Source: Helicobacteraceae bacterium
GTDB taxonomy: Bacteria; Campylobacterota; Campylobacteria; Campylobacterales; Sulfurimonadaceae
Assembly: GCA_015488775.1 (NCBI GenBank)
Contig: WFNF01000032.1
Coordinates: 1-33,386 of the forward strand
Length of the DNA: 33,386 nt
Direction: 5' to 3'
Shown here: positions 1 to 33,386 of the stretch, piece by piece
Position numbering within the stretch: the first letter of the stretch is position 1
How the letters are laid out: the number at the start of each line of letters is the position of its first letter
Notes under the pieces: generated by a model
Database searches by the model: none
What the model saw: the letters and a program-made list of their open reading frames with translations, nothing else
What the model was told of the DNA's origin: nothing
Made by a program: the position numbers and the translations under genes

Positions 1-242
1 AATCTGAACTAAAAGAGGAAGATACTAAAGAGTTAAATGTAGAAGATGAAACTCTTAATACAGATGAAGATAGATTAGATGACTTGCTTGAAGATGAAAT
101 AACTCAAGATGAATCTGAACTAAAAGAGGAAGATACTAAAGAGTTAAATGTAGAAGATGAAACTCTTAATACAGATGAAGATAGATTAGATGACTTGCTT
201 GAAGATGAAATAACTCAAGATGAATCTGAACTAAAAGAGGAA
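1..242. repeat. 111-bp perfect tandem repeat within the acidic protein
   Basis: Two consecutive 111-bp copies (1-111 and 112-222) read as identical base for base, and a third copy begins at 223 and diverges after about base 241. The unit is a multiple of three (37 codons), so copy-number change keeps the frame. More copies may lie upstream of the window. Confidence 0.95.
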
Positions 243-782
243 ACATCCAATATAGATTCTAAAAATAACCTATTAGAACTAGATAGTACAGAAGATATTG
301 ATTTTCATGATTCAGATGAAACTTTGGATGAAGATATAAAAGAAAATAGCAATGATTTAAGCTTAGATGAATTAGAAGAGATAATTGAAGAAAAAGTTAG
401 TAAGCTTTCTGATGAAGAGCTAAATGAAGAGATAGAAGAGGATACACTTAACTCTTTAGATGAATTAGACTCATTAAATTCTAATGAACTTAAATTAGCT
501 GTTGGTGAAGAGGTAATAGAAGTACCAAAAGAAGAAAGTGAGATTAGTGTAGGAGAAAGTGAATTTGCATCTTTAGGCACAGAAGCCTTAGGTGAAGCGT
601 TAGAAAGTGAAGAAAATAATGTAAATTTAGATATTGAAACTCTTAATTCACTAAAAGAAGATAAAAACACTCCAATTGACTCTTTAAAAGCACTATTGAA
701 TGCGTTAGATGATAAAAATGTAAGAGCAAAAATGAAAGGTTTAAATATATCAATTAATATAACTATAGGTGAATCAAATTGA
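1..782 (+). CDS. Highly acidic repeat protein, 5'-truncated
   Basis: The reading frame is open from base 3 to the TGA at 780-782 (259 residues), so the start lies outside the window; the first in-window TTG at 84 falls inside a repeat and is not a credible start. The protein is dominated by Glu, Asp, Leu, Ser and Asn, with almost no aromatic residues. Its N-terminal part is a 37-residue repeat encoded by an exact 111-bp tandem duplication. The last ~30 residues are less acidic and end in an MKGLNISINITIGESN segment, which may be the conserved part. From memory, Campylobacter carries a 'highly acidic protein' between fliR and gmk, so this looks like the same locus. Its stop overlaps the gmk start by 4 bp, which implies co-translation. 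Function unknown; low-complexity, probably disordered and cytoplasmic. Confidence 0.8.
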   Translation, partial: SELKEEDTKELNVEDETLNTDEDRLDDLLEDEITQDESELKEEDTKELNVEDETLNTDEDRLDDLLEDEITQDESELKEETSNIDSKNNLLELDSTEDIDFHDSDETLDEDIKENSNDLSLDELEEIIEEKVSKLSDEELNEEIEEDTLNSLDELDSLNSNELKLAVGEEVIEVPKEESEISVGESEFASLGTEALGEALESEENNVNLDIETLNSLKEDKNTPIDSLKALLNALDDKNVRAKMKGLNISINITIGESN

Positions 783-1402
783 ATTGTAAAACAGGAGCTA
801 TAATAGTATTATCAGGACCTAGTGGAGCAGGAAAAAGTTCATTAATAAATAAAATTGAAGATCAAATTGGTGAGTATTACTTTTCTATATCTACTACAAC
901 AAGAGGGATTAGAGATGGAGAAGTTAATGGAGAACATTATCACTTTGTAACAGAAGAACAATTTAAAGAAGATATTGAAGATGAAAACTTTTTAGAGTAT
1001 GCTTATGTGCATGGAAATTACTATGGAACATCACTAAAACCAGTTAAAGAAGCTCTAAAAAATGGTAAACTTGTCATTTTTGACATTGATGTGCAAGGTC
1101 ATGACGCAGTGCAAAACAGATTAGGTGATATCACAACCTCTGTTTTTATTACAACTCCATCATTAAAAATACTAAGAGATAGACTTTCTCGTAGAGCTAC
1201 TGATGCTATAGAAGTAATCAATAGAAGAATATCTATAGCAACCAAAGAAGTACAACGTATATCAGAATATGATTATCTGATCATAAATGATGATTTAGAC
1301 TTAGCTGCTAACACTTTAGTATCTATTGCAAAAGCTGCAAGAATGAAAATTCCAAGTATGGAAATTTCTAAATTTATACAAGAGTGGGAAGAAGACTCAT
1401 AG
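779..1402 (+). CDS. gmk: Guanylate kinase
   Basis: Guanylate kinase phosphorylates GMP/dGMP to GDP/dGDP with ATP in the cytoplasm. The 207-residue protein has normal family length. The P-loop GPSGAGKS is at residues 13-20, followed by the GMP-binding region with the typical STTTRxxRxGExxGxHYxFV pattern (about residues 38-57). The start is TTG at 779, overlapping the upstream stop in TTGA; an AGGTGA sequence about 7 bases upstream supports it, and no ATG precedes the P-loop at a reasonable distance. Gene order acidic protein-gmk-tatA-argS is conserved in Campylobacterota as I recall it. Confidence 0.97.
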   Translation: MNCKTGAIIVLSGPSGAGKSSLINKIEDQIGEYYFSISTTTRGIRDGEVNGEHYHFVTEEQFKEDIEDENFLEYAYVHGNYYGTSLKPVKEALKNGKLVIFDIDVQGHDAVQNRLGDITTSVFITTPSLKILRDRLSRRATDAIEVINRRISIATKEVQRISEYDYLIINDDLDLAANTLVSIAKAARMKIPSMEISKFIQEWEEDS

Positions 1403-1441
1403 TCAAAATAAAAATTTATAGATATATTTATTTTACTTTGC

Positions 1442-1447
1442 TATAAT
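1442..1447 (+). promoter_or_regulatory. -10 element of the tatA promoter
   Basis: TATAAT at 1442-1447 sits 27 bp before the tatA ATG, behind a T/A-rich stretch typical of Campylobacterota sigma-70 promoters, which often lack a -35 hexamer. It would give tatA-argS its own transcript in addition to read-through from gmk. Confidence 0.6.
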
Positions 1448-1474
1448 CATTACAATATTTTTTAAAGGACACAT

Positions 1475-1705
1475 ATGCCTCAAATTCCTGGTGGATTAGA
1501 ACTAGTATTAATACTAGCGGTTGTTATACTTCTATTTGGGGGTAAAAAAATTCCTGAACTAGCAAAAGGCCTTGGTCAGGGTATCAAAAATTTCAAAAAA
1601 TCTGTTAAAGATGATGATGAAGTGGTATCAACTGATGAACCAAAAAAGGTTGATACAAAAGAAGAAGTAGTATCTAACGAGACTACTAAAGAAAAACAAG
1701 TTTAA
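1475..1705 (+). CDS. tatA: Sec-independent translocase subunit TatA/TatE
   Basis: TatA forms the pore-like part of the twin-arginine translocon, which exports folded proteins across the inner membrane. The 76-residue protein has the family layout: a short periplasmic N-terminus, one membrane helix (about residues 7-22), the hinge and start of the amphipathic helix in [20 protein letters not shown] (about residues 21-40), and a charged tail. The phenylalanine-glycine pair after the transmembrane helix is the diagnostic feature. ATG start at 1475 has AAAGGA upstream. It lies 2 bp before argS. TatB and TatC are not in the window. Confidence 0.97.
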
Positions 1706-1707
1706 GC

Positions 1708-3288
1708 TTGAAACAAAAAGTATTAAAATACCTTCAATCAAACATTGAAGGTGAAATTGTTTTAGAAAAACCACGTGATAGAGCCTTTGGCCACTACGCA
1801 ACTCCTATCGCCTTCTCCCTAGCAAAAACACTAAGAAAATCACCAATGATTATAGCAGAAGATTTAGCATCATCTTTTAGTCAATCTCCAATGTTTTCAA
1901 GTGTTGAGTCAGTAAAAGGCTATATAAACCTAAGACTAAGTGAAAATTTTTTAGATGAATATGCAACTTGGGCTCTTAATAATAAAGACAGCTACTATAA
2001 AGGCAAACAAAGTAAAAAAATACTTTTGGAGTTTGTTAGTGCAAATCCTACAGGACCTTTACATATAGGTCATGCTAGAGGCGCTGTTTATGGTGATACG
2101 CTTTTACGTCTTGGTCGTGCTTTAGGCAATGAGATAACGGCAGAGTATTATGTAAATGATGCAGGAAATCAAATAGATCTTCTTGGTTTATCAATACAAC
2201 TTTATGCAAGAGAAAATCTTTTAGATGAGAGTGTAGAGTACCCTGAATCTTACTATAGAGGTGAGTATATAGGTGACTTAGCACTTGAAGCAAAAGAGGT
2301 TTTTGGTATTGATATACTTAAAGATGAGACAAGACAAAGAGAGTTAGCTCTTTGGGCAAAAGACAAGGTTATGAAGATTATTATTGATGATCTTGCTGAT
2401 TTGAACATACACTTTGACACCTTTGTTAGTGAATCTTCACTTTATGAAAATTGGGAAAAGATTTTAGATGCCCTAGGTGATGGTTTGTATGAAGATGAAG
2501 ATAAAATCTGGTTGCGATCAAGTGAAAAAGGTGATGAGAAGGACAGAGTTGTTGTAAGAGATGACAAAAGGCCAACTTACCTTTGTGGAGATATAATCTA
2601 CCATAATGAAAAGTTTAAAAGAGCTTATGATTATTATATCAATATATGGGGCGCAGATCATCATGGGTATATACCTAGAGTTAAAGCTTCTATAGATTTT
2701 TTAGGTCATGACTCTTCTAAACTTGAAGTACAATTATCGCAAATGGTTTCTTTACTGAAAGATGGTGAACCTTACAAGATGAGTAAGCGTGCTGGAAATG
2801 TAATACTTATGAGTGATATAACTAAAGAGATTGGTAGTGATGCTTTAAGATTTATTTTTGCAAGTAAAAAAAGTGACACTGCTTTAGAGTTTGACTTAAA
2901 TGAGTTAAAAAAAGAGGATAGTTCTAATCCAACTTTTTACATCAACTACGCTCATGCTAGAATACAGACTTTACTTAGTAAAAGTTCGTTAAAAGAAGAT
3001 GAGATAATGTCATCTTCTTTGAAAAACTTAAGTGACGATGCAGATTCTTTACTTTTTGAAGCACTTCTTATAAATGAAGTTATTGAAGATGCATTTAACT
3101 CAAGACAAGTGCAAAAACTAAGTGATTATTTAAAATCACTTGCCGCTTTAATTCATAAATTTTATTATGACAATAAAGTTATTGGGAGTGAAGATGAGGC
3201 CAAACATCTTAAACTCTTAAGTATGGCAGCACTTTCTATAAAGTCTGGCTTGTCTTTACTTGGAATTACAGCTAAAGATTCAATGTAA
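1708..3288 (+). CDS. argS: Arginyl-tRNA synthetase
   Basis: This class I aminoacyl-tRNA synthetase charges tRNA-Arg with arginine. The 526-residue length is normal. The N-terminal Add-1 domain occupies roughly residues 1-100; the HIGH signature is at residues 119-122 within ANPTGPLHIGHARG, and KMSKR is at 357-361. The C-terminal DALR anticodon-binding domain follows, with a helix-rich end. The start is TTG at 1708, two bases after the tatA stop; no ATG lies before the conserved FGHYATPIAFSLAK block, so the TTG is needed to keep the N-terminal domain. The Shine-Dalgarno match is weak, consistent with coupling to tatA. Confidence 0.96.
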   Translation: MKQKVLKYLQSNIEGEIVLEKPRDRAFGHYATPIAFSLAKTLRKSPMIIAEDLASSFSQSPMFSSVESVKGYINLRLSENFLDEYATWALNNKDSYYKGKQSKKILLEFVSANPTGPLHIGHARGAVYGDTLLRLGRALGNEITAEYYVNDAGNQIDLLGLSIQLYARENLLDESVEYPESYYRGEYIGDLALEAKEVFGIDILKDETRQRELALWAKDKVMKIIIDDLADLNIHFDTFVSESSLYENWEKILDALGDGLYEDEDKIWLRSSEKGDEKDRVVVRDDKRPTYLCGDIIYHNEKFKRAYDYYINIWGADHHGYIPRVKASIDFLGHDSSKLEVQLSQMVSLLKDGEPYKMSKRAGNVILMSDITKEIGSDALRFIFASKKSDTALEFDLNELKKEDSSNPTFYINYAHARIQTLLSKSSLKEDEIMSSSLKNLSDDADSLLFEALLINEVIEDAFNSRQVQKLSDYLKSLAALIHKFYYDNKVIGSEDEAKHLKLLSMAALSIKSGLSLLGITAKDSM

Positions 3289-3309
3289 TATACTTAATAC
3301 ATTGAATCT
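3276..3309 (+). terminator. Hairpin over the argS stop codon
   Basis: A perfect 12-bp inverted repeat (3276-3287 with 3298-3309, loop of 10) contains the argS TAA. There is no strong T-run after it, so it may act as an mRNA 3' stabiliser or a weak terminator. Confidence 0.5.
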
Positions 3310-3389
3310 AAAGTAACTTATACATATATCAAATAAATATATATATTTATTACATATAATTTTAATTTAGATTTAATACAAAAAATGTT

Positions 3390-3395
3390 TATAAT
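3390..3395 (+). promoter_or_regulatory. -10 element for the receiver-domain gene
   Basis: TGTTTATAAT ends at 3395, 26 bp before the ATG at 3422, with AGGA at 3412-3415 as ribosome site. The upstream ~90 bp are extremely A/T-rich. Confidence 0.55.
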
Positions 3396-3421
3396 CTGAA
3401 ATCTATATATTAGGAAACGAT

Positions 3422-3817
3422 ATGCTAAAAATACTAATGGTCGATGACTCAAAAACAATTATTAGAGTTCTTAAAAATGTCCTTACACGCACTTTAGGTA
3501 GTGAAACAGTTTTTTTAGAAGCTTATAATGGTGAAGAAGCATTGGCAGTCGTAAAAAAGAATGAAGATATTGATATAATTTTACTTGATGTAAATATGCC
3601 TGTAATGACAGGTGATAAATTTTTAGAAATTTTAAGATCAAAGAGTGAATACAATAAAATCAAAGTTGTAATGGTTACAACAGAAGCAGAAAAAAAGACT
3701 GTTCTAAAAATAATGAAACTAGGAGCAAATGGATTTATTATTAAACCATTTACGCCAGAGGTTCTAAGAAAGTCTTTAGAACCTATTTTACGAAGACTTG
3801 GTGTAGATGTAAGTTAA
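3422..3817 (+). CDS. CheY-like stand-alone response regulator
   Basis: This is a single receiver domain of 131 residues with no output domain. Conserved residues are visible: acidic pocket Asp8-Asp9, phospho-acceptor Asp56 in LLDVNMP, Thr86/Thr87 and Lys108 in IIKPF. Stand-alone receivers act by protein-protein contact, as CheY does at the flagellar switch, or as phosphate sinks. The sequence starts MLKILMVDDSKTIIRVLKNV, unlike the canonical short CheY, so I do not assign cheY. It has its own promoter and ends facing ftsI on the other strand. Kinase partner unknown. Confidence 0.9.
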   Translation: MLKILMVDDSKTIIRVLKNVLTRTLGSETVFLEAYNGEEALAVVKKNEDIDIILLDVNMPVMTGDKFLEILRSKSEYNKIKVVMVTTEAEKKTVLKIMKLGANGFIIKPFTPEVLRKSLEPILRRLGVDVS

Positions 3818-3819
3818 TT

Positions 3820-3851
3820 ATAAAAGGCTATTTGCTAAGAGTTAAATAGCC
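3820..3851 (-). terminator. Intrinsic terminator of ftsI
   Basis: On the minus strand an 8-bp perfect stem (3844-3851 with 3826-3833, loop of 10) is followed by TTTTAT. The stem contains the ftsI stop codon. On the plus strand it also lies just past the receiver gene and may block read-through there. Confidence 0.75.
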
Positions 3852-5579
3852 CTCGTTTAACATAATATCAACTACATTTTTAAATACAGGAACAGCTGTT
3901 TTTGATGCAAATTGAGACTTTTTAGGTTGTATAACAGTTACTCCCATTGTATATTTATGAGTTTTATCATTTACAAAACCTATAAATGAGGTGTTATACT
4001 TTTCAACATAGTGACCGTGTTCAGCTATATGAGCAGTTCCAGTTTTTCCACCTATAATTAAACCTTTTATATCAGTTGCTCTACCAGTACCTTTTCTTAC
4101 TGTTTTAATAAGAATTTTTTTAATTTTATGTGCAATTGCAGCAGAGATAACTTGTGCAGGCTCACTTGGGTATATCTCATACTCTTTAGAATAGATATCT
4201 ACAACTTTATCTACTATTTGTGGAGTTAACATCTTTCCATCATTATTAAACACATTATAAGCTTTTATTAACTGCATTAAGTTCAATCTCATACCATATC
4301 CATAAGATGCAGTAGCTTTATATATCTTTGAGCGAAAATTTCTCACATCTGGAATTTTACCTTTTTTTTCATATGGTAAATCTACACCACTGATTTGAGC
4401 AAAACCATAGTCTAATAATCCTTGATGAAATTCATAGGGATCAAGCCTTTGTGATATTTTTGACATACCTATATTAGATGAATGAACTATGATATCTTCA
4501 GCACCAATCCATCCCATTTTGTGTTCATCAGTAATAGTTTTTCTGCCTATCTTATACTTTCCATTTTCACAGTTAATAATCTCATATGGATTAAGCTTTT
4601 TATTTTTAATAAGAATAGAAAAGACTATAGGTTTTAAAACTGAACCAGGTTCAAAACTATATTCTACAACAGAAGGATTTAATGCTGAATAATCTTTTTT
4701 AGTTATATTTTTTGGTTTATATCTATTTGAACTAGCACAAATCATTATTTTTCCAGTTTTAGAATCCATCAAGGTCACAAAAACTTCTTTAGCACCTAAG
4801 TCTTTTTTATAAAAATCAAGCATTTTTTCCACTCTCACTTGAAGATTTAAAGGTATATTTAAATGCAAATCATAGCCATCTCTTGGCTCTTGAGTAAAAG
4901 AAAGTTTATTAAATATCATATATCCATTTACATCTCTTAATGCATACTGTTTCCCATCTTTTTTAGCATTCAAATCATCGTCATAAAAGTTATCTAAACC
5001 TTTAACTCCATGTGACTTAGTATAACCATCCTCTTCTGATTTTTTAGGATAACCAATAATTGGAGTAAGCGTATCTTCGTAAGGATATTCTCTAGTCTCT
5101 CCGCTCTCGATAATATTTAAACCTTGTAAAATACTTCTACCATTTGAAGTTTCGTATTCAATGAAAACGCCTAAACGTCTTAACTCATAAGCTAAGCTTT
5201 TTAAATATTGTGCTTCTTTAGCAGATACATCGTAACTTAAAACAACACTACCTTTTTTAGAGTTTATTTTTTTTCTGATTTTTTTTATTGGAATATTGCT
5301 ATATATATTTAATAATTTAACAAACAGTTCCTTTTTATTTGGATCAATATTTTTTGTATTTACAACTGCTTTATAAAGCTTTTTTGTATCACAAATATGA
5401 TAGCCATCTTTACTAATAATAGAGCCTCTTTGTGCTTTTGAACTATCATGAATATATTTAGATGGTAGATGTCTAGGCTTAAGAGCCAAGTAAAGCATCA
5501 TAAATAAAAATATTATTAGTGAGATAACAATAAAAGAGTAAAGTATAAATATTTTTTTAGATTTTGTCTGTAAATACAT
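3828..5579 (-). CDS. ftsI: Peptidoglycan D,D-transpeptidase (class B PBP, FtsI type)
   Basis: This class B penicillin-binding protein cross-links peptidoglycan at the division septum. The 583-residue protein has one N-terminal membrane anchor (about residues 10-33), a dimerisation domain starting with the RGSIISKDG motif (about 51-59), and a C-terminal transpeptidase domain with all three active-site motifs: SVLK at 313-316 (Ser313 nucleophile), SSN at 367-369 and KTGTA at 512-516. The size and RGSI motif fit FtsI better than the larger PBP2/MrdA, but no dcw-cluster neighbours are present. The ATG at 5579 is accepted because the membrane anchor follows directly. It is transcribed divergently from the exported protein at 5630. 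Confidence 0.9.
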   Translation of the reverse strand: MYLQTKSKKIFILYSFIVISLIIFLFMMLYLALKPRHLPSKYIHDSSKAQRGSIISKDGYHICDTKKLYKAVVNTKNIDPNKKELFVKLLNIYSNIPIKKIRKKINSKKGSVVLSYDVSAKEAQYLKSLAYELRRLGVFIEYETSNGRSILQGLNIIESGETREYPYEDTLTPIIGYPKKSEEDGYTKSHGVKGLDNFYDDDLNAKKDGKQYALRDVNGYMIFNKLSFTQEPRDGYDLHLNIPLNLQVRVEKMLDFYKKDLGAKEVFVTLMDSKTGKIMICASSNRYKPKNITKKDYSALNPSVVEYSFEPGSVLKPIVFSILIKNKKLNPYEIINCENGKYKIGRKTITDEHKMGWIGAEDIIVHSSNIGMSKISQRLDPYEFHQGLLDYGFAQISGVDLPYEKKGKIPDVRNFRSKIYKATASYGYGMRLNLMQLIKAYNVFNNDGKMLTPQIVDKVVDIYSKEYEIYPSEPAQVISAAIAHKIKKILIKTVRKGTGRATDIKGLIIGGKTGTAHIAEHGHYVEKYNTSFIGFVNDKTHKYTMGVTVIQPKKSQFASKTAVPVFKNVVDIMLNEGYLTLSK

Positions 5580-5629
5580 AATATGTTAAAATAGCCTAAT
5601 GATTTAAAAAGTTAAAGGAATTATACCAA

Positions 5630-6397
5630 ATGATAGTGAAATATATTTTATTAATATTTATTAGCATAAATTTGTTTTCTGTAGAGATAGAAAAAAACAT
5701 AAACTACAATGGACCAATAAAGCTAACTGCCGCAAATCTTGGAGTTAGCTTAGGTCTAAATTTTATGCAAAATGCCTTTCTAAATGATAAACAACTTATA
5801 GTAAAAAACACAAATACAAATCAAACTATATTTGTTACAAATATTAGAGATTACAATAGAGATATATTTACATATAATATTATGATTAAAAACCATAAAT
5901 ACATACTTGTAAATAAAAAACAAATTCGTACAAACTTAAGTTTAGGAATATATGAAGCATTAAATTCAGATATAGTTCTACAAAGGTTTTTGCTAAAATC
6001 AACTTCACTAAGAGCATTAGTTATAGAAACATTTAGTCAAAAACATATGTATACTAGTGCTAATATGGAGGTAAATAAATTTATTAATAAAATTACTTTT
6101 ACACCTTTAAAACCTTTAGATAATTCTAAAAATAATTATGAAAGCACACTACAAGGAAAACATTTTGTTATAATTGATAAAGATAAAAAACATCAGGTTT
6201 GGTTATGTTCAAATAAAAATTTTAGAATCATTTCTAATCACACGCTATATTATGGTGTCTGGGAAGTAAATAAAAATAATCTAAAATTAAATTTTGACAA
6301 TAATTTAGTAAGAAATTTTTCTTTAAAAACACAAAACAACTCAATTATTATTAATAATAACCGTGCATTTTTTTTAGCAAACAATTTTTGTAGATAA
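5630..6397 (+). CDS. Exported protein of unknown function
   Basis: I do not recognise this 255-residue protein. The first ~17 residues form a hydrophobic signal-like segment ending near FSVEIEKN, so it is probably periplasmic. The rest is rich in Asn, Lys and Ile with no motif I can name; the C-terminal half (about residues 170-250) has short alternating hydrophobic segments that suggest beta structure, including HQVWLCSNKNFRI. Two cysteines (C200 region and near the C-terminus) could form a disulfide. AAAGGA precedes the ATG. It is 18 bp from the next exported protein and divergent from ftsI, so a role at the cell envelope is a guess from context. Confidence 0.75.
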   Translation: MIVKYILLIFISINLFSVEIEKNINYNGPIKLTAANLGVSLGLNFMQNAFLNDKQLIVKNTNTNQTIFVTNIRDYNRDIFTYNIMIKNHKYILVNKKQIRTNLSLGIYEALNSDIVLQRFLLKSTSLRALVIETFSQKHMYTSANMEVNKFINKITFTPLKPLDNSKNNYESTLQGKHFVIIDKDKKHQVWLCSNKNFRIISNHTLYYGVWEVNKNNLKLNFDNNLVRNFSLKTQNNSIIINNNRAFFLANNFCR

Positions 6398-6415
6398 TTA
6401 TGTTAAACTAAGTTT

Positions 6416-7246
6416 ATGAAAAAATTACTACTACTATTACTTATACTGCTAGATGTGTATGCTAAAAATCCATTAATATATGCCCAAGTTGGTGATGAAA
6501 TATATAATTTCGAAAATGATTTAAAATTTTTAAATATAAAGATTAACTTTTTAGAGTTTAATCTGTTTTTAGAAAAATTAGAAAAAACAAAGCAACTTGG
6601 TTATCAACTAGATAAAAATATCACTAAAGATCAAAGTGAGATATATTTAGATAGTTTAAGAGAATTAAAATCTGAATATAAAAGACTAAAATATGTTATA
6701 AATATTGATTTAAATAACAATATCTATAAAGATATAAAAACTTTAAATGACTCAAACCTAACATGGATAAAGGACAATCAAATAGTTAAATTATCTTTAT
6801 ACTCTTTTGATATAAATGATTCAATTAAAGTTTCAACTAATGAATCTATACACAGTACACTACCCTACTTTAGGAATATGCTTTTAAATTCAAGAGAAAA
6901 CAATACATCAATCTCATATTGTTTAAATGAATTAACTGCATTAAATGTATGGTTAAAAAAAATCCAACAAGATATATATATATGTAATAAAGTGGAGTAC
7001 TTTAAGCAAATAAATCAATATAGATTAAGAACAATAAAAGAGTGTCAACCAATATCGAAAAACTTAAGTGATGTTTGGGCAATAAGAAGTAAAAAAGTTT
7101 ATGCGATGTACCAAAAAAAGTTTGAAAAAAGCTGTGTTTATAATAAACCTAAAGATGTAAATATTACAAAAGCTGATATAAGTGAACTTGAAATTTTTGA
7201 AGATTTAGATGACGAAAGTTTATCTTTTGATGAAGATGGACATTAA
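6416..7246 (+). CDS. Exported protein of unknown function
   Basis: The protein has 276 residues and starts with a clear signal peptide, MKKLLLLLLILLDVYAK, cleaved near residue 16. The mature part is mostly helical and charged, with four or more cysteines (for example SYCLNEL, IYICNKV, IKECQPI, KSCVYNK) that could form disulfides in the periplasm, and an acidic C-terminus. I do not recognise a family. It lies 18 bp after another exported unknown and probably shares its transcript. The next gene downstream, on the other strand, is an L,D-transpeptidase. Confidence 0.75.
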   Translation: MKKLLLLLLILLDVYAKNPLIYAQVGDEIYNFENDLKFLNIKINFLEFNLFLEKLEKTKQLGYQLDKNITKDQSEIYLDSLRELKSEYKRLKYVINIDLNNNIYKDIKTLNDSNLTWIKDNQIVKLSLYSFDINDSIKVSTNESIHSTLPYFRNMLLNSRENNTSISYCLNELTALNVWLKKIQQDIYICNKVEYFKQINQYRLRTIKECQPISKNLSDVWAIRSKKVYAMYQKKFEKSCVYNKPKDVNITKADISELEIFEDLDDESLSFDEDGH

Positions 7247-7255
7247 AAAATATCT

Positions 7256-7945
7256 CTAAAAACATTCAATGCCATCAAATTGTTTTTTAACCTCACTACA
7301 CTCATTTGATGTGATTTGAACCAAGGTACTTTTGTTAGATTTATTAATTAATCTTAATAAATCTAACAAATCATCTTTAGCCATACTTGTACAACCCATA
7401 GTTCCAGATGAAACACCTCTTTGGATATGTAAAAATATACATGAACCAGCATTTTTAATTTGATGTTTATTGTATTCAACCTCTACAACTAAATCATAAA
7501 GGTTGTCATCTCTTAACATATTTTCAAAACTTTGAGGATTGTCGCTATCTAGCTTTTTTAAAACTTTATTGTAATATTTTGAGTTTGAATCATCTACACA
7601 GATTAAATCTTTATCAATATGTGTAGAGTTTTTAATTTTATCATTTTTTGTATATATATTGCCAAGTTTAAAAATACCAAGTGGTGCTTTTTTATCACCC
7701 TCTTGTTTTTTCTTTATACTTGGTTTAAAAACATTTTCTTCAACTCCAAGAGCCAAACCTAGTTTCCCAATATTTACCGAAAAACTCAAATTTTCTTTAT
7801 TATAATAATTTTTATCATTTTTACTGTATGCACTTAGATGCCCAACACTAGAATTATAATCATCTGCAATCACTAAGACCAACAAATCACTAGCACTTAA
7901 AGAAACATATGAGTAAAAAATAAAATTTACCAAGATTTTTTTCAT
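7256..7945 (-). CDS. L,D-transpeptidase (YkuD domain) family protein
   Basis: YkuD enzymes use a catalytic cysteine to act on peptidoglycan stem peptides (3-3 cross-links, lipoprotein anchoring or trimming). This 229-residue protein has an N-terminal signal segment (about residues 1-19), a substrate-side motif APLGIFKLG (about 87-95) and the catalytic region with His173 in FLHIQRG and Cys185 in GTMGCTSM. The usual SHGC(I/V)R is replaced by TMGCTSM, as in the more distant COG3786-type members. ATG at 7945 is followed at once by the signal sequence. Convergent with the exported gene at 6416, with only 9 bp between stops. Confidence 0.85.
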   Translation of the reverse strand: MKKILVNFIFYSYVSLSASDLLVLVIADDYNSSVGHLSAYSKNDKNYYNKENLSFSVNIGKLGLALGVEENVFKPSIKKKQEGDKKAPLGIFKLGNIYTKNDKIKNSTHIDKDLICVDDSNSKYYNKVLKKLDSDNPQSFENMLRDDNLYDLVVEVEYNKHQIKNAGSCIFLHIQRGVSSGTMGCTSMAKDDLLDLLRLINKSNKSTLVQITSNECSEVKKQFDGIECF

Positions 7946-8018
7946 AATACCACCACTTAAAGTTTAATTAATATATTCTATACTAACATACCTAAACTTA
8001 TGAGTAAGGTTTTGAATT

Positions 8019-8642
8019 ATGAATATAGAAATTTACAAGGCAAGTGAAAAAGATTTAGATTTTATTTCAAACACAATGTTTGAACAATCTAGATATGAAA
8101 AAAATAGCGGTTTTTTTGATAAATTATTTGATACAAACGATAATAAAATAATTTTAGATAAACTTAAAAAATTAATGACAACTTCTAGCAAATCATACCT
8201 CCATCTAAAAAATTTTCTTGTAGCTAAAGTAGCTGGAAAAAACGCTGGTATTCTTTGTGGTTACGAACCACGTATAGACACTCAGGAAAAGTTCACCTCT
8301 TCTCTTGAAGAGATTGGGGTTGATCAGTCATATAAAGATAGACTAAATTCCTTTTATATGTGTAGAAGTGATTTAGATAGAAAAACTTGGGTGTTAGACT
8401 TTATCATAGAAGATAAACAATTTGATGCATTAGACATATATAAAGCGTTAGTTCAAAAATCTTTATTAACCGCAAGAGTAAAAGGCTACAGAAAGTCTCA
8501 AACCATGCTAGATATAGGTTCTGTAGAAAGTGAATTAATATATAAAAAACTTGGTTTTGCTTTTATAGATGAAAGTATATGTCAAGAGTATGAATTGGAC
8601 TTTAATACAAGCGGTGTAAAGCGTTTAGAGATACAACTATAA
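8019..8642 (+). CDS. GNAT-like N-acetyltransferase
   Basis: The 207-residue protein opens with the N-terminal strand-helix of GNAT enzymes (IEIYKASEKDLDFISNTMFEQSR) and ends with the usual C-terminal block (SVESELIYKKLGFAFIDES). The central acetyl-CoA loop is poorly matched: WVLDFIIEDKQFDALDIYKALVQKSLLTARVKGYRK contains the expected helix but not a clear R/QxxGxG/A. It may be a divergent enzyme or a non-catalytic member. Substrate unknown. AAGG lies upstream of the ATG. The antiporter gene begins ~10 bp after its stop, suggesting one transcript. Confidence 0.65.
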   Translation: MNIEIYKASEKDLDFISNTMFEQSRYEKNSGFFDKLFDTNDNKIILDKLKKLMTTSSKSYLHLKNFLVAKVAGKNAGILCGYEPRIDTQEKFTSSLEEIGVDQSYKDRLNSFYMCRSDLDRKTWVLDFIIEDKQFDALDIYKALVQKSLLTARVKGYRKSQTMLDIGSVESELIYKKLGFAFIDESICQEYELDFNTSGVKRLEIQL

Positions 8643-8652
8643 GGTTAATGTC

Positions 8653-10011
8653 ATAGAAATACTATTAGTACCACTATTAGCCATAATTAGCGCTATATTA
8701 ACTAAAAAAGTTATACCATCTCTTTTGATTGGTATAATTTTTGGTCTACTCCTTTTAAATGATTTCAATATCTACAATACAATTTATTCATTTTTACAAA
8801 ATTCATTTTTACTTTTACAAAAAAGTTGGATTTTATACACTATGGGTTATGTTTTACTTATAGGTTCACTTGTTTCTTTAATAAACTTTAGTGGAGGGGT
8901 CAATGGTTTTATATATCTGATTAATACACAAAAACAACTTGTGAACTCTAAAAGAGATTCTTTACTTTTAGCATATATTTTGGGCTTAGTTATTTTTATA
9001 GAAAGTTCTATAACATCTCTAATAGCTGGAAATGTAGCAAGACCACTTAGCGATAAATATAAGGCATCAAGAGCATCCTTAGCTTATGTATGTGATTCTA
9101 CATCCGCACCAGTATGTTCAATCATCATGTTTAATGCTTGGGGTGCATTGATGTTAGGACTCATAAGCACACAAATCTCTTACCATAACTTACAAGATTC
9201 TGCCATTGAGATACTACTTCAAAGTATTATGTTTAATTTTTATGCATTTATATCTCTTATAGTTGTATTTGTGTATATATGGTTTGGTCTTGATATTGGT
9301 CCTATGAAAAATGCCAAAATTTTAAATGACACAGAAAATATATCATTTAAAAAATCAAAACCATCATATATGGTTTTTCCTATAGTATTAAGTGTCGTGC
9401 TAATGTTCGTATTTTTATATATAAGTGGTGATGGAAATATCTTTAAAGGAAGTGGCTCATTTTCTTTATTTTATTCTTTGTTGTCTAGTGTAATTATAAG
9501 TATTTTTTATTATAAAATTGATGCTAAGATATCTTTAAAAAGTTCACTATTAAATTCAGTTAAATCTATGAAAAATATGCTTAATTTAGCAATTTTACTT
9601 TTTTTAGCAATTTATCTAGGAGATATTAGCTCAAAATTGCATATTGCAACATATCTTGCTTCAATATCACAAAACATACTTAACCCAATATTTTTACCAG
9701 CCATTCTATTTTTATTAAGTGCAATAATTGCTTTTTCAACTGGAACAAGTTTTGGTACTTTTAGTATTATGACACCCATAGCTTTTTCTTTAGCTATAAG
9801 TTTTGATATGAGTATAGCCCTATGTGTAGGGGCTATAATATCTGGAGGTGTTTTTGGAGATCATAGCTCACCAATCTCTGACACAACCATTATAAGCTCT
9901 ATCGCAGCTAAATGTGAGTTAATTGAACATATCAAAACACAACTACCATACGCTCTAATAGCTGCTTTTTTAAGTTTAATTTTGTTTATATTGTTTGCAA
10001 ATATAATATAA
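8653..10011 (+). CDS. NhaC-family Na+/H+ antiporter-like membrane protein
   Basis: This is a 10-12 helix inner-membrane transporter, about 452 residues with the extension used here. The diagnostic block GDHSSPISDTTIISS near the C-terminus matches the NhaC family (PF03553), as does the FIESSITSLIAGNVARPLSDKY segment and the CDSTSAPVCSII block. The first canonical start is TTG at 8725, but in-frame sequence from about 8650 encodes VIEILLVPLLAIISAILTKK, a typical first helix of this family. No ATG/GTG/TTG exists there: the frame is open only after a stop at 8626. AAGG at 8641-8644 could serve GTC 8650 or ATA 8653. An ATG at 8648 is one base out of frame. Substrate could be Na+/H+ or organic ions, as family specificity varies. 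Confidence 0.8.
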   Translation: MEILLVPLLAIISAILTKKVIPSLLIGIIFGLLLLNDFNIYNTIYSFLQNSFLLLQKSWILYTMGYVLLIGSLVSLINFSGGVNGFIYLINTQKQLVNSKRDSLLLAYILGLVIFIESSITSLIAGNVARPLSDKYKASRASLAYVCDSTSAPVCSIIMFNAWGALMLGLISTQISYHNLQDSAIEILLQSIMFNFYAFISLIVVFVYIWFGLDIGPMKNAKILNDTENISFKKSKPSYMVFPIVLSVVLMFVFLYISGDGNIFKGSGSFSLFYSLLSSVIISIFYYKIDAKISLKSSLLNSVKSMKNMLNLAILLFLAIYLGDISSKLHIATYLASISQNILNPIFLPAILFLLSAIIAFSTGTSFGTFSIMTPIAFSLAISFDMSIALCVGAIISGGVFGDHSSPISDTTIISSIAAKCELIEHIKTQLPYALIAAFLSLILFILFANII

Positions 10012-10082
10012 ATATATAGTTTAAGCTAATTCAAACTAAATGAAGACTAAAATTTCGTATTATTTTATAAAAAAGTGAAGAT

Positions 10083-11669
10083 ATGATTATTAGTGAGATA
10101 GAAAGTTTAGGCATAAATGATATCAAAAAGATAAACCATAACCTCAGTTATGATGAATTATTTAAGCGTGAACTAGATGATAAAGAGTGTGAACTAACTT
10201 CTAGTGGTTCTACAACAGTTGATACAGGTATCTTTACAGGGCGTTCACCTAAAGATAAATATTTTGTTGATCAAGAACCTTCAAACAAAAACATAGCTTG
10301 GGGTGATATAAACCATAAAGTTTCAAATGAAGTTTTTGAGGAGTTATATAAAGTCACCACAGAACAGCTAAGTGATAAAGAGCTTTATATTACTGATGTT
10401 TTTACAGGATCTAGTGAAAACTCTAAAAGATCAATAAGATTTGTTACTGAACTTGCATGGCAATCGCACTTTGTAAAAAATATGTTTATAAGACCAAAAG
10501 ATAATGAACTTGATGGTTTCAAAGCAGATTTTACAGTTTTGAATGCTTGTAAAACTTCAAATAAAAAATTTGAAGAGATGGGTCTTAATTCTGATGTTTT
10601 TGTTATTTTCAATATTGAAAAGAACATAGCAATCATTGGTGGAACTTATTATGGTGGTGAGTTAAAAAAAGGTATTTTTTCAATGATGAATTACTGGTTA
10701 CCACTAGAGGGTAAGCTATCTATGCATTGTAGTGCTAATGTTGGCAAAAACAATGATACTGCTCTTTTCTTTGGTTTAAGTGGAACTGGTAAAACTACAC
10801 TTTCAACTGATCCTGAGCGTAGACTTATAGGTGATGACGAGCATGGTTGGGATGATGATGGTGTTTTCAATTTTGAGGGTGGATGTTACGCAAAGGTTAT
10901 TGATTTAGATCCTTCAAGTGAGCCAGAAATTTTTGGTGCTATCAAAAAAGATGCATTACTAGAAAATGTTGTTATAGATGAAAAAGGTATTGTAGATTAT
11001 AAAAACAATACAAAAACTGAGAACACTCGTGTTTCTTACCCAATAGAACATATTGTAAATCATGAAGAAACTCTTCAAGCAGGACATCCACAAAACATTA
11101 TATTTTTAACTGCTGATGCTTTTGGTGTTCTACCTCCTGTTTCAAAACTTTCTAAAGAGCAAGCAATGTACTACTTTTTAAGTGGATATACTGCAAAAGT
11201 TGCTGGAACTGAACGTGGTATCACTGAACCAGTAGCAGCTTTTTCTGCATGTTTTGGCGAGGCATTTTTACCATTACATCCAACAGTTTATGCAAAGCTA
11301 CTTGGTGAAAAAATGGATAAACATAATGTAAATGTTTTCCTTGTAAACACTGGATGGACAGGTGGAGCTTACGGTGTTGGTAAGCGTATGAGCATTAAAG
11401 ATACTAGAGCGTGTATAAATGGTATCTTAGATGGTTCTATTGCTAAGAGTGAGTTTGATCAGACAAAAACTTTTAGACTTCAAGTTCCACAAACACTTAA
11501 CGGTGTTGAGACAACTGTACTTAACCCTAGGAATGCTTGGGAAGATAAAGAAGAGTTTGATAAAACTAGAGATAAGCTAGCACAAATGTTTATAGATAAT
11601 TTCAAAAAATATTTAATAGAAGCTTCAGATTTCGACTTCAGCGAAGCTGGACCAAAAATAGGCTCGTAG
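10083..11669 (+). CDS. pckA: Phosphoenolpyruvate carboxykinase (ATP)
   Basis: PckA converts oxaloacetate and ATP to phosphoenolpyruvate, CO2 and ADP, the entry step of gluconeogenesis. In an autotroph using the reductive TCA cycle it may link cycle intermediates with sugar synthesis. The 528-residue length is normal. Visible signatures are TGRSPKDKY (about residues 53-61), the kinase-1a P-loop GLSGTGKTT at 231-239, the metal/nucleotide site GDDEHGWDD directly after it, and the C-terminal RMSIKDTRA block. ATG start at 10083. It has its own upstream A/T-rich region and is followed by a hairpin terminator. Confidence 0.97.
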
Positions 11670-11674
11670 CCTTC

Positions 11675-11699
11675 AAAGTGAGGTTCTAGCCCTCATTTT
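11675..11699 (+). terminator. Terminator hairpin after pckA
   Basis: The stem 11675-11683 with 11691-11699 (9 bp with one G-U pair, 7-base loop) is followed by GTTTTAT. It starts 6 bp after the pckA stop. Confidence 0.7.
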
Positions 11700-11714
11700 G
11701 TTTTATCTACTCTG

Positions 11715-11740
11715 CTAGGCGGGACTGAAGTCCCACTTTC
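11715..11740. repeat. REP-like GC-rich palindrome
   Basis: GGGAC-TGAA-GTCCC (11721-11734) is a perfect 5-bp stem with a 4-base loop, unusually GC-rich for this genome, preceded by CTAGGC. Its reverse complement resembles the short palindromes spread by REP-associated tyrosine transposases. Only one copy is in the window, so the assignment is tentative; it could also be a second terminator. Confidence 0.35.
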
Positions 11741-12007
11741 AAAACATACAAAAAAATCACAAATAGTTTAACAAACATTATCTAGCTCTAACGTTTCACA
11801 ATGTCTAATTCTCAAGCTTAAAAATTAATATAGACATAGTTATAGTAAATAAACTAAAGTGAACATTTGAAACGAGAGTAAAAATAACAGATAAATGTGG
11901 AAGCAAAACCTGAGCCTTATTTTAGTAATATTTTAGATATAACTATCTATTTATATATTTATAAAATTAAGATATTTAAAAAAGTAATTGAGGTTTGTAA
12001 AAGAGGA
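11741..12007. other. Gene-free spacer between pckA and the cold-shock gene
   Basis: No credible reading frame is present. The stretch holds an imperfect long-range inverted repeat: 11786-11804 (CTCTAACGTTTCACAATGT) pairs with 11863-11878 (ACATTTGAAACGAGAG), and inside it ATGTCT (11801) faces AGACAT (11832). This could be a structured RNA, or the ends of a decayed small mobile element. I see nothing else. Confidence 0.4.
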
Positions 12008-12030
12008 TAAACAAGCAAAAAGCTTGTTTA
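12008..12030 (-). terminator. Terminator of the cold-shock gene
   Basis: A 9-bp perfect stem (12022-12030 with 12008-12016, loop of five) lies 12 bp beyond the cold-shock stop on the minus strand and is followed by TCCTCTTTT. Confidence 0.75.
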
Positions 12031-12041
12031 AGAGTTTGCAA

Positions 12042-12260
12042 TTAAACGCAAGAAACGTTTTCTGCTTGAGGACCTTTTTGTCCTTCACCGATTTCAAAAG
12101 TAACTTTTTGACCATCAGCTAGTGTTACACGACCTGGTTGGTCATTGTTTACTTGACGAAAGTGTACGAACACATCATCTCCGCCATTGTCTTGTTGGAT
12201 AAATCCATAACCTTTTTCATCATTGAACCATTTAACAGTTCCGTTTACAGTGTTTGCCAT
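12042..12260 (-). CDS. Cold-shock domain protein (CspA family)
   Basis: The 72-residue protein is a single OB-fold cold-shock domain that binds single-stranded RNA/DNA and melts mRNA structure at low temperature. RNP1 KGYGFI is at residues 16-21 and RNP2 VFVHF at 30-34, with the usual KWFN before RNP1 and a typical GPQAENV end. AAGGT lies about 8 bases upstream of the ATG. Base use is less A/T-rich than its neighbours, as expected for a highly expressed gene. It has its own promoter about 110 bp upstream and a long leader with a strong hairpin. Confidence 0.97.
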
Positions 12261-12362
12261 AATAATACCTTTTTGGGAAAATTCACTCTAACCCAAACAA
12301 AATTTGTGTCTAAAGCGGAATCAAAATTTTGGAGTCTAACATTAAACACAAATTTTTTCTTC
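12261..12362 (-). promoter_or_regulatory. Structured 5' leader of the cold-shock gene
   Basis: The inferred transcript leader is about 100 nt. It contains an 11-bp perfect stem (12346-12356 with 12299-12309) closing a 36-base loop that itself contains the self-complementary CAAAATTTTG. The ribosome site lies 3' of the stem. Long structured leaders are typical of cold-induced csp mRNAs, so a temperature-sensing role is plausible, but this is inference. Confidence 0.5.
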
Positions 12363-12368
12363 GAGAAC

Positions 12369-12374
12369 ATTATA
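12369..12374 (-). promoter_or_regulatory. -10 element of the cold-shock promoter
   Basis: On the minus strand TGCTATAAT is an extended -10, with the TATAAT at 12374-12369. It lies immediately beyond the stop of the lipoprotein gene, so the promoter is squeezed against that gene's 3' end. Confidence 0.65.
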
Positions 12375-12384
12375 GCAGAATTTT

Positions 12385-13029
12385 CTACAATTTCTGCACA
12401 ATAAACTTAAATTTGTAGACTTTTGTGTTAATTTGAAACTTTATGCGAATTGGTGTGTTGTTTTTATACCTAGACATCATTGGTAAATCAAATCTAATGT
12501 GTACTAAACTACTAGATTTACTAAAAATAGTTACCTTTGGAGCTTCAACTTTTAATTTACTATCTTTTTTATAATTTTTTAATTCGTTAAATAAAAGATT
12601 ATCTATAACATCCATAGAATCTAAAGTGATATTATTTTTATCAGAAGAAGAAAAACAACCATAAGATTTCATCTTTGGTGAGATTGATTTTAAATCATCA
12701 TCTCTAACAAATATCTCTTTAAAATCAAAACTTTTTTTCAAAATCTCTTTACGAGTTTTAATCTCTATATCATCTAAATTTAGAGTAAAGTTATGATCAC
12801 TAGCGTTTTTTATAGCTAAGGCAACATCCACAAAACTACTTGTTGGATTAGATAAAACAATAATTCCAACTTTATTTTTGTTTTTAGATACAAGATACCT
12901 AGCGCCATCAAAAACAATAACTTTTTGCTTTGATGCCTCAATTGGATAAATTACATTATATTGTTTTGCATCACTACAAGAACTAAATATTAATGAAATT
13001 ATAAAAGTGTATATAAAATATTGTTTCAT
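12385..13029 (-). CDS. Putative lipoprotein of unknown function
   Basis: The start is set at the ATG at 13029, giving MKQYFIYTFIISLIFSSCSD: a signal peptide with a lipobox (FSSC) for lipidation at Cys18. An upstream in-frame start at 13077 would bury the signal peptide inside the end of der and is rejected. The 214-residue product has a mature part with an early GARYLVSKNKNKVGIIVLSNP segment and a C-terminal half with beta-strand-like stretches; I do not recognise the family. It begins one base after the der stop codon, so it is probably co-transcribed with and translationally linked to der. Confidence 0.75.
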   Translation of the reverse strand: MKQYFIYTFIISLIFSSCSDAKQYNVIYPIEASKQKVIVFDGARYLVSKNKNKVGIIVLSNPTSSFVDVALAIKNASDHNFTLNLDDIEIKTRKEILKKSFDFKEIFVRDDDLKSISPKMKSYGCFSSSDKNNITLDSMDVIDNLLFNELKNYKKDSKLKVEAPKVTIFSKSSSLVHIRFDLPMMSRYKNNTPIRIKFQINTKVYKFKFIVQKL

Positions 13030-13030
13030 A

Positions 13031-14479
13031 TTAAAATTTTTCTTTACGACCTCTAACTTTAAATAGTAATGGCACACCTGTAAAATTAAAAGCTTCCCTT
13101 ACTTGATTTGTTAAGTAGCGTCTATAAGTAAAGTGTAGCCCTTTTGGCTTGTTCATCATAAGAGCAATGCGAGGTGGACGTGTTTCATACTGAGTTGCGT
13201 AATAGATACGAATAAACGCTCCATTCATAGATGGAAGTGAATGTTTTCTTTGTGCAAAAGATATAACTTCATTTAGTTTAGATGTTGGAATACGCTGAGT
13301 AAAGTTTTCATTAATCTCAATTATTAAATCAAGTAGTTTATTTACACGCAGTTTTGTTTGAGCTGAAATGGTGATAATAGGAGCATAATGTAAAAACCTA
13401 AATCTATCTCTAACATCTTGAACTCTTTTATCATACTCTTGTGCATCAGATATATCCCACTTGTTTAGAACTATTACACACCCTAGTCTATTTTGATCAA
13501 TAAGCCCAGCAATTTTTTCATCTAAATCAAGAAATGGATCACTAGCATCTAAAATAAGAAGTGCTATATCTGCATCATCAAGCATCTTTTGAGTACGCAT
13601 CAAAGCAAACTTTTCAATACCTAAAATTTTACCACGTCTTCTAATACCAGCAGTATCTACAAAAGTGATGTTTTTGTTTTTATACTCTATAGTTTCATCA
13701 ATAGGATCAATAGTTGTACCAGCAACACTACTTACAACAGAGCGTTCCTCATTTAAAAGAGCATTTAAAAGTGAACTTTTACCAACATTAACACGACCAA
13801 TAATTGCAACTTTAAAGTTATCTAAAGTAGTTTCATCAAACTCTTTTATTATGTCATTTTCTTCATAATATATAGAATTATCTTCTTTTTCTTCATCACC
13901 AAAGTACTCTTCATCACTAATATAATCTTCATCATCTTCTAAGTTCTCATCTAAAAGTGCAGGCTCAATTATAGTATCCTCTTCCAAAATAGGTTCAGGA
14001 AGATGTGAAGCAACCCATTCGAGAAGTTTGTTTATAGAACGGTTATGAGCAACAGAGATGCCAAAAACATTGTCTGTTCCAAACTCATAGTATTCCCAAA
14101 TTTTTTCATTCATTTTATCATTGTCAATTTTATTAACAACTAAAGCAACTTGTTTACCAAGCTTCTCCAACTCATAAAAAAACTTTTTATCATCCTCTTC
14201 TGGAAGTGACTTACCATCAACCATATAGAGTATAATATCTGCAGAATAAGCAGCTTTAAGTGACATCTCTTTAATTTTATCAAAAAGTTCACATCCTTGA
14301 TCAAGTCCACCTGTATCTAAAACTTGAACATCACGCCCAAGTATCTTAGTAGAGCGTTTTTTAATATCTCTAGTAGTACCAGCTTGTTCACTAGTAATAG
14401 CATCACGCTCTTTTAAAATACGATTAAAAAAAGAACTTTTACCAACATTTGGTTTACCAATAATGGCCAATTTTTTCAT
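13031..14479 (-). CDS. der: Ribosome biogenesis GTPase Der (EngA)
   Basis: Der is an essential GTPase with two tandem G domains that acts in assembly of the 50S ribosomal subunit. The first G domain has GKPNVGKS (residues 8-15), DTGG (55-58) and NKID (116-119); the second has GRVNVGKS (228-235), DTAG (275-278) and NKWD (339-342). A very acidic linker (about residues 165-215) joins them, followed by the C-terminal KH-like domain ending in a basic GRKEKF. Length 482 is within the family range. The promoter is about 30 bp upstream of the ATG. Confidence 0.97.
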   Translation of the reverse strand: MKKLAIIGKPNVGKSSFFNRILKERDAITSEQAGTTRDIKKRSTKILGRDVQVLDTGGLDQGCELFDKIKEMSLKAAYSADIILYMVDGKSLPEEDDKKFFYELEKLGKQVALVVNKIDNDKMNEKIWEYYEFGTDNVFGISVAHNRSINKLLEWVASHLPEPILEEDTIIEPALLDENLEDDEDYISDEEYFGDEEKEDNSIYYEENDIIKEFDETTLDNFKVAIIGRVNVGKSSLLNALLNEERSVVSSVAGTTIDPIDETIEYKNKNITFVDTAGIRRRGKILGIEKFALMRTQKMLDDADIALLILDASDPFLDLDEKIAGLIDQNRLGCVIVLNKWDISDAQEYDKRVQDVRDRFRFLHYAPIITISAQTKLRVNKLLDLIIEINENFTQRIPTSKLNEVISFAQRKHSLPSMNGAFIRIYYATQYETRPPRIALMMNKPKGLHFTYRRYLTNQVREAFNFTGVPLLFKVRGRKEKF

Positions 14480-14507
14480 ATAAAATCTTTATGTAATTAT
14501 TGAGCGT

Positions 14508-14513
14508 ATTATA
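14508..14513 (-). promoter_or_regulatory. -10 element of the der promoter
   Basis: TATAAT on the minus strand (14513-14508), 29 bp before the der ATG, in a GCTATAATACG context. Confidence 0.55.
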
Positions 14514-14550
14514 GCGTAAATAAAAACATGCCTTGTCAAGATACTTTTTA

Positions 14551-14591
14551 AGTAAAATTAAATAGGTCATTTTGTCTGATTTAATTTTACT
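14551..14591. repeat. 13-bp perfect inverted repeat
   Basis: 14551-14563 and 14579-14591 are exact reverse complements around a 15-base loop. It lies upstream of the der promoter in DNA without a credible gene. It is not followed by a T-run on either side, so a terminator role is uncertain. Confidence 0.5.
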
Positions 14592-14910
14592 ATTGTCCTA
14601 GCATAAACGATTGGACTATATTTAGTTCAAATCATTACTGATTATATTATATTGCGTCTCTATACTGAAATTTAGGTTTTTTGATAATAAAGAAAAGACC
14701 AAAGACAGTTGGTAATGCGTATAAATCTTTATATATATCTATATTTATGGTTTTTGGGATTTTTTCTATCATTGTATATACTAAAATATAAATGTATGGG
14801 GTATTACAATAAAAGTATCTATTTATAGCTTTACTTATTCCTACATTTGCGTGTTGACAAATTTGAAAATATAACATGCTAATGATACAAAGAGTATCTA
14901 ATTGTAATAT
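14592..14910. other. Gene-poor A/T-rich stretch with one doubtful small ORF
   Basis: The only reading frame of note is a minus-strand 76-codon frame at 14647-14877. It has no good ribosome site, is rich in Tyr and Ile as expected of random A/T-rich DNA, and resembles nothing I know. Its C-terminal hydrophobic segment could be a remnant of a membrane protein. I treat the stretch as intergenic. Confidence 0.3.
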
Positions 14911-14938
14911 GCATCACCACGAGAACGTGGGGACGATG
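14911..14938. repeat. Single GC-rich hairpin, CRISPR-repeat-like in form
   Basis: CCACG-AGAA-CGTGG (14917-14930) is a perfect 5-bp stem with a 4-base loop, flanked by CATC (14912-14915) and GATG (14935-14938), which can extend the stem across an asymmetric bulge. Its GC content is far above its surroundings. It looks like the palindrome of a type I CRISPR repeat, but occurs once only and no cas gene is present. It could be the transcript end of the small gene at 14963. Confidence 0.3.
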
Positions 14939-14962
14939 TAGGTCAAACTATCTATTATTGAT

Positions 14963-15301
14963 TTATTTAGGCTCTTTCAAAAAAGCTAAAGTTAAAGTAT
15001 CTTTTCCATCTATTACTTTTTTACTTATAGTAAGTAAAACACTATAAAATAAAAAGAACTCACCCTTGTAGTTTATACCAGATATAAAAGTGTAGTCACC
15101 AAAAGCAAATCTTTTAAGACCCTTTGCTTCAACCTTTTGACTTGGGTTGTCTATAGTAAAACAAACCTCATTTGGAAAGTCACTCTCTCTATTTTCATCT
15201 TTGTTTAGATGTACTTTTCCAAATTCAGATGTAACTTGTACTGCTAGTTTATTATCTAGTTCATGTGCGTTTATCTCGTAAGCACCAAAAGATATTTTCA
15301 T
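14963..15301 (-). CDS. Small protein of unknown function
   Basis: The 112-residue protein has no signal peptide and no membrane segment. It alternates short hydrophobic and charged segments (MKISFGAYEINAHELDNKLA; CFTIDNPSQKVEAKG; GEFFLFYSVLLTISKKV), suggesting a small beta-rich cytosolic domain. I do not recognise it. The ATG at 15301 has AAAGGT seven bases upstream, which makes translation credible. It stands alone between gene-poor stretches. Confidence 0.6.
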   Translation of the reverse strand: MKISFGAYEINAHELDNKLAVQVTSEFGKVHLNKDENRESDFPNEVCFTIDNPSQKVEAKGLKRFAFGDYTFISGINYKGEFFLFYSVLLTISKKVIDGKDTLTLAFLKEPK

Positions 15302-15359
15302 TGTTAACCTTTAAATAATTTTGTTAAAGAGATAATGCCATAAATATACTAAATGAAGT

Positions 15360-15520
15360 TTAAACATCAGGAAAATTTAACCTTAAAGTATCTGAATTTG
15401 TGTTATTTTTCAAAGCTTCAACAACTTATTATATGTAGTTGTAAGATTTAAGTCTAAGTTGTACTCTTCAAATTTTGGATTTAACTTAAATTTATAGCAA
15501 TATTTACCTGCTATAATCAT
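15360..15520 (-). pseudogene. Small frameshifted gene coupled to the DUF2461 gene
   Basis: An ATG at 15520-15518 overlaps the TGA of the upstream DUF2461 gene in ATGA, the usual mark of translational coupling. The frame reads MIIAGKYCYKFKLNPKFEEY and continues for 36 codons to a TGA at 15412-15410. Just before that stop a second frame opens and gives VVEALKNNTNSDTLRLNFPDV, ending with TAA at 15362-15360. The two pieces join naturally with a single-base shift near 15420, giving a product of about 53 residues. This suggests a recently broken gene, a sequencing indel, or a short real 36-residue protein. No family recognised. Confidence 0.4.
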
Positions 15521-16215
15521 TTATCATACATAACACCCTTACTCATCTCATAAACCCATTGTTGAAGTGGTAACATCTTTTCAAACTCATCAAAAGCAAG
15601 GTTTATAAACTCTGAGCCATAAAGTTTTTCTATTGGGTAAGATTTTATAGCAAAAGCGGCATCTTTTAAAGCTAGGTGTCCATAAACACTTTGTTTATTA
15701 AAACCTTTTGGGTATCTTTTATAAGATGCTGGTGCTATTTCAAAACCTTTTTTCTTTAGTTCTATATATATCTGATCAAGAGATGATGCATTTTTTTCAT
15801 CTTTGATGTATTCTCTGTATGCTCTTAAGGTCTCTTTATCAAACCATCTAATCCCAACTGCAATAAAAAGCTCGTAAGCATTAAACTGTATATAAAAAGA
15901 TGATGACTTTAATCTTTTGTTATCACCTTGCCATATAACTAAGCCAACCTCCTCTTTTAAAGGGGTTTTATTTTTTGAAAACCTTGTATCTCTAAAAAAT
16001 CTAAACAAAGATCCATTGACTTTTGGTATAGCATTTAATCTACTGGGAGCAAGTGCCATAAGATGCTCACCCATCTCATTTACATACTCTATGCTTGGGT
16101 TTTTTATATATCTTTCAAACTCATCTCTGTGAGCTTCAAAGTACTCTTTATTATTATTTTTAGCTATATTTTTTAGAAACTTAACTGCATTTTGATCAAA
16201 ACCTATATAATCCAT
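15517..16215 (-). CDS. DUF2461 family protein
   Basis: The 232-residue protein matches the DUF2461 (TIGR02453) pattern: an N-terminal FLKNIAKNNNKEYFEAHRDEF block (about residues 14-34), the central LFRFFRDTRFSKNKTPLKEEVG block (about 70-91) and the FYIQFNAYELFIAVGIRWF block (about 107-125). The family has no well-established biochemical function that I know of. Start ATG at 16215. No membrane segment, so cytosolic. Its stop overlaps the start of the small broken gene downstream. Confidence 0.85.
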   Translation of the reverse strand: MDYIGFDQNAVKFLKNIAKNNNKEYFEAHRDEFERYIKNPSIEYVNEMGEHLMALAPSRLNAIPKVNGSLFRFFRDTRFSKNKTPLKEEVGLVIWQGDNKRLKSSSFYIQFNAYELFIAVGIRWFDKETLRAYREYIKDEKNASSLDQIYIELKKKGFEIAPASYKRYPKGFNKQSVYGHLALKDAAFAIKSYPIEKLYGSEFINLAFDEFEKMLPLQQWVYEMSKGVMYDK

Positions 16216-16224
16216 ATTAAACCT

Positions 16225-16241
16225 ATTTATGTAACATTTAT
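16225..16241. promoter_or_regulatory. Possible partial operator upstream of the OmpR-family regulator
   Basis: ATTTATGTAACATTTAT matches 12 of 17 positions of the ATTTATAAACTGTTTAT element found before the spondin genes, with the outer half-sites intact. It lies about 60 bp upstream of the regulator's ATG, in a position for autoregulation. In A/T-rich DNA this could be chance. Confidence 0.25.
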
Positions 16242-16297
16242 ATAAGAATTATACAATAGACTTCTTGTGTAACCTAATTCAATAAAAAGAGTTTTCA

Positions 16298-16969
16298 ATG
16301 TTTAATATTTTAATGGTAGAAGATGACCAACAAATAGCCGATCTTCTGATCAGATTTTTTGATGAGAGTGATTATGATATATCTCATGTTATAAAACCCT
16401 CACAAGCTTTAAATATGATAGAAAAGTATGATTTTGATGTCATCATACTAGATTTAACCCTGCCTGAAATAGATGGTCTTGAACTATGTAAAAAGATAGT
16501 TCAGATTACATCTGCACCTATAATTATCTCAAGTGCAAGATCAGATATAAATGATAAACTTGATGCCTTAGAGTTTGGTGCTGAGGATTACCTTGCTAAA
16601 CCTTATGATCCGCGTGAGCTTCAAGCAAGGATAAAAACTCTCCTTAAAAGAGAGGGTAAAATCTCAAACGATACAAATTCAAGTTTTATTATTGACAATA
16701 AAGCGGGTTCAATAAAGTTCAATAAAAAAGCCTTAGACTTAACTCCTGCTGAGTATGAGATGTTAAAACTATTTATAGAAAACCCAGGTTCAACCCTTAC
16801 AAGAGCAGATATAGCTAACTCAATGGATTCACATAGATTTGAGAGTGGTGTTGAGAGTATAAATGTTATTATTGGTCGTATAAGAAAAAAAATTGAGCAA
16901 GACTCATCAAAACCATCTTACATAAAAACAGTTAGAGGAATAGGATATAGATTTGATTACCAAAAATAA
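16298..16969 (+). CDS. OmpR-family response regulator (ArsR-like)
   Basis: The 223-residue protein has a receiver domain (about residues 1-115) with acidic pocket Glu8-Asp9-Asp10, phospho-acceptor Asp52 in ILDLTLP, Ser79 and Lys101, followed by a winged-helix DNA-binding domain (about 128-222) ending in the usual IKTVRGIGYRFDY. It is the partner of the overlapping histidine kinase. By sequence type the pair resembles Helicobacter ArsRS (acid response), but no signal can be deduced here. Likely targets are the spondin genes directly downstream. Confidence 0.93.
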   Translation: MFNILMVEDDQQIADLLIRFFDESDYDISHVIKPSQALNMIEKYDFDVIILDLTLPEIDGLELCKKIVQITSAPIIISSARSDINDKLDALEFGAEDYLAKPYDPRELQARIKTLLKREGKISNDTNSSFIIDNKAGSIKFNKKALDLTPAEYEMLKLFIENPGSTLTRADIANSMDSHRFESGVESINVIIGRIRKKIEQDSSKPSYIKTVRGIGYRFDYQK

Positions 16970-18191
16970 AAGTTCAATTTTAACTTCAATAAAAATTTTA
17001 GGGAGCATATCTGCTTTTTTACTTATAGCAACTATGCTTATGTTGGCTTATATTACCATTTTGAACGACAAAAGAGATGCCATAAAACAAAGCATAGTTT
17101 TATATGAAAACCTACACAAATATAAAGTGTGTGACAACTCTATGAAAGAGTATCTAAGTATGAACTCACTTACTCAAGTCACTCTTAAGCAAGCAAAAGA
17201 GATTATGAATGTTTCAAAAAAAGTTTTAGCAGATAAAGACCTACAAAAAACATTGAAAAGTGCAAATATTGAGATTTTTGAATACAATGGCCACTACTTT
17301 TACGCTTATAAAGCTGATGCAGATATGTTTTATTTTGTAAATGATGAGCCGATGACACCTATACCAAAGTATATTGCTCTTGGTACTATTTTACTACTTA
17401 TGGCTTTGTTTTTACTTTTTAGATTTATTCGTGATTCTATGCAACCTTTACAAATTTTACATAAAAACATTGAAAAATTTAGTAAGGGTGAAGTTTTAGA
17501 GGAGCATGAGATAAAGGGTAATGATGAAGTTGCACTTGTAGCAAACGCTTTTTGTGAGGCTGCAACAACCATAGAATCCTTACAAAAATCTCGCATACTT
17601 TTTTTAAGAAATATAATGCATGAGTTAAAAACTCCTATAACAAAGGGTAAACTTATAGCTATAATGCTAGATGATAAAATCCAAGATAAAACACAACTTA
17701 TAGAGATTTTTGACAATATGCAAGCACAACTAAAAGAGCTTAGTGATGTTGAGTCTATTAGCTCTAAAGCAAGCGAGTTACATATTAAGAAGTATGCTTT
17801 TATAGATATTTTGGAAAATGTGCAAGATATGCTTTATCTTGATGAAAACATCATACATCATAATATATCTGATCAAAGTATAGATGTAGATTTTAATCTT
17901 TTTTCTATAGCTTTAAAAAACCTTGTAGATAATGCCTTAAAATATTCAGATAATAATATTGTAAAAGTAGAACTAAATGAAAAGTATCTTCTGATCAAGA
18001 ACAAGGGTGAAAAAATATCTAAAAATATAGATGAGATACTTGAACCATTTAGTAGAGATAAAAAAGATTTAAACACTTCTGGCTTTGGTTTGGGTTTATA
18101 TATAGTTGTAGAGATACTAAAAAAACATCATTTTAACCTAAACTATAGTTATGAAAATGGTGAGCATGTTTTTAAAGTGGAGTTAAATTAA
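16953..18191 (+). CDS. Sensor histidine kinase (ArsS-like)
   Basis: The 412-residue inner-membrane kinase has two membrane helices (about residues 14-36 and 140-157) around a ~100-residue periplasmic sensor region, then a HAMP-like linker, the H-box IMHELKTPITKGK with phospho-acceptor His223, the N-box NLVDNALKYS (323-332) and the G-box GFGLGLYIV (377-385). The HELKTPITKGK form is characteristic of Campylobacterota ArsS-type kinases. The start is TTG at 16953, overlapping the regulator by 17 bp, with AGGA upstream; no ATG lies before the first membrane helix. The periplasmic part contains two cysteines (Cys60, and Cys201 is cytosolic), so a disulfide within the sensor is unlikely. Confidence 0.92.
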   Translation: MITKNKSSILTSIKILGSISAFLLIATMLMLAYITILNDKRDAIKQSIVLYENLHKYKVCDNSMKEYLSMNSLTQVTLKQAKEIMNVSKKVLADKDLQKTLKSANIEIFEYNGHYFYAYKADADMFYFVNDEPMTPIPKYIALGTILLLMALFLLFRFIRDSMQPLQILHKNIEKFSKGEVLEEHEIKGNDEVALVANAFCEAATTIESLQKSRILFLRNIMHELKTPITKGKLIAIMLDDKIQDKTQLIEIFDNMQAQLKELSDVESISSKASELHIKKYAFIDILENVQDMLYLDENIIHHNISDQSIDVDFNLFSIALKNLVDNALKYSDNNIVKVELNEKYLLIKNKGEKISKNIDEILEPFSRDKKDLNTSGFGLGLYIVVEILKKHHFNLNYSYENGEHVFKVELN

Positions 18192-18206
18192 CTTTATAAT
18201 AAGCAC

Positions 18207-18244
18207 ATTTATAAACTGTTTATGTAGATTTATAAACAGTTTAT
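18207..18244. promoter_or_regulatory. Twin 13-bp palindromes between the kinase and the spondin genes
   Basis: ATAAAC-T-GTTTAT (18211-18223) and ATAAAC-A-GTTTAT (18232-18244) are each palindromic, lie exactly 21 bp apart centre to centre (two helical turns) and are within 17-bp direct repeats ATTTATAAAC(T/A)GTTTAT. They end about 10 bp before a TAATAAT (18254-18260), so the second would overlap the -35 region, an activator-type position. Because each site is the reverse complement of the other, the pair also forms a 13-bp hairpin with an 8-base loop and could act as a terminator for the kinase gene, though no T-run follows. Confidence 0.6.
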
Positions 18245-18286
18245 CTAAAGATCTAATAATACTCCTAACAAAACAAGGAGATCCAT

Positions 18287-18991
18287 ATGATCAAAAAATT
18301 AACACTTTCAACTTTAGTTGCAGCTACTCTACTTACAACTTCATCTTTTGCAAAAGATATAGAGGTAAAAATCACAAACCTTACTAGTGGTATATATTTT
18401 ACACCACTTTTAGTTTCAGCACATACAAAAGATGCTCAAATGTATAAAGCTGGAGATGTAGCTTCTGCTAATCTTCAAAAGATGGCTGAGGGTGGAGATA
18501 TCTCTGGTTTAGTTTCTGATTTAGATGCAAAAAATGCAAATACTATTAGCAATCCAGCTAAAGGACTTCTAGCACCTGGTAAATCAACTATGACAAGCAT
18601 ATCTACTGATGATAATAACGATTACCTTTCAATAGTAGCAATGATGCTTCCAACAAATGATGGTTTTATAGCTTTAAACTCTATTAAAATTCCAGATGCA
18701 AAAGGTGTTTATAAATTTGTTTTAAATGCACATGACGCTGGAACTGAAGCTAATGATGAAATTATAAATGGTGGTGGTATGCCAAATACTGCTGGTATCC
18801 CAGCAGATCCTGTAAATGGTGCAAATAAAGCGACTGGTGCAACTGGTATTGACGCTAAAAAAGAGGGTTTTATCTCTATACATAGAGGAAATATTGGTGA
18901 CTTTGACAATACAGCTGGCAAAAGTGATTTAGATGCTAAAATCCATAGATTTTTAAACCCTGTTGCATCTGTTATAGTTGAAGTGAAGTAG
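18287..18991 (+). CDS. Secreted spondin_N-domain protein
   Basis: The 234-residue protein has a signal peptide (MIKKLTLSTLVAATLLTTSSFA, cleaved near residue 22). The mature part fits the spondin_N domain (PF06468) as found in bacteria: VKITNLTSGIYFTPLLVSAH at the start, AGDVASANLQKMAEGGD (about 55-71), LSIVAMMLPTNDGFIALNS (about 114-132) and HDAGTEANDE (149-158), then a C-terminal IHRG...FLNPVASVIVEV strand. The acidic DAGTE loop matches a metal-binding site known in eukaryotic spondin domains. AAGGAG six bases upstream of the ATG is a strong ribosome site. It is followed after 7 bp by a paralogue and preceded by a two-component system. Confidence 0.85.
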   Translation: MIKKLTLSTLVAATLLTTSSFAKDIEVKITNLTSGIYFTPLLVSAHTKDAQMYKAGDVASANLQKMAEGGDISGLVSDLDAKNANTISNPAKGLLAPGKSTMTSISTDDNNDYLSIVAMMLPTNDGFIALNSIKIPDAKGVYKFVLNAHDAGTEANDEIINGGGMPNTAGIPADPVNGANKATGATGIDAKKEGFISIHRGNIGDFDNTAGKSDLDAKIHRFLNPVASVIVEVK

Positions 18992-18998
18992 GTTTAAG

Positions 18999-19700
18999 AT
19001 GAGATTACTTAAAAGTGCTTTGGCATTAAGTGCCATGCTTCTTATAACAGCTTGTAATGAAGAGGCATCAAATAATAATGATGATAATAATAAAAAAACT
19101 ATAAATACAAAAAAAGATGATAAAAAAGTAGAAGATACTAAAACTTACTATACATATGAAGTTATAGTAAAAAACATTAGTGTAGCACAGCCACTTTCAC
19201 CAATACTAGTAAGTTCTAAAGAGCTTTTTAAAGTTGGTTCTAGTGCAAGTGTTGCTTTAGAGCATTTAGCAGAAGGTGGAGATAACACTAAGCTTCTTGA
19301 TGCAAAAAGTATCTCAGGTTTAGGTTTAATTAAACCATCAAAATCAGAACGTGTACTTTATAAAACAGATATACAAAAACTATCTCTAAGTTCTATGCTT
19401 GTAAATACAAATGATGGGTTTACTGGCTTTAGTGAAATGGATATGTCAACTTTAGGTATAAATGAAACTAAAACACTTTACTTAAATGTATATGACGCTG
19501 GAACTGAACAAAATAGTGAAACTAGTTCAAGTGTAGCTGGTCTTGGTGGTGAAGGTTTTAACGAAGTAAGAGAAAGTTCTAACATAGTTACTTTACATAG
19601 TGGTGTTATATCAAAAGATGATGGACTTGAGAGCTCAGGTTTAAACCAATCTCACAAGTTCAACAACCCTGTTGCAGTAGTTAAAATAACTAGAATCTAA
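18999..19700 (+). CDS. Spondin_N-domain lipoprotein, paralogue of the preceding gene
   Basis: The 233-residue protein begins with a lipoprotein signal peptide and lipobox LITAC (Cys19), then a ~30-residue Asn/Lys/Asp-rich tether, then a spondin_N domain: VKNISVAQPLSPILVSS, VGSSASVALEHLAEGGD (about 79-95), MLVNTNDGFTGFSEMD (about 133-148), YDAGTEQNSE (165-174), and the C-terminal TLHSGV...FNNPVAVVKIT. It is a clear paralogue of the soluble secreted protein 7 bp upstream, so one member of the pair is membrane-anchored and the other is free. Very likely one operon. Function unknown; surface or envelope binding is a guess. Confidence 0.85.
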   Translation: MRLLKSALALSAMLLITACNEEASNNNDDNNKKTINTKKDDKKVEDTKTYYTYEVIVKNISVAQPLSPILVSSKELFKVGSSASVALEHLAEGGDNTKLLDAKSISGLGLIKPSKSERVLYKTDIQKLSLSSMLVNTNDGFTGFSEMDMSTLGINETKTLYLNVYDAGTEQNSETSSSVAGLGGEGFNEVRESSNIVTLHSGVISKDDGLESSGLNQSHKFNNPVAVVKITRI

Positions 19701-19707
19701 TCTTGAT

Positions 19708-19737
19708 AAACTTTTATGGATATATCCATAAAAGTTT
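19708..19737. terminator. Bidirectional terminator between the spondin operon and the outer-membrane gene
   Basis: A 13-bp perfect stem (19708-19720 with 19725-19737, 4-base loop) lies between two convergent stops. A and T tracts flank it on both sides, so it can serve both strands. Confidence 0.8.
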
Positions 19738-19746
19738 TAAAATAGA

Positions 19747-21609
19747 TTATTTGTTTTTTAAATCTTCACATTTAGAAGATGGTCTTTTAACCATTTTAGC
19801 AAATGGTCCAGCAAAATCAACTTGGTAATCTAAACCAAAGAAGAAGCTAAGACCTGCATTTGCAGTTAAATCTGGTTGTGTACCAACTTGATTATCATTA
19901 CTATCTGTTATAGATGAGCTTGTCATAAGTGGAAGATCATAACCAACACCACCTTTTAGCTGCCAATATGGAGAAAATTGATAACCTAAAGATACTTCAG
20001 GTCTAATATCTGCAGTTCCTATACTTAAACTACGATCACTATTTTTAAGTGCATACCCTTGAGCAAAGTAACCTAAATCAGCACCAACACCTACAAATAA
20101 ACCACTAGAGATATCAAATCTTTTTTCAATACCAATAGCACCCTCTAAAGCAAGACCAGAATCAAAAGTAGCATCCGCACCACTAGCAGAACCAACACCT
20201 AAATCTATATTAAACCATACATCAGAAAGTGCAGAAGAGTTTAAGATATAACCTAAATCACCAGCAAAATAAACATCTACTAAGTTCATAGAACCAGCAC
20301 CATCAATCTCTTTTTTACTTAAATTATCTGTAATAGATCTTGATATATTTTGATATTGAATACCTGCAAAAACACCAGTCCATGGAGCTTCAACAATCAA
20401 GTCACTCTCCTCTGCTTCTCCAGATATCAAGCTTATTTGAGATTCAGTTCTATTTCCCTCTGCCATTAAGATACAGTTATCACCAGGAGTTCTAACTTTT
20501 GCCCAACCTTTTTGAACAGCTTGACCCTCCATATCTGTACCCCAAACAAGTAAAGGATGATCAGCTCTAATATCTTCTTGACAACCTATATTAGCAGTTA
20601 AGTCACTACCATCAGCAGAACTTAAAGGTGCACTTATAGCAAAATTTCTATCTTTTTTAACTCTGTTTTGTAAAGCGATTAAAGAGTCTTTAAATGAAGT
20701 TTCAAAAACCTCTTGGAAAACTTTTACACCATCAGCGTTGCTTGGAAAAGTAGGGGTTGTTATACCAGCACTACCAGATATCATTTTAGCCATCATTGAA
20801 CCAATGTCAAAACCTTCAACATTTGATTTTACAAACTTATATCTTTCATACTCAGACCCATTAAACTTATATATTATAAGTTGTGTGTTTAATGGAGCAG
20901 ATAATGAAGATGAATAAACTATAGTTTTTCCACCATTAGGTAAAGTTCTTTCAACTTGTGAAATAGTTATACTACCCTCAATTTTAGGTAAATAAAGAGC
21001 AAAAGCGTAAGATGAGTTCATAAGTTGTTTTAAAAGTATTGGAGTAAGACCAACCTCTTTAGCTTGTGTGTTTATGAAAGACTCATATTGACTTTCGTCC
21101 ATATTTGCGTAACGCTCCTCTTGAGAAGCAGTAAGAACTTGTGCTACTTTTGAACCAATAGAGTTATTTAAATAATCCATAACTTGTGTATCAAAATCTT
21201 TAACACTTCCTGTATCAAAAGAAAAAACTTTTTCAGGAGGTAACTTAGATATAAAATCTTCTCTAGGAGTTTTAATAGTTATATCACCACTATCACTCGC
21301 AATTATTTTGTCATATCTTTGAGATATTAACATATCTAGTTCAGTATTTAAAACTGTATCTGCATAATCTTGATCAACAGAAACAGACCAAGCTCCCTTA
21401 AGTACACAGTTACCATTTAATGGACAGTAAGTAACAGGGAAAGTGTATGTTTTAGCTTCAAGCCCTAAGTTAGAAAGACCAAAGACACTTTGTCTATCAC
21501 TTTTTTTTACACTTTCATCTACAGATGTAAGTTCAGCTTTATCTTCTGCAAAGGCAGTAGAACCTAGCAGAAAAAAACTCAACGATATAGATAACAAACT
21601 TTTTTTCAT
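19747..21609 (-). CDS. Large outer-membrane beta-barrel-type protein, family not recognised
   Basis: The 620-residue protein has a signal peptide (MKKSLLSISLSFFLLGSTAFA, cleaved near residue 21). Residues 40-330 form a soluble region with a CPLNGNCVLKG motif (a likely disulfide) and a possible helical stretch. Residues ~335-400 contain IGCQEDIRADHPLLVWG...GWAKVRTPGDNC, which resembles a small SH3-like or similar beta domain with two more cysteines. From ~405 to the end, alternating amphipathic strands (GVFAGIQYQNI, VYFAGDLGYIL, VWFNIDLGVG, GLFVGVGADLGYF, VSLGYQFSPYWQLKGGVGYDL, AGLSFFFGLDYQVDF) indicate an eight-strand-like outer-membrane barrel. It does not end in an aromatic residue: a ~19-residue tail follows. 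AAGGAG precedes the ATG. I cannot name its function. Confidence 0.75.
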   Translation of the reverse strand: MKKSLLSISLSFFLLGSTAFAEDKAELTSVDESVKKSDRQSVFGLSNLGLEAKTYTFPVTYCPLNGNCVLKGAWSVSVDQDYADTVLNTELDMLISQRYDKIIASDSGDITIKTPREDFISKLPPEKVFSFDTGSVKDFDTQVMDYLNNSIGSKVAQVLTASQEERYANMDESQYESFINTQAKEVGLTPILLKQLMNSSYAFALYLPKIEGSITISQVERTLPNGGKTIVYSSSLSAPLNTQLIIYKFNGSEYERYKFVKSNVEGFDIGSMMAKMISGSAGITTPTFPSNADGVKVFQEVFETSFKDSLIALQNRVKKDRNFAISAPLSSADGSDLTANIGCQEDIRADHPLLVWGTDMEGQAVQKGWAKVRTPGDNCILMAEGNRTESQISLISGEAEESDLIVEAPWTGVFAGIQYQNISRSITDNLSKKEIDGAGSMNLVDVYFAGDLGYILNSSALSDVWFNIDLGVGSASGADATFDSGLALEGAIGIEKRFDISSGLFVGVGADLGYFAQGYALKNSDRSLSIGTADIRPEVSLGYQFSPYWQLKGGVGYDLPLMTSSSITDSNDNQVGTQPDLTANAGLSFFFGLDYQVDFAGPFAKMVKRPSSKCEDLKNK

Positions 21610-21633
21610 TATAACTCCTTAGTTTAGCCAAGG

Positions 21634-21663
21634 ATTATACAACTTATACGTTATTTTTAACGT
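21634..21663 (-). promoter_or_regulatory. Promoter and palindrome of the outer-membrane protein gene
   Basis: On the minus strand TATAAT lies at 21639-21634, about 25 bp before the ATG. ACGTTA-TTTT-TAACGT (21648-21663), a perfect 6-bp inverted repeat, sits at the -35 position, suggesting a regulator site. The element differs from the palindromes before the spondin genes. Confidence 0.5.
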
Positions 21664-21732
21664 TACTTTTGTAAAAAGTTAAAGATATTAAATTATTTTG
21701 TGTATTTTATGTGTGTGTAAGAGGAATAGTAA

Positions 21733-21759
21733 AAAGCTACAAAAAAAATTTGTAGCTTT
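21733..21759 (-). terminator. Intrinsic terminator of nusA
   Basis: An 11-bp perfect stem (21749-21759 with 21733-21743, loop of five) ends in TTTTT on the minus strand, 7 bp after the nusA stop. Confidence 0.85.
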
Positions 21760-21765
21760 AGTAGT

Positions 21766-22899
21766 TTAATTAAATAAAGCCTCTAAAGAAGAGATATCAT
21801 CTTTTTTCTCATTCTGCTCATTAGATGAGCTTGGAGTAACCTCATCAGTCTCGATTAATTCAATCTCATAACCACAAAGCATTGAAGCAAGTCTAATATT
21901 TATACCACTTCTACCAATAGCCTTAGATTTTTGATCAGATGGTAAAGTGATTTTTGCTTTTTTATTATCTTCATCACTTTTATCACACTCTACATGAGAG
22001 ATAATAGCAGGGCTCATTGCACGAGATAAAAAGATTTCATCAACACCATTATGCTCAATTGCATCAATATTTTCACCATTTAACTCTTTAGAAACAGCGT
22101 TAATTCTTGAACCTTTTACACCAACTGTTGCACCAACTGGATCAACTTGTGGATGTGTAGAGATAAGTGCAACTTTAGCACGTTCGCCTGGGATTCTTGC
22201 ACAAGATACAATTTCAACCGCACCATCAGCGATTTCAGGTACTTCTAGTCTTAAAAGTTCCTCTAAAAACTTAGGTGTAGTACGAGAAAGCTCAATCTGA
22301 ATACCATGCTCTTTATCGACGGTTACACGTCTAACAACTGCACTTACAACATCTGCAATCTTAAACTTTTCACCCTTAATACGACTTTTCATAGGTAAAA
22401 CTGCTCTAACCTCATCAATCTCAACATAAGTGTTTTGGTTACCATCAACTCTAGTTACACGACCATTAACTATAGTTCCAACCTTATCTTTATACTTTCC
22501 AAAAAGGTCATTTTCTAAAAGTCTTTGAATATGAAACTCCATCTCTCTGTGTAAAGATGCTGCCCCACTTCTACCATAATCTTCTATATTATGTTCTATT
22601 TGTAGTTCATCTTCAACTTCAACATCATCATCAAGATCTTTAGCATCACTTAAAGATATAAATCCAGCTTTAATCTCTTCATCATCAAGTCTTTCATCAT
22701 CATCTTTAACTACTACTATAGTTTGAAATACTTTTAAAGTTTTAGTATCTGGGTCAATTTCTGCTTCAAAAGTAAAACTAGGGTCTATAACTCTTTGAGC
22801 CGTTTTAATAAATGCTGTTTTAAGTGCCTCTTGAACATCCTCAGGTTTTAAACCTTTTTCGTGAGCGATTGAGTCTATAATATCTAATATTTTTTCCAT
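21766..22899 (-). CDS. nusA: Transcription termination/antitermination factor NusA
   Basis: NusA binds RNA polymerase and nascent RNA and modulates pausing, termination and antitermination. The start is placed at the ATG at 22899 (MEKILDIIDSIAHEKG), which has AAAGGA upstream; the 40-residue upstream extension to 23019 is unlike NusA and overlaps the promoter. The 377-residue product has the N-terminal polymerase-binding domain (about residues 1-130, here with an acidic insert), the S1 domain (about 135-205), and two KH domains containing GERAKVAL...VGATVGVKGSRI and QKSKAIGRSGINIRLA. It lacks the C-terminal acidic repeats found in E. coli, as is usual outside gammaproteobacteria. Confidence 0.95.
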   Translation of the reverse strand: MEKILDIIDSIAHEKGLKPEDVQEALKTAFIKTAQRVIDPSFTFEAEIDPDTKTLKVFQTIVVVKDDDERLDDEEIKAGFISLSDAKDLDDDVEVEDELQIEHNIEDYGRSGAASLHREMEFHIQRLLENDLFGKYKDKVGTIVNGRVTRVDGNQNTYVEIDEVRAVLPMKSRIKGEKFKIADVVSAVVRRVTVDKEHGIQIELSRTTPKFLEELLRLEVPEIADGAVEIVSCARIPGERAKVALISTHPQVDPVGATVGVKGSRINAVSKELNGENIDAIEHNGVDEIFLSRAMSPAIISHVECDKSDEDNKKAKITLPSDQKSKAIGRSGINIRLASMLCGYEIELIETDEVTPSSSNEQNEKKDDISSLEALFN

Positions 22900-22974
22900 A
22901 ATTATTCCTTTAAATTCTTTCCATAAAAGCAATGATAAAAGTAAAATGTGATTGTTGTTTCTATGAAAATTGAA

Positions 22975-22980
22975 ATTATA
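22975..22980 (-). promoter_or_regulatory. -10 element of the nusA promoter
   Basis: TGGTATAAT on the minus strand is an extended -10, with TATAAT at 22980-22975; the leader to the nusA ATG is about 70 nt. It overlaps the 3' end region of the preceding gene. Confidence 0.6.
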
Positions 22981-22991
22981 CCATAATATTA

Positions 22992-23606
22992 TTAACTTTT
23001 TATTGATGGAAGATACCATTTAAAAGTAAATGCTAAAACTCTTAGTAAAAGAGCACATAAAGCTACAATACTCAAAGAAAAGATATTAATATAATCAAAA
23101 TATTCACAAATAATCAAAGAGATAGAAACTAAAATTGAGATAGAACCATAAAAATCACTGATTAAAACAAGTGGAACTTTGTTGATTAAGATATCTCTTG
23201 TTAAGCCACCACCAACAGCAGTTATAAAAGATAAAATCACAATACCAAAAAAGTTATACTCATGTTCTATAGCAAGTAAAGCACCAGTAATACTAAAAGA
23301 CACTAAGCCTATACTATCACTAATCAAAAATATTTTTAAAGATTCGATTTTTTCTGAAAAAGAAAATTTCACAAAAAACATTATAAGTATTACACTCAAA
23401 ACAATAATACTCATTTTTGTATCTGTAAAAGCTGACGGGGTAACACCCAAAATAGTATCTCTAATCACTCCCCCACCTAGTGCGGTTAAAGAAGCAGATA
23501 TAGCTACTCCAAGTATGTCAAGTTTATTTCTTACCCCAATTAAAAAACCACTTATAGTAAATGCTATAAGACCTAAAATATCTGCTATAAGAAAAAAATC
23601 TAACAC
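22992..23606 (-). CDS. UPF0126 / TRIC-type membrane protein (YadS family)
   Basis: The 204-residue protein has about six to seven membrane helices arranged as two repeats of the PF03458 module, each with the glycine-rich signature: ALGGGVIRDTILGVTP (about residues 41-56) and AVGGGLTRDILINKVP (about 128-143). Such proteins are annotated as trimeric intracellular cation-channel homologues or as glycine transporters; substrate here unknown. GTG start at 23606 with AAGGG upstream; a nearby ATG at 23613 runs into a stop. It begins 9 bp after the carbonic-anhydrase-like gene, probably in one transcript. Confidence 0.9.
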   Translation of the reverse strand: MLDFFLIADILGLIAFTISGFLIGVRNKLDILGVAISASLTALGGGVIRDTILGVTPSAFTDTKMSIIVLSVILIMFFVKFSFSEKIESLKIFLISDSIGLVSFSITGALLAIEHEYNFFGIVILSFITAVGGGLTRDILINKVPLVLISDFYGSISILVSISLIICEYFDYINIFSLSIVALCALLLRVLAFTFKWYLPSIKS

Positions 23607-23615
23607 ACCATACCC

Positions 23616-24149
23616 TTACATATAATTGTTTTTAAATTCTACATACCTTGAAGCTGAAGCATACAACTCTTTAACCTCTTCATCATTAAGTTCCCTTACT
23701 ACTTTAGCGGGACTTCCCATAATAAGTGAGCGAGGTGGAAACTTTTTATTTTTAGTAACTAAACTACCTGCTCCAACTATGCTCTCTTTACCAATAACTG
23801 CTCCATCAAGTATAGTAGCACTCATACCAATCAAACAAGCATCTTCAACCCTACATCCATGAAGCATAACTCTATGTCCAATAGTAACATCGCTACCAAT
23901 AACAGTAGGTGTACCATCACCCTCTTTATATCTATCTTCACCCTTATGGTGAGTTATATGAACCATAGATAAATCTTGTATAGAAGTTCTATCTCCAATT
24001 TTAATATAATGAACATCTCCCCTTACAACGCTACCAAACCAAATAGAGCAATCCTCACCTATCTCAACATCACCAATAACATCAGCAGATGGTGCAATCC
24101 AAGTGTTTTTTCCAACTTTTGGTGTATAATCTTTATAATTGTGTAACAT
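23616..24149 (-). CDS. Gamma-class carbonic anhydrase family protein
   Basis: The 177-residue protein is a left-handed beta-helix of hexapeptide repeats followed by a C-terminal helix, as in the YrdA/CaiE group of gamma-carbonic anhydrases. The zinc-ligand histidines are in place: His64 in MVHITHH, and His92 and His97 in GHRVMLHGC. It forms trimers in this family. Carbonic anhydrase activity is proven for only some members, so hydration of CO2 is likely but not certain; in a CO2-fixing bacterium it would be useful. AGAGGT lies before the ATG at 24149. Divergent from the flavoprotein. Confidence 0.9.
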   Translation of the reverse strand: MLHNYKDYTPKVGKNTWIAPSADVIGDVEIGEDCSIWFGSVVRGDVHYIKIGDRTSIQDLSMVHITHHKGEDRYKEGDGTPTVIGSDVTIGHRVMLHGCRVEDACLIGMSATILDGAVIGKESIVGAGSLVTKNKKFPPRSLIMGSPAKVVRELNDEEVKELYASASRYVEFKNNYM

Positions 24150-24164
24150 AAATACCTCTTTTGT

Positions 24165-24170
24165 TATAAT
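24165..24170 (+). promoter_or_regulatory. -10 element and ribosome site of the flavoprotein gene
   Basis: TATAAT at 24165-24170 puts the transcript start near 24177. GGGG (24191-24194) is the only ribosome site downstream and points to the codon at 24200 (ATC), not to the ATG at 24245. Confidence 0.5.
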
Positions 24171-24199
24171 TACGTAATTTTACTAGAATTGGGGTAACT

Positions 24200-25333
24200 A
24201 TCAAAACTTACGATATTTTTATAATAGGTTGTGGGGCATCTGGGATGATGCTATCTAAACAACTTGAAGACAAAAAACTAAACATTGCTATAATTGACTC
24301 AAACCAAAGCTTTGCGCAAAAAGTTAAAATTGCAGGTGGAGGAAAGTGTAATTTTACAAATACCAACCTTAGCTCTAAGAATTTTAGTGGTGATGAAAAA
24401 TTTATAAATTATGTTTTAAAACACTATTCTAAAGATGATTTTTTAAAATTTTTATCTGATCAGAAAATAGAGATAAGAAAAGGTAAATACTACTTTTTTA
24501 AAAACTCTTCTAATCAGTTAATCTCAAAATTAAAATCTAAAAATACAACTTATATATTTAATGAAAAGGTTTTAGATATTGAAAAAGTTGATGATATTTT
24601 TAATATCAAAACATCTAAACATACATATCAGGCAAAAAAACTTATAGTTGCAAGTGGTGGAGAAAGTTTTAAAAACATAGGTGCTAGTTCCTTGGCTTTA
24701 GATATAGCTAAAAAATTTGATATACAAACAACACCATTTACACCTGCTCTAGTTCCACTATCTTTACAACCTGATCAATTTTGGATGAAAAAGCTTTCAG
24801 GGATATCTTTTAATGTAGAGATAAGTGTTGAGGGTAAAGTTTTAGATGAAGATATGCTTTTCACTCATAAAAGTTTAAGTGGACCTGTAATTTTATCTAC
24901 ATCTTTGTATTGGAAAAAAGGTTCGATAAGTATAAACTTTATACCTAATCAAAATATAGATAAAGATATTTTAAAGTCTAATAAAAAAATCTCTTCATAT
25001 TTAAATATACCTAAACGATTTGCAAAAGAGTTTTTAGAGCATATAGATTTAAATGATAAAACTTGTTCATCTTTAAAAGTTGATGAGTTAGAAAAACTAA
25101 AAACTATTAACTTCTATAGTTTTGCACCAGCAGGAAACCTTGGTTTTTCAAAAGCTGAAGTTAGTCGTGGTGGTGTTGACACTAGTGAGATTGATGAAAC
25201 TACTATGATGAGTAAAAAAGTTAAAAACTTATACTTTTTAGGTGAAGCACTAGATGTTACAGGTGAGCTTGGTGGTTACAATATACAATGGGCCATAAGT
25301 AGTAGCTATGTTTGTTCTAAATCAATTTGTTGA
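24200..25333 (+). CDS. HI0933-like flavoprotein (FAD-dependent oxidoreductase)
   Basis: The family binds FAD through an N-terminal Rossmann fold and includes YhiN/HI0933-type proteins of uncertain physiological role. In-frame sequence from 24200 gives IKTYDIFIIGCGASGMM, which carries the GxGxxG dinucleotide motif; further family marks are KVKIAGGGKCNFTN (about residues 44-57), the second GGESF block, and the C-terminal LYFLGEALDVTGELGGYNIQWA. The first canonical start (ATG 24245) would remove the nucleotide-binding motif. Only ATC at 24200 or ATT at 24188 is available after the in-frame stop at 24167. With ATC the product has 377 residues, normal for the family. Convergent with and overlapping the next gene by 17 bp. 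Confidence 0.85.
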   Translation: MKTYDIFIIGCGASGMMLSKQLEDKKLNIAIIDSNQSFAQKVKIAGGGKCNFTNTNLSSKNFSGDEKFINYVLKHYSKDDFLKFLSDQKIEIRKGKYYFFKNSSNQLISKLKSKNTTYIFNEKVLDIEKVDDIFNIKTSKHTYQAKKLIVASGGESFKNIGASSLALDIAKKFDIQTTPFTPALVPLSLQPDQFWMKKLSGISFNVEISVEGKVLDEDMLFTHKSLSGPVILSTSLYWKKGSISINFIPNQNIDKDILKSNKKISSYLNIPKRFAKEFLEHIDLNDKTCSSLKVDELEKLKTINFYSFAPAGNLGFSKAEVSRGGVDTSEIDETTMMSKKVKNLYFLGEALDVTGELGGYNIQWAISSSYVCSKSIC

Positions 25334-25841
25334 TTTTAAGTACAAACTGAATCTCTGCACTAGAGAGTTTTAACTCTTTTGAGATAGTTGAAACATCATT
25401 TCCATTTTTATATAACATAACTATCTTCTCATCATCCATACCAGTTATAGAACTAGGTATAGTTACACTTTTAACACCCTCTTCAACATTATCAAGTCTT
25501 CTTGAGTATGAGTGTTTAAAATCTTCAAATAACTCTTCTATTTGGATAAGAGCTTGAGATATAGGTACGGCCTTTTCATTAATACTTGAGTCTATATACA
25601 TAAGTATTTCATCTTCACTTAAAGATTTTTTACTTGGGTTTTTAACCTCAATATCTAAATGATTAAACTCTTTTTTTAACTCGTAAAGATCTCTTTGAGT
25701 TTGTTCTATGGCAGAAGCGATTGAGCGTATTTGTCTTGATTTTTGAGAATCTCTTTCACTTTGAGAGTACATAACGTATAGTAACAGTAATGCCAAACCT
25801 ATAACACTATAGAGTAAAATATCTGCTTCATTTAAAACCAT
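25317..25841 (-). CDS. Membrane-anchored coiled-coil protein with possible C-terminal HTH
   Basis: The 174-residue protein has one N-terminal membrane helix (about residues 8-24), a long charged, probably coiled-coil stretch (about 30-125), and a C-terminal segment (about 135-174: DDEKIVMLYKNGNDVSTISKELKLSSAEIQFVLKINKL) that reads as a small helix-turn-helix of the kind found in sigma-factor region 4 and recombinase-type proteins. It starts 2 bp after the PilZ-like gene's stop and overlaps the flavoprotein gene tail to tail by 17 bp. I do not know its function; a DNA- or protein-tethering role at the membrane would fit the layout. Confidence 0.7.
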   Translation of the reverse strand: MVLNEADILLYSVIGLALLLLYVMYSQSERDSQKSRQIRSIASAIEQTQRDLYELKKEFNHLDIEVKNPSKKSLSEDEILMYIDSSINEKAVPISQALIQIEELFEDFKHSYSRRLDNVEEGVKSVTIPSSITGMDDEKIVMLYKNGNDVSTISKELKLSSAEIQFVLKINKLI

Positions 25842-25843
25842 AA

Positions 25844-26362
25844 TTAAGCCTTCTCTTTTTGAGATCTAATCATAATACGTTCACGAGATACCATAAAAGC
25901 AGCCCACTCTTTTTCATCTTGCTCTGAAATTTTTAATATTTTAACTAAATTTTTACTTTGAGCTTTAACAAACATACTCATCTCATGTCTAGGATGAACA
26001 GGAACATCAACTCTGATATAATAAACACTGCCCTCATCAAAAAAATCATCTTCAAGTTTGATATATTCAAAACCTATACTCTCGATTTTAGCTTTGCTAT
26101 CTAAAAGTAATTTTGGGCTATCCTCATTTTTTATTATTCTTTCTATATTATCGACTTTTCTATGAAGTTCAACAAGTAAGTTAAGTAACACAGGGTCACT
26201 TTCAGCAGTTTCACCCTTAGCTTTTGCAAGCTTTAACCAAGAAGAGATTGGATCATCTTCATTATGAGCAGCTCTTTCAAACTCCTGTTCAAAACTTTTA
26301 ATATCTTTTGAGCTTAAAGAGAAAACAATATCAAGAGGTGCTTTTACAAGTCTAATACTCAT
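25844..26362 (-). CDS. PilZ-like domain protein (tentative)
   Basis: The 172-residue soluble protein has a helical N-terminal half with a leucine-rich heptad-like segment (about residues 60-85) and a beta-rich C-terminal half (about 95-165: GFEYIKLEDDFFDEGSVYYIRVDVPVHPRHEMSMFVKAQ) that resembles an atypical PilZ fold. I do not see the RxxxR and D/NxSxxG residues needed for canonical c-di-GMP binding, so any such function is doubtful. The ATG overlaps the stop of mqnP by 4 bp, so the three genes mqnP, this one and the next form an operon. Confidence 0.6.
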   Translation of the reverse strand: MSIRLVKAPLDIVFSLSSKDIKSFEQEFERAAHNEDDPISSWLKLAKAKGETAESDPVLLNLLVELHRKVDNIERIIKNEDSPKLLLDSKAKIESIGFEYIKLEDDFFDEGSVYYIRVDVPVHPRHEMSMFVKAQSKNLVKILKISEQDEKEWAAFMVSRERIMIRSQKEKA

Positions 26363-27219
26363 GAAAAAATCTTATCTAAAATTATAAAAATTAAAAACAC
26401 TATCCCTAAATAACCATTTACTGTAAAAAAAGCTTTATCAATTTGTGTAAAATCTTTTCTTACTATAGTATGCTCATAGAAAAGCATCCCAGCTGCAAAA
26501 GCAACTGCTGCAAAAGCAAAAAAACCTAAATCTGCAACAATTACAAAAAATCCCCAAAATAAAACGGCATTAACATGAAAGATAGCAGAGATAAACATTG
26601 TAGCTTTAGCACCAAATTCACTAGGTATTGAGTGGAGTGCATTTTTTTTATCAAACTCTATATCTTGTAAAGAGTAAAGAAGATCAAACCCTGCTACCCA
26701 GAACAAAACACCTATGCTTAACATATAAGCCCACGCTGGTGTGTACTCTAAAACTGCAATAACTCCAGCTAAAGGAGCAAGAGCTAAAGATACACCTAAA
26801 ACTATATGAGCAAGAGAAGAAAATCTTTTAAAGTATGAGTAAGAGGCAAGCACTGCTAAAACAGGAATACTTAGATAAAAAGCAGTATCATTTACCATAT
26901 AAGTAACTAATATAAAAACTAATGCATTAATAGCAGTAAAAATTGCAACTGAAGAGCTATCTAACCTTCCATCAACGCTAGGTCTTGAAGCGGTTCTTGG
27001 ATTTTTTTCATCTATATCACGATCAAGCCATCTATTGAAACCCATAGCAGCATTTCTTGCAGTAAGTGCAGCCAAAATACTTAAAATAAATAGTTTAAAT
27101 CCGAACCAACCATCTGCAGCAACTACCATAGCAATTAAGATAAAAGGCAGTGAGAAAATGGAATGTTGAAACATCACCAATTCGTTGAAATCTTTTAATT
27201 TTAATATAAACTTTTGCAT
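26359..27219 (-). CDS. mqnP: UbiA-family prenyltransferase, probably MqnP of the futalosine menaquinone pathway
   Basis: This integral membrane enzyme of 286 residues has eight to nine helices and both Asp-rich motifs of the UbiA superfamily: NRWLDRDIDEKNPR (residues 62-75, Asp66, Asp70) and SLQDIEFDKKN (Asp186, Asp190). It transfers a polyprenyl chain to an aromatic quinone precursor. Campylobacterota make menaquinone through futalosine and carry this type of enzyme as MqnP; the close match to UbiA means an annotation of ubiA is also possible, but ubiquinone is not used in this group. AGGT lies before the ATG. First gene of a three-gene operon. Confidence 0.85.
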   Translation of the reverse strand: MQKFILKLKDFNELVMFQHSIFSLPFILIAMVVAADGWFGFKLFILSILAALTARNAAMGFNRWLDRDIDEKNPRTASRPSVDGRLDSSSVAIFTAINALVFILVTYMVNDTAFYLSIPVLAVLASYSYFKRFSSLAHIVLGVSLALAPLAGVIAVLEYTPAWAYMLSIGVLFWVAGFDLLYSLQDIEFDKKNALHSIPSEFGAKATMFISAIFHVNAVLFWGFFVIVADLGFFAFAAVAFAAGMLFYEHTIVRKDFTQIDKAFFTVNGYLGIVFLIFIILDKIFS

Positions 27220-27335
27220 TTTGAACCTGAATATTTTTTGTAATATTAACGTACAAGCCCTAAATTAGAGGTTTATATAAAAAATTAGAATTTTTCACTT
27301 AGTATAAATAAATATTTTATAATAAGTTAGAATTA

Positions 27336-28472
27336 TTATTCACAAGTCCAGTGATTATCTTTACATTTTTCCATATTTTTTCTTAATTCTATTGCCTTTG
27401 TAAATAATGAGCTATCTGTAATGTTTTTAAGTTCAGATTCACTTTCCTCATACTCACCAATCATATAGTAACTATATGCCAGAGCATAACGCATATTTTC
27501 ATCCTCAATTAAACCTGAACGATATATTGCATCCCTCATAGCAACAATATTTTCAAAATTTGAATACTCAAGATATATTGCTACTCTTTGTTTAAATTTC
27601 TCTTTTGTATCTAAAATCTGAGAATTTTTATAAAGAGCTTGAACAAACGAGCGTGATCGTCTATAAAGTTCAGCAGATTCTTTTGTAAACTTATAATCTT
27701 TATAAGATGCTTCATCATACAATTCAGCTGCTGCTTGTATATATCCTTTATCAATATATAGTTGTGCTAATAAAACTGTAATTTTTGCATTACTTGAATA
27801 TATTAAATTAGATTTTTCACCTAGTATAATTGCACTATCAAGTGAACCTGATTTTTTTAGTGCTGAAATAAATGCTAAAGCTGACTTAGCATCATCAGGT
27901 GCATTTTTCAAGTAAATTGAAGCATCATTTATAGCACTTTGGTAAAGGTTAAGTGACACCAAATAAGCAAATCTTTGTTTATTAAACTGATAATATTTAG
28001 GATATAATTTAAGAGCCTTAGATAAAGTTTCTAAAGCATCATTTACCTTAGCAAGTCTAAATTCTGATTCAGCTTTTAAAGCAAATATTGACTCATTATT
28101 TGCTAACTCTTTTGAATTTTTAATATATATAATAGTATCTTCATACTTTTTTAATTTAAAAGAGTTTTGAGCCATATATAAATAAAGAGATTTATCATTT
28201 TGTCCATTATCTAAAGCAAGTTGAAAATTTTTATTTGCATCTTCATAATTATCTAACTTAGTAAACACCAAACCATTTAAAGTATAGTACATAACGAAGT
28301 CAAACTCTTTTTTACTTGTATCGGCATTTTTTAAAGCGTCACTTGCTTTAACTATATTTCCATCTTTAAGCAAAAGTGTTGCCAAAGATACATAATCAAT
28401 CTCATCAGTTTTTTTATCTTTAGCATAACTAAGGTTTACCAAAAGTAAAAGGGTAATAAATATATTTTTCAT
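27336..28472 (-). CDS. Exported TPR protein of the TonB operon
   Basis: The 378-residue protein starts with a signal peptide (MKNIFITLLLLVNLSYAK) and consists of tandem tetratricopeptide repeats, visible as repeating helix pairs with the A/G/Y spacing of TPRs (for example YYTLNGLVFTKLDNYEDANKNFQLAL and LYLYMAQNSFKLKKYEDTIIYI). The ATG at 28472 is preferred over the GTG at 28478, as the signal peptide then starts directly. As last gene of the DUF3450-TtpC-ExbB-ExbD-TonB-TPR set it is likely a periplasmic scaffold of the energising complex. The same gene order is known from Vibrio TonB2 loci. Confidence 0.85.
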   Translation of the reverse strand: MKNIFITLLLLVNLSYAKDKKTDEIDYVSLATLLLKDGNIVKASDALKNADTSKKEFDFVMYYTLNGLVFTKLDNYEDANKNFQLALDNGQNDKSLYLYMAQNSFKLKKYEDTIIYIKNSKELANNESIFALKAESEFRLAKVNDALETLSKALKLYPKYYQFNKQRFAYLVSLNLYQSAINDASIYLKNAPDDAKSALAFISALKKSGSLDSAIILGEKSNLIYSSNAKITVLLAQLYIDKGYIQAAAELYDEASYKDYKFTKESAELYRRSRSFVQALYKNSQILDTKEKFKQRVAIYLEYSNFENIVAMRDAIYRSGLIEDENMRYALAYSYYMIGEYEESESELKNITDSSLFTKAIELRKNMEKCKDNHWTCE

Positions 28473-28481
28473 AATCACTTC

Positions 28482-29108
28482 TTAATTCAAATCAAATCTG
28501 ATTTTTTGTTTTGCCCAAACTTTTACAGCTTGACCCTTATACATTGCAGGTTTAAATTCCCAAGACTTCACTCCAGAAACGGCGACATCATCAAACACAC
28601 CTTCTGGTTTAGACTCTAGTACTTTAACTTTTTCAACTCTACCTGAGCTTGATACTAAGATATTCATTACAACATAACCAGTAACACCATTTTTTCTAGC
28701 TTTTTTAGGATATTCAAGAGCTGACCTTGAAGCTGGTTTAGGTGCTTCATCTACTGAGTTTTCATCCATTACAACATCTTTAGATGCACCCTTTAAAAGA
28801 TCATCACCAAAAGAGGCATCTTCGCTAACAAAACTATCTAATCCAGTATCTATACCACCCAAAGACGAGCTAAGATTAGGTCTTGGACTAGATTTACTAG
28901 GTTTTGGCTTAGATTTTTTTGGTTTTGGCTTTGGTTTTGGTCTTGCTTTTGGTTTTACAATCTTCTTCATCTCAAAACTAAGAGGTGCTGGTTTTTTTTT
29001 CTCTTTTTTAGGGCTTTGCTCTTCATTCATAGCTATAACAGTAAAAAAAACAAAAAAGATACCAAATAACATCCATACTAAGGCTTTGAGTTCAATAGGG
29101 ATTTTCAC
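28482..29108 (-). CDS. tonB: TonB-family energy transducer
   Basis: TonB links the proton motive force, via ExbB/ExbD, to outer-membrane receptors. The 208-residue protein has one N-terminal membrane helix (about residues 10-27), a Lys/Pro-rich stretch (about 34-75) that spans the periplasm, a Ser/Asp-rich region, and a C-terminal TonB domain (about 125-208) with YPKKARKNGVTGYVVMNI...VKSWEFKPAMYKGQAV. GTG start at 29108 directly follows the exbD stop, with GAGG upstream. It belongs to the TonB2-type set. No TonB-dependent receptor is present in the window. Confidence 0.92.
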   Translation of the reverse strand: MKIPIELKALVWMLFGIFFVFFTVIAMNEEQSPKKEKKKPAPLSFEMKKIVKPKARPKPKPKPKKSKPKPSKSSPRPNLSSSLGGIDTGLDSFVSEDASFGDDLLKGASKDVVMDENSVDEAPKPASRSALEYPKKARKNGVTGYVVMNILVSSSGRVEKVKVLESKPEGVFDDVAVSGVKSWEFKPAMYKGQAVKVWAKQKIRFDLN

Positions 29109-29510
29109 TTAAGCCTCTTTATTTGTTGCAACTGCAACATCACTTGCACCACTTAACCTACATTGATCTACAACTTCTATAAGTTTATCTACAGGTATTC
29201 CATCATCAGTAATTACAAGTATGCTTTTATTGGTTGATGTTCTAAGCATCTCTCTCAATTTACTTTGAATAGCCCAAGCTTTGATTGGTTGACCATCAAT
29301 ATATGGTTGAGCAGTATTATCAAGATAAACTCTTATAACTTTAGATGAAGCTTTTGAAGCAGAACTAGCACCAGGACGCTCTAAATCTAACTTCATATCT
29401 TTTGTAAAAGTTGAACTAACCATAAAAAATATAAGTAAAATAAACACCATATCTATAAGTGGTGACATATCTACTTCAGCGTCGCTACTCTTTTTCTTTC
29501 TAAATCTCAT
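29109..29510 (-). CDS. exbD: ExbD/TolR-family proton-channel subunit
   Basis: The 133-residue protein has the ExbD/TolR layout: a short cytoplasmic N-terminus, one membrane helix with the essential proton-path aspartate (Asp20 in PLIDMVFILLIFF), and a periplasmic domain. It works with the ExbB-like proteins upstream to energise TonB. AAGGGA precedes the ATG, which overlaps the small ExbB gene by 11 bp. Confidence 0.93.
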   Translation of the reverse strand: MRFRKKKSSDAEVDMSPLIDMVFILLIFFMVSSTFTKDMKLDLERPGASSASKASSKVIRVYLDNTAQPYIDGQPIKAWAIQSKLREMLRTSTNKSILVITDDGIPVDKLIEVVDQCRLSGASDVAVATNKEA

Positions 29511-30108
29511 CTTTTATCCCTTCCGAACAATAAATATCTTTTATCATCTCTAAATCAATCTCCATATTGTCAGCACGTCTTTGTAAAAGTCTTCCAATAA
29601 CTAAACCAGGAACTGCAACAACAAGACCTAATTGTGTTGTAAAAAGAGCTTGAGATATACCACCTGCTATACCCCCACTTTGTGAAAAAAGTGCTGCACT
29701 TGCTAATGAATCAAAAGTTTCTATCATACCAACAACTGTACCTAAAAGACCAATTAAAGGTGCTGCAGCAACTATAGTCATAACAAGTTTAGAGTACTTT
29801 TTAAGATTAACTTCATACTTATAAAAGGCATCATCTAAACTACGTCTACAAGATACTTTTTGTGTTTTACTTATAACTAAACCATCATAAATAGCTTTTT
29901 CTACTAAACCCTTAGCTTGTACACGTTTTCCAGATTTGTATTTTCTTATTAGATTTCTAACACTCTTTTTAGATCCACGTTTTAAAAGATAAAATCTCAT
30001 ACCAAGTGAATACCAAAGTATACAAACCAATATAAACAGTGGCCACATAACAAAGCCACCACTATTCATATAATCAATAAAAAGTTCTGCGTAATATACT
30101 ATAGACAT
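29500..30108 (-). CDS. exbB: ExbB/TolQ/MotA-family proton-channel subunit
   Basis: The 202-residue protein has three membrane helices in the MotA/TolQ/ExbB pattern: MWPLFILVCILWYSLGMRFYLL near the N-terminus (about residues 20-41), then after a cytoplasmic loop PLIGLLGTVVGMIETF (about 117-132) and ISQALFTTQLGLVVAVPGLVIG (about 147-169). It starts with ATG at 30108, sharing one base with the stop of the larger ExbB-like gene (TAATG). It corresponds to ExbB2 in the Vibrio TonB2 system. Confidence 0.92.
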   Translation of the reverse strand: MSIVYYAELFIDYMNSGGFVMWPLFILVCILWYSLGMRFYLLKRGSKKSVRNLIRKYKSGKRVQAKGLVEKAIYDGLVISKTQKVSCRRSLDDAFYKYEVNLKKYSKLVMTIVAAAPLIGLLGTVVGMIETFDSLASAALFSQSGGIAGGISQALFTTQLGLVVAVPGLVIGRLLQRRADNMEIDLEMIKDIYCSEGIKDEI

Positions 30109-31415
30109 TATTTTGTCTTATTGTACTCATTGATCAGATGCAATGCTGAGTGTTCCATAGAGTCCTTAACTTTTTCAGCCCAACCACCAAGTAAGTTAGC
30201 AAGCATTAACATTGGAATAGCTACAACAAGACCTAACTCAGTTGTAACAAGTGCAATAGATATACCACCACTAAGTAATTTTGGATCACCTGTACCAAAC
30301 TCAGTGATAATATCAAAAGTGGCGATCATACCAGTAACAGTTCCAAGTAATCCAAGTAGTGGAGAAACAGCTGCAATAACCATAATAGCAGAGCTAAACC
30401 TATCTAGGCGCGTGCTCTCATGCATAATTGATTCAGCAACAATATCCTCTATATGTTCACGATCTCTATCTAAGTTTCTAATAGTAGCTTTTAAAACTCT
30501 AGCAGTTGCACCTTTTTTACCTTTTAAAAATTTTAAAGCTCTCCCACTACCACCAGCAAGTAACTCTTGTAAGGCTTCTGGTGCTAAAGTAGAAGTTGCA
30601 GCTGAACTACCTATTAAAAATATTGATCTAGCAAATGCTAAAATAAGACCAACAATACCAAGAATAACAATAACCCATCCAATGATACCACCAGAGTTTA
30701 TAACACTTAGTACAGTTTTTTGAGCTACATCATCAATCTCTTTTGAACTATTTTCATATATAAAAATATTTAAAATATCTGGATTTAGATTTTTATCTAA
30801 TGCATTTGCAGTTACTGAACCATTTAAAGTTTTATATAGTTTAAGTTTGCCAGCTCCAGCAGGAACTAAAGAGCCACTAGCCTTAGATGAAACACCAAAA
30901 GTGGCAACATTTCCAACATTTATAATTGTGCCAGTAATTTCACTACCATCTTCAAGATAGAATTTAGCTTTGTGTTTTCTTATTGTTGCTAACTCATCAA
31001 TTAATAATATAGATTTTCTGAACATACTTTCCAAAGAAGCTTTATAATTTGATTTATCTATCTTAATATCTTTATTATAAGTGCTAAGAGTTGAGTTTGC
31101 TTGCAAACTAACAGCTTCAACTAAAGATGTATCATCACTAACATTTTGTGAATTTTGTTGTGCTTGGTAAAGTTTATTAGATAAGGCTTCACTTTGAGCA
31201 TCTTTTCTAATTACAACATTTTGAAGAGTTTCAATCTCTAACTTTGCAGATTTTAAATTATGAGTTTGTTTTGCCTTTAACTTAGAAAGACGAGAAGTTA
31301 AAACTTTTTTCTGTGCTTTTAAAAATGCAAACTCTTTTGCGTAAGCACGTTCTAACTCATTTGATGCACTTAGTGTAGTTACTAGTAAAGCTAGTATTAT
31401 AAAAATATTTCTCAT
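30108..31415 (-). CDS. TtpC-like large ExbB/MotA-family protein
   Basis: The 435-residue protein has a signal peptide (about residues 1-18), a long periplasmic region with an initial coiled-coil (about 22-100), a beta-rich segment (about 150-215, KFYLEDGSEITGTIINVG), and a C-terminal MotA/TolQ/ExbB domain with three membrane helices: GWVIVILGIVGLILAFARSIFLIG (about 246-269), PLLGLLGTVTGMIATFDII and ISIALVTTELGLVVAIPMLMLANLLGG. The form (signal peptide, coiled coil, then ExbB domain) and the position upstream of a second, shorter ExbB match TtpC of Vibrio TonB2 systems. AGGAG upstream supports the ATG. Overlaps the DUF3450 gene by 4 bp. Confidence 0.85.
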   Translation of the reverse strand: MRNIFIILALLVTTLSASNELERAYAKEFAFLKAQKKVLTSRLSKLKAKQTHNLKSAKLEIETLQNVVIRKDAQSEALSNKLYQAQQNSQNVSDDTSLVEAVSLQANSTLSTYNKDIKIDKSNYKASLESMFRKSILLIDELATIRKHKAKFYLEDGSEITGTIINVGNVATFGVSSKASGSLVPAGAGKLKLYKTLNGSVTANALDKNLNPDILNIFIYENSSKEIDDVAQKTVLSVINSGGIIGWVIVILGIVGLILAFARSIFLIGSSAATSTLAPEALQELLAGGSGRALKFLKGKKGATARVLKATIRNLDRDREHIEDIVAESIMHESTRLDRFSSAIMVIAAVSPLLGLLGTVTGMIATFDIITEFGTGDPKLLSGGISIALVTTELGLVVAIPMLMLANLLGGWAEKVKDSMEHSALHLINEYNKTK

Positions 31416-32170
31416 TTTACGCTCCTAATCATAGCATTTGGCAATTCAAAGTATCCACTTCTGATTTGTTTTTTATACGCATCAAAAAGATTTAAAACCA
31501 TCTCTTTTTTCTCTTTATTTAATTCCTCTTTATAAAACCATCCATTAGCATCTTTACTTACATATCCGACCCTATCATCTGGAGTTCTAAAAAAAATAGC
31601 TAAAGAACCAACTCTTGCAATTTGAACTAAAACATCTTTGCCGTCAAGTTTAATAGTTTGTTTAAATAATCCATTTTCTTTTGACATTCTAATTGTATCT
31701 GCGTAAGAGTTCCAAGCTAAGGATAAAGCTTTTTGTGGTGTCAGAAGATTTTCATTTAATTGTCTTTTTATATTATTTAAATCTGCAATTCTATCTTCGA
31801 CTTTAAAAGGGATACCTCTTTTAATACTTTTTTCAAGTTCAGCTAGAGCTTTTAAAACTACAGGCTTCAAACCCTTAGAGTTTTTAGTTAAATCTTTGAT
31901 AAGCTTTTGAGTTTTAGCTAGTTCTACGTTAAGCTGTTTAATCTTTAAATTTTCTCTCGCAATAGTTGATTCCAAATCATTTTTTTGCATAACTAAAGAC
32001 TTCATTGATGATTTATGTTCATCCTTCATATCTTGTATCTGTGAATCTAGACTTTCAACTTCTGCTCTAAGTTCCATAAGAGACTCAGCAAGGTTATCTG
32101 ATGATGTAGACGCTAAGCTTAAACTACTTATCAATAGTAGAGAACTTATGATTTGAGGTATTTTCAACAT
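31412..32170 (-). CDS. DUF3450 family periplasmic protein
   Basis: The 252-residue protein starts with a signal peptide (MLKIPQIISSLLLISSLSLA, cleaved near residue 20), then a long coiled coil (about residues 28-95) and a C-terminal domain with IARVGSLAIFFRTPDDRVGYVSKDANGWFYKE, which is the DUF3450 signature as I know it. The ATG at 32170 is chosen because GGAG lies 6 bases upstream; a GTG two codons earlier would be too close. As first gene of the operon it probably assembles with TtpC in the periplasm. Expression is likely driven from the promoter at about 32193-32198. Confidence 0.8.
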   Translation of the reverse strand: MLKIPQIISSLLLISSLSLASTSSDNLAESLMELRAEVESLDSQIQDMKDEHKSSMKSLVMQKNDLESTIARENLKIKQLNVELAKTQKLIKDLTKNSKGLKPVVLKALAELEKSIKRGIPFKVEDRIADLNNIKRQLNENLLTPQKALSLAWNSYADTIRMSKENGLFKQTIKLDGKDVLVQIARVGSLAIFFRTPDDRVGYVSKDANGWFYKEELNKEKKEMVLNLFDAYKKQIRSGYFELPNAMIRSVK

Positions 32171-32192
32171 ACTCACTCCATTTTTTTATCGA

Positions 32193-32198
32193 ATTATA
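32193..32198 (-). promoter_or_regulatory. -10 element of the TonB operon promoter
   Basis: TATAAT on the minus strand (32198-32193), about 22 bp before the DUF3450 ATG. The -35 region would fall at about 32216-32221, inside the GTTAC array. Confidence 0.6.
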
Positions 32199-32208
32199 AA
32201 AATATGTA

Positions 32209-32257
32209 GTTACTTTGAAGTTACTTGAATGAAACGAAATGGTTACAAAAGAGTTGT
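32209..32257. promoter_or_regulatory. Phased GTTAC array, likely response-regulator operator
   Basis: GTTAC occurs at 32209, 32220 and 32242, with degenerate copies GAAAC at 32231 and GTTGT at 32253: five units in exact 11-bp steps. OmpR/PhoB-family regulators bind head-to-tail repeats with 11-bp period. From memory, the Campylobacter PhosR box is GTTTC-N6-GTTTC, the same 5+6+5 layout. The array covers about -25 to -70 of the TonB operon promoter. Confidence 0.6.
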
Positions 32258-32341
32258 TTTTGTAATTAAGTAAGCTTATAAAAGTTTACAGAATTATAAA
32301 TTAGTGAAATTGCCTTTAAATTTCTCAAAAGAAACAAATAT

Positions 32342-32377
32342 GTAACAAAACTTGCTTATATATATAAACTCTGTAAC
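32342..32377. promoter_or_regulatory. Two inverted GTTAC half-sites before the response-regulator gene
   Basis: GTAAC (reverse complement of GTTAC) occurs at 32342-32346 and 32373-32377, 31 bp apart, just upstream of a TGTTATAAA -10-like sequence (32383-32391) for the regulator gene. They may allow autoregulation but are not in 11-bp phase. Confidence 0.35.
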
Positions 32378-32427
32378 CTAAGTGTTATAAAGTTTATCTA
32401 TTATTAGTGTATTAATTTGGAGTATAT

Positions 32428-33102
32428 ATGAAAGCAACTATATTAATTGTAGAAGACGAAATTGACCTACTTGAACTTTTAGAGTACAGATTACAAAAAG
32501 ATGATTATGAAACTTTAGGTTTTGTAAATACAAAAAATGTAAGAAAAGCTCTTGATGAAGAAAAAGTAGATTTAATAATTATGGATAGGAACTTACCTGA
32601 CATAGAGGGTAGCGAATTTATTGCAATGTTAAGAGACTTTGGGATGAATACACCTGTAATATTTTTGAGTGCTAAAGATTCCAATTATCAGATAAAAGAG
32701 GGATTTTTAAGAGGCTGTGATGATTATATAACAAAACCATTTGATTTTGATATATTATTACTAAGAATAGCAGCAATATTAAAAAGGTTAAATTCATCAA
32801 ATATTATTGAAACTCAAATATATAAAGATATCAAAATAGATCACAATAGTAGACAAGTTGAAGTCGATAAGGAAAATATTGAGCTAACAAAACTTGAATT
32901 TGATCTTTTGTCTCTACTTATCAAAAACCAAAATAAAGTACTAAAAAGAGATGATTTACTAGAGATAATTTGGGGTAAAGATTCAAGTTACCAAGGTAGA
33001 ACAGTAAATGTAGCTATAAATAGATTAAAAGAAAAAATAGACCCACTAAAAGAAAAAGAGTATATAAAAACAATACGTGGCGTAGGGTATTCCCTTTATT
33101 AA
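32428..33102 (+). CDS. OmpR/PhoB-family response regulator (PhosR-like)
   Basis: The 224-residue protein has a receiver domain with Glu9-Asp10, phospho-acceptor Asp53 in IIMDRNLPDIEG, Ser81 and Lys103, and a C-terminal winged helix (about residues 130-224) ending IKTIRGVGYSLY. The MDRNLP form recalls PhoB-type regulators and the phosphate regulator PhosR of Campylobacter; the assignment to phosphate is only suggestive. No histidine kinase follows in the window, so it is an orphan here. GGAG lies upstream of the ATG. It is transcribed away from the TonB operon, with a phased operator-like array between them. Confidence 0.9.
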   Translation: MKATILIVEDEIDLLELLEYRLQKDDYETLGFVNTKNVRKALDEEKVDLIIMDRNLPDIEGSEFIAMLRDFGMNTPVIFLSAKDSNYQIKEGFLRGCDDYITKPFDFDILLLRIAAILKRLNSSNIIETQIYKDIKIDHNSRQVEVDKENIELTKLEFDLLSLLIKNQNKVLKRDDLLEIIWGKDSSYQGRTVNVAINRLKEKIDPLKEKEYIKTIRGVGYSLY

Positions 33103-33114
33103 AATTAATTTTGA

Positions 33115-33281
33115 ACAATAAAGAGGGCATCTAATATAAAATGATAGCAATATATCGTTTTATATAAGTAAGATAAAAATTTAAATATAACATATAAAAT
33201 AAAAGAATAATTAACAATAAATAGAATGAACAAGTAAGTAAAAAGGTAATTAAGTAAATAAGTAAGTAAAAAGAAGAAATC
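33115..33281. other. A/T-rich rRNA operon trailer
   Basis: Between the response regulator and the 5S gene lies low-complexity DNA with repeated TAAGTAA/AAGTAAGTAA words (33234-33276). On the minus strand it gives T-rich sequence directly after the 5S rRNA, a likely termination region without an obvious hairpin. No gene is credible here. Confidence 0.5.
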
Positions 33282-33386
33282 CGAACTAGGCAGCGACCTA
33301 CTTTCACACACCTGCAAGGTGCAATATCATCAGCGATGAGAGGCTTAGCTTCTGGGTTCGAAATGGGACCAGGCGTTTCCCTCTCT
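33282..33386 (-). rRNA. rrf: 5S ribosomal RNA, truncated by the window end
   Basis: The minus strand reads AGGGAAACGCCTGGTCCCAT, then CGAACCCAGAAGCTAAG and ends in AAGTAGGTCGCTGCCTAG, the conserved 5S rRNA core and 3' part. The 5' end (a few to ~15 bases) lies beyond the window. The 3' boundary near 33282 is approximate. It marks the end of an rRNA operon that lies to the right. Confidence 0.95.

Follow-up and report, generated by a model that had tools for sequence, protein, structure and literature searches.

A putative double Pho box upstream of a TonB2-type operon, next to a PhoB-like paralog, in a Campylobacterota genome

The TonB operon and its neighbourhood

The window analysed here is a stretch of 33,386 nucleotides (contig WFNF01000032.1, assembly GCA_015488775.1) from a Helicobacteraceae bacterium placed in the Sulfurimonadaceae. 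Its minus strand carries six genes for, in order, a DUF3450 protein, TtpC, ExbB, ExbD, TonB and a TPR protein (Table 1), which is the order of a TonB2/Ttp system and is the same in relatives. The true start of the DUF3450 gene is likely the ATG at 32170 behind a GGAG, and not the GTG given in the open reading frame list. Across an intergenic region of 251 bp, the plus strand carries the gene for a PhoB-like response regulator. At the contig end, right after the regulator gene, positions 33280-33386 (minus strand) look like a 5S ribosomal RNA gene.

In several relatives, a regulator gene is followed by a divergent beta-helix lipoprotein gene, the six-gene TonB operon and a receptor gene, and in some relatives the same cluster lies beside pstCAB. 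A regulator gene within 1.5 kb of the operon was not seen in the relatives, and their wider loci place the lipoprotein gene between the two. In the genome of the window, the lipoprotein and receptor genes stand together on a separate contig (C113), and their products are probably the partners of the window's TonB complex. A cluster protein of 730 amino acids was also considered as a PhoX phosphatase and rejected, having no Pfam phosphatase match and a homolog in a relative that weakly matches Beta_helix.

Table 1. Features of the window, and related features on other contigs and in other genomes
Feature	Position	Strand	Basis or remark
DUF3450 protein (TtpB-like), operon gene 1	31412..32176	-	PF11932 5.6e-26; naming after PMC6957404
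TtpC-like MotA/TolQ/ExbB-domain protein	30108..31415	-	PF01618
ExbB	29500..30108	-	PF01618
ExbD	29109..29510	-	PF02472
TonB	28482..29108	-	PF03544
TPR protein (TtpD-like), last operon gene	27336..28478	-	TPR families; position as TtpD2, PMC6957404
Inferred -10 element TATAAT	32193..32198	-	sequence; identical 10-bp spacing in 12-locus ungapped alignment
Four-unit (double) Pho-like box, TonB operon	32209..32246	-	phasing, conservation, matrix, genome-wide E
Units of this box in operon-strand order	32242-32246, 32231-32235, 32220-32224, 32209-32213	-	
Putative fifth unit (GTTGT on +)	32253..32257	-	matching positions in relatives score at background
Weaker second four-unit box with TATAAT	32290..32349	-	100 bp upstream of main box, same strand
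Two-unit box and -10 of regulator gene	32372..32407	+	GTAAC CTAAGT GTTAT AAAGTTTATC TATTAT
Units and -10 of regulator-gene box	32373-32377, 32384-32388; TATTAT 32399-32404	+	10 bp between second unit and -10
PhoB-like response regulator	32428..33102	+	receiver and Trans_reg_C; TonB-linked paralog clade
Beta-helix lipoprotein, cut by contig end	L088:1-961 (contig C113)	-	
TonB-dependent receptor	L088:1077-4181 (contig C113)	-	CarbopepD_reg_2 and Plug domains; genome's strongest box
Divergent PiT and porin-like gene, boxes both sides	L087:8389-8532		two units before PiT; three units and TATAAT before porin-like gene
Alkaline phosphatase and phytase-like lipoprotein, candidate regulon	L203 (G006:C23) and L217 (G012:C122)		box model, relatives

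The array and the promoter of the operon

On the plus strand, GTTAC units begin at 32209, 32220 and 32242, with GAAAC at 32231 and GTTGT at 32253, and every step is exactly 11 bp. The earlier note had described these five units, and their positions and phasing are confirmed by the sequence. The five-unit score of 21/25 occurs a single time in the 33-kb window when both strands are scanned, and 5000 dinucleotide shuffles of the intergenic region (251 bp) never reached it. With the consensus and the period (8-14) left free, a four-unit score of 18/20 arose in about 1 of 150 shuffles.

In the orientation of the TonB operon, the array runs GTAAC CATTTC GTTTC ATTCAA GTAAC TTCAAA GTAAC as head-to-tail units, after which come TACATATTTT and then TATAAT at 32198-32193, so that the spacing is exactly 10 bp. 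Transcription of the operon would start near 32186, and because the -10 sits exactly 10 bp past the last unit, the array would span about -60 to -23. A Pho box is marked by at least two direct repeats in 11-nt steps lying just upstream of the -10 and over the -35; here there are four such repeats, kept in relatives, and they occupy that position relative to the predicted start. In E. coli, too, about 10 bp separate the Pho box from the -10 that follows it. The earlier proposal that the array covers the promoter and -35 region of the operon is supported by the 10-bp distance from the last GTAAC to TATAAT, a spacing kept in 12 loci.

The weaker four-unit box further upstream scores 17.5 bits, which makes it the runner-up site of the 33-kb window; its score was reached in 0 of 3000 shuffles and its genome-wide E is 0.016. 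This distal box may be the leftover promoter of a former lipoprotein gene, or a second promoter of the operon.

Conservation across relatives

Of 60 relatives, 21 have the DUF3450 gene, the first of the operon, with two weak matches among them, and the set of loci was widened with other genomes from a sample of the order. Four units scoring at least 16/20 lie upstream of this gene in 15 of the first 19 loci, and the arrays of relatives are mostly found 42-48 bp ahead of the start codon. Twelve loci align gap-free over 60 bp, with invariant G and T in the units, invariant -10 positions T52, A53 and T57, and the 10-bp spacing kept. Over both genome sets, a significant four-unit array (0 of 1000 shuffles in each case) is present in 23 of the 36 operon-bearing genomes searched, which bears out the expectation that an alignment of the intergenic region would reveal conserved phased units. 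The genomes lacking a significant array are mostly more distant, at 38-46% DUF3450 identity, and the box is absent from distant DUF3450 operons in some families.

Furthermore, a matrix built from 11 relatives, with the window excluded, gives the array 39 bits as the top site of the 33 kb, followed by sites of 17.5 and -3.4 bits. The fifth position scores at background in the relatives, and this unit probably lies outside the operator. The conserved core of the array is four units, not five, and four units are two tandem Pho boxes, a size already known among Pho operators.

Other genes carrying the box

A box model was made from 12 upstream regions, the window among them, and run on the whole genome from which the window comes, a draft of 170 contigs with 95% completeness. 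The top site lies upstream of the TonB-dependent receptor gene on contig C113 (E 1.8e-13) and the third between a PiT phosphate transporter gene and a porin gene on contig C71 (E 5.9e-5), both outside the training set, while the second is the array of the TonB operon (E 1.2e-11), for which the window is part of the training set. The porin on C71 has no Pfam match of its own and owes its name to a likeness to porin-type outer-membrane proteins and to homologs beside pstS; no PstS match was obtained in this genome with the query used. Sites beyond the top three are weak, several of them within or near ribosomal or other genes, and some of the weak sites of the scans (at a DAHP synthase gene, a TetR-type gene and ribosomal genes) are probably due to chance.

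In eight relatives, most sites with E<0.01 beyond the operon precede receptor, beta-helix lipoprotein, porin, PiT or regulator genes. The box also precedes relatives' genes for an alkaline phosphatase (PF00245, E 0.0016) and a phytase-like protein (PF13449, E 0.019), it lies upstream of the porin gene adjoining pstS in pst-bearing relatives, and PhoU and PstS are also among the box-bearing phosphate genes, with weaker sites. Three genomes (G013, G028 and G036), in which the DUF3450 gene was not found, carry the box upstream of porin or PiT genes. An order-wide scan of 299 genomes returned at least five positives, an underestimate because strict filters left only 18 scored candidates per genome.

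The box is thus present before phosphate-acquisition genes of the same lineage, a further mark of a Pho box. As the phosphate-related genes lay outside model building, they lend independent support to this identity, and the element is best read, on its sequence and distribution, as the Pho box of this lineage. The connection with phosphate, which the earlier note had left open, is strongly supported by these genes. The plain GTTAC-N6-GTTAC pair, which had been proposed as a means of finding the regulon, was rejected as a marker: it occurs at 7 sites genome-wide against 10 for the reversed control, with 3 of the 7 inside genes, and in the lack of any excess such pairs are non-diagnostic.

The adjacent regulator and its paralog

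The adjacent regulator combines a receiver with a winged-helix effector domain (PF00072 and PF00486, both above cut-off), and no histidine kinase gene lies beside it. Its best NCBIfam match is TIGR02154 PhoB, but at 173.9 bits this is under the equivalog cut-off of 296.2, and the protein is accordingly filed as a PhoB-like paralog, not as PhoB. The family model itself may not fit this phylum, because the kinase-linked paralog on contig C107 likewise falls under the cut-off with 193.4. The reading of the array as an operator of the OmpR/PhoB type is supported.

In a phylogenetic tree, the regulator falls in a clade of 16 (support 99/97) whose members are associated with TonB, receptor or lipoprotein genes; this clade is separate from the PhoB-like proteins linked to PhoR, PhoU or PstS. 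A quick tree with more paralogs recovered this split, with weaker deep forks (90-92 SH-aLRT). Both copies are found in about a dozen genomes, and the TonB-linked paralog persists in many genera as a clade of its own. In a Sulfurimonas MAG, a tandem pair of PhoB-like regulators (L070:2766-4136) adjoins a TonB-dependent receptor.

The box ahead of the regulator gene scores 11.2 bits (P 0.0017 against intergenic shuffles). Box-like sites stand before 12 of 13 TonB-linked response regulator genes (P<=0.022), some of them weak or otherwise spaced, and before none of the eight kinase-linked phoB-like genes tested. The neighbour regulator therefore appears, from these sites, to control its own gene. 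Its receiver retains the acidic pocket, Asp, Ser and Lys, and it is probably phosphorylated by a PhoR-like kinase encoded elsewhere.

Both paralogs of this genome have the recognition helix RTVNVAINRLKEKI, and they are therefore likely to share DNA targets. The notion of a regulator dedicated to the TonB complex consequently stands only in part: the clade supports an association with TonB and receptor genes, but a dedicated binding specificity is less certain, because the helix is the same in the paralog and porin and phosphate genes use the box as well. The box may be used by the neighbour, by the kinase-linked PhoB-like protein or by the two together.

A proposed phosphate-starvation operator for TonB

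Very probably, the double Pho box drives the TonB operon in phosphate starvation through a regulator of the PhoB family, with the neighbour as the autoregulated paralog of the module. The four 11-bp GTAAC units would hold two PhoB-type dimers in tandem, and the double box would take the place of a -35 directly upstream of the -10 of ttpB(DUF3450)-ttpC-exbB-exbD-tonB-ttpD. On phosphate starvation, the phosphorylated regulator would bind the array head-to-tail and recruit RNA polymerase, such that the TonB complex is made along with the TonB-dependent receptor, the beta-helix lipoprotein, the porin and the phosphate transporter under the same control. The neighbour would be the PhoB paralog of this transport module.

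A rather different division of labour, in which the box is mainly used by the kinase-linked PhoB-like protein of C107, leaving the neighbour as a modulator or a copy in decay, has chances somewhat below even. It is favoured by the shared recognition helix, by the lack of a kinase beside the neighbour, and by the three genomes in which the box precedes porin or PiT genes, the DUF3450 gene was not found and the regulator falls in the kinase-linked clade. However, the TonB-linked paralog forms its own clade in many genera, usually with its own box, and the receiver of the neighbour keeps its phosphorylation-pocket residues. It is improbable that an OmpR-family regulator answering to another signal, such as iron, osmolarity or a metal, reads the array and that the TonB system serves iron, as does the six-gene TonB2 complex of Vibrio vulnificus, which is Fur-controlled and iron-induced (PMC6957404). 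The best Fur-like site in the intergenic region matches the classical consensus at 11/19 positions, at or below shuffles (P 0.996), and Fur control of the operon was rejected on this absence of a classical-consensus site; moreover, the genes preceded by the box include those for a phosphate transporter, porins, an alkaline phosphatase and a phytase-like protein. That the phasing arose by chance in AT-rich intergenic DNA, as the unenriched simple pair might suggest, is refuted by the conservation of units, phase, -10 spacing and gene distance across many genera, together with 0 of 5000 shuffles, and its probability is negligible.

The autoregulated PhoB duplicate, lacking an adjacent kinase, the TonB2-type complex, the TonB-dependent receptor and the beta-helix lipoprotein could together form a dedicated phosphate-starvation module that actively imports a phosphorus compound through the outer membrane, a proposal that we make tentatively and rate at nearly, but not quite, an even chance. 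Among the sources covered, which did not include subscription journals, no paper was found on a Pho-controlled TonB2 system, and none of the papers found assigns the import of phosphorus compounds to TonB2-type systems; the sole paper found that joins DUF3450, TonB and phosphate concerns iron. The novelty lies in joining a TonB2-type complex to a putative Pho box and to a PhoB paralog bearing a box of its own. This gives the Sulfurimonas-like branch of Campylobacterota a candidate Pho box and a testable Pho regulon, and puts an entire TonB energising complex, with its receptor, under apparent phosphate control. It points to TonB-driven active import of a phosphorus source through the outer membrane, and offers a clear case of PhoB duplication in which one copy is attached to a transport module.

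Comparison with known systems

Pho boxes consist of 11-nt direct repeats on which PhoB is bound head-to-tail, and those of E. coli and other bacteria share with the present array the tandem 11-nt repeats, the placement at phosphate uptake and phosphatase genes, and the occurrence of multiple boxes per promoter (PMC4415409). The core differs, being GTAAC here and CTGTCAT in the E. coli Pho box, and, unlike in the E. coli Pho system, the target is a TonB energising operon and the regulator scores under the PhoB equivalog cut-off. Within the same phylum as the host of the window, the PhosR box of Campylobacter jejuni consists of GTTTC-type repeats, and we know of no TonB operon in the PhosR regulon. 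PhosR and PhosS are a PhoB/PhoR-like pair acting on pst and phoX under phosphate limitation, in the summary of Wosten et al. (2006) that is given in PMC3197622.

The closest likeness in gene content is the TonB2 system of Vibrio vulnificus, TtpB2-TtpC2-ExbB2-ExbD2-TonB2-TtpD2, in which the DUF3450 protein is TtpB2 and the TPR protein is TtpD2 (PMC6957404). Both systems have the same layout, with DUF3450 before TtpC and a TPR protein after TonB. Fur control belongs to the Vibrio type case and does not define the gene set. The two systems differ in control, which is by Fur and iron in V. vulnificus, whereas the operon described here has a Pho-type box and an adjoining PhoB-like regulator.
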